A stretch of DNA of 64,000 nucleotides, taken from positions 1 through 64,000 of the forward strand of contig CACNRG010000001.1 of NCBI GenBank assembly GCA_902622805.1. Direction: 5' to 3'. Made by a program: the position numbers and the translations under genes. Numbering within the stretch: the first letter of the stretch is position 1; the number at the start of each line of letters is the position of its first letter. Source of the DNA: an uncultured Pelagibacteraceae bacterium (GTDB taxonomy: Bacteria; Pseudomonadota; Alphaproteobacteria; Pelagibacterales; Pelagibacteraceae). The notes under the pieces were generated by a model, which was not told the DNA's origin, ran no database searches, and was given only the letters and a program-made list of their open reading frames with translations. This document shows positions 1 to 64,000 of this stretch, piece after piece.

Positions 1-14
1 CTCTAATTTAAAAA

Positions 15-40
15 ACCCATATTATCCCATATATTCCCAA
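15..40 (-). promoter_or_regulatory. putative MraZ operator: three TGGG repeats, 10-bp period
   Basis: CCCA occurs on the plus strand at 16, 26 and 36, which reads on the minus strand as three TGGGW units spaced exactly 10 bp. MraZ proteins are known to bind direct TGGGN repeats with 5-nt spacers ahead of their own operon, and mraZ starts 28 bp downstream. The repeats are therefore likely an autoregulatory operator. They point against the gene, and more copies may lie before the window start. Confidence 0.6.
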
Positions 41-67
41 ATAGGGATATTTAGAAGTATATGAATT

Positions 68-523
68 ATGTTTTTATCGAGTTACGAAAACAAATTGGAC
101 AAGAAAGGAAGGGTGTCAGTGCCTGCAAATTTTAGATCTTACCTGTCTAATCTTGGATATAATGGAATAATTTGTTACCCATCATTTAACAATCAATCTA
201 TAGAAGCATGGCCTCAAGACAGAATAGAAAAAATTTCAAATACAATTGACTCATTAAATCCTTTTGAGGAAAAAAGAGATTTTTTTGCAACATCAATATT
301 ATCAGAAAGTATTAATTTACAGTTTGATGGTGAAGGCAGAATCTCACTTACACCAAAATTGTTAAAACACTCTAAAATTAAAAATAGTATTTTGTTTGTC
401 GGTCTAGGTAAAACATTCCAAATATGGGAACCAACGGCTTTTGAAAAATTTAAGGCTAATGCAAAGAAAAAATCAAATTTAAACCGTGCTAGTCTTAAAT
501 GGGAGCACCAATTTAATAAATAA
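68..523 (+). CDS. mraZ: transcriptional regulator MraZ
   Basis: This is the DNA-binding regulator that normally opens the division and cell wall cluster. The 151-aa length fits the family (about 143-152 aa). Both SpoVT/AbrB-like half-domains are visible: DKKGRVSVP at residues 11-19 and DGEGRISL from residue 87, each carrying the family D-x-x-x-R signature. An in-frame alternative is not available at the ATG at 61, so the ATG at 68, giving MFLSSYENKLD, matches the usual MraZ N-terminus. Ten-bp-spaced TGGG repeats just upstream suggest autoregulation. The next gene is ftsZ, 13 bp downstream, which is not the usual neighbour (rsmH). Confidence 0.95.
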   Translation: MFLSSYENKLDKKGRVSVPANFRSYLSNLGYNGIICYPSFNNQSIEAWPQDRIEKISNTIDSLNPFEEKRDFFATSILSESINLQFDGEGRISLTPKLLKHSKIKNSILFVGLGKTFQIWEPTAFEKFKANAKKKSNLNRASLKWEHQFNK

Positions 524-536
524 TGAGGGGGATAAG

Positions 537-2024
537 ATGACAATTAACTTTAAAACACCAGAAATAAAAGAATTACAACCACGACTATTAGTATTAGGAG
601 TAGGTGGTGCAGGGGGAAATGCAATAAATGAAATGATAGATAACGGTATGCAAGGGGTAGAATTTGTTGCAGTAAATACGGATGCACAAGATTTAAAACA
701 TAGTAAAGCAAAAGCAAAAATACAAATAGGGTTAAATTTAACAAAAGGTTTAGGAGCCGGTGCAAAAATAGATATTGGTCAAGCTGCAGCTGATGAATCT
801 TTAAATGAAATTATAAACACTTTACAAGGAGCTAATATGGTTTTTATAGCTGCTGGTATGGGTGGTGGAACAGGAACTGGAGCAGCACATGTTATTGCAA
901 GAGCAGCAAAAGAATTAAATATTTTAACAGTAGGTGTTGTTACACTTCCTTTTTTATATGAAGGTCCTTCAAGAATGAGAAGAGCTCAACAAGGACTTGA
1001 AGAATTAAGAAAACATGTAGATACAATTATTGTGATTCCAAATCAAAATTTATTTAAAATTGCTAATGAACAAACCACTTTTAAGGAATCTTTTAACCTC
1101 TCAAACAATGTTTTAATGCATGGAGTTCAAAGCGTTACAGATTTAATGGTTAGACCAGGTATTATAAATTTAGATTTTGCAGATGTTGAAACTGTTATGG
1201 CCTCAATGGGCAAAGCAATGATGGGAACAGGCGAGTCTGAGGGAGAAGGTAGAGCTATGAAAGCTGCAGAAATGGCAATTAGCAATCCTTTAATTGATGA
1301 TTATACATTAAAAGGTGCAAAAGGATTACTAGTGAATATCACTGGGGGTGAAGATCTGAAACTTTTTGAAGTTGATGAAGTAGTTAATAAAATAAGGTCT
1401 GAAGTCGATGTGGAAGCTGAAGTTATTATTGGAGCTATAACAGATCCATCACTTGATGGAAAAATAAGAGTTTCAATTGTTGCAACTTCTTTGGATGGTC
1501 AACAACCTGAGTCAAAATCAGTAATTAATATGGTTCATAGAATTCAAAATAGAAATCCAGGTTATTCTGATTTTTCAAATTTTGGACCAACACCATCATT
1601 TAACTTTTCAACCAATAGTTCAAATCCAGTTTCTCACGGTGCGAATGCTTTAAAACTTGAAAATGAAATCACTTCCGAGATGGTTGATCAATCAAATTTA
1701 AAAAATGATATTAATAATACAAATAATCAATATCATGAAGAGTTATTAAAAAATCAAGAAGCTGAAAATATAGTAGAAAATTCTTCAATTGAGGATGAAG
1801 TTTCGTTTACTCAAGAAGCTACTCAAGAAGAAAATTCCTCAATCGATCACGAAATCAAAAATGATTTAAGTGAGTTTGGAGTAGAATCAGACTCTCCAGA
1901 TTTGTTTAATAATTCTCCAGAAAGTGAGTCTCCAAATTCAGATGAATTACTTTCTTCAGAGAATGATGACGATCAAGAGGATGATTTAGAGATACCGGCA
2001 TTTTTAAGAAGACAAAAGAATTAA
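537..2024 (+). CDS. ftsZ: cell division protein FtsZ
   Basis: Tubulin-like GTPase that polymerises into the Z-ring at midcell. The GTP-binding signature GGGTGTG lies at residues 109-115 and the catalytic T7 loop NLDFADVETVM at about 211-221. A long acidic, Asn/Ser/Glu-rich disordered linker (about 330-480) leads to the conserved C-terminal peptide IPAFLRRQ at 486-493. I chose the ATG at 537 because GAGGGGGA (525-532) is a good ribosome site just upstream; a longer start at 486 would run back into mraZ. It normally lies at the far end of the cluster after ftsA. Here it is second, between mraZ and rsmH. Confidence 0.97.
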   Translation: MTINFKTPEIKELQPRLLVLGVGGAGGNAINEMIDNGMQGVEFVAVNTDAQDLKHSKAKAKIQIGLNLTKGLGAGAKIDIGQAAADESLNEIINTLQGANMVFIAAGMGGGTGTGAAHVIARAAKELNILTVGVVTLPFLYEGPSRMRRAQQGLEELRKHVDTIIVIPNQNLFKIANEQTTFKESFNLSNNVLMHGVQSVTDLMVRPGIINLDFADVETVMASMGKAMMGTGESEGEGRAMKAAEMAISNPLIDDYTLKGAKGLLVNITGGEDLKLFEVDEVVNKIRSEVDVEAEVIIGAITDPSLDGKIRVSIVATSLDGQQPESKSVINMVHRIQNRNPGYSDFSNFGPTPSFNFSTNSSNPVSHGANALKLENEITSEMVDQSNLKNDINNTNNQYHEELLKNQEAENIVENSSIEDEVSFTQEATQEENSSIDHEIKNDLSEFGVESDSPDLFNNSPESESPNSDELLSSENDDDQEDDLEIPAFLRRQKN

Positions 2025-2042
2025 TGGTCTTCAAAAAAATAA

Positions 2043-3053
2043 ATGGAAGCCACCATAGTATCGGATGATTTAAAACACTATCCAGTACTGCTAAAAGAAA
2101 TTATTAGCGTTATTACCCCTCAACATGGTGGCACATTTATTGACTGTACCTTTGGTCAGGGAGGTTACTCTAAAGAAATTTTAAAATACAAAAATACAAA
2201 AGTATTGAGCTTAGATAGAGATGCTGAAAGTAAAAAAAAAGCACAACAAATTGAAAAAAAGTATCCTGAGCGTTTTCATTTTAAGAATTTAAGATTTAGT
2301 AAATTAAATAATTTAAAATTAAAAAATGAAAATATAAAAGGAATTGTATTTGACCTAGGTTATTCTTTCGTTCAAATAAAAGATCCAAATAAAGGTTTGT
2401 CTTTTAATTCATCAGGTGAACTAAATATGATGATGGGACTTAATGAGTTTTCTGCAAACGATGTTATAAATAAATTAGAAAAAAAAGAATTAGAAAAAAT
2501 TATAAAAAATTTCGGTGATGAAAGTGATGCTAAAAAAATTTCAAGAAATATCGTAAAATTTAGAGAAAAAAAAAAAATTAATACACAAGATCTTGTGAGT
2601 ATTATTGAAAGATCAAAAAGAAAAAAAAATTCTAAAATTCATAGCGCAACAAAAACTTTTCAGGCATTAAGAATATTTGTTAATAAAGAAATTAGTGAGC
2701 TGATATATGGTTTGATTAATTCTGTTAAAATTTTAAAAAAAGATGGAGTTTTAGCTGTTGTAACTTTTCATTCTTTGGAAGATAAAATAGTAAAATATTT
2801 TTTTAAAGATTTATCTGAGAATAAAAGTATTTCCAGGTATGAGCCGAAAATTGAACAAAAAAAATTGTCGTTCTTAATGCCCCAAAAAAAACCGATTATC
2901 CCATCTGATAAAGAGATAAGAGAAAATCAACCATCAAGATCAGCAAAATTAAGATATATAATTAAAAATAATGACTCTTATGAGATAGAAACTGATGTAG
3001 TGAAAAAATTTTCAAATTTTTTGGAAATTGAAAATTATGGATCTAAGCTATGA
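2043..3053 (+). CDS. rsmH: 16S rRNA m4C1402 methyltransferase RsmH
   Basis: SAM-dependent N4-methyltransferase of 16S rRNA C1402, formerly MraW. The N-terminus has the family HYPVLL block. The SAM-binding loop [10 protein letters not shown] is at residues 34-43, followed by [10 protein letters not shown] (family DLGVSS region), a VTFHSLED motif, and a C-terminal [10 protein letters not shown] block close to the family NxRSRSAKLR. The 336-aa length is normal. It starts 18 bp after ftsZ and its stop overlaps the ATG of ftsL by 4 bp, so it is translationally coupled to the wall genes. Confidence 0.95.
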
Positions 3054-3364
3054 TAAAATCATTAGTTTTTGTATTAATATTGACCTTAATTATATGTACA
3101 TCATTAATAAAAAACTCAACTAGAGATTTAGATGAAAAAATTTATATTATTGAAGAAAACATTTTGTTTTTAGATGATAGACTCAAAGACTCAAAATTAG
3201 AGTTTAATTATTTAAGTTCCTCAGAAAAATTATTGGAGTATCAAAAGTTATATTTCGAAAATACTTTAATTAAAAAATCATTACAAGAACTCAAAACTCT
3301 TAAAGTTATAGATAACCAAATTATTATTAATGATTTAAAAATTTCAGGAAATATTAATGAGTAG
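3050..3364 (+). CDS. ftsL: cell division protein FtsL-like
   Basis: Small bitopic membrane protein of 104 aa between rsmH and ftsI, the standard place of ftsL. Residues 4-20 form a hydrophobic membrane segment after a short N-terminus, followed by a charged, coiled-coil-like periplasmic region. FtsL bridges FtsQ/FtsB to FtsW/FtsI in the divisome and is too divergent to recognise from motifs, so the call rests on topology, size and position. It overlaps rsmH by 4 bp and ftsI by 8 bp. Confidence 0.65.
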
Positions 3365-5042
3365 TAAGAATAGATTTACAGTATATGAAAATAATGATGA
3401 ATTTAAATATGAAAATAAAAACAAAAACATTCATATTAAATTTAATCGTATAGCTTTTATTTTTTTTATTTTTTTTATTATTTCGTTAATTTACTCAATT
3501 CATTTAACTCATCTTGGCTCAAGAAACTCTAGCGACATTAATAATTATCAGAATAAAATTTATAATAAACTTAAACGAGCAGATATTGTTGATAGAAATG
3601 GAAATTTTTTAGCAAAAACAGTAAGTTCGATTGATATAGGTATTAATCCAATTGAAATAATAGAACAAAAAAAATTATTACTCAATTTAGGTTATATTTT
3701 TCCTAATAAAGATTATCAAAAAGTTCAATCTCAATTAAATAAAAATAAATTTTTTTGGTTTGAAAAAAAGATCTCTGATGAAAATTATGAAAAAATAATG
3801 ATGCTTGGTGATAAATCTATCAAACCAGAGGAAAAACTTACTAGAGTCTATCCTCAAAAAAATTTGTTTAGTCACATTATTGGGCAAATTGACGATGATA
3901 ATAACGGTATTTCGGGGTTAGAAAAATCATTAGACGATAAATTAAAAAGAAAAAATAAAGATATAATTAAATTAACTGTTGATAAAGATATTCAGTTTCT
4001 GATTAGGGAAGAGTTGATTAAATATAATCAAATTTTTAGTGCGAAGGGGAGTGCAGCCATACTAATGAATGTTAATAATGGTGAAATTTTATCCTTAGTA
4101 TCAATTCCAGATTTTAATCCAAACTTAAGGGCTAATATCACTGATTTAAATTATATTAATAGAGCCACTAAAGGTGTGTATGAACTTGGATCTGTTTTTA
4201 AAACTTTTACATTAGCAGCAGCCTTCCATGAAGGTGTCATTAATCCAGAAACAGAATTTAAGGGATTAGAAAAAAAATTGAAATGTGGAAAAAATATCAT
4301 TAGTGAATACGATGAAAAAATTCCCTCAGATCTTACAGCCGAACAAATATTAATTCGCTCTGGAAATGTGGGATCAGTAAGAATTGGTCAATCTTTGGGC
4401 ATTAAGGCATATAAAGAATTTATGGATGATTTAGATTTAATTGACCCTATCAATTTTGATATTGAGGAAATTGGTATCCCAATTCCTTTTAATTGGGGAA
4501 AATGTAAATTAGCAACAACATCATATGGTCATGGTATTACAACGACTATACTTCAACTTGCTAATGCCTATTCAATAATAGTTAACGGAGGTTATAAAAT
4601 TAGGCCGACTTTAGTTAAGAAAAATACATACATACAAGGAAAAAGAATTTTAAATAATAATGTTTCAGAAAAAATAAACCCTATACTACGGAAAATTGTA
4701 ACAACTAAAGAGGGCACAGCATCATTAGCTAATGTTGCGGGTTATGAAGTAGGGGGAAAAACTGGAACAGCTCAAAAAAGTACTTTAGGAGGATATTCAA
4801 AAAATAAAATTAACACATTTGCCTCTATTTTTCCGACCTCTAAACCAAAATATTCGCTGGTCGTGATGTTAGATGAGCCAAAAACTAATAGCGAGTATAT
4901 TTACAATTATAGAGATGGCTCAGGAATAAAATACAAAGGCACTCCATTTAATACAGCTGGATGGACCTCAGTTGAAGTTGTTGGTCAAATAATTGAAAAA
5001 ATCGGGCCTATTTTAGCCACAAAGTATAATGAAATTAATTAG
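3357..5042 (+). CDS. ftsI: septal peptidoglycan transpeptidase FtsI (PBP3)
   Basis: Class B penicillin-binding protein that crosslinks septal peptidoglycan. A single membrane anchor lies at about residues 31-47, then the PBP dimerisation region (start near RADIVDRNGNFLA). The transpeptidase domain carries all three active-site motifs: SVFK at 279-282 (catalytic S279), SGN at 335-337 and KTG at 468-470. The 561-aa length is typical. The ATG overlaps the end of ftsL, and the next start lies 2 bp after its stop. Confidence 0.95.
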   Translation: MSSKNRFTVYENNDEFKYENKNKNIHIKFNRIAFIFFIFFIISLIYSIHLTHLGSRNSSDINNYQNKIYNKLKRADIVDRNGNFLAKTVSSIDIGINPIEIIEQKKLLLNLGYIFPNKDYQKVQSQLNKNKFFWFEKKISDENYEKIMMLGDKSIKPEEKLTRVYPQKNLFSHIIGQIDDDNNGISGLEKSLDDKLKRKNKDIIKLTVDKDIQFLIREELIKYNQIFSAKGSAAILMNVNNGEILSLVSIPDFNPNLRANITDLNYINRATKGVYELGSVFKTFTLAAAFHEGVINPETEFKGLEKKLKCGKNIISEYDEKIPSDLTAEQILIRSGNVGSVRIGQSLGIKAYKEFMDDLDLIDPINFDIEEIGIPIPFNWGKCKLATTSYGHGITTTILQLANAYSIIVNGGYKIRPTLVKKNTYIQGKRILNNNVSEKINPILRKIVTTKEGTASLANVAGYEVGGKTGTAQKSTLGGYSKNKINTFASIFPTSKPKYSLVVMLDEPKTNSEYIYNYRDGSGIKYKGTPFNTAGWTSVEVVGQIIEKIGPILATKYNEIN

Positions 5043-5044
5043 AA

Positions 5045-7900
5045 ATGCTCCTTGGAAATTTTATAAAGAATATAAATAAAAATTATTATAAAATTAATTT
5101 CTCTGGCTTAGCTTTCAATAGCAAAAAAGTTAAAAAGAATAATATTTTTTTTGCTATTAGAGGAAATAAATTTGATGGCAATGAATATATAATAGACGCA
5201 ATTAATCGTGGTGCCAAAATAGTAGTTTCAGATAAAAATTTAAAAATAGATAAAAAAAATTTGATTTTCATTAAAGATAGAAATCCAAGAAAATTACTTG
5301 CTGAAATATCTTATAAATTGTTAATTAAAAAACCTAAAAATTTAGTTGCAGTTACAGGGACGAACGGAAAATCTTCAGTATCCAATTTTTATTATCAAAT
5401 TTTTAATTTGAATAAAAAAAGATCAGCATCAATAGGAACTATTGGTATTCAATTTAATAATAAGAACAAAGAAATAGATAATACAACTCTTGATCCAATT
5501 AGATTAAGTGAAACAATTAACTTTTTAAATAAAAAAAAAATAAATAATATTATTTTAGAAGCTTCAAGCCATGGTTTAAAACAAAATAGATTAGATGGAT
5601 TATTATTTGATATCGGTATATTCACAAATTTATCACATGATCATCTAGACTATCATAAAAATTTACAAGAATATTTTAATGCAAAATTATATTTATTTAA
5701 AAATTTAATTAAAAAAAAAGGGACTATTATTTCAGATAAAACAATTCCGTATTACAAACACTTTAAAAAAATTGCAAACCAAAAAAAATTGAAAATATTT
5801 ACAATATACGGTCCAAACTCAGATTTGGAATTAGTCTCACATCAATATGATAACGATCAACAAATTTTAAAAGTTAATTTTAAGAATAAGAAAAAAATCT
5901 TAACATTTAAATTAAATTTAATTGGAAAAATTCAAATCAAGAATATTTTAATGGCTATGTTAGCTGCAGAAAAAAGTGGTCTTAATTTAGCCTCTATTGC
6001 AAAAGTAATGAATAAGATTAAGCCTGCAGAAGGAAGATTAGAAAATATTGGCAAATTGAAAGATAATAGCAAAGTAATTTTAGACTACGCTCATACACCA
6101 GATGCATTAAAAACTGTTTTAAACAATGTTAGAGAACAGTTTCCATTTTCAAAAATTAGATTAATTTTTGGCTGTGGTGGCGATCGAGACAAAACTAAAA
6201 GATTAAAAATGGGTGAAATCGCATCAAAATTTGCAGATATTATATATCTTACTGATGATAATCCCAGAGGAGAAAATCCAAATAAGATAAGAGTCCAAAT
6301 AAAAAAGGGAATTAGAGGAAGAAATCTAATTGAGATTTCAAATAGGAGAATAGCCATAAACAAGTGTGTCAATGATCTTCAAAGTGGTGAGATTGCAATT
6401 ATCGCAGGCAAAGGTCACGAAAAAACTCAAGAATACAAAAATAAAAGATATTATTTTTCTGATCGAGATGAAATTTTAAAATCGATAAATATTAAAAATA
6501 AGAAACTATTTTCTGATTTAAGATTGAATATCATTCAAGAAAAAACAAAATCGATTCATAAAAAATTAAAATTTGATAAAGCATCAATTAACTCTAAAGA
6601 CATTAAAAATAATGATATATTTTTTGCAATAAAAGGAAAAAAAAAAGATGGAAGTAGATTTTTGAGAGAGGCTTTTAAAAAAAAATGTTCCTTATTAGTT
6701 ACTCATAAAATAAATAAAAATATACCATTATCAAAACAAATTAAGGTTAAAAATACTCTTAATTTTTTAACTGAATGTGCTTTAGACTATAGAAAAAACA
6801 TCAATACAAACATAATAGGAATTACGGGAAGTTGTGGTAAAACCACACTAAAAAAATTACTTGGAGAAAGTTTATCTAAAATCTCAAAAACATATTTCTC
6901 TCCAAAATCATTTAATAATAAATATGGCGTGCCCTTAAGTTTATTAAATTTAAAACAAAATAAAGAATTTGGAATATTTGAGGTTGGAATGGATAAAAAA
7001 GGAGAGATAGATTTCTTATCTGATATTATAAAACCTAATTTAGCTATAATAACAAATATTAGTTATGCTCATTCTAAAAATTTCAAAAATATAAACGGAA
7101 TAGCCAATGCAAAGTCAGAGATTATTGATAATGTAGTAAATGGAGGAAGTATCATATTAAATAAAGATGATAAATTTTATTCATATTTAAAAAAAAAAGC
7201 TATCAAAAGAAATTTAAAAATTTTTTCATTTAGTTTAAAAAGCAAAACTAGCTATTCAAGTTTAAGTAAAATTATAAAAATTGGTAAAAAATTTAAAATT
7301 TATTTTAAAGTAGATTCAAGAAAATATTTTTTTTATTCTAATAGCAGTTCACAAAATCATATACAGAATCTATTAGCTGCTATAACAGGTATAAGTTTAT
7401 TTTTTGATTTAAGTAACATTTCAAAAAAAATCTTTTTGAATTATAAAATCCCTGATGGTCGGGGTGATTTTTCAAAAATAAAATTTAAAAATAAGATTAT
7501 TAATTTTGTTGATGAAAGTTATAATTCAAATCCATTATCATTAAAAACTGCATTAATAAATTTTGGTAATAATATAATAAATAAAAATAGTAAGCATGTT
7601 TTACTTGGAGATATGTTAGAATTAGGAAATAACTCAATTAAACATCATATATCTGTTGCTAAAATAATAAATAGATTAGATATTGATAAAGTTCATATTT
7701 ATGGAAATCATATTAAAAAAACTTATGAAGCCATAAAAAAAAATAAACGAGGATTGATTTTAGATAATCTCTCAAAAATTGAGGATTTATTAATAAAAAA
7801 AATAAATACTAATGATTTTTTGATGATTAAAGGTTCCAATTCTACTGGTCTTTTTAAGCAATCCCAATTATTAAAATTAAATAAATTGTATGCTTTATAG
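5045..7900 (+). CDS. MurE-MurF fusion ligase
   Basis: One 951-aa reading frame carries two complete Mur ligases. The N-terminal part (about 1-485) is MurE, adding the third stem residue: P-loop TGTNGKS at 104-110, and DNPR at 405-408, the signature of meso-diaminopimelate-specific MurE. The C-terminal part (about 490-951) is MurF, adding D-Ala-D-Ala: P-loop TGSCGKT at 594-600, and a substrate-domain motif (NNDIFFAIKG) that echoes NNIFFAIRG in the MurE half. In most bacteria these are separate adjacent genes. There is no internal stop or start at the junction, so the fusion looks genuine. It overlaps mraY by 11 bp. Confidence 0.95.
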   Translation: MLLGNFIKNINKNYYKINFSGLAFNSKKVKKNNIFFAIRGNKFDGNEYIIDAINRGAKIVVSDKNLKIDKKNLIFIKDRNPRKLLAEISYKLLIKKPKNLVAVTGTNGKSSVSNFYYQIFNLNKKRSASIGTIGIQFNNKNKEIDNTTLDPIRLSETINFLNKKKINNIILEASSHGLKQNRLDGLLFDIGIFTNLSHDHLDYHKNLQEYFNAKLYLFKNLIKKKGTIISDKTIPYYKHFKKIANQKKLKIFTIYGPNSDLELVSHQYDNDQQILKVNFKNKKKILTFKLNLIGKIQIKNILMAMLAAEKSGLNLASIAKVMNKIKPAEGRLENIGKLKDNSKVILDYAHTPDALKTVLNNVREQFPFSKIRLIFGCGGDRDKTKRLKMGEIASKFADIIYLTDDNPRGENPNKIRVQIKKGIRGRNLIEISNRRIAINKCVNDLQSGEIAIIAGKGHEKTQEYKNKRYYFSDRDEILKSINIKNKKLFSDLRLNIIQEKTKSIHKKLKFDKASINSKDIKNNDIFFAIKGKKKDGSRFLREAFKKKCSLLVTHKINKNIPLSKQIKVKNTLNFLTECALDYRKNINTNIIGITGSCGKTTLKKLLGESLSKISKTYFSPKSFNNKYGVPLSLLNLKQNKEFGIFEVGMDKKGEIDFLSDIIKPNLAIITNISYAHSKNFKNINGIANAKSEIIDNVVNGGSIILNKDDKFYSYLKKKAIKRNLKIFSFSLKSKTSYSSLSKIIKIGKKFKIYFKVDSRKYFFYSNSSSQNHIQNLLAAITGISLFFDLSNISKKIFLNYKIPDGRGDFSKIKFKNKIINFVDESYNSNPLSLKTALINFGNNIINKNSKHVLLGDMLELGNNSIKHHISVAKIINRLDIDKVHIYGNHIKKTYEAIKKNKRGLILDNLSKIEDLLIKKINTNDFLMIKGSNSTGLFKQSQLLKLNKLYAL

Positions 7901-8975
7901 TTTCTTATTAGAATTTGTAGATTATTTAAGTTTTCTAAATGTTTTTAAATACATCACATTTAGAGTTGGTTTAGCTGTATTCACTTCATTAGTTATCGTA
8001 TTAATAATTGGAGGTCCATTTATAAAAATGGTTTCAAATAATAAATTTGTAAATCCCATCAGGGATGATGGCCCCGAAGATCATATAATTAAAAAAATAG
8101 GCACACCTACAATGGGTGGCTTAGTTATTTTAATTGGAATTATTTTATCAGTTTTAATGTGGGCAGATATTAAAAATATATATATTATATTTACTTTATA
8201 TATTTTAATTTCATTTGGATTACTCGGAGCTTTTGATGATTATAAAAAAGTTAAAAATAATAATTCAACTGGGGTATCATTTAAATTCAAATTATTAATT
8301 CAAATAATCATTTCAGTAATTGGAATTAGTTTTCTAACTTATTATTTAGATTATCAAGAATTCACAAATTTATATTTTCCATTTTTCAAAGATTTATTCA
8401 TAAATCTTGGCTGGTTCTTTATTCCGTTTTCTCTTTTTGTAATTATTGGATCATCAAATGCTGTTAATTTGACAGATGGATTGGATGGTCTAGCAACAGT
8501 GCCAGTTATCTTGGTTGCTGCTTGTTTTGCATTCATAAGTTATGTAGCGGGAAATATAATTTTTTCAGAATATTTACAAATTATTTACATAGAGGGCACA
8601 GGGGAAATAGCTATTTTTTGTGGCTCAATTATAGGATCATGCTTGGGATTTTTATGGTTTAATGCTCCACCTGCAAAAATATTCATGGGAGATACAGGTT
8701 CATTATCGCTTGGAGGATCTCTTGGAGCAATTGGAATAATCACCAAACACGAGATTGTTCTTGCAATAACAGGAGGACTTTTTGTTTTAGAGGCTCTTTC
8801 AGTGATCGTTCAAGTTATTTCTTACAAGTTAACAGGAAAAAGAGTTTTTAGAATGGCACCTATTCACCATCATTTTGAAAAAAAAGGATGGCCTGAATCA
8901 ACAGTGGTTATTCGATTTTGGATTATTTCAATAATTTTAGCTTTAATTGGTTTGGCTACACTCAAATTAAGATAA
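7890..8975 (+). CDS. mraY: phospho-MurNAc-pentapeptide transferase MraY
   Basis: Polytopic inner-membrane enzyme that makes lipid I from UDP-MurNAc-pentapeptide and undecaprenyl phosphate. The 361 residues contain about ten hydrophobic segments. Diagnostic motifs are GTPTMGG, NLTDGLDGLA, FMGDTGSL and the C-terminal APIHHHFE. The start lies inside the end of the MurE-MurF gene, and the final base of its stop is the first base of the murD ATG. Confidence 0.96.
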   Translation: MLYSFLLEFVDYLSFLNVFKYITFRVGLAVFTSLVIVLIIGGPFIKMVSNNKFVNPIRDDGPEDHIIKKIGTPTMGGLVILIGIILSVLMWADIKNIYIIFTLYILISFGLLGAFDDYKKVKNNNSTGVSFKFKLLIQIIISVIGISFLTYYLDYQEFTNLYFPFFKDLFINLGWFFIPFSLFVIIGSSNAVNLTDGLDGLATVPVILVAACFAFISYVAGNIIFSEYLQIIYIEGTGEIAIFCGSIIGSCLGFLWFNAPPAKIFMGDTGSLSLGGSLGAIGIITKHEIVLAITGGLFVLEALSVIVQVISYKLTGKRVFRMAPIHHHFEKKGWPESTVVIRFWIISIILALIGLATLKLR

Positions 8976-10246
8976 TGAATGAAAAATCAAATATTTTTAT
9001 AAATAAAAAAATTCTAATTTATGGGCTTGGCAAAAGTGGCATTTCATCATTTAATTTTCTTAGAAAGAAAAAAAACAAGATTTTTTTATTTGATGATAAC
9101 AAAAAAAATTCAATTTTAGTAAATCAAATAAAAAACATCAATTTTGATGCAATAATAATTAGTCCAGGTATAGATATAAATACATGTAAACTAAGTAGTT
9201 TTTTAAAAAAAAATTTAAAGATAATCTATACCGATTTAGATATTTTTTTTTCTTTTAACAACAATCGATGTGTTACAATTACTGGAACAAACGGCAAATC
9301 AACTACATGCCAACTATTTTATGAGGTTTTAAAAAAACAAAAAATAAATGTCAAGCTTGGTGGTAACATTGGAAAGCCAATTTTATCAATTAAAAATTTT
9401 AACGAAAAGACCATATTTATTATTGAGGCTTCATCTTATCAATTGGAATACAGTAAATTATTCAAATCAAAATATGCAGTAATATTGAATATTTCACCTG
9501 ATCACCTAGAAAGGCATCAAACTTTTCAAAAATATGTTGATGCAAAATTTAAGTTAGTAAAAAATCAAGGGCAAAATTCTTTAGCATTTTTAAATAAAAA
9601 TGACTCTCAAATCATGTCAAAGATAAAAAAAATAAAACATAAAGGTAAAATAATCTTAGTTGACACTAATTTGAAAAACGATTTACTTAATGAATTTAAA
9701 AATAAAACTTTTTTATCAGAATCCAACATAGAAAATTTATCATTTGTTATTAAGTTGAGTAAAATCTTTAAAGTTAAAAAGAATAATTTAATTAAAACGA
9801 TAAAAAATTTTAAGGGTCTAATTTATCGACAACAAATAATTTTTGAAAATACCAATCTTTTGATAATTAATGACTCTAAATCGACAAGCTATTCATCTTC
9901 AATTAAAATTTTAAAAGAAAAAGAAAATATTTATTGGTTAATTGGAGGTATTCCAAAAAAAGGTGATAAATTTAATTTACCAAAAATTTATTATAAAAAT
10001 ATTAAAGGCTACATTTTTGGAAGAGATCAAAAAAAATTTTTATCTGATTTAAAAAATAAAATTAAACTTAAGAGATTTTCAAGTCTAAAAAAAGCCTGGG
10101 TTATATTAAAAAAAGATATAGGTAATGATAAATCAAAAAAAAGGACAATTTTATTTAGTCCGGCAGCCGCATCATTTAACGATTTTAATAATTTTGAAGA
10201 TAGAGGAAAATATTTTAATCAATTAATAAAAAAATACAAAAAGTGA
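8975..10246 (+). CDS. murD: UDP-MurNAc-L-alanine:D-glutamate ligase MurD
   Basis: Cytoplasmic Mur ligase adding D-Glu to UDP-MurNAc-L-Ala. The N-terminal nucleotide-binding fold begins KILIYGLGKSGISS, the ATP P-loop is TGTNGKST, and the central domain carries NISPDHLERH. The length is 423 aa. I chose the ATG at 8975, which overlaps the mraY stop; an earlier in-frame ATG at 8918 would add 19 unrelated residues lying wholly inside mraY. It overlaps ftsW by 4 bp. Confidence 0.93.
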   Translation: MNEKSNIFINKKILIYGLGKSGISSFNFLRKKKNKIFLFDDNKKNSILVNQIKNINFDAIIISPGIDINTCKLSSFLKKNLKIIYTDLDIFFSFNNNRCVTITGTNGKSTTCQLFYEVLKKQKINVKLGGNIGKPILSIKNFNEKTIFIIEASSYQLEYSKLFKSKYAVILNISPDHLERHQTFQKYVDAKFKLVKNQGQNSLAFLNKNDSQIMSKIKKIKHKGKIILVDTNLKNDLLNEFKNKTFLSESNIENLSFVIKLSKIFKVKKNNLIKTIKNFKGLIYRQQIIFENTNLLIINDSKSTSYSSSIKILKEKENIYWLIGGIPKKGDKFNLPKIYYKNIKGYIFGRDQKKFLSDLKNKIKLKRFSSLKKAWVILKKDIGNDKSKKRTILFSPAAASFNDFNNFEDRGKYFNQLIKKYKK

Positions 10247-11364
10247 TAAATAGTTTATTTGATAATTTATCTTTTTATAAATGGTGGAAAAACTTAGATA
10301 AAGTAATTTTAAGTCTCATAATTTTATTTTTTTTTATTGGATTATTTTTTTCTCTTGTATCAACTTCATTAATTGCATCAAATAAATTAGATACAAATAG
10401 CTATTTTTTCTTTTTTAAACATTTAATATTTGTATTACTAGGTTTGATTATTATTTTTATATTTTCATTTTTAGAAATAAAAATTTTATATAAAATTTCA
10501 ATTTATTTTTTTTTCTTAACTTTAATTTTACTTACTCTAGTTCCTATAATTGGTATCGAAGTAAAAGGGTCAAAAAGATGGATAGATTTATTATTTTTAC
10601 CGAGAATACAACCTATAGAGTTTTTTAAACCTTTTTACATAATTATGTTGGCCTTAATAATATCAAATAAAAATTTACCTTATTTACTAGGCAAATTTAT
10701 TTTTTCATTATTATTAACATTATTTGTTATTTCCTTATTAATAATACAGCCCGACTTAGGTCAAACTTTATTGGTGGCCTTAAGTTGGATAACATTAATT
10801 TTTGTATCAGGAATAAATTTAATTTTCTTAACAACAATTTCGATTATAATTATAATGTCATTATTATATGTGACTTTTTATGTCTCAAAATTTGAATATA
10901 TAAAAAATAGACTTATGTCTTTTTTTAATTCAGAGACTGGAACTCATAATTTTCAATCAGACAAGGCAATAGATTCCATTACAAGTGGTGGTTTTTTTGG
11001 AAAAGGAATAGGTGAGGGCACATTAAAGAACATGGTGCCGGAGGCTCACACTGATTATATTATTTCAGTCATTTCAGAGGAATTTGGAGTTATCGCAATA
11101 ATGTTAATTTTGCTAATATTTTTGACTTTCATTTACTCAATATTTAAAAAAGTAGAGAATGAAACGGATGATACTGCTAGATTAATCTTAATTGGTTCTG
11201 GAACTTTGATATTGTTACAAGCGATGATTCATATAGGAGTAAATATTAGACTATTTCCTACTACTGGAATGACTTTACCATTTTTAAGTTATGGAGGTTC
11301 ATCAATTATTAGTATTTCAATATTCTCTGGCATAATCTTAAATTTGACAAAAAGAAAAGTTTAA
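10243..11364 (+). CDS. ftsW: septal glycan polymerase FtsW (SEDS)
   Basis: SEDS-family membrane glycosyltransferase that works with FtsI in septal peptidoglycan synthesis. The 373 residues have about ten membrane segments. Family motifs visible are QPDLGQTLL, PEAHTDYIISVISEEFG and LPFLSYGGSS. Translation starts at GTG, overlapping the murD stop (GTGA). murG follows after 8 bp. Confidence 0.95.
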   Translation: MINSLFDNLSFYKWWKNLDKVILSLIILFFFIGLFFSLVSTSLIASNKLDTNSYFFFFKHLIFVLLGLIIIFIFSFLEIKILYKISIYFFFLTLILLTLVPIIGIEVKGSKRWIDLLFLPRIQPIEFFKPFYIIMLALIISNKNLPYLLGKFIFSLLLTLFVISLLIIQPDLGQTLLVALSWITLIFVSGINLIFLTTISIIIIMSLLYVTFYVSKFEYIKNRLMSFFNSETGTHNFQSDKAIDSITSGGFFGKGIGEGTLKNMVPEAHTDYIISVISEEFGVIAIMLILLIFLTFIYSIFKKVENETDDTARLILIGSGTLILLQAMIHIGVNIRLFPTTGMTLPFLSYGGSSIISISIFSGIILNLTKRKV

Positions 11365-11372
11365 CTTTAAAA

Positions 11373-12437
11373 GTGCAAAATATATTAATAACTACAGGTG
11401 GGACTGGTGGACACGTAATTCCAGCTCAGATAATTAAAGAACATTTAGAAAGTGATTTTAAAGTTTTTTTCTCAAGTGATATTAGGGGCTTAAAATATTT
11501 ATCCTCTCATACTGATAGAACAATTATAATAAATACTCCAAAATTTAATCTAAGCTTTAATCTTCCATTTAGAATAATAAAATTAATATATCTGATATTT
11601 AAAGCAATATTACTTTTAAGAAAAAAAAAAATAAAAAAAGTCATTTCTATTGGAGGATACATGTCGTTACCTGTAATAATTTCTGCAACAATTTTAAGAT
11701 TACCTATCTTTTTAATAGAACCTAATTTAGTTCTAGGAAAGGGAAATAAATTTTTTTTAAATTTTGCAAATAAAATATTTTGTTATTCAAATGAATTATC
11801 TAATTTTCCAAAGAAATATTTAAATAAGATCGAATTAATAAAACCATTAGTTTCAAAAGCATTTTATAGATTACGAAAAAAAGACGTTAAAAATGAAAAA
11901 TTTTGTTTTTTGATATTTGGTGGAAGTCAAGGGGCAAAAGTTTTCGATAATATATTTAAAGAAATTATAATTGAAATTTCTAATGATTTTTTAATAAAAG
12001 TAATTCAGCAGACTAGCAAAGAAAATATAGATAACTTAAAGAATTTTTATGATTCAAATAATATTGAAAATATGATTTTTGATTTTGATGAGGACTTGAT
12101 CAATTTAATAAACAATTCTGATTTATGTATTACTAGAGCAGGAGCAAGTTCATTGGCGGAAATTTCTTTTTTAGAAAAACCTTTTATAACTATACCTTTG
12201 CCAACATCTAAAGATAATCATCAAATGAAAAATGCTGAATATTATAAAAAAAAGGGATGTTGTTGGATTTTTGATGAAAAAAGATTAAATAAAGTTCAAT
12301 TGTCAAACTTTATAAAAAATTTACTAAAAGATAAATCTGATTTTGCTAATAAAAAATTAAACTTACAAAAATTAAATAATGATAATTTATGGGATAATAT
12401 AAACCAAAAATTAAAAGTAACTATTAATGAATATTAA
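11373..12437 (+). CDS. murG: lipid II synthase MurG
   Basis: GT28 glycosyltransferase that adds GlcNAc to lipid I at the inner face of the membrane. The N-terminal glycine loop GGTGGHV starts at residue 9. The C-terminal UDP-GlcNAc-binding half shows GGSQGAK, ITRAGASSLAEI and DNHQMKNAEYY. The length of 354 aa is normal. It uses a GTG start and overlaps murC by 11 bp. Confidence 0.95.
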   Translation: MQNILITTGGTGGHVIPAQIIKEHLESDFKVFFSSDIRGLKYLSSHTDRTIIINTPKFNLSFNLPFRIIKLIYLIFKAILLLRKKKIKKVISIGGYMSLPVIISATILRLPIFLIEPNLVLGKGNKFFLNFANKIFCYSNELSNFPKKYLNKIELIKPLVSKAFYRLRKKDVKNEKFCFLIFGGSQGAKVFDNIFKEIIIEISNDFLIKVIQQTSKENIDNLKNFYDSNNIENMIFDFDEDLINLINNSDLCITRAGASSLAEISFLEKPFITIPLPTSKDNHQMKNAEYYKKKGCCWIFDEKRLNKVQLSNFIKNLLKDKSDFANKKLNLQKLNNDNLWDNINQKLKVTINEY

Positions 12438-13824
12438 AATTGCAAAAAAAGAAACGATCCATTTTATTGGTATTGGTGGGATTGGAATGAGTGGTTTGGC
12501 TTTGATTATGAGAAGTCAGGGGTTTAAAGTTCAAGGCAGCGATATAAGCAATAATAAAAACATTGATCGATTAAAAAAAGAAAAAATAAAGATTTATTTA
12601 GATCAATCTCAAAAAAATCTTAAAGATGCTACTATAGTAGTTATCTCATCTGCTATCAAAAAAACTAACCCAGAATTAGTTGAGGCTAAAAGAAAAAAAA
12701 TTCCAATCATTAAAAGAGGAGAAATGTTAGCTAGTATGGTTTCACTTATGAAAAATATTGTTGTTGTAGGGTCTCATGGAAAAACGACAACAACTTCTCT
12801 TATTACGTCTATTTTTCAAGAAACAAAAATTGATCCAACAATAATTAATGGTGGAGTAATAAATTCAATTAAAAATAACGCCAAATTAGGAAAAAGCGAT
12901 TGGTCTGTTTTAGAAGCCGATGAGTCTGATGGAAGTTTTGTGCATATTGCCCCAACTTATTCAATAATAACTAATGTTGATAGAGAACACATGGATTATT
13001 ATAAATCAATTAAAAAATTAAAAGATCATTTTATCAAGTTCATTAATAAAACCCCATCTTTTGGTAAATCATTTATATGTAATGATGATAAGATTAATAG
13101 AGATTTGATAAAATCAATCAAAAATAAAAATTTTTATACTTATGGTCAAAAAGAAAACTCAAATTTTATTATCAAAAATATCAAACAAAGTGAAACTTTT
13201 TCAGAATTTAGTCTTAAGGTTAAACTACCAAATAAAAAAAATATAAATATCAAAAGTTTTAAAATTCCTTTATTGGGTATTCATAATATTCAAAACGCAG
13301 TTGGAGCAATTGGAGCAGCTCTTACAATAGGAATTCCAATTCCAAAAATAAAGTTGGGATTAATAAATTTTAAAGGTGTCCAAAGAAGATTTAACAAAAT
13401 TTTTTCATTCAATAATATTGATTTTTATGACGATTATGCTCATCATCCCACAGAAATAAAAGTTGTTTTACAAGGTATAAAAAAAGTTTTTAATAAATAC
13501 GAAAAAGTCTGTATTTTTCAACCTCATAGAATTTCAAGGTTAAAAGATTTGAAAAAAGAATTTACTTATGCATTTAAAGATGCGGATACAGTAATATTAT
13601 GTCCAGTTTATTCAGCTGGAGAAAAAATAAAATTAGGATTTAGTTATGATGAGTTTGCTAGAAAAATAATAAAAAATTCAAAAGTAAAATTATTTATAGT
13701 TCAAAATAATAACGAGTTAGCAAAATACTTAAAATCAAATATGTACGGTAAAAAAATTGTTGTTGGGATGGGGGCTGGTTCTATTTCTAATTGGATTAAA
13801 GATTTACCAAGTTTAATGTCGTGA
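12427..13824 (+). CDS. murC: UDP-N-acetylmuramate:L-alanine ligase MurC
   Basis: First Mur ligase, adding L-Ala to UDP-MurNAc. Residues 14-22 are GIGGIGMSG (UDP binding). The ATP P-loop is GSHGKTTT, followed by EADESDGSF in the metal region and DDYAHHPTEI in the C-terminal domain. The length is 465 aa. It starts within murG and ends in a 4-bp overlap with murB. Confidence 0.96.
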   Translation: MNIKIAKKETIHFIGIGGIGMSGLALIMRSQGFKVQGSDISNNKNIDRLKKEKIKIYLDQSQKNLKDATIVVISSAIKKTNPELVEAKRKKIPIIKRGEMLASMVSLMKNIVVVGSHGKTTTTSLITSIFQETKIDPTIINGGVINSIKNNAKLGKSDWSVLEADESDGSFVHIAPTYSIITNVDREHMDYYKSIKKLKDHFIKFINKTPSFGKSFICNDDKINRDLIKSIKNKNFYTYGQKENSNFIIKNIKQSETFSEFSLKVKLPNKKNINIKSFKIPLLGIHNIQNAVGAIGAALTIGIPIPKIKLGLINFKGVQRRFNKIFSFNNIDFYDDYAHHPTEIKVVLQGIKKVFNKYEKVCIFQPHRISRLKDLKKEFTYAFKDADTVILCPVYSAGEKIKLGFSYDEFARKIIKNSKVKLFIVQNNNELAKYLKSNMYGKKIVVGMGAGSISNWIKDLPSLMS

Positions 13825-14732
13825 AAATTAGTGATTTAAAACATCTGCTTAAAAAATTTGAAAATGAAATTATTTTCAATGCAGATTTAAAAAAAAAAAA
13901 TTGGTTTAATATTGGAGGGAAAGCAAAAGTTTTATTTAAGCCTACTGAATTAAAAAATCTAATTGGATTCCTGAAGATTTTAAAAAATAGAGAAAAAATT
14001 CATGTTATTGGAGCAGGATCTAATACGTTAATAACAGATGAGGTGTTTGACGGGGTAGTAATAAAGCTTGGAAAAAATTTTAACCGTCTTTCCACACTAA
14101 GCCCTGATATAATTATATCTGGAGCTGCCGTTACAGATAAAAAATTATCAGAATTTGCAGCAGAAAATAATTTAAGTGGATTTGAATTTTTATCTTGTAT
14201 ACCTGGAACAGTAGGTGGTGGAATTAAGATGAATGCTGGTTGTTTTGGAAATGAAATTAAAGATATATTATTATCTGTTCAAGTTATTGATAAATTAGGA
14301 AATATATCATCTATACCTACAGCTCAAATAAATTTTGATTATAGGACCAATAATTTATCTGATGATTTAATTTTTTTGAGCGCGTCATTCAAAGGAAAGA
14401 GAAAAAATTCTAAAGTTATTTTAGAAACGATGACCAATTTTAAAATTAAAAAAGATAATAATCAACCAACAAGGATTAAAACTAGTGGTAGTACTTTTAA
14501 AAATCCAATAGATAAAACAAAAAAAAAAGTGTGGGAGCTAATTAAAGAATCTGTTCCTCGCGATATAAGGTTTGGAGATGCATGTATTTCTGAAAAACAC
14601 TCAAATTTTTTTGTAAATAAAGATAATGCAAAGTTTAGTGACATGAAAAAATTAATTAATTATGTTGAAAAAAGTGTATTTAAGAAGACTGGTATTAAAA
14701 TAGAAAAAGAAATAAAAATTTTAGAAAATTGA
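13821..14732 (+). CDS. murB: UDP-N-acetylenolpyruvoylglucosamine reductase MurB
   Basis: FAD-dependent reductase forming UDP-MurNAc. The FAD-binding motifs NIGGKA, GAGSNTLI and PGTVGGGIKMNAGCFG are present. The active-site serine region TSGSTFKNP and a C-terminal EKEIKIL glutamate region fit the short MurB type (303 aa) common in alphaproteobacteria. GTG start overlapping the murC stop; it overlaps ddl by 4 bp. Confidence 0.95.
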   Translation: MKISDLKHLLKKFENEIIFNADLKKKNWFNIGGKAKVLFKPTELKNLIGFLKILKNREKIHVIGAGSNTLITDEVFDGVVIKLGKNFNRLSTLSPDIIISGAAVTDKKLSEFAAENNLSGFEFLSCIPGTVGGGIKMNAGCFGNEIKDILLSVQVIDKLGNISSIPTAQINFDYRTNNLSDDLIFLSASFKGKRKNSKVILETMTNFKIKKDNNQPTRIKTSGSTFKNPIDKTKKKVWELIKESVPRDIRFGDACISEKHSNFFVNKDNAKFSDMKKLINYVEKSVFKKTGIKIEKEIKILEN

Positions 14733-15643
14733 AAAATAAGATTCTAATAATTTCAGGTGGTTATTCAAAAGAACGCGAGATAAGCCTACAAACTGGTAAT
14801 CAAGTTGCTAAAGAATTAAAAAAAAACGGATATAAAATTAAAATTTGTGAACCAGATTATAAGCTTATTAGTTTAGCTAAAAGTTATAAACCTGACATTA
14901 TATTTAATGCTTTACATGGGCAATATGGTGAAGATGGATATATTCAATCAATTTTAGAAAATATTGGAATTCCATATACTCATTCAGGAATAATTGCTTC
15001 TGCTAAAGCTATGGATAAAGAAATATCAAAAAAAATATTTATTCAGAATAATATATTAACTCCAAAATTTATAAAACATTCCTCAGACGATCAATATCAT
15101 AAATTAGATATCAAAATTAGAAAAAAATTTGGATATCCAGTGGTTATAAAACCACTTAACGAAGGATCCAGTGTAAATGTTTATATTTGTAATAAAGATA
15201 ATTTAAGATCTAGATTAAAAAAACTTAAATTTTATAATGAAATTTTAGTTGAAGAATTTATTCCTGGACGTGAAATTCAAGCTGCAATTATAGGAAAAAA
15301 AAAATTAGGTGCAATTGAATTAAAACCTAAAAGACAATTTTATGATTATAAAGCAAAGTATAATTCTAAAGCAAAAACTAAACATATTATTCCAGTTAAT
15401 TTAAGAAAAAGTAAATTTGATGAATTAATGAATATTTCTAAAAAAGCTCATGATTTATTAGGATGTAGAGGAGTAACTAGATCTGATTTTAAATTTTATA
15501 AAGATAAATTTTATCTTTTAGAGATAAATACTCAACCAGGAATGACCAAGCTTTCTCTAGTTCCAGAAATATCAGCGTATAGAGGTATAAACTTTATTAA
15601 TTTAATAAAATTAATTCTCAAGGATGCAGAAACGAATAAGTAA
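14729..15643 (+). CDS. ddl: D-alanine:D-alanine ligase
   Basis: ATP-grasp ligase making the D-Ala-D-Ala dipeptide used by MurF. Visible are GGYSKEREISLQTG at the N-terminus, NALHGQYGEDGYIQ, the ATP-grasp lysine segment (VVIKPLNEGSSV), EEFIPGREI and the metal-binding LEINTQPGMT. The length is 304 aa. The start is a TTG inside the murB stop (TTGA), one of several non-ATG coupled starts in this cluster. It overlaps ftsQ by 20 bp. Confidence 0.93.
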   Translation: MKNKILIISGGYSKEREISLQTGNQVAKELKKNGYKIKICEPDYKLISLAKSYKPDIIFNALHGQYGEDGYIQSILENIGIPYTHSGIIASAKAMDKEISKKIFIQNNILTPKFIKHSSDDQYHKLDIKIRKKFGYPVVIKPLNEGSSVNVYICNKDNLRSRLKKLKFYNEILVEEFIPGREIQAAIIGKKKLGAIELKPKRQFYDYKAKYNSKAKTKHIIPVNLRKSKFDELMNISKKAHDLLGCRGVTRSDFKFYKDKFYLLEINTQPGMTKLSLVPEISAYRGINFINLIKLILKDAETNK

Positions 15644-16295
15644 AAAAATTTTATCATATCTATTTGTCCTATTATTATTAGGCTCACCCAATAACAAAGA
15701 ATTTTTAGAAATTTATTTTAATAAAAATCATAGTTTTGAAATTTTAAGTTTAAGTGAGTTTGATGATACTGAGATTGTTAATGAGCTATTAAATCATAAA
15801 TACCAAAACCTACTTTTATTAAAAAAAGAAAAAATTATAGAAACTATTAAAAAGAAAAAAACGATAGAAAATTACTATTTTTTTAAAAATTATCCATCTA
15901 AGTTGATTATTAAATTTAAGAAAACACAATTTTTGGCAGTAACTAAAAAAGATGGAATAAATTTTTATATCGGATCGAATGGTCATCTAATCAAAGCTAA
16001 AAATAATCTTGACGACTTACCAATTATATTTGGAAGCGTAGATGTGGATGAATTTTTAAAATTAAAAGATTTAATTGATAGGTCTATTTTTAATTACAAA
16101 GATGTCAAAAATTTATATTATTTTAAATCTAAAAGATGGGATATTGAGACTAAAGACGGGTTATTATTCAAATTGCCACGAGATAATTTAACTAAATCTT
16201 TTGAATTATTAATGAATATTCTTAATAAAAAAGATCTTCAGAATATTGATGTTATAGACTTAAGACAAAATAATCAGATTATTTTAAATGGATAA
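15624..16295 (+). CDS. ftsQ: cell division protein FtsQ-like
   Basis: Bitopic divisome protein: a short cytoplasmic N-terminus, one hydrophobic segment (about residues 9-20), then a periplasmic region matching the POTRA plus beta layout of FtsQ, including YPSKLIIKFKKTQFLAV and YIGSNGHLI. At 223 aa it is somewhat short for FtsQ. Identification rests on position between ddl and the ftsA slot plus these weak motifs. It overlaps the next gene by 8 bp. Confidence 0.8.
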   Translation: MQKRISKKILSYLFVLLLLGSPNNKEFLEIYFNKNHSFEILSLSEFDDTEIVNELLNHKYQNLLLLKKEKIIETIKKKKTIENYYFFKNYPSKLIIKFKKTQFLAVTKKDGINFYIGSNGHLIKAKNNLDDLPIIFGSVDVDEFLKLKDLIDRSIFNYKDVKNLYYFKSKRWDIETKDGLLFKLPRDNLTKSFELLMNILNKKDLQNIDVIDLRQNNQIILNG

Positions 16296-16986
16296 TCAAA
16301 AAAAATCTTTTTTTTTAGTGATCAGACCAAATCATTTTATTTTACATGCTATTAGTGAAAATTGTGAGTTATTGCATAATGAGGAATATTTTTTTAATGC
16401 TGAAGATCATAAGGATAATTTAAATATTCTAAAAAAATTTTTAGATGAAAATATAATAAATATAGAAAAAAAATTAAGTTCTTATATTGAGGATATTTAT
16501 CTAATTGTTGATGATAAAAACTTTATTAGCATTGATCTATCTTTAATTAAAGATTTCAAAAACTTATCTGGCAATATTAACGATAATTTAAGCGATTTAT
16601 CAAATATTAAAAATAGTGTATTAAAATCTAACACTGATTTTCAATTATCACATATGATTATTAATAAATTTATCGTAAATAAAAAAGATTATTTAATTTT
16701 ACCTGATCAAATTGATAAGAAAAATTTTTTTTTAGAACTAAGATTTATATGTCTAAGAATAAAAACATTTTTGAATTTAGAAAAAATTTTATCAAAATAT
16801 CAAATAACTATTAAAAAAGTATTAAGTTATAAATATGTAGTTTCCTTTAAAACAGACAAAACAGATCATATTTCCCTAGTAGCTAATAAATTAATTAATG
16901 GATTTAATAAAAATGAAGTTAATTTCAAAAAAAAACATCCAAAAAATGCTGGTTTTTTCGAAAAATTTTTCAAATTTTTTAGCTAA
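16288..16986 (+). CDS. FtsA-like remnant lacking the ATPase half
   Basis: A 232-aa protein in the exact position of ftsA (after ftsQ, before lpxC). FtsA is normally about 400-440 aa, an actin-like ATPase tethering FtsZ to the membrane. Here the first strand (LVIRPNHFILHAI) lacks the phosphate-loop residues of FtsA. A stretch near residue 170 (NLEKILSKYQITIKKVLSYKYV) resembles the end of the FtsA 1C domain. The ATP-binding 2A/2B part is absent, and the chain then jumps to a C-terminal amphipathic helix (NAGFFEKFFKFFS) like the FtsA membrane-targeting sequence. Homology is my inference from position and these weak matches; it could be an unrelated protein. Confidence 0.6.
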   Translation: MDNQKKSFFLVIRPNHFILHAISENCELLHNEEYFFNAEDHKDNLNILKKFLDENIINIEKKLSSYIEDIYLIVDDKNFISIDLSLIKDFKNLSGNINDNLSDLSNIKNSVLKSNTDFQLSHMIINKFIVNKKDYLILPDQIDKKNFFLELRFICLRIKTFLNLEKILSKYQITIKKVLSYKYVVSFKTDKTDHISLVANKLINGFNKNEVNFKKKHPKNAGFFEKFFKFFS

Positions 16987-17049
16987 TATTGTATTTTAAC
17001 GTAACATTAGTTGTTTTTTTAATTAAACAAAAAGACTTTAAAAGGTCCT

Positions 17050-17970
17050 ATGTCTTTGTTAACTCAAAAAACAATAAAAAAATCAATAAAATTTCAAGGT
17101 GTTGGTTTGCATAGTGGTAAAATAGCAAATATATGTTTGAAAAGATCAGATCCTGACACTGGTATAATTTTTAAAAGAATAGATCTAAAAAATAATAACT
17201 TAGTTTATCCAAATTTTAATAATGTAAGTAATACATCCTTAAACACTACAGTATCTAACCAACATGGTGTTAAAGTTTCAACAATTGAACATTTGATGGG
17301 AGCATTATTTGGATTAGGAATAGATAATGTACTAATTGAGATTGATAATGAGGAGGTTCCTATTTTGGATGGTTCAGCTAAGGAATTTATAAATAAAATT
17401 TTGTCAAGTGATTTTGAGATTTCAGATAAACCTATTAAAGTTATTAAAATAAACAAGCAGGTTGAATTTAAAGATGGTGATAAATTTATTTCTATTGGAC
17501 CTTCAAAATTAAGCTTAGATATTGATTTTGAGTTAAAATATAAAAATAAAAAAATTGGAAATCAAAGAAATAAAATCAGTGTATATGAAGATGATTTAAA
17601 TGAGATTTATAATTCTAGAACTTTTTGTTTATATGAAGATATAGAATTTATCAAAAAGAATGGTCTTGCTAAAGGTGGCAGCTTAGAAAATGCAATAGTA
17701 GTAAAAGGAGATGAAATACTCAACAAAGACGGCTTGAGAAATAATAAAGAGTTTGTAAATCACAAAATATTAGATTGTATAGGAGACTTATATACATCTG
17801 GTTATAGAATAATTGGCAATATAAAAACTTCACAAGGTGGTCACTATTTGACTAACCAAGTATTACGAAAAGTGTTAAATGATAAAAAAAATTTCTCTAT
17901 AATTGAGATTAGAGGTCGTAATCTACCACATACCACAATTAACAGAGATATATTAAGATCTATAGCATAA
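17050..17970 (+). CDS. lpxC: UDP-3-O-acyl-N-acetylglucosamine deacetylase LpxC
   Basis: Zinc amidase that performs the committed step of lipid A synthesis. Zinc ligands are clear: H81 in TIEHLMGAL, H238 and D242 in NHKILDCIGDLY; the catalytic H265 is in QGGHYLT. Substrate loops PILDGSA and KGGSLENAIVV are also present. The length of 306 aa is typical. It follows the FtsA-like gene after 63 bp, so it may have its own promoter. Confidence 0.96.
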   Translation: MSLLTQKTIKKSIKFQGVGLHSGKIANICLKRSDPDTGIIFKRIDLKNNNLVYPNFNNVSNTSLNTTVSNQHGVKVSTIEHLMGALFGLGIDNVLIEIDNEEVPILDGSAKEFINKILSSDFEISDKPIKVIKINKQVEFKDGDKFISIGPSKLSLDIDFELKYKNKKIGNQRNKISVYEDDLNEIYNSRTFCLYEDIEFIKKNGLAKGGSLENAIVVKGDEILNKDGLRNNKEFVNHKILDCIGDLYTSGYRIIGNIKTSQGGHYLTNQVLRKVLNDKKNFSIIEIRGRNLPHTTINRDILRSIA

Positions 17971-17981
17971 TAATTATTTAT

Positions 17982-17997
17982 CTTTATAAATATAAAG
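17982..17997 (+). terminator. weak hairpin after lpxC
   Basis: CTTTAT-AAAT-ATAAAG forms a 6-bp AT-only stem with a 4-nt loop, followed by TTTT, in the 38-bp lpxC-bamD gap. Its stability would be low, so it is only a possible terminator or attenuator. Confidence 0.25.
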
Positions 17998-18008
17998 TTT
18001 TAAAAATT

Positions 18009-18845
18009 ATGTTTAAATTTAAGTTATTCGTATTTTCTATTTTATTAATTTTGAGCGCTTGTTCAAAAGACAAAGATAATATCTCCTTGATTAAAGAAGA
18101 TACTCAAAATTTAGAAATGATATCGGCTTATTACGAAGCTTATGATTCTTTAACTAAAGGAGATCCTTATTTTGCAGCAAAAAAATTTTTAGAGGCAGAA
18201 CTTTTGTTTCCTCAATCTGAATGGGCACCTAGGTCAGCCTTGTTAGCATCTTATTCTTACTATATGCAAAACTATTATACTGAAGCCTTAAATAATCTAG
18301 AAAGATTCTTAATCACCTATCCAAATTCAAAAAATTTAGTTTATGCACATTATCTAATTGCTATGTGTTACTATGAAACTATTGAAGGAGAAAAAAAAGA
18401 TAGTGCGCCAATATATAAAGCAAAATCAAAGTTTAATTATATTTCAAAAAATTTTCCAAATACAGATTTTGCATTAGACTCCGAGTTTAAACTTGATCTC
18501 ATTGATGATATTTTAGCAGCTAAAGAAATGTATATTGGAAGACATTATTTAAAAAATGAAAAATGGATAGCTTCAATTAATAGGTTTAAAAATGTTGTAG
18601 AAAACTATGATCAAACAATTTTTGTTGAAGAGGCAATACATAGATTGGTTGAAATTAATTATAAGTTAGGTTTAATTGAAGAGTCTCAAAAATATGCAAA
18701 TACTTTAGGATATAATTATCAGTCGAGTGATTGGTACAAAAAAACATATAAAATATATAATCGAAATTATTCACCACAAATTGCCAAAGAAATCAAAAAA
18801 GATAAAAAAGGAGTATTACAAAAATTTAAAAAACTTTTTAATTAA
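18009..18845 (+). CDS. bamD: outer membrane assembly lipoprotein BamD
   Basis: Lipoprotein of the BAM complex that folds outer-membrane proteins. A lipobox LILSAC ends at C18. The mature part holds TPR-like repeats: AAKKFLEAELLFPQSEWA, EALNNLERFLITYPNS and the conserved YLIAMCYYE region. At 278 aa the size fits. lpxC-bamD is a conserved alphaproteobacterial neighbourhood, usually continued by recN, which is missing here. ligA follows directly. Confidence 0.92.
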   Translation: MFKFKLFVFSILLILSACSKDKDNISLIKEDTQNLEMISAYYEAYDSLTKGDPYFAAKKFLEAELLFPQSEWAPRSALLASYSYYMQNYYTEALNNLERFLITYPNSKNLVYAHYLIAMCYYETIEGEKKDSAPIYKAKSKFNYISKNFPNTDFALDSEFKLDLIDDILAAKEMYIGRHYLKNEKWIASINRFKNVVENYDQTIFVEEAIHRLVEINYKLGLIEESQKYANTLGYNYQSSDWYKKTYKIYNRNYSPQIAKEIKKDKKGVLQKFKKLFN

Positions 18846-18846
18846 T

Positions 18847-20877
18847 ATGAGCGATCAATTAATTCAGAAAGAATATAATAAAAAAGTAAAATTAATAAAT
18901 TATTACAACAAAAAATATTATAACGATAATATTTCAGAAATTACTGACGCAGAATATGATAGTTTAAAAAAAGAAATAATTGATTTAGAAAAAAAAAATA
19001 AATTTTTAAGATCAAAAGACTCACCATCAAAAATAATTGGTTATAAGCCTTCTAAAAATTTTAAAAAAGCTAAGCATAAAGTTCCAATGCTTTCACTCTC
19101 AAATGCCTTTAGTGAAGAAGATCTATTAAACTTTGAAAAAAAAATACTTAATTTTTTATCTCAAAATGTAAATTCTAGTATTTCTTATACGGCTGAACCA
19201 AAAATTGATGGAATTTCAGCTTCATTAACATATTTAAATGGAAAATTGAAATCTGGATTATCTAGAGGAGATGGTAAAGAAGGAGAAGACATCACATCAA
19301 ATCTTGCCACAATAAAAGATATACCAAAAAACATTCTCTCAAAAGATTTTCCAGAGGAAATTGATATTAGAGGGGAAGTTTTTATTAAAAATAGTGATTT
19401 TGAAATTTTAAAAGAAAAATTTGCAAACCCAAGAAATGCGGCATCAGGCTCATTAAGACAAAAAAATTCTGAAGACACCAAAAAAATACCATTAAAATTT
19501 ATTGCTTATACTTTTGGTTTTCAAAAAGGATTAAAAGTAAATAATCAATATGATTATCTTAAAAAGCTTAATGAATGGGGATTTAAAACTAATCCGTTAA
19601 ATAAATTAATCACTGGAGTAGATAATTTAATAAAAAATTACAACGAAGTCGAAAAAAAAAGAACAAAGTTAAATTTTGATATAGATGGTATAGTTTATAA
19701 AGTTAATGACTTTAACTTACAAAAAAGATTAGGTTATGTCGCAAATGCTCCTCGATGGGCTATTGCACATAAATTTTCTTCAAATAAAGCAGTTTCTGAA
19801 ATTATAGATATTGATATTCAAATAGGAAGAACAGGGGCCTTAACGCCAGTTGCAAAAATTAAGCCTATTAATATTGGAGGAGTCTTAGTTTCAAATGCAA
19901 CACTACATAATGAAGATGAGATTAATAGAAAAGATATAAGAGTGAGAGATACAGTAACCGTTGAACGCGCAGGAGATGTAATACCTCATATTCTTTCTGT
20001 AGATATTAAAAAAAGACCAAAAAATTCAAAAAAATTTATTTTTCCTCAAATTTGTCCATCATGTGGATCTAAAACAATTAAAGAATTTAATTCAATTACA
20101 AAAAAAAAAGATGCAGTAAGAAGATGTTCAAGTGAAGGATATGATTGTGATAAGATTTCGATAGAAAAATTAAAACATTTTGTTTCCAAAGAAGCTTTTA
20201 ATATTGATGGCTTTGGTAAAAAGATTGTAGAAAGTTTTTGGAAATTGAACTTAATAAAGTTTCCCCAGGATATCTTTAAGCTAGATTTTAAAAAAATTGA
20301 AAAATTAGATGGTTGGGGACAATTATCTGTTGAAAATTTAAAGTATTCTATTAATGAAAAAAAAACTATTTCCTTTGAACGATTTATTTATGCACTAGGT
20401 ATTAGGCATATTGGACTTGAGAATGCTAAACTTTTGTCCAAATATTTTGAGACATTTTTGAAATTTAAAGATTTATCAAAAAATGATAAATTTAATGATT
20501 TAATGAACATTGATGGAATTGGTGAAACTCAGGTAAATTCATTAAAAAACTTTTTCTCTAATAAAATGAATTTAATAGTCTTAGATGAATTGGGTAAAAT
20601 TTTAACTATTAATAATGCAGTAATTAAAAGAAAAAAAGGTTTATTAAATAATAAAACTTTTTTAGTTACAGGAAAACTCAACGGAATTAGCAGGGCAGAA
20701 ATAAAATTTTTAATTGAGGAAAATTCTGGAACAACTGTAAGTAGTGTATCAAAAAAATTAAATTATTTAATTGTTGGGGATAAACCAACAAAGAGAAAAG
20801 TTTTAAATGCAAAAGAACTTAACATCAAAATAATTGATCAAGTTCAATTTTTAAAAATGCTAAATAAAACTAGCTAA
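18847..20877 (+). CDS. ligA: NAD-dependent DNA ligase LigA
   Basis: Replicative and repair ligase. The adenylation lysine is K119 in EPKIDG. An OB fold follows, then a four-cysteine zinc finger at C403, C406, C427 and C434, helix-hairpin-helix repeats (about 460-570), and a C-terminal BRCT domain (about 598-676). Length 676 aa. I chose the ATG at 18847, one base after bamD; an in-frame start at 18727 would add 40 residues inside bamD. Its last 18 bp overlap the convergent aminopeptidase gene. Confidence 0.96.
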   Translation: MSDQLIQKEYNKKVKLINYYNKKYYNDNISEITDAEYDSLKKEIIDLEKKNKFLRSKDSPSKIIGYKPSKNFKKAKHKVPMLSLSNAFSEEDLLNFEKKILNFLSQNVNSSISYTAEPKIDGISASLTYLNGKLKSGLSRGDGKEGEDITSNLATIKDIPKNILSKDFPEEIDIRGEVFIKNSDFEILKEKFANPRNAASGSLRQKNSEDTKKIPLKFIAYTFGFQKGLKVNNQYDYLKKLNEWGFKTNPLNKLITGVDNLIKNYNEVEKKRTKLNFDIDGIVYKVNDFNLQKRLGYVANAPRWAIAHKFSSNKAVSEIIDIDIQIGRTGALTPVAKIKPINIGGVLVSNATLHNEDEINRKDIRVRDTVTVERAGDVIPHILSVDIKKRPKNSKKFIFPQICPSCGSKTIKEFNSITKKKDAVRRCSSEGYDCDKISIEKLKHFVSKEAFNIDGFGKKIVESFWKLNLIKFPQDIFKLDFKKIEKLDGWGQLSVENLKYSINEKKTISFERFIYALGIRHIGLENAKLLSKYFETFLKFKDLSKNDKFNDLMNIDGIGETQVNSLKNFFSNKMNLIVLDELGKILTINNAVIKRKKGLLNNKTFLVTGKLNGISRAEIKFLIEENSGTTVSSVSKKLNYLIVGDKPTKRKVLNAKELNIKIIDQVQFLKMLNKTS

Positions 20878-22551
20878 CCATTTTTTTTCAACTGTATTCA
20901 AGTAAGGTGAAATCTTTGAATATACGTTAAGATGATATTTAAATAAGTAATTTTTCTCTAATGAATTTAGAAGCTTAAAATTTATTAAATCTTTTTCGAT
21001 CGGTGCTAAGGTTAAATTTTCAAAAAAAATCTTGTTTTTACTTTTTTTAACATAGACTAAGTTTTCAATGCGAATTCCGAATTTATTTTTTTTATAATAT
21101 CCTGGTTCATTACTCAAAATCATACCTTCTTTTATTTTGACTCTATTGATTTTTGATATGGATTGAGGACCTTCATGAACATTAAGAAAGAAACCAACTC
21201 CATGCCCAGTTCCATGAGCATAATCTAAATTATTTTGTTTAAGATATCTTCTAGCTCTTAAATCAATTTTTTTACCAATGTTATATTTATTTAGATCAGT
21301 AGTAGCTACTGCAATATGGCCTTTCAAAACGTAAGTAAATATATTTTTGATATATTGACTTGGTTTTGAAAAACAAATAGTTCTAGTAACATCGGTTGTA
21401 CCATATTTATATTGGCCTCCAGAATCACATAAAAAAATATCTTTATTTTCAATAATTTTACAATTTTTTTTGTTAGCACGATAATGAACTATTGCTCCAT
21501 TTTTTCCTGACCCAGCTATAGTATCAAAGCTGGGATAAAGAAAATTTTTATTCATTCTTCTAAATTTTTCTAGTTTATTTTGTGCATCAACTTCTGTAAT
21601 TTTTTTTTTATTAATATTTTTTATCCAAAATATGAACTTTGTTAAAGCTGCTCCATCTATTTCATGTGCTATTTTCATATTATTGATTTCAGTTTTGTTT
21701 TTAATTGATTTTAAAAAATAGATTGGATCTTTTTTTTTTAAAATCTTAAATTTAGTTTTAATGATATCTTCAAAATAAATTGAGCAAGAATTTTCGTCTA
21801 TAATGAAATTTTTACCTTTTAAATTTAAAATTTTTTTTGGAAATTCATCTATATCAATAATTTGATTCAATTTTACCACTTTATATCTTAGGATTTTTTT
21901 ACACTTTCTTATTTTACTTATTAAAAGTATTTTTTTTGATTTACTGATTATTAACCTACAATTAGGTATAGGGCTATTAGGTCCATCACTTCCTCGAATA
22001 TTTAAGATCCACGCGACATTTTCTGGTGCACTTACAAATATAAAATCTGACTTATTTTTTTTTAAATAATTTGAAATTTTATTTAATTTAGAACTTAAAC
22101 TTTCTCCTACAATTTTTTTACTTAGAGAAAAAAAAAGAGATGAATTATTTTCTTTTTTTCTCTCAATTTGATCAATTAAATTTTCATTTATAAGTTTGAT
22201 TTTATTATATTTTAAAAAATATTTTTTAATTTGTTTATGAGTAAAAAGTTTAGGGTCTATGCCTAGTTTTAGATTTTTAAATATTTCGCAATCATTAAGT
22301 TTTTCAAAATTTATAATTTTAAAATTTTTTCCTGATTCAAGTTGACTTTGAATAGTGTATCTCCCATCTATAAATAAATAGTTTTTTTTCTTTAAAATTA
22401 TGGCAAGACCTGCTGATCCACTAAAATTTGATATAATCTTTAATCTATTTATTTTTGAATATTCGGTAAAATAATCATCATTTTTAGGAACTATATAACC
22501 ATCTATATCGTATTTTTTAAATTTATTTCTTAATACTTGTATTTTTTTCAC
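20860..22551 (-). CDS. pepP: Xaa-Pro aminopeptidase (aminopeptidase P, M24B)
   Basis: Metallopeptidase removing N-terminal residues before proline. The 563-aa layout matches the long aminopeptidase P type: two creatinase-like N-terminal domains, the first starting with an RNKFKKYDIDGYIVP-type motif and including NFSGSAGLA, then a pita-bread catalytic domain (about 310-530). Metal ligands are visible: Asp in FLCDSGGQY (near 377) and in GTTDVTRT, His in GTGHGVGFF (near 449), Glu in SNEPGYY (near 482) and in GIRIENLV (near 495). It lies immediately downstream of uvrD (1-bp gap) and probably shares its transcript. Confidence 0.9.
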   Translation of the reverse strand: MKKIQVLRNKFKKYDIDGYIVPKNDDYFTEYSKINRLKIISNFSGSAGLAIILKKKNYLFIDGRYTIQSQLESGKNFKIINFEKLNDCEIFKNLKLGIDPKLFTHKQIKKYFLKYNKIKLINENLIDQIERKKENNSSLFFSLSKKIVGESLSSKLNKISNYLKKNKSDFIFVSAPENVAWILNIRGSDGPNSPIPNCRLIISKSKKILLISKIRKCKKILRYKVVKLNQIIDIDEFPKKILNLKGKNFIIDENSCSIYFEDIIKTKFKILKKKDPIYFLKSIKNKTEINNMKIAHEIDGAALTKFIFWIKNINKKKITEVDAQNKLEKFRRMNKNFLYPSFDTIAGSGKNGAIVHYRANKKNCKIIENKDIFLCDSGGQYKYGTTDVTRTICFSKPSQYIKNIFTYVLKGHIAVATTDLNKYNIGKKIDLRARRYLKQNNLDYAHGTGHGVGFFLNVHEGPQSISKINRVKIKEGMILSNEPGYYKKNKFGIRIENLVYVKKSKNKIFFENLTLAPIEKDLINFKLLNSLEKNYLFKYHLNVYSKISPYLNTVEKKWLASFI

Positions 22552-22552
22552 T

Positions 22553-24586
22553 TTATTTTATTCTTTTTTGATATCTTATCCATCCTGGACTCCGGGTTTC
22601 GTTCTCTACTTCAAAATCCTGATTAAATTCAAAATCTTCTATTTCATTTTTATCTTCATCAAAAACTGAATTTTTTTCTAGATGGTCGCTTGGTAGCTCA
22701 TCTATAAATCTTGAGGCCATACTATCAATCCAGTCTCCTTGATAAAATCTATTCATTGAAAATGATATTAGTGCTTTCTTTTTAGCTCTAGTGATACCAA
22801 CATAAGCTAGCCTCCTCTCCTCTTCTAGTCCATTTTGACCTTTTTCCTCTATCGATTTTTGATGTGGAAACAGTCCCTCTTCCCATCCAGGCAAAAAGAC
22901 AACATCAAACTCTAGGCCTTTAGCTGCGTGCATAGTCATCATATTTACTTTTTGACCCTCCCAATCCTGATCAATTGCTGTTGCTAATGAGACATGTTCT
23001 AAAAAACTCTCAAGATTATCAAACTCTTTCATTGCACTTAGTAATTCTTTTATGTTTTCAAGTCGATTTTCATTTTCTACATCTTTTTTATTTTTTAACA
23101 TCGCTGAATAACCAGATTCATCTAATATTGTTTGTAATATTTTTACATGATTGATTTTTTTTACCTCTAAATCATTTCTCCACTTTGAAATTGAATTTAA
23201 AAAATTTGATAGTCCAATTTTTGTTTTGGGTTTTATTAAATTTTTCTCAATCATTTTCCTTGATGCAAATTCAAGACTGGTAGAGTCCTTTTTTGCAAAT
23301 TCATGTATTTGCTTTAGTGTATTATCACCAATTGACCTTTTTGGATTATTAACAATTCTCTCAAAAGCAAGATCATCTCTATCTTGATGAACAATTCTTA
23401 AATATGCAACACAATCTTTAATTTCAGCTCTTTCATAAAATTTTGTTCCACCTAATATTCTATATGGCAATCCAATTTTTAAAAATCTTTCTTCAAATTC
23501 TCTAGTTTGAAATATTGCTCTCACAAGAATTGCAATATTATTAAATGAATATTTTTTTTGTATTTTTTCTACTTGATCTGAAATGCCAATAGCCTCATCC
23601 TTTCCATTTTTATAACAATTTAAATCCACTAAGTCTCCCTCTTCCATAGTTGTTTTCAAAGTTTTGCCAACTCTATTTTGATTATTGGAGATCAATTGCG
23701 AGGCAACAGATAATATATTTTGTGTAGACCGGTAATTTTGCTCAAGTCTAATTACTTTAGTATTTTTATAAATTTGATCAAATTCTAAAAAATTTTTTAT
23801 TTCGGCACCACGCCAACTATAAATTGACTGATCATCATCTCCAACACAACAAAGATTTTTATTTTTCTCTGCTAAAAGATTTAACCATCTGCTTTGAATA
23901 TAATTTGTATCTTGGTACTCATCGACCAATATATATTTAAAATTTTTTGAATATATTTCTCTTATATCTGAATTTTTTTCCAAAATTTTAACTACATGCA
24001 AAATCAAGTCTCCAAAATCACAAGCATTTAAGTCATTAAGTTTCTGTTGGTAAATTTTATATATTGGTAAGATAGTTTTTTCATAAATATCTTTACTATT
24101 TATAATTACCTCATTTGGGTATTGACCTTTATTTTTCCACTTATCAATAATCGCAAGAATATATCTCGGCGCTAGTTGTTTCACGTCTACATTTTCTGCT
24201 TTACAAATATTTTTTATCAATCTTATCTGATCGTCTGTATCTATAATTGTAAAGTTTGAATTTAAATTTACTGCTGTTGCATGCTTCCTTAATAGTTTTG
24301 CACATATTGAGTGAAAAGTTCCAAGCCATGATAATCCTGTAGCACTTGTACTAAGGATTTGGCTCACTCTTGTTTGCATTTCTTTTGCAGCCTTATTTGT
24401 GAAAGTTACTGCCAAAATTTGATTTGGATAGGCTTTCTTTTCAGAAATTATATGTGCTATTCTGCTGGTAAGGACTTTAGTTTTACCAGATCCAGCACCT
24501 GCAACGATTAATAATGGCCCCTCTAAATTAGTTACAGCTAGCTTTTGTGCCTCATTTAAATTTTTTAGATAATCTACATTTACCAT
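22553..24586 (-). CDS. uvrD: UvrD/PcrA-type DNA helicase
   Basis: SF1A 3'-5' DNA helicase for excision and mismatch repair. Motifs in order: Q motif NEAQKLAV, Walker A GAGSGKT at 30-36 (K35), motif II DEYQDTN, motif III GDDDQSIYSWRGA, LEQNYRST (IV), TMHAAKGLEFDVVFLPG (V) and RRLAYVGITRAKK (VI). At 677 aa it is slightly shorter than E. coli UvrD because the C-terminal tail is reduced. It is divergent from the AsmA-like gene with only about 29 bp between starts. Confidence 0.93.
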   Translation of the reverse strand: MVNVDYLKNLNEAQKLAVTNLEGPLLIVAGAGSGKTKVLTSRIAHIISEKKAYPNQILAVTFTNKAAKEMQTRVSQILSTSATGLSWLGTFHSICAKLLRKHATAVNLNSNFTIIDTDDQIRLIKNICKAENVDVKQLAPRYILAIIDKWKNKGQYPNEVIINSKDIYEKTILPIYKIYQQKLNDLNACDFGDLILHVVKILEKNSDIREIYSKNFKYILVDEYQDTNYIQSRWLNLLAEKNKNLCCVGDDDQSIYSWRGAEIKNFLEFDQIYKNTKVIRLEQNYRSTQNILSVASQLISNNQNRVGKTLKTTMEEGDLVDLNCYKNGKDEAIGISDQVEKIQKKYSFNNIAILVRAIFQTREFEERFLKIGLPYRILGGTKFYERAEIKDCVAYLRIVHQDRDDLAFERIVNNPKRSIGDNTLKQIHEFAKKDSTSLEFASRKMIEKNLIKPKTKIGLSNFLNSISKWRNDLEVKKINHVKILQTILDESGYSAMLKNKKDVENENRLENIKELLSAMKEFDNLESFLEHVSLATAIDQDWEGQKVNMMTMHAAKGLEFDVVFLPGWEEGLFPHQKSIEEKGQNGLEEERRLAYVGITRAKKKALISFSMNRFYQGDWIDSMASRFIDELPSDHLEKNSVFDEDKNEIEDFEFNQDFEVENETRSPGWIRYQKRIK

Positions 24587-24615
24587 TTCAATTATTTATC
24601 TATAAGAACTATTTA

Positions 24616-26106
24616 ATGTTAAAAAAAAAAAATTTTAATATAAAATTTTCTAAATTATTATTATCAATAACCAAGAGAATAGAAAGTTTTTTTAATTTTT
24701 TAAATTTCATTATAAATAAAAAAAATTTTAATTTATGGAAAAAGTCATTAGATCAAAAAATATACATTATTTTGGCAACAATTTTTATTGGTGTAATTAC
24801 TTATTTTTTTTTACCTGCTTTCTATAATGATGATAAAATAAGGAAACAGCTAAAAAATCAAATATTACAAAAATACAATTTTGAGGTTAAATTAGATAAA
24901 ATTCCTCAATATGGATTGTTTCCAAAACCACATTATTTATTAAATGATGCTAAAATTTATTATGATTCTAAAATCTTATCAAATTCAAAAAATATTAAAG
25001 TTTTTATTTCAAGCAAAAACAATTTTGAATTTAACAAGATTAAACTTAATAATTTAGTTTTCACAGAGACAGATTTTAAAATAAATCGTAAAAATTTTAA
25101 TTTTTTTATAAACTTACTAAATAATAAAACAGCTGATCAAAATTTAATTTTTTTGAAGAGTAAATTATTTTATTTAGATGAAAATGATAACGTAATTTTT
25201 TTTTCTGATTTAAAAAAACTAAATTATAGATATCAAGAAAGCTTACTTAATGAAATGGATTCAAAATTAGAAATATTTAATTTACCTATAAATTTGAAAA
25301 TCAACCACGATATTACTAATAAAAAAGTTTTGTCAAAAATAAAATTTAGTTCACTAAAATTAAAATTAGAAAATATTTCGACTTATATTGATGATGAGCT
25401 AGCAGGTGAGATTGATTTAAATTATATAAATAAAGACCAAACTGTTACATATAGTCTTAAAAATAAAAACTTAATTTTTAATACAAGTGATAAGAAATTA
25501 TCAGGTGAAATTAATATAAAGCCATTTTTTCTTGTATCGAATTTAAACTTACAAAATGTTAAAGTTAAAGATATTTTTAAAGATAACTCTATATTAATTA
25601 ACCTTCTTAAATCTGAAATATTTAATAATAAAAATTTGAATGGTATGATAAGTGTCGTATTAGATAATCCTATTAATTTAAAACATATCAATAGAATAAA
25701 ATTTGATATTCAGTTTGAACAAGGGTTAATATTTATTTCAAACTTAAATTTTATTTTTAAGGATGCAGCGATTTTTAATTTTAATGACGTAAGTTTAATT
25801 ATGGATGAAAATAAATTAAAGTTTATTGGAGATGTAATTGTGGAGTTTGAAGATATTCAGAATTTATATTCTCATTTTCAAATTATAAGAAATTACAGAA
25901 GAAATATTGATAAAATAACTTCAAATTTTGTATTCAATATTGATGATGAGGTTTTTGAATTTAGTGAATTAAAGATAAGTGGAGTCGATAATCAAATTTC
26001 TGATCAATATCTTAATAAATTTAATTCTGAAAAAAAAGATATTTTTAATAAAGTAATATTTAGAAACACAGTAAGAGATTTTTTTAAAATGATTAGTTTG
26101 GACTAA
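24616..26106 (+). CDS. AsmA-like envelope protein
   Basis: Large membrane-anchored protein of 496 aa. A hydrophobic segment (about 52-68, [19 protein letters not shown]) is followed by the typical AsmA entry region: basic helix, then [24 protein letters not shown]. The rest is beta-rich periplasmic sequence ending in a short degenerate tail. AsmA-family proteins are linked to outer-membrane lipid transport or assembly; the exact role here is unknown. I chose the ATG at 24616; an in-frame ATG at 24547 lies inside the divergent uvrD. Its 3' end overlaps convergent fumC by 14 bp. Confidence 0.7.
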
Positions 26107-27481
26107 TCATTTTTTTTGGATTAACAATTTTATTATAGTTTTTTTCACTTATTAAACCTGCTTTGAGTGCTTCTATTTTCAAGGTAGTGTTATTTTTTAA
26201 GGCCGTTTTTGCAATTTTAGCTGCATTATCATATCCAATATGAGGCGCTAAAGCGGTAACAAGCATTAAGGAATTATCTAAATGCTCTTGTATTTTTTTT
26301 TTATTAGCTCGAATTCCTTTTACGCAATATTGAGTAAAATTTTTTGTACTATCTGCAATTAAATCAATTGATTGCAAAATATTATGAGCAATTAAAGGCT
26401 TGAAAACATTTAATTCAAAATGTCCATGCGAACCCGCCATTGTAATTCCGTTGTGATTACCGATTACTTTTACACAAACCATTGTAACTGCTTCACATTG
26501 AGTTGGATTTACTTTACCAGGCATGATTGACGAGCCAGGTTCATTCTCAGGAAGTATCAATTCACCATAGCCCGCTCTTGGTCCAGAGCCTAAAAATCTA
26601 ATATCGTTTGATACTTTCATTAAAGCAACTGCACATGTATTTAAAGCACCAGAAAAATTTACAATTGCATCATGTGCAGCAAGTTCAGCAAATTTATTTT
26701 GAGCAGGTTTAAATTTAATTTTAGTGAATTTTGCTATTTCTTTAACAATTTTTTTATCAAAGTTTTTTTTAGAGTTTAGTCCAGTGCCAACTGCAGTTCC
26801 TCCTTGAGCAAGAAATAATATTTCTTTAAGTGCATGTTCTATTCTTTCAATACTTTTTTTGATTTGAGTATGATATCCTGAAAATTCTTGTCCAAGAGAA
26901 AGTGGTGTTGCGTCTTGAAGATGGGTTCTTCCAATTTTAACTATGTCCTTAAACTCCTTAGACTTTCTTTTTAATTCTTTTTCTAAAATTTTTAAACTAG
27001 GCAACATTTTACCTATCGTTTCTTTTGCAACAGAAATATGCATAGCACTTGGAAATACATCATTTGTAGACTGAGATTTATTAACATGATCATTTGGATG
27101 AACAGGTTTTTTAGTACCTTTTTTTCCACCTAAAATTTCTATTGCTTTGTTAGCAATTACCTCATTTACATTCATATTAGTTTGTGTTCCAGATCCTGTT
27201 TGCCAAACTTTTAAGGGAAAATTTTCATCAAGTTTTCCTTTGATCACTTCATCTGATGCTTTAATGATTGCTTTAAAAATTTTTTTTTCAATTGATTTAT
27301 CTTTAAAATGAACAATTGCAGCTGATCTTTTTATAATCGCTATAGACTTTATTATAGAGAGATCTACTAAAATTTTACCAATATTGAAAAATTTATTAGA
27401 TCTCTGTGTAGATGCACCCCAATATTTATCATTTGGTACATTAACACTTCCAATACTGTCGAATTCTTTTCTTAATTTCAT
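26093..27481 (-). CDS. fumC: class II fumarate hydratase FumC
   Basis: Iron-independent fumarase of the TCA cycle. Superfamily signature [13 protein letters not shown], the N-terminal [22 protein letters not shown], and [20 protein letters not shown] are all present. Length 462 aa is normal. It is monocistronic by context, convergent to the AsmA-like gene and divergent to the MazG-like gene. Confidence 0.96.
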
Positions 27482-27548
27482 TGATTAATTTGTCAGTAAT
27501 AAATAATTATTAGCATACAATAAATTTATAAAAACTTACAGGAGCAAT

Positions 27549-27920
27549 ATGTCGAATTTTAGAAAAGTCGGAACTTTTATGAAAACTTTTGGCCAAGAAG
27601 TCAAAACTATCCCATCATTTAGCACTGATAAAATTAATAAATTAAGAATAGACCTTATTAAAGAGGAATTAGAAGAACTTACAGAAGCTATAGATAACAA
27701 GGATTTATTAGAGGTAGCTGATGCTTTAACAGATATATTATATGTGACTTATGGGGCAGGTCATGCATTCGGAATAGATTTAGATAAATGTTTTGATGAA
27801 GTACAAAATTCCAATATGAGCAAGTTAGATAAAAATGGTAAACCAATTTACAATGAATCTGGAAAAGTAATGAAAGGGCCTAATTATTTTAGACCAGATT
27901 TATCAAAATTTGTCTCTTAA
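27549..27920 (+). CDS. MazG-like nucleotide pyrophosphohydrolase
   Basis: All-alpha NTP pyrophosphatase fold of 123 aa. The metal-binding pattern is seen as EELEEL followed by ADALTDILY, matching E-x-x-E and E/A-x-x-D of the MazG / phosphoribosyl-ATP pyrophosphohydrolase superfamily. The C-terminus (PNYFRPDLSKF) is seen in small family members. Probably hydrolyses a non-canonical or phosphoribosyl nucleotide; the substrate cannot be told. An AGGAG ribosome site sits at 27539-27543. The stop codon shares 4 bp with the convergent nadC stop. Confidence 0.75.
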   Translation: MSNFRKVGTFMKTFGQEVKTIPSFSTDKINKLRIDLIKEELEELTEAIDNKDLLEVADALTDILYVTYGAGHAFGIDLDKCFDEVQNSNMSKLDKNGKPIYNESGKVMKGPNYFRPDLSKFVS

Positions 27921-28750
27921 ATCTCTAATTTTAAATCAACAGAATTAGCACTATGAGTAATGCTTCCTACGGAAATTCTATCAACACCAGTCAAGGCGAT
28001 AGATTTTACTGTTTTTAAACTTATGTTACCTGATGCTTCTGTCTCATAATATTTTTTTGCAATTTTAACACTTCTTCTCAAAGTTTTAATATTCATATTA
28101 TCTAATAAAACTGTATTAAATTTAAGACCCAGAATCAATTTAAGCTGTTTTAAATTATCAACTTCAACTGTAATTTTTTTACCTCTTTTATTTTTGATAG
28201 CTTTTAAAACTAAAGATTTTAAATTTGAACTAGCAATATGATTGTCTTTTATCAAATATTCATCACTTAAATTGAATCTGTGATTAGTGCCACCACCAAG
28301 CTTAACAGCATATTTTTGTATTACTCTTAAATTAGGAATTGTTTTACGTGTACAGCAGATCTTTGTTTTTTTTCCAGCTAGTTTAACAAATTGATTTGTT
28401 TTAGTAGCAATACCAGATATATGAGATAAAAAATTCAAAGCTACCCTCTCAGCTATTAATATATTTTTTGCTTTACCCTTTATAATTGCAATCAAAGAAC
28501 CTTTTTTTACTTTGGAACCATCTTTTTTTTTTGCGATAAATTTGATTTTTTCATCAATTAATTCAAATGCCTGTTTTGCAAATAACAATCCTCCGATAAC
28601 TGCATTTTGATTCGACAATAGTTTGATGGTTATTATTTTGTTATTTTCAATCAAACTGGATGTAATATCTCCTGAGGGATACAGGTCTTCATTCAATGCA
28701 AGCTTAACGGTATTACGGATAAAGTCTTTACTTAATTTTATTTTTGACAC
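27917..28750 (-). CDS. nadC: quinolinate phosphoribosyltransferase NadC
   Basis: Makes nicotinate mononucleotide from quinolinate and PRPP. Family blocks present: DITS near the N-terminus, ERVALNFLSHISGIAT, CTRKTIPNLR, QKYAVKLGGGTNHRF, LIKDNHI and the EASGNIS loop near the C-terminus. Length 277 aa. It lies 4 bp downstream of nadA, so the two form an operon. nadB is not part of it here. Confidence 0.95.
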   Translation of the reverse strand: MSKIKLSKDFIRNTVKLALNEDLYPSGDITSSLIENNKIITIKLLSNQNAVIGGLLFAKQAFELIDEKIKFIAKKKDGSKVKKGSLIAIIKGKAKNILIAERVALNFLSHISGIATKTNQFVKLAGKKTKICCTRKTIPNLRVIQKYAVKLGGGTNHRFNLSDEYLIKDNHIASSNLKSLVLKAIKNKRGKKITVEVDNLKQLKLILGLKFNTVLLDNMNIKTLRRSVKIAKKYYETEASGNISLKTVKSIALTGVDRISVGSITHSANSVDLKLEI

Positions 28751-28754
28751 CTAG

Positions 28755-29759
28755 TTATCTGCCGATTGCAGCCATTCTTTCAACTGGAATTCTGGCTTTT
28801 TCAATTGTTTCTTTATCCATTATTATTTCACCAGTCTCATTTTCCAAACAATCTAATATTTTTGGGAGAGTAATTTTTTTCATATGAGGACAAAGATTAC
28901 ACGGTCTAATAAATTCTACATTAGGATTTTCAACTTGAATATTATCGCTCATTGAACATTCAGTAACCATCATAACTTTTTTAGGTTGATTATTTTTAAC
29001 GTAATCAATCATTCCACCCGTTGATCCAGCAAAATCACTTGCCTTAATTACCTCTGGAGGACATTCTGGATGTGCTATGATTTTAATACCTGGATTATTT
29101 TTTCTTATATCATGTATTTCTTTTTCATTAAATTGGTCATGTACCATGCAAATCCCTTTCCAAGCAATAATTTCTACATTTGTTTGAGAGGCAACATATT
29201 TTGCTAGGTAATCATCTGGTAAAAATATAACTTTTTTAACACCCAAAGACTCCACAATTTTTACTGCATTAGCAGATGTACAACAAATATCGGTTTCCGC
29301 TTTAACATCTGCTGAAGTGTTTACGTATGAAACTACCGGAACACCTGGATATTTTTCTTTTAGAAGTCTTACGTCTTTACCCGTAACTGATGATGACAAT
29401 GAACAACCTGCCCCCATATCTGGAAGAAGAACTTTCTTTTCTGGACTCATTAATTTTGAAGTTTCTGCCATGAAGTGAACTCCAGCCATAACTATTATGT
29501 CTGCATTAGTTTTGGATGCCTCTATAGCAAGAGCTAAAGAGTCTGCAGCAACATCTGATATTCCATGATAAATCTCAGGAGTTTGATAATTATGAGCAAG
29601 AATAATCGCATTCTTCTCTTTTTTTAATTGATTAATTCTATGTATATATGGAGCATGTACAGACCATTCTATCTCAGGCATTATCTTTGAAATCTTTTGA
29701 TAGATAGGATCTGTTGCTTTACGCACTTCTTGTGTAAATTCCATGACGTTTTTTACCAA
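28755..29759 (-). CDS. nadA: quinolinate synthase NadA
   Basis: [4Fe-4S] enzyme condensing iminoaspartate with dihydroxyacetone phosphate. AHNYQTPEI, MAETSKLMSPEK and the cysteine-bearing blocks GAGCSLSS, HPECPPEV and RPCNLCPHMK are present, consistent with the three cluster cysteines. Length 334 aa from the ATG at 29759; a second ATG five codons in is also possible. Its partner aspartate oxidase or dehydrogenase is not in the window. Confidence 0.95.
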   Translation of the reverse strand: MVKNVMEFTQEVRKATDPIYQKISKIMPEIEWSVHAPYIHRINQLKKEKNAIILAHNYQTPEIYHGISDVAADSLALAIEASKTNADIIVMAGVHFMAETSKLMSPEKKVLLPDMGAGCSLSSSVTGKDVRLLKEKYPGVPVVSYVNTSADVKAETDICCTSANAVKIVESLGVKKVIFLPDDYLAKYVASQTNVEIIAWKGICMVHDQFNEKEIHDIRKNNPGIKIIAHPECPPEVIKASDFAGSTGGMIDYVKNNQPKKVMMVTECSMSDNIQVENPNVEFIRPCNLCPHMKKITLPKILDCLENETGEIIMDKETIEKARIPVERMAAIGR

Positions 29760-29799
29760 TTTGAAAGATGATTGTCATTCATTTATTATGACACACAAT

Positions 29800-29885
29800 G
29801 CGGTCGTGCTGAAATTGGTAGACAGGCACGGTTGAGGGCCGTGTGGACCCAGTCCATGAGAGTTCAAGTCTCTCCGACCGCACCA
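29800..29885 (+). tRNA. tRNA-Leu (GAG)
   Basis: An 86-nt cloverleaf with an encoded CCA end. The acceptor stem is GCGGTCG (29800-29806) with CGACCGC (29875-29881), discriminator A, then CCA. The anticodon stem CACGG/CCGTG encloses loop TTGAGGG, giving anticodon GAG (leucine). A long variable arm follows and the T arm contains GTTCAAGTC, both typical of tRNA-Leu. Confidence 0.97.
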
Positions 29886-29895
29886 AATTTAAGTA

Positions 29896-30786
29896 TTATT
29901 CAATAATCCAATTAGGTTTTTTAATACTAATAGATGCTTCTTTTGTTTTAAACTCTGTATTTTCCTCAAAATTTTTATCTAGATATTTAATTAGGGCAAA
30001 GGGATAGTCCTCATTAATTAACACCTTACCAATTTCAATATCTTTAATGTAAATACTTTCTCCCTCGTGCAGTTTTCCATTAATTAAATTAATTGGAAAT
30101 AATCTTTTTGAAAGTTTATTTTTTAATTTAATTCTAGCTGTATTTTCCTGACCTACATAGCAACCTTTCTTAAAATCTATTCCATTTAATTCCTCGTAAT
30201 TACACTCAATTCCAAATAATTTATTTTGTAATTTATTTAAATCCTTGGGAACTATTCCAAGTTTATGGCTTAAAGAATAATATTCTTTTAAGTCTGCATC
30301 ATGTAAATCTAATTTTTTTAAAGATAAATAGAGTTTTTCTAAATTGATAATTAATCTAGCGCCTAATTCTTTATTTCTTGGATCTAAAAGTATTGGATCT
30401 TCTCTATATTTAATAGTAAATCCAGACTCACTTTTTGCATTATCAAAAGTTAAAAACTTTTCATAAGAGAATGCTACCACAACAAATTCATTACTCAGAT
30501 TGAGAATTTCAACTTTTGATCTTAGCTTGTATAGAGATAATAACTTGAATAATTCCTTAGCCTGAGACTTTTCACAATCTAAAAGATATCCTGACTTATG
30601 TTTTACGATTATAAATTCATATAAAAATTTACCTTGAGGTGTAAGTAATGAACTAAAGCAACTATTTACATCGCTTACTTTGTTAATGTTGTTACTGGTA
30701 AGATTTTGAAGAAATTCTTTTGCATCTGCTCCATTAATATAGAGAATTGCTCTGTCATCTAAGATGTAAACGTTTTTAATATTCAT
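29896..30786 (-). CDS. ygfZ: folate-dependent Fe-S maintenance protein YgfZ
   Basis: GcvT-like protein of the YgfZ/CAF17 family that supports repair or synthesis of iron-sulfur enzymes using tetrahydrofolate. The diagnostic KGCYVGQE lies at about residues 205-213, and the N-terminus has ILYINGADAKEFLQNLTSN (folate-binding fold). Length 296 aa. It is divergent from the dihydroorotase gene, with 43 bp between starts; this pairing is familiar in alphaproteobacteria. Confidence 0.9.
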   Translation of the reverse strand: MNIKNVYILDDRAILYINGADAKEFLQNLTSNNINKVSDVNSCFSSLLTPQGKFLYEFIIVKHKSGYLLDCEKSQAKELFKLLSLYKLRSKVEILNLSNEFVVVAFSYEKFLTFDNAKSESGFTIKYREDPILLDPRNKELGARLIINLEKLYLSLKKLDLHDADLKEYYSLSHKLGIVPKDLNKLQNKLFGIECNYEELNGIDFKKGCYVGQENTARIKLKNKLSKRLFPINLINGKLHEGESIYIKDIEIGKVLINEDYPFALIKYLDKNFEENTEFKTKEASISIKKPNWIIE

Positions 30787-30829
30787 AATTGATTAATTAT
30801 AGAATGTAATATAATAACAATTTCTCAAA

Positions 30830-32137
30830 ATGTTAGATCTTATAATTAAAAACGGAAAATGTTACATCGATGGTGAATTAAATGATGTTGATGTTGCTAT
30901 AAAAGATGGAAAAATTCAGCATATTGGTCAAATTTCAGAGGAAGCTAAAGAGATAATAAATGCAGAAGGTCATACAGTATTACCTGGCTGTATAGATACA
31001 CAAACACATTTCAGAGAACCAGGATCAACTGATACAGAGGATCTTCATTCAGGCAGTAGAGCAGCAATAGCAGGAGGTATTACAAGTGTATTTGAAATGC
31101 CAAATACTAATCCACCCACGTCCAATATGAAGGAGTTTCAAAGAAAATTAGATCTCGCTAAAAATAGAATGTATTGCAATTATGCTTTTTATTTTGGAGC
31201 AACTGCAGATAACGCAAACGATTTGGCAAGTTTAGAAAGTTTGGAAGGGTGCTGTGGAATTAAGCTTTTTGTTGGATCTTCAACTGGCAATTTATTAGTT
31301 GCTGAAGAAGATGATATTGATAAAGTTTTTCAAAACGCTTCGAAAATCGTAGCAGTTCATTCAGAGGATGAAGCAATTTTAAAAGTTAATAAGAAATTGA
31401 TTAAAGAAGGCGATGTCCACACACATCCAGTATGGAGGAGTGCAGAATGCGCAATAGCTTCAACTAGAAGAATTGTTCGAATTGCAGAAAAGCACAACAA
31501 AAAAGCTCATGTGCTTCATATAACCACCAAAGAGGAAATAGATTTTCTGTCTCAGCATAAAGGAAATATTTCATTTGAGATTACCCCACAGCATTTGACT
31601 ATTTATGCTCCAGATTGTTATGACAAACTAGGAACTTATGCTCAAATGAATCCGCCTCTACGAGATAAATCACATTATGATAGATTGTGGTATGCAGTAA
31701 GAAATAACTTAAACGATACAATCGGATCAGACCATGCTCCCCATCTAAAAGAAAATAAAGATAAGATATATCCAAATTCTCCATCAGGAATGCCAGGAGT
31801 TCAAACTTTAATGCCCGTAATGTTGAATCATATAAATGATGGAAAATTATCTCTCAAACAGTTGATGAATTTTGTATGTGAAAACCCAGTTAAGATATTT
31901 AGAATTAAAAATAAAGGATTTATTAAAGAAGGTTATGATGCAGACTTTACTATAGTGAATATGAATAAAACAATTGAAATTAAAAATGAGAACATAGAAA
32001 GTAAATGTAAATGGTCTCCTTTTAATGGATATAAATTTAAAGGAACACCTACACATACTATTATTGCAGGAAAAATTAAAATGCAGGATGGAAAAATTAT
32101 TGGTGAACCTGAAGGCAATCCATTAAAATTTAATTAA
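30830..32137 (+). CDS. pyrC: dihydroorotase-type amidohydrolase
   Basis: Cyclic amidohydrolase, most likely the pyrimidine-pathway dihydroorotase. Motifs: THFREPG (H60-G65), FEMPNTNPPT, the carbamylated-lysine block CGIKLFVGSSTG, VAVHSEDE, AHVLHITT and SDHAPH. The usual first metal motif D-x-H-x-H reads D56-T-Q-T-H60, so the first histidine is glutamine; I recall the same variant in rhizobial relatives next to ygfZ. A related amidohydrolase such as allantoinase cannot be fully excluded. Length 435 aa. Confidence 0.8.
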   Translation: MLDLIIKNGKCYIDGELNDVDVAIKDGKIQHIGQISEEAKEIINAEGHTVLPGCIDTQTHFREPGSTDTEDLHSGSRAAIAGGITSVFEMPNTNPPTSNMKEFQRKLDLAKNRMYCNYAFYFGATADNANDLASLESLEGCCGIKLFVGSSTGNLLVAEEDDIDKVFQNASKIVAVHSEDEAILKVNKKLIKEGDVHTHPVWRSAECAIASTRRIVRIAEKHNKKAHVLHITTKEEIDFLSQHKGNISFEITPQHLTIYAPDCYDKLGTYAQMNPPLRDKSHYDRLWYAVRNNLNDTIGSDHAPHLKENKDKIYPNSPSGMPGVQTLMPVMLNHINDGKLSLKQLMNFVCENPVKIFRIKNKGFIKEGYDADFTIVNMNKTIEIKNENIESKCKWSPFNGYKFKGTPTHTIIAGKIKMQDGKIIGEPEGNPLKFN

Positions 32138-32154
32138 AAAATATTAAATAAAAA

Positions 32155-32973
32155 ATGAAAAATATTGCAGATGGTCCTTTGGCCTCAATTATTATAACCA
32201 ATTACAATAAATCAAATTTTTTATTAGACTCATTAAAGTCTTGTCTTAAACAAACTTATAAAAAAAAAGAAATAATTTTTTTTGATGACAAATCAACTGA
32301 TAGTTCATTAAAAAAAATTAAAAATTTTAAAATTAAAAATAAATATAAATTTAGAATTATCACAAATTTAAAAAAAAAGAAAAGTTTCGCAACTTATAAT
32401 CATATCAGTGCAGTTGCAAAAAGCTTGACTAAGGCAAAAGGTAAATATATTTTTTTATTAGATTCTGATGATTATTTCCATCATGATAAATTAAAAAAGA
32501 TAGTTCAAACATTTGAGAAAAATAAAAATTTTAAATTTATTTTAGATCAGCCTATACTTAAATATGAAAATAAAGAGATAAAAAAAAATTTTCGTTATAA
32601 TTTATCAAAAAATAAATGGCCGAAATTTCCACCAACCAGCTGCATGTGTTTTGAAAAAAAAACATTAAAAAGAGTTTTAAAGAAGATCAGTTTTAAAAAA
32701 TTTCCAAATTTAGCGATAGATTTTCGATTAGCAGTATATTACTCTTTAGTTTTGCAAGAATTCTTTATTCACAAATCTTATTTAACTTTTTACAGACAAG
32801 TTGATGAAAGTATGGATAGTAAATATATAAAATATAGATCTAAAGAATGGTGGATAAGACGATATGAAGGGTTTGAATTTTTAAATTTGATATTAAAAAA
32901 AAATAAGTTGCCAGCTAATAAAGGTGTAGATTTTTTTGTAACAAGATTATTAAATAAATTTCTTAACATATGA
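32155..32973 (+). CDS. family 2 glycosyltransferase
   Basis: GT-A fold glycosyltransferase of 272 aa. The N-terminus reads ASIIITNYNKSNFLLDSL, followed by FFDDKSTDSS and the DxD-type motif LLDSDDYFHHDKL, all typical of GT2. No membrane segment is seen, so it is likely a cytoplasmic enzyme of surface-polysaccharide synthesis. Very lysine- and asparagine-rich. The stop overlaps the next ATG by 4 bp, implying a two-gene unit with the Gfo/Idh/MocA-like gene. Confidence 0.85.
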   Translation: MKNIADGPLASIIITNYNKSNFLLDSLKSCLKQTYKKKEIIFFDDKSTDSSLKKIKNFKIKNKYKFRIITNLKKKKSFATYNHISAVAKSLTKAKGKYIFLLDSDDYFHHDKLKKIVQTFEKNKNFKFILDQPILKYENKEIKKNFRYNLSKNKWPKFPPTSCMCFEKKTLKRVLKKISFKKFPNLAIDFRLAVYYSLVLQEFFIHKSYLTFYRQVDESMDSKYIKYRSKEWWIRRYEGFEFLNLILKKNKLPANKGVDFFVTRLLNKFLNI

Positions 32974-33875
32974 ATTGTGCAATTATTGGATCATCTAAAA
33001 TCGCAGAAGTTCATGCAGAACAACTAGCAAAACATGGAGTAAATGAAATAATTTTTATTAGCAGATCTCAAAAGAAGAGAAAAAAAATAATTTCATCTGT
33101 GAAGAATAAGATATCAAGAAAAATCTTATTACAGCATTCTGATATAAAGATTCTTAAAAAAAATATATTTAATATTATTTGTATTTGTTCTAAAACAGAA
33201 ATTCATGATAAACATTTAAATGCAGTATCAGGATTAAAATCAATAATTATTGTTGAGAAACCGATTATCTCGATTTTAAAATTCAAAAAAAATTATCAAA
33301 ACTTTATGAATAATATCTATAAAAAAAATAGAAAAATCATAGTTTGTTATCCATATTTATATCTTGCAAAAAATTTTAAAAAATTTTGTAAAAATATAAA
33401 AAAAATTAATGAAATTAACTTTGAATTTCAAACTGGTGGAAAATCAAAGTTTAAAAAAATCTGTGAAAATTTAATGCCTCATGCTCTTTCTTTTTTCCAT
33501 AATTTTTTGAAAATAAATTTTTTGAAAAAACCCATAAAAAAAAATAGTTTATTTTTTAATAAACATTTATGGCGAGTAAATTTTAACTTTAGTAACACGA
33601 TATTTAATTTTATTTTTAAAGAAAACCCTAAAAAAAAAACAAGCCTAATACTCAGAGTAAATGATTTAAAATTGGTTAGGAAAACTAAAAAAAATAAAGG
33701 TAAATTTATTAACTATATTCAAAATTATAGTTCAAAAAAGATTACAATAATTAGCAACCCAATGGAAGATTTTTACGATGAATTATTTAAAAATATTAAT
33801 AATAAAAAATATTATCAAATTAATAAAAATATTACTTTTGATATAATGAAAAAAAATTATATTTTTCTTAATTAG
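32970..33875 (+). CDS. Gfo/Idh/MocA-like oxidoreductase
   Basis: A 301-aa protein with an N-terminal NAD(P)-binding Rossmann region (MNCAIIGSSKIAEVHAEQLAKHG), a FNIICICSKTEIHDKHL segment matching the family pattern where substrates are positioned, and IIVEKPI, the conserved E-K-P motif. The C-terminal half is divergent. Probably acts on a sugar nucleotide with the preceding glycosyltransferase. It overlaps the convergent FAD oxidoreductase by 8 bp. Confidence 0.75.
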   Translation: MNCAIIGSSKIAEVHAEQLAKHGVNEIIFISRSQKKRKKIISSVKNKISRKILLQHSDIKILKKNIFNIICICSKTEIHDKHLNAVSGLKSIIIVEKPIISILKFKKNYQNFMNNIYKKNRKIIVCYPYLYLAKNFKKFCKNIKKINEINFEFQTGGKSKFKKICENLMPHALSFFHNFLKINFLKKPIKKNSLFFNKHLWRVNFNFSNTIFNFIFKENPKKKTSLILRVNDLKLVRKTKKNKGKFINYIQNYSSKKITIISNPMEDFYDELFKNINNKKYYQINKNITFDIMKKNYIFLN

Positions 33876-34944
33876 TTATTTTTATTAAATTTTTAATCTT
33901 TTCAAAAGCTAAAGGAGCTGCATCTAATTTTCCACATAAAATACTCAAAGTTTTTTGGTTTCTTTTGATTAAAGAGACTCTTTCACTGAGTTTGTCGTTC
34001 AGGATTTTTACCTTAGGAGCCACTATTAATCCTTTGTTAACTATTTTAATCTTATCATTAAAGAATTTTTTTGAATGATTTATTATTTTTTTTTCTATTT
34101 TCTTTTTATTCCTATTTGCATAATTTAGATATTTTTCTAAATTTACTAATTCTTTAAATTTTTTAATTGGAGTATATTTAACACTTGAAATAGATGCCTC
34201 CTTTTTATTTCTTGGATAAAGTGAAACATAAGAACCATCCATGATTGTAATTGCGTTATATTTTAATGTATTTTTGATTTTAACCATTCCTGCAATTTCA
34301 TACTTAATTTTATATTTTTTTGTAAGGCCTAGATTTGGATTAGTGTAGGTAGTATTGATAATATAATCAAACTTTTTTGATTTATTATTTTTATCAATAA
34401 TTTTTCCAGATTTAGAGTCTATTTTTTTTACTTCACTTTTAAAATTAATTATACATTTTCTTTTTAAAAATCTTTTTAATTTAGGAATAAGCCTATCTAG
34501 CAAAATTACCTGTTCATCTGTATTAATAGCACCTTGATACATTTTAGTATTTTTTAAAAATTCTATATTTTCTAAATTTATTTCTCTAAAATTAATTTTT
34601 AATTTTTTAAATATATTTTTGTATGAAGAGAATTTAATTTTACTATTTTTATGAATTAAATAGATATTTTTTTTTGGTTTTGAGATAAATTTTTTAAATT
34701 CTTTTATAAAAATTTTTGAACCCTCTTGTGTTTGTTTTATTGTTGCGAGTGATCTTGGGTAATGAAAGCCAAGATGAAGCCTATACTGATTATTTTTTCC
34801 CGCCTCTAGTAGTAGATCGGTATTTTTTTCATAAATTTCAATTTTTACATTTTTATAATTTTCTATAATCTTTTTTGCAATGTAACAGCCATAAAAGCCT
34901 CCACCGATTATACAAATTGATTTTCCTTTGTACGGCATTTTCAT
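33868..34944 (-). CDS. FAD-dependent oxidoreductase (DAO family)
   Basis: A 358-aa flavoprotein. The dinucleotide-binding motif CIIGGGFYGCYIAKKI lies near residues 10-25, followed by an acidic strand end (IEIYEK). FDYIINTTYTNPN and a C-terminal SILCGKLDAAPLA are in the positions expected of a D-amino-acid-oxidase-like fold. The substrate is unknown. Its ATG overlaps the stop of the SMR gene by one base, so it is probably co-transcribed with prpE and the SMR gene. Proximity to the glycosyltransferase pair suggests surface-sugar chemistry, but this is inference. Confidence 0.7.
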   Translation of the reverse strand: MKMPYKGKSICIIGGGFYGCYIAKKIIENYKNVKIEIYEKNTDLLLEAGKNNQYRLHLGFHYPRSLATIKQTQEGSKIFIKEFKKFISKPKKNIYLIHKNSKIKFSSYKNIFKKLKINFREINLENIEFLKNTKMYQGAINTDEQVILLDRLIPKLKRFLKRKCIINFKSEVKKIDSKSGKIIDKNNKSKKFDYIINTTYTNPNLGLTKKYKIKYEIAGMVKIKNTLKYNAITIMDGSYVSLYPRNKKEASISSVKYTPIKKFKELVNLEKYLNYANRNKKKIEKKIINHSKKFFNDKIKIVNKGLIVAPKVKILNDKLSERVSLIKRNQKTLSILCGKLDAAPLAFEKIKNLIKITN

Positions 34945-35276
34945 TATAGCACTGTTTTACTAAATGAATTTACCAAAATAACTCCTATGATTATTAAAAA
35001 TAATCCTAAGATAGCAGGCCATGTTAAAGTTTGTTTAAAAAATATATATCCTAAAATTGCGATAGTAAAAATTCCAAGACCACTCCATGTAGCATACACA
35101 ATCGCTATTGGAAGTTTATTTACAACAAAAGTTAAAAGATAAAATGCAGCTAAATAAAAAGTAGCAAGTGCTAAAGTAGGTATAATTCTTGTAAAATTTT
35201 GTGAAACTGGCAATAACATTGTTCCGGCTACCTCAAAAAATATTGCTCCAAATAAAAATATGTAAGTTTTAAGCAT
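34944..35276 (-). CDS. small multidrug resistance (SMR/EmrE-like) transporter
   Basis: A 110-aa protein with four predicted membrane helices. The first has the SMR glutamate in FGAIFFEVAGT (E16 region), and the third/fourth show AIVYATWSGLGI and PAILGLFLIIIGVILVNSFS, matching the EmrE pattern closely. SMR dimers export cations, guanidinium or polar compounds by proton antiport; the substrate cannot be told. It overlaps prpE by 8 bp and the FAD oxidoreductase by 1 bp. Confidence 0.88.
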   Translation of the reverse strand: MLKTYIFLFGAIFFEVAGTMLLPVSQNFTRIIPTLALATFYLAAFYLLTFVVNKLPIAIVYATWSGLGIFTIAILGYIFFKQTLTWPAILGLFLIIIGVILVNSFSKTVL

Positions 35277-37170
35277 CTTTTAAAATTTTATGTGCTATTA
35301 AATCTTCTTTTATTTCATTTAAAATCAAAGGATCATCAATAGTAGGTGGGATCTTATACTCAACATTATCAGCAATTTTTCTAATTGTTCCTCTTAAAAT
35401 TTTACCAGATCTAGTTTTTGGTAATCTTTTAATGACAATAACGACTTTAAAAGCAGCAACTGGCCCGATTTTATCTCTAACCATTTTAATACATTCTTTT
35501 GATATTGTGTCATTATCTTTTCCAACACCAGACTTTAACACTACTAATCCAATTGGTAACTGACCTTTTAATTTGTCTGTAATTCCAAGGACCGCACATT
35601 CAGCAACTGATTGATGTTCTGACAATACCTCTTCTATTGCACCTGTGGACAACCTGTGGCCAGCAACGTTAATAATATCATCTGTTCTAGACATTATCCA
35701 GATATATCCATCATCATCAATGTGTCCTGCATCGTAAGTTTGATAATATCCGTCGTAGTTTGACATATAATTTTCTTTATATCTTTTATCAGCATTCCAT
35801 AATGTAGGAAAAGTTCCTGGAGGCAAAGGAAGCTTAACCACTATATCTCCCATTTCATTTGGTTTAGCTAAAGATTGATCTGGTTTAATAATTTTTACAT
35901 CGTAACCAGGAACTGCCTTACAGGCAGAGCCATATTTAGTTTTCATCATTTCAATTCCTGTACAATTTGAGCTTATTGCCCAACTAGTTTCGGTTTGCCA
36001 CCAATGATCTATCACTGGAACGTTTAATAAATTTTCTGCCCATTTGATTGTGTCAGGATCAGCTCTTTCACCGGCAAGAAATAGACTTTCAAATTTTGAA
36101 AGATCATATTTAGAAAAAAATTTGCCTTCAGGATCCTCTTTTTTGATAGCTCTAAATGCAGTCGGAGCTGTGAATAAAGATTTTACTTTATAATCAGAAA
36201 TAATTTTCCAGAATGCTCCTGCATCAGGTGTACCAACAGGTTTACCTTCAAATAATACAGTAGTGCATCCTTTAAACAATGGAGCATAAACAATATAAGA
36301 ATGACCAACGATCCAACCTATATCACTCGCTGACCACCAAATATCATCTTCATCAATGTTATAAATATTTTTCATTGTCCATTTTAATGCAACAATGTGA
36401 CCTCCAATATCTCTTACGATACCTTTTGGAGTTCCTGTGGTACCAGATGTATAAAGAATATAAGCAAATTCATTTGAATTCATTTCAACACAATCAGTGT
36501 CTTTAGCATTAGCATGTGCTTCTTCCCAACCTATTTCCATTGGAGCATTTAATTTAACCTCGTGACCTTTTCTTTGAAATAAAATTATTTTACTAATTTT
36601 ATGTTGAGCTTGTTTGATTGCTTCGTCTACTAAAGGTTTGTATTCAACTGTACGTCCAGGTTCAAAACCACATGATGCAGTTATTAAAAGTTTGGCTTTA
36701 CTATCATCAATTCTGCTTGCAAGTTCGTTTGAAGCAAATCCGCCGAATACTACTGAGTGTATGGCACCAACTCTTGCACAAGCAAGCATTGCAACCACAG
36801 CTTCAGGTATCATTGGCATGTAAATTATAATTCGATCACCTTTGTTTACTCCCTGATCTTTCAGTGCGCCCGCAAATTTTGATACTTTTGATTTTAACTC
36901 TTCATATGTAAACTTACTTTTGTTTCCTGTAATTGGACTATCGTAAATTAGAGCAGTCTTATTTCCTTTGCCTTGATCTATATGAAAGTCTAATGCATTA
37001 TAACATGTGTTTGTAACCCCATCTTCGTACCATTTGAAGAAAGGTGGATTTGATTTATTTAATATTTTTGTGGGTTTCTTAAACCAAAAGATATCATCAG
37101 AGGCTTGTTGCCAAAATTTTTCTGGTTCTTTTAATGAAAAATCATAAATCTTGTTAAATTTGTCAGACAT
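35269..37170 (-). CDS. prpE: propionyl-CoA synthetase (PrpE-like)
   Basis: AMP-forming acyl-CoA synthetase of 633 aa. The AMP-binding P-loop is YTSGTTGTPKGIVRD (the RD ending and following GGH are typical of PrpE), with FLAGERADPDT, WWQTETSW and the C-terminal SGKILRGTIRKI carrying the catalytic lysine. The N-terminal AcsA/PrpE domain is present. It activates propionate, possibly acetate. It heads a three-gene minus-strand unit and is divergent from proteorhodopsin with 216 bp between. Confidence 0.8.
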   Translation of the reverse strand: MSDKFNKIYDFSLKEPEKFWQQASDDIFWFKKPTKILNKSNPPFFKWYEDGVTNTCYNALDFHIDQGKGNKTALIYDSPITGNKSKFTYEELKSKVSKFAGALKDQGVNKGDRIIIYMPMIPEAVVAMLACARVGAIHSVVFGGFASNELASRIDDSKAKLLITASCGFEPGRTVEYKPLVDEAIKQAQHKISKIILFQRKGHEVKLNAPMEIGWEEAHANAKDTDCVEMNSNEFAYILYTSGTTGTPKGIVRDIGGHIVALKWTMKNIYNIDEDDIWWSASDIGWIVGHSYIVYAPLFKGCTTVLFEGKPVGTPDAGAFWKIISDYKVKSLFTAPTAFRAIKKEDPEGKFFSKYDLSKFESLFLAGERADPDTIKWAENLLNVPVIDHWWQTETSWAISSNCTGIEMMKTKYGSACKAVPGYDVKIIKPDQSLAKPNEMGDIVVKLPLPPGTFPTLWNADKRYKENYMSNYDGYYQTYDAGHIDDDGYIWIMSRTDDIINVAGHRLSTGAIEEVLSEHQSVAECAVLGITDKLKGQLPIGLVVLKSGVGKDNDTISKECIKMVRDKIGPVAAFKVVIVIKRLPKTRSGKILRGTIRKIADNVEYKIPPTIDDPLILNEIKEDLIAHKILKDA

Positions 37171-37315
37171 AATTATTTTGATTCGATATTAAAATTTATT
37201 GTGGTTTTTAAATCACAAATTGTATTTAATTTTAAAAAACAAGTAAAATCAATGTAAATTAATGACAATTAAGACTTCTATTAAGTGTTTTTATTTGGTA
37301 TTTAACCACAACTTT

Positions 37316-37351
37316 GGCTTAGGGAAGCCTGAGCCTAGTTTATATAAACTA
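37316..37351 (+). promoter_or_regulatory. two adjacent hairpins in the proteorhodopsin leader
   Basis: Stem-loop 1 pairs GGCTTAGG (37316-37323) with CCTGAGCC (37328-37335) through loop GAAG, an 8-bp stem with one G-U pair. Directly after it comes TAGTTTATATAAACTA (37336-37351), a perfect 16-nt palindrome able to form a second hairpin. A purine-rich ribosome site AGAGGGAG follows at 37373-37380, 6 nt before the ATG. There is no T run, so a terminator is unlikely. A structured 5' untranslated leader is the best reading. Confidence 0.5.
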
Positions 37352-37386
37352 AACAAAGTAAAAACTAACTAAAGAGGGAGTTTTTT

Positions 37387-38160
37387 ATGAAAAAACTTAA
37401 ACTGTTTGCTCTTACAGCTGTTGCACTTATGGGTGTTACGACTGTAGCAAACGCTGCGACCGCTATGTTAGCTCAAGATGACTTCGTTGGAATATCTTTT
37501 TGGATAATTTCAATGGGTATGTTGGCTGCAACAGCTTTTTTCTTTATGGAAAGAAGCACTGTAAATCCAGCATGGAAGACATCAGTAACAGTAGCAGGTC
37601 TAGTAACTGGTATTGCGTTTATCCATTACATGTACATGAGAGATGTATGGGTAAGCACTGGCGATTCACCAACAGTATATAGATATATTGACTGGTTAAT
37701 TACTGTGCCATTACAGATGATAGAATTCTATTTAATTCTAGTAGCTGTAAGAAAAGCAAATTCTGGAATTTTCTGGAGATTGTTAATTGGTTCATTAGTA
37801 ATGTTAATCGGTGGATATTTAGGAGAAGCTGGATACATCAACGCTACACTTGGTTTTATTATCGGTATGGCTGGTTGGGTATACATTCTTTATGAAATAT
37901 TCTCAGGTGAAGCTGGTAAAGCTGCTAACAAGAGTGGAAATAAAGCTCTAGTAACTGCGTTCGGTGCAATGAGAATGATTGTAACTGTAGGTTGGGCGAT
38001 TTATCCATTAGGTTATGTATTTGGTTACTTAACTGGTGGTGTAGATGCCAACACGCTTAACGTTGTTTACAACTTAGCAGACTTCATCAACAAAATTGCA
38101 TTTGGTCTAGTAATCTGGGCTGCTGCAGTTTCAGGTGGAGCTGGCGCGAGAGCTAGATAA
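37387..38160 (+). CDS. proteorhodopsin, blue-absorbing type
   Basis: Seven-helix retinal protein acting as a light-driven proton pump in the inner membrane. The 257-aa precursor begins with a cleavable signal (about 1-23, ending VANA). Using the usual proteorhodopsin numbering (offset 5): proton acceptor D102 (D97), T106 (T101), proton donor E113 (E108), H80 (H75) and Schiff-base lysine K236 (K231). The tuning position 105 is Q110, the residue associated with blue absorption. The leader is structured and a strong terminator follows, so it is probably expressed alone. The retinal synthesis genes are not in the window. Confidence 0.98.
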   Translation: MKKLKLFALTAVALMGVTTVANAATAMLAQDDFVGISFWIISMGMLAATAFFFMERSTVNPAWKTSVTVAGLVTGIAFIHYMYMRDVWVSTGDSPTVYRYIDWLITVPLQMIEFYLILVAVRKANSGIFWRLLIGSLVMLIGGYLGEAGYINATLGFIIGMAGWVYILYEIFSGEAGKAANKSGNKALVTAFGAMRMIVTVGWAIYPLGYVFGYLTGGVDANTLNVVYNLADFINKIAFGLVIWAAAVSGGAGARAR

Positions 38161-38184
38161 TTACACTTAGTAATTAATTAATTT

Positions 38185-38223
38185 TAGGGCGAGTATGTTT
38201 TCACATACTTGCCCTATTTTTTT
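38185..38223 (+). terminator. rho-independent terminator after proteorhodopsin
   Basis: TAGGGCGAGTATGT (38185-38198) pairs with ACATACTTGCCCTA (38203-38216) as a 14-bp stem with one G-U pair and loop TTTC, followed by seven T (38217-38223). This is the clearest intrinsic terminator in the window and separates proteorhodopsin from the ferredoxin gene 20 bp later. Confidence 0.93.
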
Positions 38224-38242
38224 GCATAACTATATAATATTC

Positions 38243-38563
38243 ATGGCAAAAATAACTTATATCACCAATGAAAATCAAAATTATACTGTTGAAGTTCAAA
38301 ACGGTTTATCTGTTATGGAAGGAGCAGTTCAAAATGATATACCAGGGATTGATGCAGATTGTGGTGGAGGTATGGCTTGTGCGACATGTCATGTATATGT
38401 AAATGATAAATGGTTTGATAAACTTCCAGTTAAAGAAGACGGGGAAGAAGACATGTTAGATATGGCTTTTGAACCAAAAAAAAATAGTAGACTGAGTTGT
38501 CAGATAATAGTTTCAGATGAATTAGATGGTCTAACAGTAAACATACCATCTAAACAAGGATAA
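38243..38563 (+). CDS. [2Fe-2S] ferredoxin, adrenodoxin type
   Basis: Small electron carrier of 106 aa. The cluster ligands appear as C-x5-C-x2-C in [14 protein letters not shown] plus a fourth in RLSCQI, the vertebrate/bacterial adrenodoxin pattern. I chose the ATG at 38243 ([12 protein letters not shown]); the in-frame ATG at 38195 would start inside the terminator. The gene sits 1 bp before a ferredoxin-NADP reductase-like flavoprotein, its likely partner. Confidence 0.93.
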
Positions 38564-38564
38564 A

Positions 38565-39584
38565 ATGAATAAAACAGATGCATTAATTATTGGAGCAGGA
38601 CCTACAGGTTTATTTACTGCACATCAGTTAAAACTAATAGGACTAGATTGTGAGATAGTTGATAATTTAGATAAAATTGGTGGACAATGTATAGAGCTCT
38701 ATCCAGATAAGCCTATATATGACATTCCAGCAGTACCAGAGTGCACTGGTGAAGAATTAACAAACAATTTACTAAATCAATTAAAACCTTTTAATATCAA
38801 ATTTCATTTAAGCGAAAGAGTGGATGAATTAAAAAAGGAGGGAGATAATTGGATTGTTAAAACAAATAACGACACAACATTTTCAACTCCAAATGTAATT
38901 ATTGCAGGTGGAGTGGGTTCGTTTGAGCCAAGAAAATTTCCGGTGAAAGAGTGTGAAAAATTTGAAAACAAGTCAATTCTGTATTCAATTAAAGATAAAA
39001 CCATATTTGAGGGGAAAACGGTAACAATTTTTGGAGGAGGAGATAGTGCTTTAGACTGGGCAGTAGAGCTGTCAAAAACTTCAAAGGTAAATCTAGTTCA
39101 CAGAAGAGATGATTTCAGAGGTGCACAGGCAACTGTTGATAAGGTTCAACAATTGAGCAAAGAAGGTAAAATTAATCTTTTTACTAAATATCAAATGATT
39201 TCAGTCAAAGGTAATGGACAATTAGAGAGCATTGAAATTAAGAATGATGATAAAGAGATAAAAAATATTAAAACAGATTATGCACTTGGTTTTTTTGGTT
39301 TAATAATGCAACTTGGACCAATAGCAAATTGGGGATTAAACATCGATAAAAAAACGATTGAAGTAGATACAGAAAAATTTGAGACAAACCAAAAAGGAAT
39401 CTATGCAGTAGGAGATATATGCAACTATCCTGGAAAATTAAAACTAATTTTATCAGGTTTTCATGAAGGTGCTTTAGCTGCTAGAGCATGTTTTAAATTA
39501 GCAAGACCAAACGAAAAATATAGATTTGAATTTACAACATCATCCAAGACTATTAAGGATCGGTTGGGTGTAAAAAGTGATTGA
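38565..39584 (+). CDS. ferredoxin-NADP reductase, thioredoxin-reductase-like
   Basis: Flavoprotein of 339 aa with an FAD motif IIGAGPTGLFTAHQL at residues 8-22, an NADPH motif FGGGDSALDWAVEL, and the C-terminal YAVGDICNYPG. The redox C-x-x-C of true thioredoxin reductases is absent, as in the thioredoxin-reductase-like ferredoxin-NADP reductases. The adjacent ferredoxin supports that role. SAR11 genomes often annotate it as a thioredoxin reductase. It overlaps the next GTG by 8 bp. Confidence 0.85.
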   Translation: MNKTDALIIGAGPTGLFTAHQLKLIGLDCEIVDNLDKIGGQCIELYPDKPIYDIPAVPECTGEELTNNLLNQLKPFNIKFHLSERVDELKKEGDNWIVKTNNDTTFSTPNVIIAGGVGSFEPRKFPVKECEKFENKSILYSIKDKTIFEGKTVTIFGGGDSALDWAVELSKTSKVNLVHRRDDFRGAQATVDKVQQLSKEGKINLFTKYQMISVKGNGQLESIEIKNDDKEIKNIKTDYALGFFGLIMQLGPIANWGLNIDKKTIEVDTEKFETNQKGIYAVGDICNYPGKLKLILSGFHEGALAARACFKLARPNEKYRFEFTTSSKTIKDRLGVKSD

Positions 39585-40206
39585 ATTATTTTCAGCTAAT
39601 ACTCCAAATGGTAAAAAAATAAGTATTATGCTTGAAGAAATTGGTTATGATTATAAAGTAACTAAAGTAGATCTTGATAAAGGTGACCAATTTAAATTAG
39701 ATTTTAAAAAGATAAGTCCTTTTAGTAAAATTCCAGTAATTATTGATCATAAAAAAGATAAAATTATTTTTGAGTCTGGTGCAATATTAATTTACTTGGC
39801 CATAGAAAGTGGAAAATTTTATAATACTGAAGATCAATTAGAGATCAATCAGTGGCTTATGGCTCAAATGGGATATGTTGGCCCAATGTTAGGTCAACAT
39901 CATCAATTCCATCATTACAATCCTGGCAAAAGTAAATATGGTGAGGAAAGATATTTCAAAATAGCAAAAAGAATTTACGAAGAACTCGATCAGAGATTGT
40001 TAAATTCTAAATTTTTATCAGGTGAAAAATACACAATCGCAGATATTGCTACTTTCCCTTGGATAGCTCGTCACGAATGGCATGATATAGGTTTATCTAA
40101 ATTTAAAAACCTTACTAGATGGTATAATGAAATTTCTAAACGGGATGCAGTTATTAAAGGATTTTCATTTATGAATGAAAATGAGTTACCACCAAAAGCT
40201 CTATAG
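39577..40206 (+). CDS. glutathione S-transferase family protein
   Basis: A 209-aa protein with an N-terminal thioredoxin-like domain (IELFSANTPNGKKISIMLEEIGYDY, KISPFSKIPVI and the E-S glutathione-binding pair in FESGAILIYLA) and an all-helical C-terminal domain (about 90-209, with TIADIATFPW). The set of motifs resembles YfcG/YghU-type GSTs. The start is GTG overlapping the reductase stop. It appears to be the last gene of the ferredoxin unit. Confidence 0.88.
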   Translation: MIELFSANTPNGKKISIMLEEIGYDYKVTKVDLDKGDQFKLDFKKISPFSKIPVIIDHKKDKIIFESGAILIYLAIESGKFYNTEDQLEINQWLMAQMGYVGPMLGQHHQFHHYNPGKSKYGEERYFKIAKRIYEELDQRLLNSKFLSGEKYTIADIATFPWIARHEWHDIGLSKFKNLTRWYNEISKRDAVIKGFSFMNENELPPKAL

Positions 40207-40213
40207 TCTAACC

Positions 40214-40312
40214 TTAGGAATTTAGTAATCTCATCAATGAAACTATAATACCATGACCGGATAACTCTATCGCGAGAACTATAATAATGATTAAAATAAT
40301 ATTTTTATTCAT
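40214..40312 (-). CDS. putative 32-aa membrane miniprotein
   Basis: Small frame reading MNKNIILIIIIVLAIELSG and ending NS. Its ATG overlaps the TGA of the preceding mini-gene (ATGA), the standard coupling used elsewhere in this genome. It has one hydrophobic stretch (residues 5-15) and a second apolar stretch (22-30), with a histidine at residue 20. Too short to assign. It stops 8 bp before the convergent GST stop. No function can be proposed. Confidence 0.45.
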   Translation of the reverse strand: MNKNIILIIIIVLAIELSGHGIIVSLMRLLNS

Positions 40313-40425
40313 CCAACAAAGACAACTAGTAGCAATATTATCCAAAAAAAAGCATAATAATAATATATATATTTTTTTGCAAAAAGAGATGGGATTGAGT
40401 CCTTATTAGATTTATTTTTTTTCAT
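40309..40425 (-). CDS. putative 38-aa single-pass membrane miniprotein
   Basis: Small frame beginning MKKNKSNKDSIPSLFAKK (basic, polar) followed by an uninterrupted hydrophobic stretch at residues 19-37 (Y/F/W/I/L/V), a plausible membrane helix with the basic end inside. AAAAGG (40440-40435, minus strand) sits 9 nt before the ATG and a TATAAT box lies upstream. This, together with coupling to a second miniprotein, fills the longest non-coding gap of the window (40207-40509). I recognise no family. Confidence 0.5.
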   Translation of the reverse strand: MKKNKSNKDSIPSLFAKKYIYYYYAFFWIILLLVVFVG

Positions 40426-40461
40426 TAATATTTACCTTTTTCAATTGATCCTTTATAAAAC

Positions 40462-40488
40462 ATTATATGAGCATAACAATTTGTTCAA
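40462..40488 (-). promoter_or_regulatory. putative promoter for the two miniproteins
   Basis: On the minus strand TTGAAC (40488-40483) and a perfect TATAAT (40467-40462) are spaced 15 bp. The downstream 36 bp lead to the ribosome site and ATG at 40425. The spacing is shorter than the ideal 17 bp and the region is AT-rich, so this is suggestive only. Nothing else was seen in this gap. Confidence 0.4.
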
Positions 40489-40509
40489 TAGATTAACTTT
40501 ACTACATTT

Positions 40510-40950
40510 ATGTCGGAAGTATTTAAAATAGGTATTACAAGTAAAAATAATCAACAAATCAAAGAAGTAAATTCGATTAATGTTTTGGCTAATAAAGGAA
40601 TTTTAGGAGATAGGCATTTTCAAGAATTTAATGATCCATTTAACCAGTTATCATTAATTGAATCAGAAAATATTGATTACTACAATATTAAATATGGACT
40701 TAGTATTCCATATAAGGATTTTAGAAGAAATATTATTACTAAAGGGATCAAATTAAATGATTTAGTAGGTAAAAAATTTAAAATTGGTGAAGTGAAGGTT
40801 GAAGGAATTGATTTATGTCGTCCATGTAGACATTTGTGTGAAGTTTTGCATCAAGATAATATTATAAAAGAATTTTTGAGAAGAGGTGGTTTAAGATGCA
40901 AAATACTGTCTTCCTCAAGTATAGAGGTGGGAAATAAAATTGAAATTTAG
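40510..40950 (+). CDS. MOSC domain protein
   Basis: A 146-aa single MOSC domain (molybdenum cofactor sulfurase C-terminal type). Visible blocks are KGILGDRHF, QLSLIESENI, RRNIITKGIKLNDLVGKKFKIG and the conserved cysteine in CRPCRHL. Stand-alone MOSC proteins are thought to carry sulfur or bind molybdenum cofactor; its specific role is unknown. It is convergent with dksA. Confidence 0.88.
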   Translation: MSEVFKIGITSKNNQQIKEVNSINVLANKGILGDRHFQEFNDPFNQLSLIESENIDYYNIKYGLSIPYKDFRRNIITKGIKLNDLVGKKFKIGEVKVEGIDLCRPCRHLCEVLHQDNIIKEFLRRGGLRCKILSSSSIEVGNKIEI

Positions 40951-40963
40951 ATTAAAGATCAAA

Positions 40964-40982
40964 TAAAATAAATTTTATTTTA
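40964..40982. terminator. weak AT-only palindrome between MOSC gene and dksA
   Basis: TAAAATAAA and TTTATTTTA pair symmetrically in the 29-bp convergent gap, overlapping the dksA stop. It could act as a weak bidirectional terminator, but it has no GC pairs and may just reflect AT richness. Confidence 0.25.
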
Positions 40983-41513
40983 ATCATCTGCATGAACTTT
41001 TTCATTTTTTTCATGTTTTTCTTGTGCTGCAATCGTATACTTAGCAACTGGTCTAGCCATTAATCTTTTTAAACCAATTGGCTCAGCTGTGTCTAAACAG
41101 TATCCATAAGTTTCATCTTTAATTCTTATTAATGCTTTATCGATTTCTGAAATTAATTTTATTTGTCTATTGATTGCTTTCATCTCTACATTTTTATCTG
41201 TGTATGAGCTTGCTTGATCAACAATATCAGCTGATATGCTATTATCATCCATACTTCCATTATACAGGGCCTCATTATTAGCTTTCACCAATTCTTTCCT
41301 CCACTCTTGGAGTTTCATTCTGAAATATACTTTATGTTTTTCACACATATATTTTTCAGTGTCTTTTGGAATATATGTCTTTGAAATCTTTAATGGAGCT
41401 TTATTTGTTTCTTTTACTTTTGTGCTAGGTTTAGTAGTTTTTTTGAGAGTTTTTTTAATCTCTTTAGATTTGATTTTTTTAACTTTTTTTTTTGATTTTA
41501 TAGTCTTTGGCAT
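40980..41513 (-). CDS. dksA: DksA/TraR family RNA polymerase regulator
   Basis: RNA polymerase secondary-channel factor acting with ppGpp. The 177-aa chain has a Lys/Thr-rich N-terminal extension (about 1-45), a coiled-coil region with acidic tip residues (about 60-140), and the C-terminal zinc-finger-like block YGYCLDTAEPIGLKRL. Of the four cysteines of classical DksA only the first (YGYC) remains; the others are T, T and A, as in other alphaproteobacterial DksA proteins. Confidence 0.9.
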   Translation of the reverse strand: MPKTIKSKKKVKKIKSKEIKKTLKKTTKPSTKVKETNKAPLKISKTYIPKDTEKYMCEKHKVYFRMKLQEWRKELVKANNEALYNGSMDDNSISADIVDQASSYTDKNVEMKAINRQIKLISEIDKALIRIKDETYGYCLDTAEPIGLKRLMARPVAKYTIAAQEKHEKNEKVHADD

Positions 41514-41592
41514 TGATGTTAATTAATAGCGGCGCAGTATATTCACCAAAATTAGGGTGTCAAGCAAGGTTAATTAATGTAATTGTTAAATA

Positions 41593-42915
41593 ATGGATGT
41601 TTTTAAAAGAAATATTAATAATACCTTTTTTATATTTATTTTATCACATCTAATTATTTGGACATTGATTCCAACACTCACAAATTACAATCTACCATTA
41701 GATACAATAGAAGCTTTAGCGTGGGGAAGTAATCTTGAATGGGGCTTTAACAAACACCCACCGGCCAGCGCTTTTTTTTCCGAATTATTTTATCAAATAT
41801 TTGGCTCACAAGACTGGGCATTTTATTTATTAAGTCAAATATTTGTATGTATTGCTTTTATATATATTTTTAAATTAGCAAATGAAATTTTAGATAATTC
41901 TTTATTGAGTCTAATTTCAGTTTTAATGCTTGAAAGCATATATTTTTATAATTTTACTACTCCTGAATTCAATGTAAATGTTTGCCAATTACCTTTTTGG
42001 TCTATTTCAATCTATTATTCATGGAAGATTTATAATCAAAAACAGATAAATGTTAATGACTGTATATTATTAGGATTTTTTGGAGCAGTCGGTTTTTTAA
42101 CAAAATATTTGTTTGTATACTTATTATTTTCATTTTTTTTATTATTTTTTTATTTAATTTTTTACAAAAAATTAAAAAAATTTGATTTTAAATATTTAAT
42201 ATCAGTTGAAGTTTTTCTAGTATTGTTGGTTCCCCACTTAATTTGGTTAAACAACAATCAATATATTACTGTAATATATGGTTTAAAAAGAACAGGCTTA
42301 GAACAATCTGATCTTTTAGATCATATAAAATTTCCAATAATTTTTTTACTAAAACAAATAGGATTACTAATTCCTTTTTTTGTGCTTTTAAGATTGCTCG
42401 TTAAAAAATTTAAATTTAAGTTTAACCTTAAAGATAAAAAATTATTATTTTTGATTTTTGCTAATGTCATTCCAATTATATTGATTTTGCTTACTTCAAT
42501 AATTACAGCATCTAAAATTAGAACTATGTGGATGACACCTTTTTACTTATCATTTGGTATTTTATTCATTCATATTTTCAAATCTCAAATTAATTTAAAA
42601 AAAATAAAATCATTTTTATGTGGATTTATTTTTTTATTTTTTTTATCCCCGATTTTATATTCTTATATCTCTATTAACCAAACTGACAAAAGAACAGACT
42701 ATCCTGGAAAGGATATTGCTATCAAAGTTCAATATGTCTGGGATCAACAATCTAAAAATCCAATAAATGTAGTCTTAGGTAATGAATGGAATGCTGGAAA
42801 TTTATCTTATCATCTTAAATCAAGACCTTCTTGGAATGGATTAATTGATCAAAATAAAATAAATAGTTTAAAAGAACACATGTGTATTGATGCAATATGT
42901 GTTGGGTTTAAATAA
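41593..42915 (+). CDS. membrane glycosyltransferase, GT39/ArnT-like
   Basis: A 440-aa polytopic protein with about ten membrane segments. The first periplasmic loop reads LPLDTIEALAWG then NKHPPASAFFSELFYQIFGS, the acidic and H-P-P pattern of dolichyl/polyprenyl-phosphate sugar transferases (PMT/ArnT superfamily). It likely moves a sugar from a polyprenyl carrier to lipid A or another surface target. A GT2 enzyme that could load such a carrier follows 3 bp later. Confidence 0.8.
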   Translation: MDVFKRNINNTFFIFILSHLIIWTLIPTLTNYNLPLDTIEALAWGSNLEWGFNKHPPASAFFSELFYQIFGSQDWAFYLLSQIFVCIAFIYIFKLANEILDNSLLSLISVLMLESIYFYNFTTPEFNVNVCQLPFWSISIYYSWKIYNQKQINVNDCILLGFFGAVGFLTKYLFVYLLFSFFLLFFYLIFYKKLKKFDFKYLISVEVFLVLLVPHLIWLNNNQYITVIYGLKRTGLEQSDLLDHIKFPIIFLLKQIGLLIPFFVLLRLLVKKFKFKFNLKDKKLLFLIFANVIPIILILLTSIITASKIRTMWMTPFYLSFGILFIHIFKSQINLKKIKSFLCGFIFLFFLSPILYSYISINQTDKRTDYPGKDIAIKVQYVWDQQSKNPINVVLGNEWNAGNLSYHLKSRPSWNGLIDQNKINSLKEHMCIDAICVGFK

Positions 42916-42918
42916 ACT

Positions 42919-43791
42919 ATGAAAAAATTTAAAATCTTAATACCTGTTTATAATGATTGGCAATCATTATCAAAACTTTTAAGTAAAATTGACAAAGAAA
43001 TTGAAAATTTAACTCACAAAATATCAATCATAATAATTGATGATGCATCTACTTTTGATCGACAATTAGAAATAGAAAATCTTTCAAATATCGATTCAAT
43101 TAAAATTCTTTCAATGAAAAAAAACAATGGGCACGCCAGATGTATCGCAACAGGTTTAAAATATATATTTGAGAAAGAGGAATTTGACCATGTAATTCCT
43201 ATGGATGGTGATGGAGAGGATAGGCCAGAGGAAATAATAGAATTTATTAATACCTCAGAAAATACACCTGAGCTAACTGTTGTTGGAGAAAGGGTCAAAA
43301 GATCAGAAGCTTTTATCTTTAAGGTTTGTTACTTTTTTCACAAAATTATAACTTTAGTTTTTACTGGTCATTCAGTCAAATTTGGTAATTTTACTTGTCT
43401 AACAAAGTTCACTGTTGAGAAAATGATTAATGAAAAAGCTACATGGAATAGTTTTTCAGGTGCATTAACTAAGGTTGAAAAAAATAAAATCTCGATTCCC
43501 TCTATTAGAGGAGTAAGGTATTTTGGTCCTTCTAAGATGAGTTTCTCAAACTTAATAAATCACTCTTTGTCAATCATCAGTGTTTTCAAAAAAGTAGTTT
43601 TGATCCGTTCAGCTTTATTTATTATCATCTACATTTTGATGATTAAAAGTAATGCTTCTATTGTTACAGCAATACCATTGATATTATTGTTAGTAATGAT
43701 TTATTTGATTTCTAATCTAGCATTAAGAGAAAATAAGGAAGAATTTGATAAAGCCTTATCAAATATTGAAAATATAGAGAAAATAAAATAA
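42919..43791 (+). CDS. GT2 glycosyltransferase, polyprenyl-phosphate sugar synthase-like
   Basis: A 290-aa enzyme with a GT-A domain (about 1-215): ILIPVYNDWQSL, IIIDDAST, and the DxD-like PMDGDGEDRPEEI. Two membrane segments lie near the C-terminus (about 230-270). This layout fits polyprenyl-phosphate glycosyltransferases that feed GT39/ArnT-type enzymes, and such a gene lies immediately upstream. It shares a base overlap with the following secreted-protein gene. Confidence 0.82.
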   Translation: MKKFKILIPVYNDWQSLSKLLSKIDKEIENLTHKISIIIIDDASTFDRQLEIENLSNIDSIKILSMKKNNGHARCIATGLKYIFEKEEFDHVIPMDGDGEDRPEEIIEFINTSENTPELTVVGERVKRSEAFIFKVCYFFHKIITLVFTGHSVKFGNFTCLTKFTVEKMINEKATWNSFSGALTKVEKNKISIPSIRGVRYFGPSKMSFSNLINHSLSIISVFKKVVLIRSALFIIIYILMIKSNASIVTAIPLILLLVMIYLISNLALRENKEEFDKALSNIENIEKIK

Positions 43792-44627
43792 TGAAAAATA
43801 TCTTATTTATAATTTTTATTTATTTTTCATTATTTGAGACAGTGTTTTCAGATAATCATAAAACTAATTTCAAAGATATAAAAGGATTCAAGAAGCAATT
43901 TCTCTCAATGTCTGAAAAAAAAGTAAATAGAATAAAACAAGTTAAAGCTTCAGATGGCTTTCCGGTTTATGAAGGAAAAACAAGTATCCAAGTTACAGTA
44001 AATCGAGAAGACGCAGGCTGCGGTAGAGGCAAAGCACAAACAACTCAAATCCAATGTGATGGTAAGGGCAACAGAAGCAGACAAGAGATAAACCTTGGAG
44101 ATATTAGATTGAAAAATAAAGAACATATTTTTGAGTATGCAGTTTATTTTGATGAAAGTTATGAACCTTTAAAAAAAGGTGCAGTGGTTATAATTGGTCA
44201 AATGCATACCGACAACAAAGCCAAAGGATGTCATAGTTGTTGTCATTTTTGGGCTCAAGATTTTAAATATAAAGGTGAACATTATTACAGTTGGGCAAGT
44301 AAAGCAGCTTATGCATCAGAACCTGTTATAATTGGAAAAATTGAAGACTTAAAAGGGAAATGGACTCATTTAAAATTTCACGTTCTTTGGAAACTTGATG
44401 AGACTGGAAGGTTTAAGATCTATAGAAATAATGAGGTTATAGCCGATCTTAGAAATATAAAAACTTTAGCTGACACCTGTACAGGTGGCTATATGAAATT
44501 TGGAATTTATAGACATCGCACTATCGGTTATTGGAACTCTGATTGGGAAAGTTTACCAGACCAAAGAGTTTATCTGGATAGCATCATATTTAGAAAGCCA
44601 AAAAAAGAAGAAAAATTTAAGAATTAG
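43791..44627 (+). CDS. secreted polysaccharide-lyase-like protein
   Basis: A 278-aa exported protein: signal peptide at 1-20, then a beta-rich region resembling a heparin-lyase-I-like jelly roll. Visible are SRQEINLGDIRL, VIIGQMHTDN, a cysteine-rich GCHSCCHFW segment, WTHLKFHVLW and a C-terminal MKFGIYRHR. The RQEI and GIYR blocks recur in the protein at 46438-47181. Substrate unknown, perhaps an anionic polysaccharide. The end overlaps the convergent umuC stop by 4 bp. Confidence 0.65.
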   Translation: MKNILFIIFIYFSLFETVFSDNHKTNFKDIKGFKKQFLSMSEKKVNRIKQVKASDGFPVYEGKTSIQVTVNREDAGCGRGKAQTTQIQCDGKGNRSRQEINLGDIRLKNKEHIFEYAVYFDESYEPLKKGAVVIIGQMHTDNKAKGCHSCCHFWAQDFKYKGEHYYSWASKAAYASEPVIIGKIEDLKGKWTHLKFHVLWKLDETGRFKIYRNNEVIADLRNIKTLADTCTGGYMKFGIYRHRTIGYWNSDWESLPDQRVYLDSIIFRKPKKEEKFKN

Positions 44628-45904
44628 ATAGCTCTTATAGTTGGCAGACAATAAAAGTCAGCAGTATCTATTTTAGAAGAGTATTGTCTTCTCATATTCC
44701 ATTTTTTATGAACCCCAGCGCTTGCAAGACTTAGTGTTGATCTTCCATATCGATAATTAGTATTATCTATTGATTGCATTAAGTTTTTTATTTTTTCATC
44801 TTTCTCAGATGAAAATAAATTTTTTCTTCCATCATCATTTCGTAATCCTGTAAGTATAATACCTGCTTTTTGATAACGATAACCATTTTTAAAAATATTT
44901 TCTAAAATTGAAATTGCAGTTTTAACAGTTTCAATACTATTATTTGTTGCAATAGGAAAATCTATTGTCTTTGCATTTGAATAATATCTGGAATCTCTCT
45001 GGAATGGACTAGTTCTAACAAACACCGTAATTGATTTTGCAACTAAAGATTCTGATCTAATTTTTTCGGACGCATTTAGACAATAATTTGCAACTGCTTC
45101 TTTTAATTCTTGAAAACTTTCAATTCTTTTTCCAAATGATCTTGAAACTACACAGCTCTTTCTTTTTGTTTGTGTAGTTTCTAAATTGATACAAGGAATT
45201 CCTCTAAGTTCCATTGCAGTTCTAGAGCTCAAAACATTTGAACATTTTTTGATCCATGTATTAGATTTATTCTTAAGTTGTTTTGCATTATAAATTCCAT
45301 TTTTTTGATAAAATTTTGTGAGTTGCCTACCAACGCCCCAAACATCATTAATCTCAATTTTTTCTAAAATAGGATCTAAATTTTCTATGCCAATTAAACT
45401 AGTAACACCTGATTGTTTTTTCTTTGCAATATGATTTGCAATTTTGCTTAAAGTTTTAGTTTTAGCTATACCAATACTTGTTGGAATACCAGTCCATTGT
45501 AAAACTGTTTGTCTAATTTCTTTTCCAACTTTTTCAACTTCAGAATCTGGAAAATTGGATAAATCTATAAATGCTTCATCAATTGAATAAACTTCTATCT
45601 CAGTATTAAATCTTTTAAGAGTTCTCATTACCCTTCTAGATAAATCTCCATATAACGAATAATTTGATGAAAAAACTTCAACATTATTTTTGATGATAAT
45701 ATCTTTTCCTTTAAAATAAGGCTCACCCATTTTAATTCCTAAAGCCTTTGCTTCATTAGATCTAGAGATGATACAACCATCATTATTAGATAAAACCACA
45801 ACAGGTTTTTTTCTTATTTTTGGATTAAATAATCTTTCACAAGAAACATAGAAAGAATTACAGTCGACTAATCCTATTTTTTTAGTACGTAGAATGGATG
45901 ACAT
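44624..45904 (-). CDS. umuC: translesion DNA polymerase V catalytic subunit UmuC
   Basis: Y-family polymerase of 426 aa. Catalytic carboxylates lie in GLVDCNSFYVSCER and YSIDEAFIDL; VVLSNNDGCIISRSNEAKALG is the conserved fingers block, and SIGIAKTKTLSKIANHIAKK is the thumb motif. Codes in an operon with umuD, overlapping it by 23 bp. It acts with processed UmuD and RecA in error-prone bypass. The C-terminal region (DUF4113-like, near the end) is present. Confidence 0.95.
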   Translation of the reverse strand: MSSILRTKKIGLVDCNSFYVSCERLFNPKIRKKPVVVLSNNDGCIISRSNEAKALGIKMGEPYFKGKDIIIKNNVEVFSSNYSLYGDLSRRVMRTLKRFNTEIEVYSIDEAFIDLSNFPDSEVEKVGKEIRQTVLQWTGIPTSIGIAKTKTLSKIANHIAKKKQSGVTSLIGIENLDPILEKIEINDVWGVGRQLTKFYQKNGIYNAKQLKNKSNTWIKKCSNVLSSRTAMELRGIPCINLETTQTKRKSCVVSRSFGKRIESFQELKEAVANYCLNASEKIRSESLVAKSITVFVRTSPFQRDSRYYSNAKTIDFPIATNNSIETVKTAISILENIFKNGYRYQKAGIILTGLRNDDGRKNLFSSEKDEKIKNLMQSIDNTNYRYGRSTLSLASAGVHKKWNMRRQYSSKIDTADFYCLPTIRAI

Positions 45905-46307
45905 AGGTCACAACCCCCCAAATAAAAATATCCTCTTCTTCATTAATTAAAATTCTGTCTGAAAAATTTTTAGATCCAGATGACAGAAACTTTTTATCTC
46001 TTTCTTGAACTAAAGTTTTAACCACAAGTTCATCATGAACATTTGCAATAACTGTTGAAAAGTTTTTTGGTTTTAAACTTTTATCGACAACTAATAGATC
46101 TCCATCATTAATCCCAACATCGACCATGGATTTTCCTTGCACTCTGATAATGAAAGTAGCCGGAACATTTTTGATCAAATGCATGTTCAAATCGATATCT
46201 TCTTCGATATAATCAGTGGCAGGTGATGGGAAACCAGCACCAGCTTTATGTAGATAATAAGGAATAGTTAGTTTCATGTTCTTGTTTTGTTCTAATTTAT
46301 AGCTCAT
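45882..46307 (-). CDS. umuD: UmuD, SOS mutagenesis self-cleaving protein
   Basis: LexA-like serine protease-fold protein that self-cleaves on RecA filaments. The cleavage region is A24-G25 in AGAGFPSPATDY (E. coli has C24-G25). The catalytic dyad S60 in QGKSMVD and K97 in LVVKTL falls at the same residue numbers as in E. coli UmuD, supporting the start at 46307. Length 141 aa. A GAAT-N7-GAAT element in its upstream region may be its SOS operator. Confidence 0.94.
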   Translation of the reverse strand: MSYKLEQNKNMKLTIPYYLHKAGAGFPSPATDYIEEDIDLNMHLIKNVPATFIIRVQGKSMVDVGINDGDLLVVDKSLKPKNFSTVIANVHDELVVKTLVQERDKKFLSSGSKNFSDRILINEEEDIFIWGVVTYVIHSTY

Positions 46308-46349
46308 TTATATAATGCACGCAAGAGGTTGTATTTTGAGTCCGTAATT

Positions 46350-46364
46350 GAATCAAAAGTGAAT
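46350..46364. promoter_or_regulatory. SOS-box-like repeats upstream of umuDC
   Basis: GAAT-N7-GAAT at 46350-46364 has the exact half-site spacing of the alphaproteobacterial LexA box GAAC-N7-GAAC, each half differing at one base. A third copy (GAAC at 46373) follows at 8-bp spacing. It sits between umuDC (minus) and the lyase-like gene (plus), so it could serve both. A weak umuD promoter (TTGATT, 17 bp, TACAAC on the minus strand) overlaps it. Confidence 0.4.
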
Positions 46365-46437
46365 CAAAACGTGAACATCAAAACTATATTTTGTATGCTT
46401 GTGGATAACTTCAACCAGAGATAGTTTGTCAAAACTA

Positions 46438-47181
46438 ATGAAAAAATTTTTGTTAATAATCTTTTTTTTATTTTTTGGATCTTTCAACGTAATTGCAGAT
46501 GAATGGAAAGTTCAAAATAAATGGAAAATATCATGCGGATTAGTGGACAAAGAAGCTTTAGTTGTAAACGGAAAACCAAAAAAAAGTTTTAATAAAAGAG
46601 AATTTAAAGTTGAGAGCGTAGTATTCAAGCTTGACAAAGGAGAAGTTGGAAAATGTAAGCCGGATAAAAAACCTACAGGTGGTTATAAGTATTCTGGCAG
46701 ACAAGAAATTACTCATAGGTTGCCAACAGGTAATACAGTTTTTGAGACAACAATATTTACCTCAGGTGCACCTCAATACCGTTCACACTTTTTTCAAATA
46801 CATGATGGTAGATCATCAGGAAAACCACCTTCAATGGTTCAAGTTAGTAAAGATTGGGCAGTTAGAAATCAACATAGTACCGAGTGTTTTAAACCAAAAT
46901 GTAAACAAATTAGCTATGATGCATATTTAAAACCAGGAATTAAAAAAAAATTTAAAGCAGAAATCCAATACGATCAAAAAGCAAAAAAAATATCAGCTAA
47001 ATATTATCTAGATGATGAATTGATTATTCAACACTTAGATGTGCCTATATCTAAAAAACAAACTGATGGACCTTATGGACCTAATAAACCATACATTAAA
47101 ATCGGAATTTATAGAATAGGAGATACAGGAACTACAACATTTTCCTATGAAAATGTTGCTCTAAAAAATAAAAAAAGATAA
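46438..47181 (+). CDS. secreted polysaccharide-lyase-like protein
   Basis: A 247-aa exported protein with signal peptide at about 1-20 (MKKFLLIIFFLFFG, cut after IA near 20). The mature part is beta-rich; YSGRQEITHRL, SHFFQIHDGRSSG and the C-terminal IKIGIYRIGDTG resemble heparin-lyase-like proteins. I started at the ATG at 46438; an in-frame ATG at 46399 adds 13 residues without a signal character. A second member of the same type lies on the other side of umuDC. Confidence 0.65.
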   Translation: MKKFLLIIFFLFFGSFNVIADEWKVQNKWKISCGLVDKEALVVNGKPKKSFNKREFKVESVVFKLDKGEVGKCKPDKKPTGGYKYSGRQEITHRLPTGNTVFETTIFTSGAPQYRSHFFQIHDGRSSGKPPSMVQVSKDWAVRNQHSTECFKPKCKQISYDAYLKPGIKKKFKAEIQYDQKAKKISAKYYLDDELIIQHLDVPISKKQTDGPYGPNKPYIKIGIYRIGDTGTTTFSYENVALKNKKR

Positions 47182-47199
47182 CTTGTTATTAATAGGAAT

Positions 47200-47562
47200 A
47201 TGAAAAAATTGATATGTCATTGTGGTGCTGTTGAAGCAGAAATTAATTTGGATGGAGATTTAGCTAAAGTGATAAAATGTAATTGTTCTATCTGTAAAAG
47301 AAAAGGAGCAATTATGTCAATGGTAAAAAATGAAGATTTTAGAATTGTAAAAGGTGAGAGCAAATTAAAACTATATCAATTCCATTCTAAAGTTGCTAAA
47401 CATTACTTTTGCTCGAATTGTGGAATTTATACTCATCATAATCCTAGGATAAATCCTGCAATGACAGGATTTAATGTCGGGTGTGTTGATGAAATAAATA
47501 CTTTTGATTTAAAAGAAGTTACAGTTAACGATGGACAAAATCATCCATTAGATAAAAAATAA
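47200..47562 (+). CDS. GFA-family zinc protein
   Basis: A 120-aa protein with the cysteine pattern of the GFA/CENP-V fold: CHCG at residues 6-9, CNCSICKRKGA, and FCSNCGIYTHH. The family includes the glutathione-dependent formaldehyde-activating enzyme Gfa, but most members have no known substrate. It follows the lyase-like gene after 18 bp. Confidence 0.88.
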   Translation: MKKLICHCGAVEAEINLDGDLAKVIKCNCSICKRKGAIMSMVKNEDFRIVKGESKLKLYQFHSKVAKHYFCSNCGIYTHHNPRINPAMTGFNVGCVDEINTFDLKEVTVNDGQNHPLDKK

Positions 47563-47567
47563 TTTTC

Positions 47568-48497
47568 ATGCAACAATTTAGTTTATGTTATAATAAAGTT
47601 AAAAAAAATTGCTTAAAGTTTATTAAATCTCAAGAGACAAAAACTGATAAATTTAAGAACAAAGAAAGAATGATTAAATCTTTCTTAATTCCATTATGTT
47701 TTTGGATTAGTAAAAAAGCTGAAAAAAAAACTCCTTATTTTGTTGGTTTGGCCGGTGGCCAAGGAACTGGAAAAACAACATCAAGTTCTCTAATAAAGAT
47801 AATCTTAATAAAATATTTTAAACTTAAAGTTTTTAGAATTTCAATTGATGATTTTTATAAAACAAGAAAAGAGAGAATTAGCCTTTCGAAAAGAGTACAT
47901 CCGATGCTTTTAACAAGAGGAGTTCCAGGAACACACGATATCAATATGATGTTAAATTTTTTTAAAGGAGTAAAAAGTGAAAAATTTAAAAAACTCAAAC
48001 TTCCAACTTTTAATAAAGCTATTGATGACAGATTTAAAAAAAAATACTGGTATGATTTGAAAGAAAGGCCAGATGTAATTATATTTGAAGGTTGGTGTGT
48101 TGGTGCTAAAGCAGAGAAAGGTAATACTATAAATAAATCAATAAATTTTATGGAAAAAAACAAAGATAAAAAAAGTATTTGGAGAAAATACGTAAATCAA
48201 CAATTAAAATCAAAATATAAAAAATTATTTTCCCAATTAGATTGTTTAATTTATCTTAAAGCAAAAAACTTTAGATTGCTTCAAAAATGGAGATTAAAGC
48301 AAGAGAGAAAACTTTTATTAAATAGTAAAAAAAATTCAAAACTTAAAATTATGAATAAAGAAGATGTTTTAAGTTTTATGCAAACCTACCAAAGAATTAC
48401 ACAAAATATGTTTAAGAATATGCCAAAATATGCATCAATAGTTATTAATTTAAACAGTAACCATCAAATGAAAAGTGCAGTGTATAAAAATAAATGA
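47568..48497 (+). CDS. D-glycerate 3-kinase-like P-loop kinase
   Basis: A 309-aa kinase of the uridine-kinase/phosphoribulokinase fold. Walker A is GGQGTGKTT (near 65-73); SIDDFYKTRKER, TRGVPGTHD and FEGWCVGA are the blocks seen in plant-type glycerate kinase (GLYK) and yeast Tda10 relatives. Glycerate phosphorylation in photorespiratory or serine-cycle-like carbon use is a reasonable guess. The stop overlaps tolC by 4 bp. Confidence 0.8.
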   Translation: MQQFSLCYNKVKKNCLKFIKSQETKTDKFKNKERMIKSFLIPLCFWISKKAEKKTPYFVGLAGGQGTGKTTSSSLIKIILIKYFKLKVFRISIDDFYKTRKERISLSKRVHPMLLTRGVPGTHDINMMLNFFKGVKSEKFKKLKLPTFNKAIDDRFKKKYWYDLKERPDVIIFEGWCVGAKAEKGNTINKSINFMEKNKDKKSIWRKYVNQQLKSKYKKLFSQLDCLIYLKAKNFRLLQKWRLKQERKLLLNSKKNSKLKIMNKEDVLSFMQTYQRITQNMFKNMPKYASIVINLNSNHQMKSAVYKNK

Positions 48498-49789
48498 AAA
48501 ATTTTTTATTAATTTTATTTGGATTTTTTACTATAATTACAAATTCATATGCAGAAAGTTTTTCCTCTGCATTATCAAAAGCTTTTCAAAACAACTCTGA
48601 GTTAAATGCTGAAAGAGAAAATCTAAATATTTCAGAGCAAGAATTAAAAATTTCTCAAGGAAATTATCTTCCAACAGTTACTTTATCAGGATCCAAAAGT
48701 CGAGAAGATACAAATAAACTAACCAATCAATCTGGTGGTGATGCATCAATTAATGATGTTGATCCATTAACAAAATCAATTTCTATTTCACAAACTTTGA
48801 TTGATTTTGGAAGAGGTGCTGAATTATCAAAAAGTAAAATCGGTTTAAATATTGCAAAAGCTAAATTATTGAAAAAAGAACAAGAAATTTTATATAAATC
48901 AACTGAAGCATTTACAGGATTAGTTTCAGCTAGAGAAAAATTTAATATTAATAAAGATAATGTTGAGCTTTTGAGCAGACAGGTAGAAACAGATAAAATT
49001 AGAGTTGAAAGAGGGCAAATTACTTTATCAGATGTTTCTCAATCCGAGTCTTCACTTGCAGGAGCACAAGCAAAATTAATACAAGCTGAAAATGAATTAT
49101 TAACAAGTAAACTTAATTACGAAAATATTATAGGACCAATTGATGATCCACAATTATTAGATAAAAAATCAATTAAAGAATATTCTTTACCAAATAACTT
49201 AAATTCAGCTATTGAGTTATCTAAAAAGAATAATCCAGACTTGATAATTGCTCAATTGGAATTTAAACAAGCTCAAAAAGATAAAACTATTGCAAAATCA
49301 GATCTTGCTCCAACAGCAAATTTATCTTTAGAAAGATCATATACAGAAGACTTTAGTTCAACGTACGATGAAAGAGAGAAAGATACACTTAAAGCAACTG
49401 TCACATGGCCATTTTACTCTGGTGGAAAAAATTTAGCTGCATTGAACAAAAGCTCAAGTTTAGAGACTAGATCTAGATTAATTTTAGATAGCGTCACAAA
49501 ACAAAACCAAACAAATGTTGCAAGTGCTTGGTCAAATTATCAATCAAATAAAAGCTTATTGAATTCAGTCCAGGCCCAAGTAAGAGCTGCTGAAATTGCA
49601 AACGAAGGAATAACCGCAGAATATAACAGTGGAGCAGGCAGAACAACTTTAGAGGTGATACAATCTAATTCACTTCTTCTTAATGCCCAAATTTCACTTG
49701 CAGATTCTGAGAGAAATTACATTCTTTCTCAGTTTAATCTCCTCAAGTCTATCGGCTTACTTCATAGTAAATACTTAAAAATTGACTAA
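48494..49789 (+). CDS. tolC: TolC-family outer membrane channel
   Basis: A 431-aa outer-membrane efflux and secretion duct. A signal peptide (1-20, ending SYA) precedes two TolC/OEP repeats; ALSKAFQNNSELNAERENL starts the first and NLNSAIELSKKNNPDLIIAQL starts the second. LKATVTWPFYSGG and the C-terminal GRTTLEVIQSN are family blocks. It couples by 4-bp overlap to the kinase and is followed by recA after 106 bp. Confidence 0.9.
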   Translation: MKNFLLILFGFFTIITNSYAESFSSALSKAFQNNSELNAERENLNISEQELKISQGNYLPTVTLSGSKSREDTNKLTNQSGGDASINDVDPLTKSISISQTLIDFGRGAELSKSKIGLNIAKAKLLKKEQEILYKSTEAFTGLVSAREKFNINKDNVELLSRQVETDKIRVERGQITLSDVSQSESSLAGAQAKLIQAENELLTSKLNYENIIGPIDDPQLLDKKSIKEYSLPNNLNSAIELSKKNNPDLIIAQLEFKQAQKDKTIAKSDLAPTANLSLERSYTEDFSSTYDEREKDTLKATVTWPFYSGGKNLAALNKSSSLETRSRLILDSVTKQNQTNVASAWSNYQSNKSLLNSVQAQVRAAEIANEGITAEYNSGAGRTTLEVIQSNSLLLNAQISLADSERNYILSQFNLLKSIGLLHSKYLKID

Positions 49790-49821
49790 TCCTTTAAATT
49801 TTACCCTTAATTAAATAGATC

Positions 49822-49849
49822 TTGCCAATGAGAACAAAATGTGTACATT
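49822..49849 (+). promoter_or_regulatory. recA promoter with SOS-like operator
   Basis: TTGCCA (49822-49827, 5 of 6 to the -35 consensus) and TACATT (49844-49849) are spaced 16 bp. GAAC-N7-GTAC (49832-49846), one base off the alphaproteobacterial LexA box GAAC-N7-GAAC, lies between them, where a repressor would block polymerase. Confidence 0.5.
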
Positions 49850-49895
49850 TATTAGATGATTCGATTGTTTAAAAAAATTAAAAAAGAGGCAAAAA

Positions 49896-51044
49896 ATGAG
49901 CAAAAATAACCTAAAAGTAGTTAAATCTACTAAAGACCAAGAAATGGATATTAAAGAAAAGAACAAAGCATTAGATGCTGCGATCAGCCAGATAACTGAC
50001 AACTTTGGAAAAGGTTCGGTTATGAAGCTAGGAGAGAAAAGGGCTATGGATATCGAGTCGATATCTACAGGTTCTTTAAGTTTAGATTTAGCTTTAGGAA
50101 TAGGTGGCTTACCAAAAGGAAGAATTATTGAAGTTTACGGACCAGAGTCTTCTGGAAAAACAACACTAGCATTACAAGTAGTTGCAGAAGCTCAAAAAGC
50201 TGGTGGAATTTGTGCGTTTGTTGATGCTGAGCATGCTTTAGATCCAGTTTATGCAAAGAAATTAGGAGTGAATACTGAAGAGCTTTTAATCTCTCAACCA
50301 GATGCTGGTGAGCAAGCTTTAGAAATTGCTGATACATTAGTAAAATCAGGGTCTATTTCAGTAATCGTAATTGACTCAGTTGCTGCATTAACTCCAAAAG
50401 CTGAAATTGAAGGTGAAATGGGTGATCATCATGTAGGTCTTCAATCAAGACTGATGAGTCAGGCTTTAAGAAAATTAACTGGTTCAATTTCAAACACAAA
50501 CACAATGATGATTTTCATCAACCAAATCAGAATGAAGATTGGAGTTATGTTTGGAAGTCCTGAAACAACATCAGGTGGAAACGCACTTAAGTTTTATTCA
50601 TCTGTTAGAATGGATATTAGAAGAATTGGTGCCATCAAAGATAAAGATGAAATTATTGGTAATTCTACTAGAGTGAAAGTAGTTAAAAATAAAGTTGCAC
50701 CACCTTTCAAAGTTGTTGAGTTTGATTTAATGTATGGAAAAGGAATTAGCAAAATGGGTGAGTTAGTAGACTTAGGTGCTAAAGCTGATATTATTGAAAA
50801 ATCAGGTGCATGGTATGCTTACAAAGGTGAGAAAATAGGACAAGGTAGAGAAAATGCCAAAGTTTATTTAGCCCAAAACCCACAAGTTGCTGCAGAAATT
50901 GAAATGGCAATTAGAGAAAAAGCAGGTGTGATTTCAAAAAAAATTGAGGGAAATCCGCTAAGTCCTGAGAAGATTGAAAAAGAGAAGAAAGTAGCTGAAA
51001 AAGAAGAAGCTGCTAAAGAGACTACACCTACTAAAAAGAATTAA
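49896..51044 (+). CDS. recA: recombinase RecA
   Basis: Strand-exchange ATPase and SOS coprotease. Walker A GPESSGKT at 82-89, [12 protein letters not shown] (Walker B), and the L2-region [29 protein letters not shown] as two adjacent blocks. Length 382 aa. N-terminal 25 residues are a charged extension; the ATG at 49896 follows GAGGC at 49886. The C-terminus is rich in K and E, as usual. Controls umuDC function upstream. Confidence 0.98.
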
Positions 51045-51068
51045 AATTAAAGGTCATCTTTAAATTAT

Positions 51069-51095
51069 TAAAGGCGCTTATTATAAGCGCCTTTA
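51069..51095 (+). terminator. hairpin terminator after recA
   Basis: AAAGGCGCTTA (51070-51080) and TAAGCGCCTTT (51084-51094) form an 11-bp GC-rich stem with loop TTA, extended by one T-A pair. It lies 25 bp after the recA stop. The T tract after it is broken (TATCCCTTTAT), so termination may be partial. Confidence 0.75.
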
Positions 51096-51145
51096 TCCCT
51101 TTATCGTTATCTAGACATAGAATAAAAAAGCTGTATTTTAAAAGT

Positions 51146-53812
51146 ATGGTGGATAAATCGTTAAATGAAATAAGAAGTACTTTCTTAAAATATTTTGAGA
51201 AAAACGATCATAAGATTGTTGAGTCTAGTAACTTAGTTCCAAATAATGATCCAACCTTAATGTTTGCAAATTCAGGAATGGTTCAGTTTAAAAATGTATT
51301 TACTGGTCTAGAAAAAAGAGACTATCAAAGGGCTACTACCTCACAAAAGTGTGTTAGAGCAGGTGGTAAACATAATGATTTAGAAAATGTTGGTTACACA
51401 CCAAGACACCATACTTTCTTTGAAATGTTGGGAAACTTTTCTTTTGGAGATTATTTTAAAGAAAGAGGAATTGAACTTGCGTGGAATTTAATCACTAAAG
51501 ATTTTGGTTTAGATAAAAATAGGCTTTATGTAACTGTTTTTCATGAAGATGATGAAGCTTTTAATTATTGGAAAAAAATAGCAGGTTTTAGTGATGATAG
51601 AATAATTAGGATTGCAACTTCAGATAACTTTTGGTCGATGGGTGAAACTGGTCCGTGTGGTCCTTGCTCAGAAATATTTTATGATCATGGCGATCATTTA
51701 AAAGGTGGCTTACCAGGAACAAAAGATCAAGATGGAGATCGGTACATTGAAATTTGGAACTTGGTTTTTATGCAGTATGAGCAATTATCAAAAGATAAAA
51801 GAATAGACTTACCAAAACCATCAGTTGATACAGGTATGGGATTAGAGAGAATTGCTGCTCTATTACAAGGGACCCACGATAATTATCAAACTGATCATTT
51901 TAAGAAATTGATAAGATCAATATCTGAATCAACAAAAGTCAAACAAGAAGATAAGAATATATCAAGCTTTAGAGTAATTGCTGATCACTTAAGAGCAAGC
52001 TCATTTCTTTTAGCAGAGGGTGTTTTGCCATCAAATGAGGGCCGTGGATATGTTTTGAGAAGAATTATGAGAAGGGGAATGAGACATTCTCATTTATTGG
52101 GATCCAAAGAACCAATTTTTTACAAAATTTTTGAGTCTTTAAAAAATGAAATGTCCGAAAATTATCCAGAGCTTGAAAGATCCCAGTCTTTAATTAAAGA
52201 AACTTTAAGAATGGAAGAGGAAAAATTCTTAGTTTTACTTGATAGAGGTATAAAAATTTTAAATGACGAAATTTCAAAAATAGATAAAGTTTTACCTGGT
52301 GATGTAGCATTTAAATTATATGACACCTATGGTTTTCCATTAGATCTTACAGAAGACATCTTAAAAAACAAATCATTGAAAGTTGATCATAAGAAATTTG
52401 ATGAATTGATGATAAAAAGTAAAGAATTAGCAAAAAAAAATTGGAAAGGTTCTGGAGATAGTTCTGAAGCAGCAATCTGGTTCTCAATTAAAGATAAAAT
52501 TGGTCCAACAGAATTTTTAGGTTATGAATCTAATCAGTCAGAGGGTGTCGTGTTAAATTTAATTAAGGATGATAAAGAAACAAAATCCTTATCTTCTGGT
52601 GAAGAGGGAATGATCATTACCAATCAAACCCCGTTTTATGGAGAGTCAGGAGGACAACTTGGAGACAAAGGCACAATTGTTTCTGGTAATTCTGTTTTTG
52701 AAGTTGAAGATACACAAAAAAAACTTGGAGACTTATTTGTTCATTACGGATCTATAAAAACTGGAGAAATAAAAATTAATGATGTAGTAGAGATGAAAAT
52801 AGATGTAAAGAGAAGAGATAATCTAAAAGCTTATCATTCTGCTACACACTTACTTCACGAGTCATTAAGAAGAACCTTAGGTAAACATGTTATGCAAAAA
52901 GGGTCATTGGTTGCTCCAGACAGATTAAGATTTGACTTTAGTCATATGAAACCAATTACCAATGAAGAATTAGAGACCATCGATAAGTTGGTTAATGAAT
53001 ATGTTTCAAATAGTTCTGAAGTAACAACAAGAATTATGACACCAAAAGCTGCTATAGAAAAAGGTGCGTTAGCTTTCTTTGGAGAAAAATATGGAGAAGA
53101 GGTTCGTGTGGTCTCAATGGGTAAGGAAAAAGAAGCATATTTTTCAACTGAGCTGTGCGGAGGAACACATGTTAAAAACACTGGTGATATTGGAAAATTT
53201 AAAACTATAAGCCAATCATCAATTGCTGCGGGTGTTAGAAGAGTTGAAGCTCTTAGAGATAAACAACTTGAGGATTTTATTAAGAATAGAGAAAAATTAT
53301 CAAATTTATCTACCCAAAAAGATGAAGAAACAATTAAAGACTTGTCATCTCAAATTATTAAACTTGGAGGTAAACCAAACGTTGATAACAATGATTTAAA
53401 AGAAATCATAAAAAATCTTTCGAAACAACTTGAACAACTTAATGTTAGTTTAGTTCTTCAAGACAAAACAAAAAACATTATAAATGATGATAAGATAAAT
53501 AATATAAAAGTTAGATTTCAAAAAGTACAAGATTTACCTCCAAAAGATTTAAGAAAATTAGTTGATATTGGAAAAAAGGAATTAGGTGATGGAATTGTAA
53601 TTGTTTTTGCAAGTAGTGAGGGTAAAGTTAGTTTAGGTATTGGTGTTACAGAAAAGTTGATCGATAAATATGATGCTGTTAAATTTGTAAAATTAGGTTC
53701 CAAAATCATTGGTGGAAAAGGTGGTGGAGGTAGAAAAGATTTCGCACAAGCTGGCGGACAAGATAAAGAAAAAATAGATGAGGCTTTTGAAAAAATTAAA
53801 TCTTTAATTTAG
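51146..53812 (+). CDS. alaS: alanyl-tRNA synthetase
   Basis: Class II synthetase of 888 aa. Motif 1-2 region [32 protein letters not shown], and the G-rich [13 protein letters not shown]. The editing domain has [12 protein letters not shown] (H-x3-H) and the zinc cysteine in [16 protein letters not shown]-Ala carries [18 protein letters not shown]. Full length. The 3' end overlaps convergent icd by 9 bp. Confidence 0.97.
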
Positions 53813-55018
53813 TTTTTTTTTTAGATTTTTATCAATCACATCTAAGAATTGATTGGTTGTCAGATATTTACTTGAAGGTCCAACTAATATTGCAAGATCT
53901 TTAGTCATGTAACCATTTTCAACACTTTCAATACAAACTTTTTCTATTGTATTTGTAAATTTTATTAGCTCATCATTACCATCAAGTTTACCTCTTTGTG
54001 CTAGACCTCTAGTCCAAGCAAAAATTGATGCAATAGGGTTTGTTGAAGTTTCTTTTCCTTGTTGGTGCATTCTATAATGTCTAGTTACAGTTCCATGAGC
54101 AGCCTCTGCTTCCATAGTTTTACCATCTGGAGTTAAAAGAGTACTAGTCATCAAACCTAGTGAGCCATAACCCTGTGCCATTGTATCGGATTGGACATCT
54201 CCATCATAGTTTTTACATGCCCAAATATATTTACCGCTCCATTTCATTGCACATGCTACCATATCATCAATTAATCTGTGCTCATAAGTAATATTATTTA
54301 TTTTAAAATCTTTTTTGTACTCTTTCTCAAAAATTTCCTCAAAAATATCTTTAAACCTTCCATCATATTTTTTTAAAATTGTATTTTTTGTAGATAAAAA
54401 TACTGGCCATTTTTTAATCAAACCGTAGCTGAAACAAGATCTTGCAAAATCTTCAATTGATTTATCTAAATTATACATTGATAAAGCAATCCCTGGACCT
54501 GTAAAATTAAACACCTCATATTTGATTTCATCTTTTCCATCTTCAGATGTCCATTTTACTTCCATCTTTCCTTTTCCTGGAACTTTAAAATCAGTTGCTC
54601 TATATTGATCACCAAAAGCATGTCTTCCAATTACAACTGGATCTGTCCAAGAAGGAACAAGTTTTGGAATATTCTTACAAATTATAGGTTCCCTAAATAC
54701 TGTACCACCTATTATATTTCTAATTGTACCATTAGGAGATCTCCACATTTTTTTTAATTTAAATTCTTCAACCCTTGCCTCATCTGGGGTAATTGTTGCA
54801 CATTTAATTCCAACACCTATTTTTTTAATTGCATTTGCTGAGTCTTTTGTGATTTGATCCTCAGTATTATCTCTACTTTTCATACCTAAATCGTAATATT
54901 CAATGCCAAGATCTAAATAAGGTAAAATTAATTTCTTCTTTATAAAATCCCAAATTATTCTGGTCATTTCATCCCCATCTAACTCTACAATGGGGTTTTT
55001 TACGGTAATTTTGCTCAC
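53804..55018 (-). CDS. icd: NADP-dependent isocitrate dehydrogenase
   Basis: TCA-cycle enzyme of 404 aa. It is the homodimeric eukaryote-like subfamily common in alphaproteobacteria: [17 protein letters not shown] at the N-terminus, [19 protein letters not shown] (substrate loop), [21 protein letters not shown] and [11 protein letters not shown] (NADP site). Divergent from psd with 72 bp between starts. Confidence 0.96.
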
Positions 55019-55090
55019 TTTATTTTATCTTAATAATTGAATTTCGTAATTTTATATACATATTAATGAAAAATTATCAAATAGAAGAAC

Positions 55091-55738
55091 ATGTTTAGTA
55101 AGATATTTCCAAAAATTCACGCTGAGGGATACAAGTTCCTAGTTATTGCCGGAATTATTACAATTGTATTTTATAGTTTTAGTAATTTTTTAGGTTTAGT
55201 TGGTTTAGTTTTAACAATCTGGGTTTATTATTTTTTTAGAGATCCTGAGAGAGTAATTATTGATGATAATAATTATCTAGTTAGTCCTGCTGATGGAGAA
55301 ATCATAAAAGTTGAAGAAGTTGATGGTCCAAAAGAGCTAGGTTTAGAAAATAAAAAATTTAATAAGATCAGTGTTTTTATGAACGTATTTGATTGTCATG
55401 TAAATAGAACTCCATGTGCTGGAAAAATTGAAGAAATTTTATATAAGCCAGGAGCGTTTGTTAATGCTTCTCTTGATAAAGCAAGTGAAGATAATGAGAG
55501 AAATTATTTTAAAATAAAAGACACAGATAATAATGACATTATAGTTGTCCAAATAGCAGGTCTTGTAGCTAGAAGAATAGTCTGTGAGTCTAATAAAGAT
55601 CAAGAGCTAAAACAAGGTGATAGAATCGGAATGATAAGATTTGGAAGTAGAGCAGATGTTTATTACGAAAACTACCAACCATTAGTAAAAGTAGGTCAAA
55701 AAGCTATTTCAGGTGAAACTCTATTAGCTAAAAAATAA
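55091..55738 (+). CDS. psd: phosphatidylserine decarboxylase
   Basis: Makes phosphatidylethanolamine. The short archaeal/alpha-type enzyme of 215 aa: membrane segments at about 15-48, YYFFRDPERV, SPADGEI, and the self-cleavage site RFGSRAD with pyruvoyl-forming S186 (G185-S186). It lies 1 bp before pssA, completing the two-step PE pathway in one operon. Confidence 0.95.
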   Translation: MFSKIFPKIHAEGYKFLVIAGIITIVFYSFSNFLGLVGLVLTIWVYYFFRDPERVIIDDNNYLVSPADGEIIKVEEVDGPKELGLENKKFNKISVFMNVFDCHVNRTPCAGKIEEILYKPGAFVNASLDKASEDNERNYFKIKDTDNNDIIVVQIAGLVARRIVCESNKDQELKQGDRIGMIRFGSRADVYYENYQPLVKVGQKAISGETLLAKK

Positions 55739-55739
55739 A

Positions 55740-56543
55740 ATGGAACAACCCAAAAATAATTTAAAGATTGTTGCAGACAAAAAAAGAGCAAGAATGATTT
55801 TACCAAATATGCTTACACTAATAGGGGTTTGTATTGGTTTAACATCAATACGATTTGCTTTAGATGGTAGGTTTGAACTTGCAATTATAGCAATTCTTTT
55901 TGCTGCTTTAATTGATGGTCTTGATGGAAGAATAGCCAGATTAATTAGAGGGACTTCTAAAGTTGGAAAAGAACTAGACTCTCTTACTGATATGATAAGT
56001 TTTGGGGTAGCACCAGCATTTATTATGTATTTTTGGAAACTTAATGCTTTAGGAAGATTTGGATGGTTACTTTGTTTAGTGTATGTAATTTGTGTTGCAT
56101 TACGTTTAGCAAGATTCAATATAAATTCAAATCAAGAACCTTCGTGGAGGGATAATTTTTTTGAAGGAGTTCCATCACCAGCTGGAGGAATTTTAGTTTT
56201 AATACCTTTGATAATTAGTTTAAGCGGTTTTAATTTTGTTCCATTAAATTATGATTTAATAACAACAATTTTTTTTATCGCGACTTCTTTTTTACTAATT
56301 AGTAAATTTCCAAGCTATTCATTTAAAAAAATAGTGATTCCTAGAAAGACAACAATATTTCTTTTATTTGGAATAGTTTTATTTTTTGGCTTATTATTAA
56401 TTTATACCTTTAACGTGATTGCAATTAGTGCTGCAATTTATGTTCTTTTATTACCAATAAGCTTTTTCCATTTTCAAAAAATTAAAAAACAACATGAAAA
56501 TGACAAAATTCAAGACGATGATGACCTTGAAGACGTACTTTAA
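55740..56543 (+). CDS. pssA: CDP-diacylglycerol-serine O-phosphatidyltransferase
   Basis: CDP-alcohol phosphatidyltransferase of 267 aa. The catalytic motif D-G-x2-A-R-x8-G-x3-D-x3-D is complete: D62 G63, A66 R67, G76, D80, D84. About seven or eight membrane segments. Being adjacent to psd argues for phosphatidylserine synthase. The next gene's ATG shares its last stop base. Confidence 0.92.
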   Translation: MEQPKNNLKIVADKKRARMILPNMLTLIGVCIGLTSIRFALDGRFELAIIAILFAALIDGLDGRIARLIRGTSKVGKELDSLTDMISFGVAPAFIMYFWKLNALGRFGWLLCLVYVICVALRLARFNINSNQEPSWRDNFFEGVPSPAGGILVLIPLIISLSGFNFVPLNYDLITTIFFIATSFLLISKFPSYSFKKIVIPRKTTIFLLFGIVLFFGLLLIYTFNVIAISAAIYVLLLPISFFHFQKIKKQHENDKIQDDDDLEDVL

Positions 56544-57454
56544 TGAAAAAAAATGTAATCGTTTCTTTAGCCGATGCTAATTATTTTCCTTTACTAGATG
56601 AACTAGTTGATTCAATTAAAAGATTTAAACAAAGTGAAAGTGTTTCCATCTGTATTTTGGATGCAGGATTAAAACAAGATCAGAAAGATAGTTTATCAAA
56701 AAAAGTTGATGAAATTAAAAACGCTGAATGGGATATTGAAGTGCCTAGTTATAAAGTTAAGGGAAAAGAGTGGTTGAAAAGTCAAGTCTCAAGAGCTTTT
56801 TTACCTAAATATTTTCCTAACTATGAAAAATATCTGTGGATTGATTGTGATGCATGGGTAAATGATTGGAATTGTATAGATCTATATTTTAAGGCTTGTG
56901 ATGATGGGAAGCTTGGAATTACCCAAACAATTGGTCCTGGATATAAAATCACTTCAAAAGTAAATTGGCTTTTTGGAAAGCTGGCGTTAATTAAATCTCA
57001 AAATTTTAAACATGCTGTAAAATCTAAAATTGGTTATGCTGATGCTAGGAAATTAGCTTTTGCACCACATATCAATATTGGAGTTTTTTCATTAGAAAAA
57101 GACTCCAAAGGATGGGGTACTTGGCAAAATAATCTATCGAAAACTTTAAAAGCAGGTAATATTTTTGGATCTGAAGGTTTAGCTATTAATATGTCTGTTT
57201 ATATTGATAATTTAGAGACAGAATTTCTTCCCTTAAATTGCAATTGGATCACAAGTAATTTACTTCCAAAATATGATCAAAAACAAAATACGTTTGTTGA
57301 ACCATACTTACCAAATTATAAAATTGGCATCATGCATCTTGCAGCAGGTATTTGGAAAGATGGTAACGATATGCGAGTTGATAAAAGTGTCAAAATTGAA
57401 TTAGAGACCTTAGACAAAAATAAAATACTAAAAAGTTTAAGATACAATACTTAA
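56543..57454 (+). CDS. GT8-like glycosyltransferase
   Basis: A 303-aa protein starting KKNVIVSLADANYFPLLDE, with a DxD motif in YLWIDCDAWVND and a later GSEGLAINMSVYID block; the order fits glycosyltransferase family 8-like enzymes. No membrane segment. Substrate and acceptor unknown. It sits in the psd-pssA unit by 1-bp overlap, and rlmE begins directly after its stop, so it may contribute to envelope glycans. Confidence 0.75.
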   Translation: MKKNVIVSLADANYFPLLDELVDSIKRFKQSESVSICILDAGLKQDQKDSLSKKVDEIKNAEWDIEVPSYKVKGKEWLKSQVSRAFLPKYFPNYEKYLWIDCDAWVNDWNCIDLYFKACDDGKLGITQTIGPGYKITSKVNWLFGKLALIKSQNFKHAVKSKIGYADARKLAFAPHINIGVFSLEKDSKGWGTWQNNLSKTLKAGNIFGSEGLAINMSVYIDNLETEFLPLNCNWITSNLLPKYDQKQNTFVEPYLPNYKIGIMHLAAGIWKDGNDMRVDKSVKIELETLDKNKILKSLRYNT

Positions 57455-58066
57455 TTGAAAAAAAATAAAATTTCAAAAAATTGGGTAAATAAACAAAGAC
57501 GGGACACTTATGTACGTCAATCAAAGGTTGATGGTTATAGAGCTAGGTCGGCTTATAAGCTTAAAGAAATAGATGAAAAATTTAGAATATTTAAAAATGG
57601 AATGTCAGTGATTGACATTGGAGCAGCTCCTGGTAGTTGGTCACAATATGTTGCTAAAGTAGTTAAGAGTGTAAAGATAATCTCTGTTGATTTAAAAGAA
57701 ATGGAAGATATACAAAATACTCTACAAATTAAGGGTGATTTTACTTTGATTGACACTCAGAACCAGATAAAAAATTATCTTAAAAAAAAACCTGATGTAG
57801 TCATGTCTGATATGGCTGTAAACACAACTGGGATTAAAAATATTGACTCAATTCAAACTGGTGAATTGTGCAAAGAGGCTATGGTTTTTTCAAAAGATGT
57901 GATTTCAGAAAAGGGTTTTTTTATCTCAAAAATATTCATGGGTAGTACTTTCAATGAAATTGTCGCACTAGGGAAAAAAATTTTTAAAGAAGTTAGGGTT
58001 TTTAAACCTAAATCAAGTAGAAAAGATTCTAAAGAAAGTTTTATAATTTGTAAAAATCTTAGATAG
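57455..58066 (+). CDS. rlmE: 23S rRNA 2'-O-methyltransferase RlmE
   Basis: FtsJ/RrmJ methyltransferase of U2552. RRDTYVRQSKVDGYRARSA and YKLKEIDEKFRIF open the protein; SAM motif is VIDIGAAPGSWSQY, with VMSDMAVNTTG supplying the catalytic Asp region. Length 203 aa. The start is TTG immediately after the GT8 stop, without any gap; an ATG alternative downstream would cut into the conserved N-terminal lysine region. Confidence 0.93.
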   Translation: MKKNKISKNWVNKQRRDTYVRQSKVDGYRARSAYKLKEIDEKFRIFKNGMSVIDIGAAPGSWSQYVAKVVKSVKIISVDLKEMEDIQNTLQIKGDFTLIDTQNQIKNYLKKKPDVVMSDMAVNTTGIKNIDSIQTGELCKEAMVFSKDVISEKGFFISKIFMGSTFNEIVALGKKIFKEVRVFKPKSSRKDSKESFIICKNLR

Positions 58067-58097
58067 CTTCTTTTAATTTAAGAGGAATCGTATATAA

Positions 58098-59180
58098 ATG
58101 ATTATGGTTCCTATAAAAGAAGCACTTACCTTTGATGATGTCACACTAGCCCCAAGGTATTCAGAAATTTTACCATCAGATGTTGATACAAGCATCAAAT
58201 TAACTGAAAATCTTAAATTGAAAATTCCGTTATTATCATCGGCAATGGACACTGTCACTGAAAGTAAAATGGCAATTGCTATAGCTAAAGCAGGTGGTAT
58301 TGGAGTAATTCATAGAAACTTGAATATTAAAAATCAAATAAAAGAAATTCAAAAAGTTAAAAAAAAAGGATTATTAGTTGGAGCAGCAGTAGGAGCAGGT
58401 CCTAAAGAATTTGATAGAGCTAAAAAAATTCTTAGAGAAGAAATTGATTTGATAGTTGTTGATACTGCTCATGGTCATACAAAAAAAGTTTCTGAAATTA
58501 TTAAACTTATAAAAAAAATTAAAACTAAAAGGACTGCTTTATGTGCAGGTAATATAGCAACACCAGAAGCTGCCAAATTCCTATTAAAATTAGGTGTAGA
58601 TATTATAAAAGTAGGTATTGGACCTGGTTCGATTTGTACAACTCGACTAGTTGCTGGAATAGGAGTACCACAATTAAGCGCAATTCTTTCTGTTAGAAAT
58701 GGAATTAGAAATAAAAAAGTAAAAATTATTTCAGACGGAGGAATAAAATATTCTGGAGATTTGGCAAAGGCTTTTGCAGCAGGCGCTGATGCTGTAATGA
58801 TAGGATCATTATTTGCAGGAACAGATGAAACTCCAGGAAAATTAATTAAAAGAAATGGTAAATATTTTAAAAGTTTTAGAGGAATGGGTTCAGTTGGTGC
58901 GATGAATAAGGGCTCTGCTGATAGATATTTTCAATCAAAACAAAAAAATATATCAAAATATGTCCCAGAAGGTGTTGAAGGATTTGCAAAATACAAAGGC
59001 GACGTCGCCAGTATAATTTATAAATTAATAGGTGGTTTAAGATCTTCGATGGGTTACCTTGGATCAAAACAAATAAAATATCTAAGAAACAAACCAAAAT
59101 TTGTAAAAATTACTAAGGCTGGTTTTTATGAAAGTATGGTTCATAATGTAGATATAGTAAAAAGTGATACAAAATATTAA
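58098..59180 (+). CDS. guaB: IMP dehydrogenase without CBS domains
   Basis: Makes XMP from IMP, the first committed step to GMP. The catalytic barrel is intact: DDVTLAPRYSE at the N-terminus, IPLLSSAMDTVTE, the active-site C180 in GPGSICTTR, SDGGIKYSGDLAKA, GSLFAGTDETPG and the flap FRGMGSVGAM. The chain is 360 aa instead of about 490: IQKVKKKG (residues 84-91) runs straight into LLVGAAVGAG where the two CBS domains would lie. Start at 58098 or the in-frame ATG at 58104 cannot be separated. Confidence 0.94.
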   Translation: MIMVPIKEALTFDDVTLAPRYSEILPSDVDTSIKLTENLKLKIPLLSSAMDTVTESKMAIAIAKAGGIGVIHRNLNIKNQIKEIQKVKKKGLLVGAAVGAGPKEFDRAKKILREEIDLIVVDTAHGHTKKVSEIIKLIKKIKTKRTALCAGNIATPEAAKFLLKLGVDIIKVGIGPGSICTTRLVAGIGVPQLSAILSVRNGIRNKKVKIISDGGIKYSGDLAKAFAAGADAVMIGSLFAGTDETPGKLIKRNGKYFKSFRGMGSVGAMNKGSADRYFQSKQKNISKYVPEGVEGFAKYKGDVASIIYKLIGGLRSSMGYLGSKQIKYLRNKPKFVKITKAGFYESMVHNVDIVKSDTKY

Positions 59181-59617
59181 TGACTAAATTTTACAAAATA
59201 TTATTTTTTTCAATTTATTTATTTAGTTTTTCTAATGTTGTATTAGCAAAAGAAAATTTTTTTAACGAAGGAGTAAAGTTGTTTGAGGAAAAAAAATATG
59301 ATGATGCAAAATTTTTACTTGAAAGAAGTATAGTATTTGACCCTAAGCATGCTAATTCATATTTATATTTAGCAAAAATTTATAAAGAAAAAGAAAATCA
59401 AAAAAAAGAGGAAAAAAATTTAGAAACTGCATTATTGATAGATCCTGTGAATGAGGAAGCAATTTTGATGTTAATGCAAATAGGTATCAAAAAAACTAAT
59501 TACTCTAAAGTTAAAGAATTATCTGAGAGGTTTAAAAAAATTTGCAAAAATTTATGTAATGAAAATAAAAAAATTTTACAAGATTTAAAGAATTTAGAAC
59601 CAAAAAATGAATCTTGA
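59180..59617 (+). CDS. exported TPR protein
   Basis: A 145-aa protein with a signal peptide (1-23, ending VVLA) and two or three tetratricopeptide repeats ([19 protein letters not shown] and the following repeat). Probably a periplasmic scaffold; no specific function can be named. It overlaps both guaB (1 base) and guaA (11 bp), lying between two purine genes, which may be only compaction. Confidence 0.75.
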
Positions 59618-61166
59618 TTTAAATTTAAACAAGATCTTAATTATTGATTTTGGTTCTCAATTTACTCAATTAATTGTCAGAAGAGTCAGAGAATTAGGAG
59701 TTTATTCAGAATTAGTTAGCCATAAAAAAATAAAAAGTTCTCAAATTAAATCTAACACTAAAGGAATAATCTTGTCAGGAGGACCTTTAAATGTTTATCA
59801 GCTAAATAATAATTTATTTGATAATACAATTTTAAAACTAAATATACCAATCTTAGGAATATGTTTTGGTCATCAAATTTTATCAAAATTTAATGGTGGT
59901 AAAGTTAAACAATCAAGACATAGAGAGTTTGGTTTAGCGAATATATATAAAAAGAATGATAGTTTATTAACTAAAAATTTTTTTAATAAAAAAGAAAAAA
60001 AAGTTTGGATGAGCCATGCAGATCAAGTTTACAAGTTACCAAAAAAATTTAAGGTTATTGGATCGAGTACAAATTCGAAATACGCAATAGTTGAAAACAT
60101 AGAAAAAAAATTTTTTGGTGTTCAATTTCATCCGGAGGTAACCCATACTGAAAATGGAAAAACAATAATTAGTAATTTTATTTTTAATATTTGTAAAATT
60201 AAAAAAAATTGGTCCTCTAAAGACCAAAAAGAAAAATTAATTAAAGAGGTAAAAAAACAAATAGGAAATAATAAAGTCATTTGTGCACTTTCGGGAGGAG
60301 TAGATAGCAGCGTAGTTGCTCAACTTTTAAATAAGGCAATAGGAAAAAAACTCTATTGTATATTTGTTAATACAGGACTTTTGAGAAAAAATGAAGAAAA
60401 TCAAGTTGTAAAAACTTTTAAAAAAAGACTTAAGATTAATCTTATTTATATTAATGCAGAAAAAGAATTTTTGAAAAAATTAAAAAATGTTTCAGATCCA
60501 GAAAAAAAAAGAAAGATAATTGGAAATCTATTTATAAAAATTTTTGAAAGATATGCAAAAAAAATCAAAAATGTAAAATTTTTAGCTCAAGGGACTCTGT
60601 ATCCTGACTTAATTGAGAGTAGATCAGTAACTGGAAGCCAAACATCAAAAATTAAATCTCATCATAATGTTGGTGGACTTCCAAAACGAATGAACTTAAA
60701 ATTAATTGAACCATTAAAGTTTTTGTTTAAAGATGAAGTGAGAAAACTTGGTTTAGAACTAAATCTCAATAAAGAAATTATCTCACGACACCCTTTTCCA
60801 GGGCCTGGTTTGGCGATAAGAATGCCAGGAATTATTACTTCTGAAAAAATTAAGATTTTAAAAGAAGCAGATCATTATTTTATTAAAGCATTAAAAGATC
60901 ATGATCTTTATAACAAGATTTGGCAAGCTTATGCTGCTCTACTTCCTGTAAAAACTGTTGGAGTGATGGGTGATAACAGAACTTATGAATATTTATGTTT
61001 ATTGAGAGCAATTACTTCTGAAGACGGTATGACAGCAGATTTTTTTGAATTTAAAAAATCATTTTCTCAAATGATTTCAAACAAAATTGTAAATAGTATT
61101 AGAGGAATTAATAGAGTAGTCTATGATATTACATCAAAACCTCCAAGTACTATTGAATTAGAATAA
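59607..61166 (+). CDS. guaA: GMP synthase (glutamine-hydrolysing)
   Basis: Converts XMP to GMP. N-terminal class I amidotransferase: GICFGHQ nucleophile near residue 85 and FHPEVTHTE histidine/glutamate. ATP pyrophosphatase domain: [12 protein letters not shown] (near 229-240). C-terminal dimerisation region [14 protein letters not shown] and [16 protein letters not shown] at the end. Length 519 aa. Together with guaB this completes the IMP-to-GMP branch. Confidence 0.97.
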
Positions 61167-61167
61167 A

Positions 61168-61947
61168 ATGAGTAAAAAATTCAAAAAGTTTTTCAACAAA
61201 AAGAATAGACAAAAGGTTGTATGTCTTACTGCGTATTCAAAAAATATAGCATCGATTTTAGATAAACATTGTGATCTAGTTTTAGTAGGAGACTCGCTTG
61301 GTTCAGTTCTTTATGATTATAAATCTACAAAAGAAGTAACTTTAGATACAATGATTAATCATTCAAAAAGTGTGAGGATCGGTGTAAAGAAATCATTGAT
61401 GGTTGTTGATATGCCATACAATACATATCGAAATTCAAAAGAGGCTTTAAAGAACGCACGTTTGGTGATGAATAAAACTAAATGTGATGCTGTTAAATTA
61501 GAAGGAGGAAAAAAAATTGTTCCTATTGTCAAGTCTCTAGTCAAAAATAAAATACCTGTTATGGGGCATTTAGGTATTTTACCCCAAACAGAAAAAAAAT
61601 TTACCTATAAAGGTAAATTACTAGCGGAAAGAAATAGAATTTTAAAAGATGCTAAACTATTAGAAGAGGCGGGAATTTTTTCTGTAGTATTAGAATGTAT
61701 TGAGACTAAACTAGCAAAAAAAATTACCGATCAATTAAATATTATAACTGTTGGTATTGGTTCCTCTGCAAATTGTGATGGACAAGTTTTAGTAATTGAT
61801 GACTTAATTGGATTAAGTCAAAGCAAATTTAGATTTGTGAAGAAATACGTAAATGTAAATCAAATGATTAATTTGGCAGTTAAAAAATATAAATCTGAAG
61901 TTTTAAAAAAAGAATTCCCTAAAGCTAAACACTCTTTTAAAAATTAA
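61168..61947 (+). CDS. panB: ketopantoate hydroxymethyltransferase
   Basis: Makes ketopantoate for pantothenate and CoA. Motifs: VCLTAYSKNIA, DLVLVGDSLGSVLYDY, VVDMPYNTY, AVKLEGGKK, PVMGHLGILPQ and VIDDLIGL near the C-terminus. Length 259 aa, normal. It begins 1 bp after guaA. panC is not in the window. Confidence 0.95.
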   Translation: MSKKFKKFFNKKNRQKVVCLTAYSKNIASILDKHCDLVLVGDSLGSVLYDYKSTKEVTLDTMINHSKSVRIGVKKSLMVVDMPYNTYRNSKEALKNARLVMNKTKCDAVKLEGGKKIVPIVKSLVKNKIPVMGHLGILPQTEKKFTYKGKLLAERNRILKDAKLLEEAGIFSVVLECIETKLAKKITDQLNIITVGIGSSANCDGQVLVIDDLIGLSQSKFRFVKKYVNVNQMINLAVKKYKSEVLKKEFPKAKHSFKN

Positions 61948-61952
61948 TCAAA

Positions 61953-63434
61953 TTAACCCATCGTAAAAGGATCAGTCATTGGTTTTTCAGATGAATTATA
62001 CCATGTTGTCTTAATTCTTGTGTATTCTTTTATAGATTCAATACCTGCCTCTTTTCCATAACCACTATCTTTAATTCCTCCAAAAGGAGCCATGGGAGAA
62101 ATTAATCTGTAAGTATTAATAAAAACTATTCCAGCTCTTATAGCTTTAGATACTCTTAAGCCACGAGCAAAATTAGAAGTATAAACCCCAGAGGATAATC
62201 CATATTTGTTATCATTCATTTTTTCTATTACTTCTTCCTCTTTTTCAAATTTCATTACTGATAATATTGGTCCAAATAATTCATTTTCTGCGACTGGAAG
62301 ATTATGATTTTCACACTCAATTATCGTTGCTGGAAAATAATAACCCTTATTAGAAACTGAAGATCTTTTTCCTCCACATTTAACTTTTCCTCCTTGTTTA
62401 ATTGTATCTTTAATATTTTTTTCTATATTTTCTAATTGTTTGAAACTATTTAAAGGACCCATTTGTGTATCTTTTTCCATCGGACCTCCCAATTTAATCT
62501 TTTCAGCTTTATTTATAAGTTTTCTTAAAAACTCATCATAAATTTTTGATTGTAAATAAAGTCTGGATCCTGCAATACAACTTTGTCCACTAGCTCCAAA
62601 TATTCCAGCAGTGATGCCATTTAATGCATTTTCTTGTTCAGCATCATTAAATACAACAACCGGGCTCTTTCCACCAAGTTCTAAGCTTACTTGTGATAAA
62701 TTTTCTGCAGAATTTTTTACAATATGTTTTGCAGTTTCAGGTCCACCTGTGAAAGCTATTCTTTCTACTAAGGAGTGAGTAGTTAATGCTTTACCACACG
62801 GTTCACCAAGTCCAGTAATTATATTAATTACTCCTTTTGGTATCCCAGTTTTTTCAATTAATTTTGCAAATTCTAAGAGAGTAACTGGAGCGAGCTCGGA
62901 AGCTTTAATTACAACTGTATTACCCATTGCAAGAGCTGGTGCGAGTTTCACTGCTGTTAAGAGCATTTGGGAGTTCCAAGGAATAATTGCTGCAACAACA
63001 CCAATAGGAATTCTTGTTGTTGTAACTTGCATATCAGGTTTATCTATTGGAACGACTGTACCTTCTACTTTGTCAGCCAAACCTGCAAAATAATCATAAT
63101 ATTCTGCTATGTAATTTGCCTGAGTTTTTGTTTCTCTATAAAGTTTACCTGTATCTATAGTTTCTATTTTTCCAAGGTGTTCCGCATTAGCTCTTAGTTG
63201 ATCAGCAATTAATTTTAAATACTTTGCTCTTTCTCTTGGATGAATTTTAGACCAATTATTATCAAAAGCTTTTTGAGCTGATTGAACAGCTTTATCTACA
63301 TCTTTTTCATTGGCCTCAGGAACAGTTGCCCAAACTTCATTATTTTCAGGATTTAATGTTTCAATTTTTTTTCCAGAGGATGAATCTACCCACTCACCAT
63401 TAATATACATTTTAAAATCTTGAATTTTTGACAT
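61953..63434 (-). CDS. NAD(P)-dependent aldehyde dehydrogenase
   Basis: A 493-aa member of the ALDH superfamily. Cofactor region IPWNSQMLLTAVKLAPAL, general base glutamate in LELGGKSP, nucleophile cysteine in FGASGQSCIAGSR, and the C-terminal PFGGIKDSGYGKEAGIE are in order. The substrate is not certain; SAR11 uses such enzymes on methylated and polyamine-derived aldehydes. Its ATG abuts the stop of an alpha/beta hydrolase gene, so they are co-transcribed. Confidence 0.9.
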   Translation of the reverse strand: MSKIQDFKMYINGEWVDSSSGKKIETLNPENNEVWATVPEANEKDVDKAVQSAQKAFDNNWSKIHPRERAKYLKLIADQLRANAEHLGKIETIDTGKLYRETKTQANYIAEYYDYFAGLADKVEGTVVPIDKPDMQVTTTRIPIGVVAAIIPWNSQMLLTAVKLAPALAMGNTVVIKASELAPVTLLEFAKLIEKTGIPKGVINIITGLGEPCGKALTTHSLVERIAFTGGPETAKHIVKNSAENLSQVSLELGGKSPVVVFNDAEQENALNGITAGIFGASGQSCIAGSRLYLQSKIYDEFLRKLINKAEKIKLGGPMEKDTQMGPLNSFKQLENIEKNIKDTIKQGGKVKCGGKRSSVSNKGYYFPATIIECENHNLPVAENELFGPILSVMKFEKEEEVIEKMNDNKYGLSSGVYTSNFARGLRVSKAIRAGIVFINTYRLISPMAPFGGIKDSGYGKEAGIESIKEYTRIKTTWYNSSEKPMTDPFTMG

Positions 63435-64000
63435 CTAATTATTAATAAAATTTTTAATTTTCATATTAACATCATCTTCATATTCTATACTACAAAGATG
63501 TTTTCCATTTTGAATTTCAATATAAGTAGAATTAACAAGGTCTTTAACCAATTCCTTAGACATTGCTGGAGTTGAACCTATATCGTCTGAACCTGTCATT
63601 ACTAAAGTTTTTCTATCTATCTTTTTTATAGCTTCAAAATCATCATTATGATTAGCAAATAAATCATAAGCCTTTAGAAAATTTCTATGATCTTCAGGTT
63701 TTTTATTTAAGATATCCATAAATAAATTGTAAGTGTTTGGATTTTTTTCTAGATATTTATCAGTAAACCATCTTTTAAGAGCCTGTTTAGATATTGGTTT
63801 ATTTAATTTTGCTTGATTATATCTCTCTAATACAAGTGATCTTTCCTCATCTGATCTTTTGTACGTAGTTCCAATTAAAATAAGTTTTTCGATCTTTTTT
63901 TGAAATTGAGATGAAAAATCTAAAGCAATCAAAGAACCTAAAGAAAAACCTATAAGATTTATTTTTTCTATTTTTAAATGATCTAAAAGTTCTAAAAGTT
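63435..64000 (-). CDS. alpha/beta hydrolase, 5' end outside the window
   Basis: Partial gene: reading from the window edge in frame gives LELLDHLKIEKINLIGFSLGS, cut here at the start of the chain, so the first visible codon is at 63998-63996. GFSLGS is the nucleophile elbow; MTGSDDIGSTPAMS carries the likely Asp and GKHLCSIE the His. An internal TTG at 63932 is not the true start. Its stop touches the aldehyde dehydrogenase ATG. Possible roles include esterase or lactonase activity for a linked aldehyde or acid pathway. Confidence 0.85.
   Translation of the reverse strand, partial: LLELLDHLKIEKINLIGFSLGSLIALDFSSQFQKKIEKLILIGTTYKRSDEERSLVLERYNQAKLNKPISKQALKRWFTDKYLEKNPNTYNLFMDILNKKPEDHRNFLKAYDLFANHNDDFEAIKKIDRKTLVMTGSDDIGSTPAMSKELVKDLVNSTYIEIQNGKHLCSIEYEDDVNMKIKNFINN

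Follow-up and report, generated by a model that had tools for sequence, protein, structure and literature searches.

The DNA analysed in this work, a stretch of 64,000 nucleotides referred to below as the window, belongs to a SAR11-like draft genome (942 kb, 82% complete), and the gene present in the ftsA slot of its dcw cluster is an ftsA from which the whole of domain 2 is missing, while 1A with its last helix, domain 1C and the membrane helix are retained. The explanation that we favor as a whole, to which we assign a probability of about 0.72, is that this gene (named here mini-ftsA) specifies an ATP-independent membrane adaptor which has kept the divisome-facing half of FtsA. The usual view of FtsA is that of a Z-ring tether which binds ATP and forms filaments. 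Most members of a free-living and highly successful genus, in which the FtsZ tail is unchanged, have lost the whole of domain 2. Such a situation would constitute a natural experiment in which the jobs of FtsA are split, membrane and divisome contact being kept, and ATP, filament and known FtsZ contact being lost. No description of such a reduced FtsA was found in a literature search on the FtsA or divisome of SAR11/Pelagibacter, whose scope did not extend to most subscription papers, and novelty is unproven.

Genomic context and domain organization of mini-ftsA

The gene order ddl-ftsQ-mini-ftsA-lpxC, followed by bamD and ligA, corresponds to the ftsA slot of the dcw cluster, with mini-ftsA located after ftsQ as expected of FtsA and with an 8-base overlap between its ATG start and the ftsQ stop (Table 1). 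The flanks of this slot, together with a C-terminal helix which is amphipathic (Eisenberg moment of 0.60) and whose residues F224, E225, F227, F228 and F231 are invariant across 58 sequences, agree with a previous interpretation made from the letters alone (hereafter the sequence-only reading), in which a 232-aa gene with an FtsA-like amphipathic C-terminal helix was recognized at this position. Elsewhere in the window, murE and murF form a single ORF of 951 aa (window positions 5045-7900) containing two Mur_ligase_M and two Mur_ligase_C stretches.

Table 1. Coordinates of mini-ftsA, its domains and the associated cluster genes in the window.
Feature	Position	Strand	Description
ftsZ	537..2024	+	Same cluster, at its front
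ftsQ	15624..16295	+	PF03799, E 5.6e-9; overlaps the mini-ftsA start
mini-ftsA	16288..16986	+	232 aa; FtsA 1A and 1C plus membrane helix, domain 2 missing
Domain 1A, first part	16288..16515	+	Residues 1-76; boundary approximate
Domain 1C (SHS2)	16516..16755	+	Residues ~77-156; boundary approximate
Domain 1A, second part	16756..16848	+	Residues ~157-187
Junction	16849..16869	+	~145-150 residues of 2A/2B missing relative to full-length relatives; from alignments
Last helix	16870..16899	+	Residues 195-204; follows the adenosine motif in full-length FtsA and packs on 1A
Linker	16900..16950	+	G-x-N-x-x-E-[VI] motif at 16900-16917
C-terminal amphipathic membrane helix	16951..16983	+	GFFEKFFKFFS
lpxC	17050..17970	+	E 1.9e-91; marks the downstream side of the slot

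In the first part of 1A the phosphate-1 motif DxGSS is replaced, the window protein having VIRPNH. The 1C domain carries the FtsA-type H...Y.ID stretch around H122, a residue which is invariant in the 58 aligned sequences, and PF02491 (SHS2_FTSA) is matched by 18 of the 58 aligned members; a PF02491 match is also seen at residues 93-154 of the copy L011. The return of the last helix of FtsA to 1A is a feature of the actin fold, and is consistent with a VIA-align superposition that reaches FtsA residue ~375-392. The linker motif, which was located in the window and at five further loci, is found in the short forms and, whole or in part, in most of the HTCC1062-type full-length FtsAs, and is missing from the other long-form group of the genus.

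Descent of mini-FtsA from FtsA

The window's 232-aa protein returns zero Pfam or NCBIfam matches, even at E 10, and because it is without a match of its own it is not recognizable as FtsA by profile; this is the one observation that favors the presence of an unrelated small protein in the ftsA slot. Its relatives and its predicted structure point the other way. An AlphaFold2 model built from 58 window and named-genome sequences (pLDDT 84, pTM 0.80) comprises domain 1A with inserted 1C (SHS2), and when compared by Foldseek to the PDB gives FtsA at each of ranks 1-19, with E-values from 2.7e-11 to 2.3e-8 and TM scores on query length of 0.50-0.64. VIA-align to FtsA yields Z scores of 11.2-14.6 and superposes model residues 5-209 on FtsA 4-375, so that the alignment steps over domain 2. 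The structure prediction proposed as a check in the sequence-only reading thus indicates FtsA 1A plus 1C, and not an unrelated fold.

The profile search of SAR11 homologues, advised in the same place, found the NCBIfam ftsA profile TIGR01174 in 45 of the 58 aligned members (E up to 1; best 2.8e-11), the matches covering only model positions 45-186 of 371 in the members inspected. The short members inspected attain at most 40 bits and miss the NCBIfam equivalog cut-off of 175.85 bits, which is also missed by a full-length relative from the genus (93 bits). A profile of the short forms retrieved from the PDB only FtsA chains up to E 1, the matches being weak (E 0.03-0.085), and the comparison of the short-form with the long-form profile gave 99.2%; the long forms are themselves FtsA (PDB 1e4f at E 1.4e-13; Pfam FtsA above cut-off). 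The short forms are, in addition, colinear with same-genus full-length FtsA at both ends. Judged by these relatives and by the model, the window protein is a true FtsA descendant, and an unrelated occupant of the slot, refuted by fold, profile matches and colinear alignment, is extremely improbable.

Among the known systems compared, FtsA (TIGR01174; PDB 1E4F/1E4G/4A2A from T. maritima, 7Q6D from E. coli, 7Q6F from V. maritimus) is the closest: mini-FtsA shares with it 1A, the 1C fold, the last helix, the C-terminal amphipathic helix and a dcw position behind ftsQ, and differs from it in having neither the 2A/2B block with the FtsZ-tail site of 2B nor the three nucleotide motifs, and in its length of 232 aa versus 370-420 aa. 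A precedent for the reduction of an actin-fold protein to an adaptor is provided by EpsL/GspL, whose cytoplasmic domain (PDB 1W97, 4PHT) is a reduced actin-like fold of similar size (~226-238 residues) which matches the mini-FtsA model with Foldseek E-values of 4.5e-6 and 6.4e-5 and VIA-align Z scores of 10.2-10.5. It differs, however, in belonging to type II secretion, in its gene context and in matching more weakly than any FtsA. PilM (PDB 5EOU, 2YCH) likewise has an FtsA-like fold with a 1C domain, and its IA-IC cleft binds the cytoplasmic tail of PilN (PMC7613929), but it is a full two-domain protein of the type IV pilus and its Foldseek E-values are 3e-6 or worse.

Extent of the loss

Within the genus, the slot between ftsQ and lpxC contains either a short form (220-245 aa) or a full-length FtsA (370-401 aa), with no intermediate sizes. 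All the intact copies collected amount to 109 short and 74 long, with none of 260-330 aa. The short forms track the long ones for ~190 residues, lose ~145-150 residues, and rejoin them at the last helix, the linker and the membrane helix. The lost block is one internal gap which encompasses the phosphate-2 (IDIGxxxT) and adenosine (GxGS) motifs together with the 2B region, domain 2A/2B with its FtsZ tail site being absent as a block. That the protein leaves no room for 2A/2B, as had been remarked from its length, is exact, the full-length relatives from the same genus showing that domain 2 is what is missing. The absence of recognizable ATP-binding motifs also extends beyond the window protein, since the phosphate-1 pattern DxG[STH] and the adenosine pattern GxGS each occur in 0 of the 109 intact short forms; none of the nucleotide motifs of FtsA (phosphate-1, phosphate-2, adenosine) is found in mini-FtsA.

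A search for a separate full-length FtsA in the same genome, which the sequence-only reading had named as a test, detected none elsewhere in the source draft (82% complete), the only other PF14450 match being MreB, and this candidate was rejected. A two-gene FtsA whose domain 2 would be supplied by another ORF was rejected as well, a single PF14450 match (MreB) being seen in each of the four complete short-form genomes checked, compared to two PF14450 matches in long-form genomes.

In two other SAR11 genera (g5 and g7), FtsA is of full length (396-405 aa) and without the phosphate-1 and adenosine motifs in all 14 copies examined. By their motif content, SAR11 seem to have dropped the nucleotide function of FtsA by two routes.

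FtsZ and other division proteins

The tail peptide of the window ftsZ, DDLEIPAFLRRQKN (1980-2021), is an ordinary one, and the short- and long-form genomes examined share the tail LEIPAFLRRQ, which varies only slightly among them. The sequence-only reading had connected the reduction of FtsA with an ftsZ that had moved away, and this part of it is not supported: ftsZ is located ~14-16 kb upstream of ftsA, in the same cluster and at the same distance as in relatives with full-length FtsA, and its relocation is therefore rejected as the cause of the reduction.

SepF and ZipA, whose folds are unrelated to that of FtsA, are the FtsZ anchors that would fill the role of tether. The suggestion that FtsZ might be anchored by something other than FtsA was pursued by searching 14 SAR11 genomes, in which SepF (PF04472) gave no match above cut-off and ZipA (ZipA_C, PF04354) gave no match, the control genomes being positive for the former and the E. 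coli control for the latter. The failure to detect ZipA and SepF in these genomes, combined with the unchanged FtsZ tail, implies either a new tail-binding mode of mini-FtsA or another anchor. No FtsN bearing a cytoplasmic tail was detected; the SPOR matches are lipoproteins only, so the usual partner of 1C may be absent, and FtsN was rejected as the partner of mini-FtsA. One such lipoprotein, of 255-284 aa, with a weak SPOR match and without an FtsN-like cytoplasmic tail, is present at five loci in short-form genomes, and an equal threshold gave no such match in the long-form genomes that were searched.

Proposed function of mini-FtsA and alternatives

In E. coli, 2B is needed for FtsZ binding, its deletion abolishing the interaction, stopping division and giving filaments, and 1C is required for self-interaction and for the recruitment of FtsQ and FtsN (PMC4281207). 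FtsA filaments are built by longitudinal contacts of IIA/IIB and lateral contacts of IC, and the IA-IC cleft is where FtsN binds (PMC7613929). Mini-FtsA is accordingly expected to lack ATP binding, 2B-type FtsZ binding and, because longitudinal contacts use IIA/IIB, actin-type filaments. We propose that it would act as a nucleotide-independent membrane adaptor in which the divisome-facing half of FtsA is retained, where 1C, the domain which in E. coli is self-interacting and recruits FtsQ and FtsN, would be held at the membrane by the C-terminal helix, and where FtsZ would be tethered via a new surface of mini-FtsA or via another protein.

These two ways of tethering are to be weighed against each other. 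Mini-FtsA may still be the FtsZ tether, with the tail docking on a new 1A/1C surface, such as the face bared by the loss of domain 2; the LEIPAFLRRQ tail kept in the short-form genomes examined, the retention of the membrane helix in a single-copy gene and the failure to find ZipA or SepF in the 14 genomes are consistent with this. Conversely, deletion of 2B in E. coli ends FtsZ binding and results in filaments (PMC4281207), and the FtsZ tail peptide has other binding proteins in other bacteria (PMC5832921), so that a conserved tail is no specific evidence for mini-FtsA, and we regard a new docking surface as possible at somewhat less than even odds. A different and as yet unrecognized protein may instead anchor FtsZ, mini-FtsA only recruiting or regulating later divisome proteins. 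This is suggested by the loss of the sole known FtsZ-binding subdomain next to an unchanged tail peptide, and by the full-length FtsAs of g5 and g7, which are also without ATP motifs, as if the order could do without the actin role of FtsA; against it, no candidate was found, ZipA and SepF having given no match, and we hold it with similarly tentative confidence. It is likewise a tentative proposition, a little below an even chance, that a large clade belonging to one of the most abundant groups of marine bacteria divides without an actin-type FtsA, using mini-FtsA as a divisome adaptor and placing FtsZ on an undescribed anchor.

Distribution, selection and origin of the short form

A survey of 143 genomes, each at least 90% complete, yielded for the genus 64 intact short forms (the window's genome excluded) versus 30 long ones, the remainder consisting of 2 frameshifted short forms and of genomes in which the gene is cut by contig ends or without a match. 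Within the genus, the short form thus predominates. FtsA is of full length (about 396-420 aa) in other genera of the same family and in a further SAR11 family, and at 80 named-genome loci, nearly all from Pelagibacteraceae single-cell genomes or MAGs, all intact copies are short (220-244 aa). Among complete genomes, one of 1,308,759 bases has the long form (370 aa), one of 1,456,888 bases the short form (233 aa), and one of 1,343,202 bases a short form with a frameshift. Many single-cell contigs break off inside mini-ftsA (18 such contigs were recorded), which is probably an effect of amplification or assembly. Eight g1 genomes without a match were considered as possible cases of gene absence; for seven of these the assembly does not contain the lpxC locus either, and the eighth (G168) has an lpxC that begins near base 131 of the contig.

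For mini-ftsA, which is the sole gene of the FtsA slot and is present as a single copy, dN/dS between close pairs is 0.10-0.33, compared to 0.14-0.23 for full-length FtsA of the genus and 0.05-0.14 for lpxC. It is not a chance ORF, because a gene of the same length occupies the same slot in more than 100 genomes with such dN/dS values, and these substitution patterns indicate that mini-ftsA is a working gene under purifying selection. A decaying remnant heading for loss might be read from the G+C content of 18.5%, the lowest among those cluster genes of the window for which it was measured, and from frameshifts present in two genomes (G012 and G312), both within one A-run region close to the conserved E60-K61 codons. 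Yet length is held at 220-245 aa in more than 100 genomes, dN/dS stays at 0.10-0.33 and residues of the membrane helix are invariant, which makes decay very unlikely. The frameshifts themselves could reflect sequencing error, slippage or decay, and could mean that the gene is dispensable in some strains. Progressive erosion, as might be read from matches of 27-179 aa, was rejected, the four that were checked stopping at contig ends.

A tree built from the FtsA region common to short and long forms places all short forms in a single clade with a support of 100, while trees of the neighboring genes (lpxC; ddl, ftsQ and lpxC combined) require two to four changes. Two independent excisions, as suggested by the latter, are not required, a single short clade not being rejected by the neighbors (p 0.52) nor by the 1C core alone (p 0.73), and from these phylogenies one excision suffices to explain the short forms. 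In the neighbor tree, the HTCC1062-type long group branches as sister to the main short clade.
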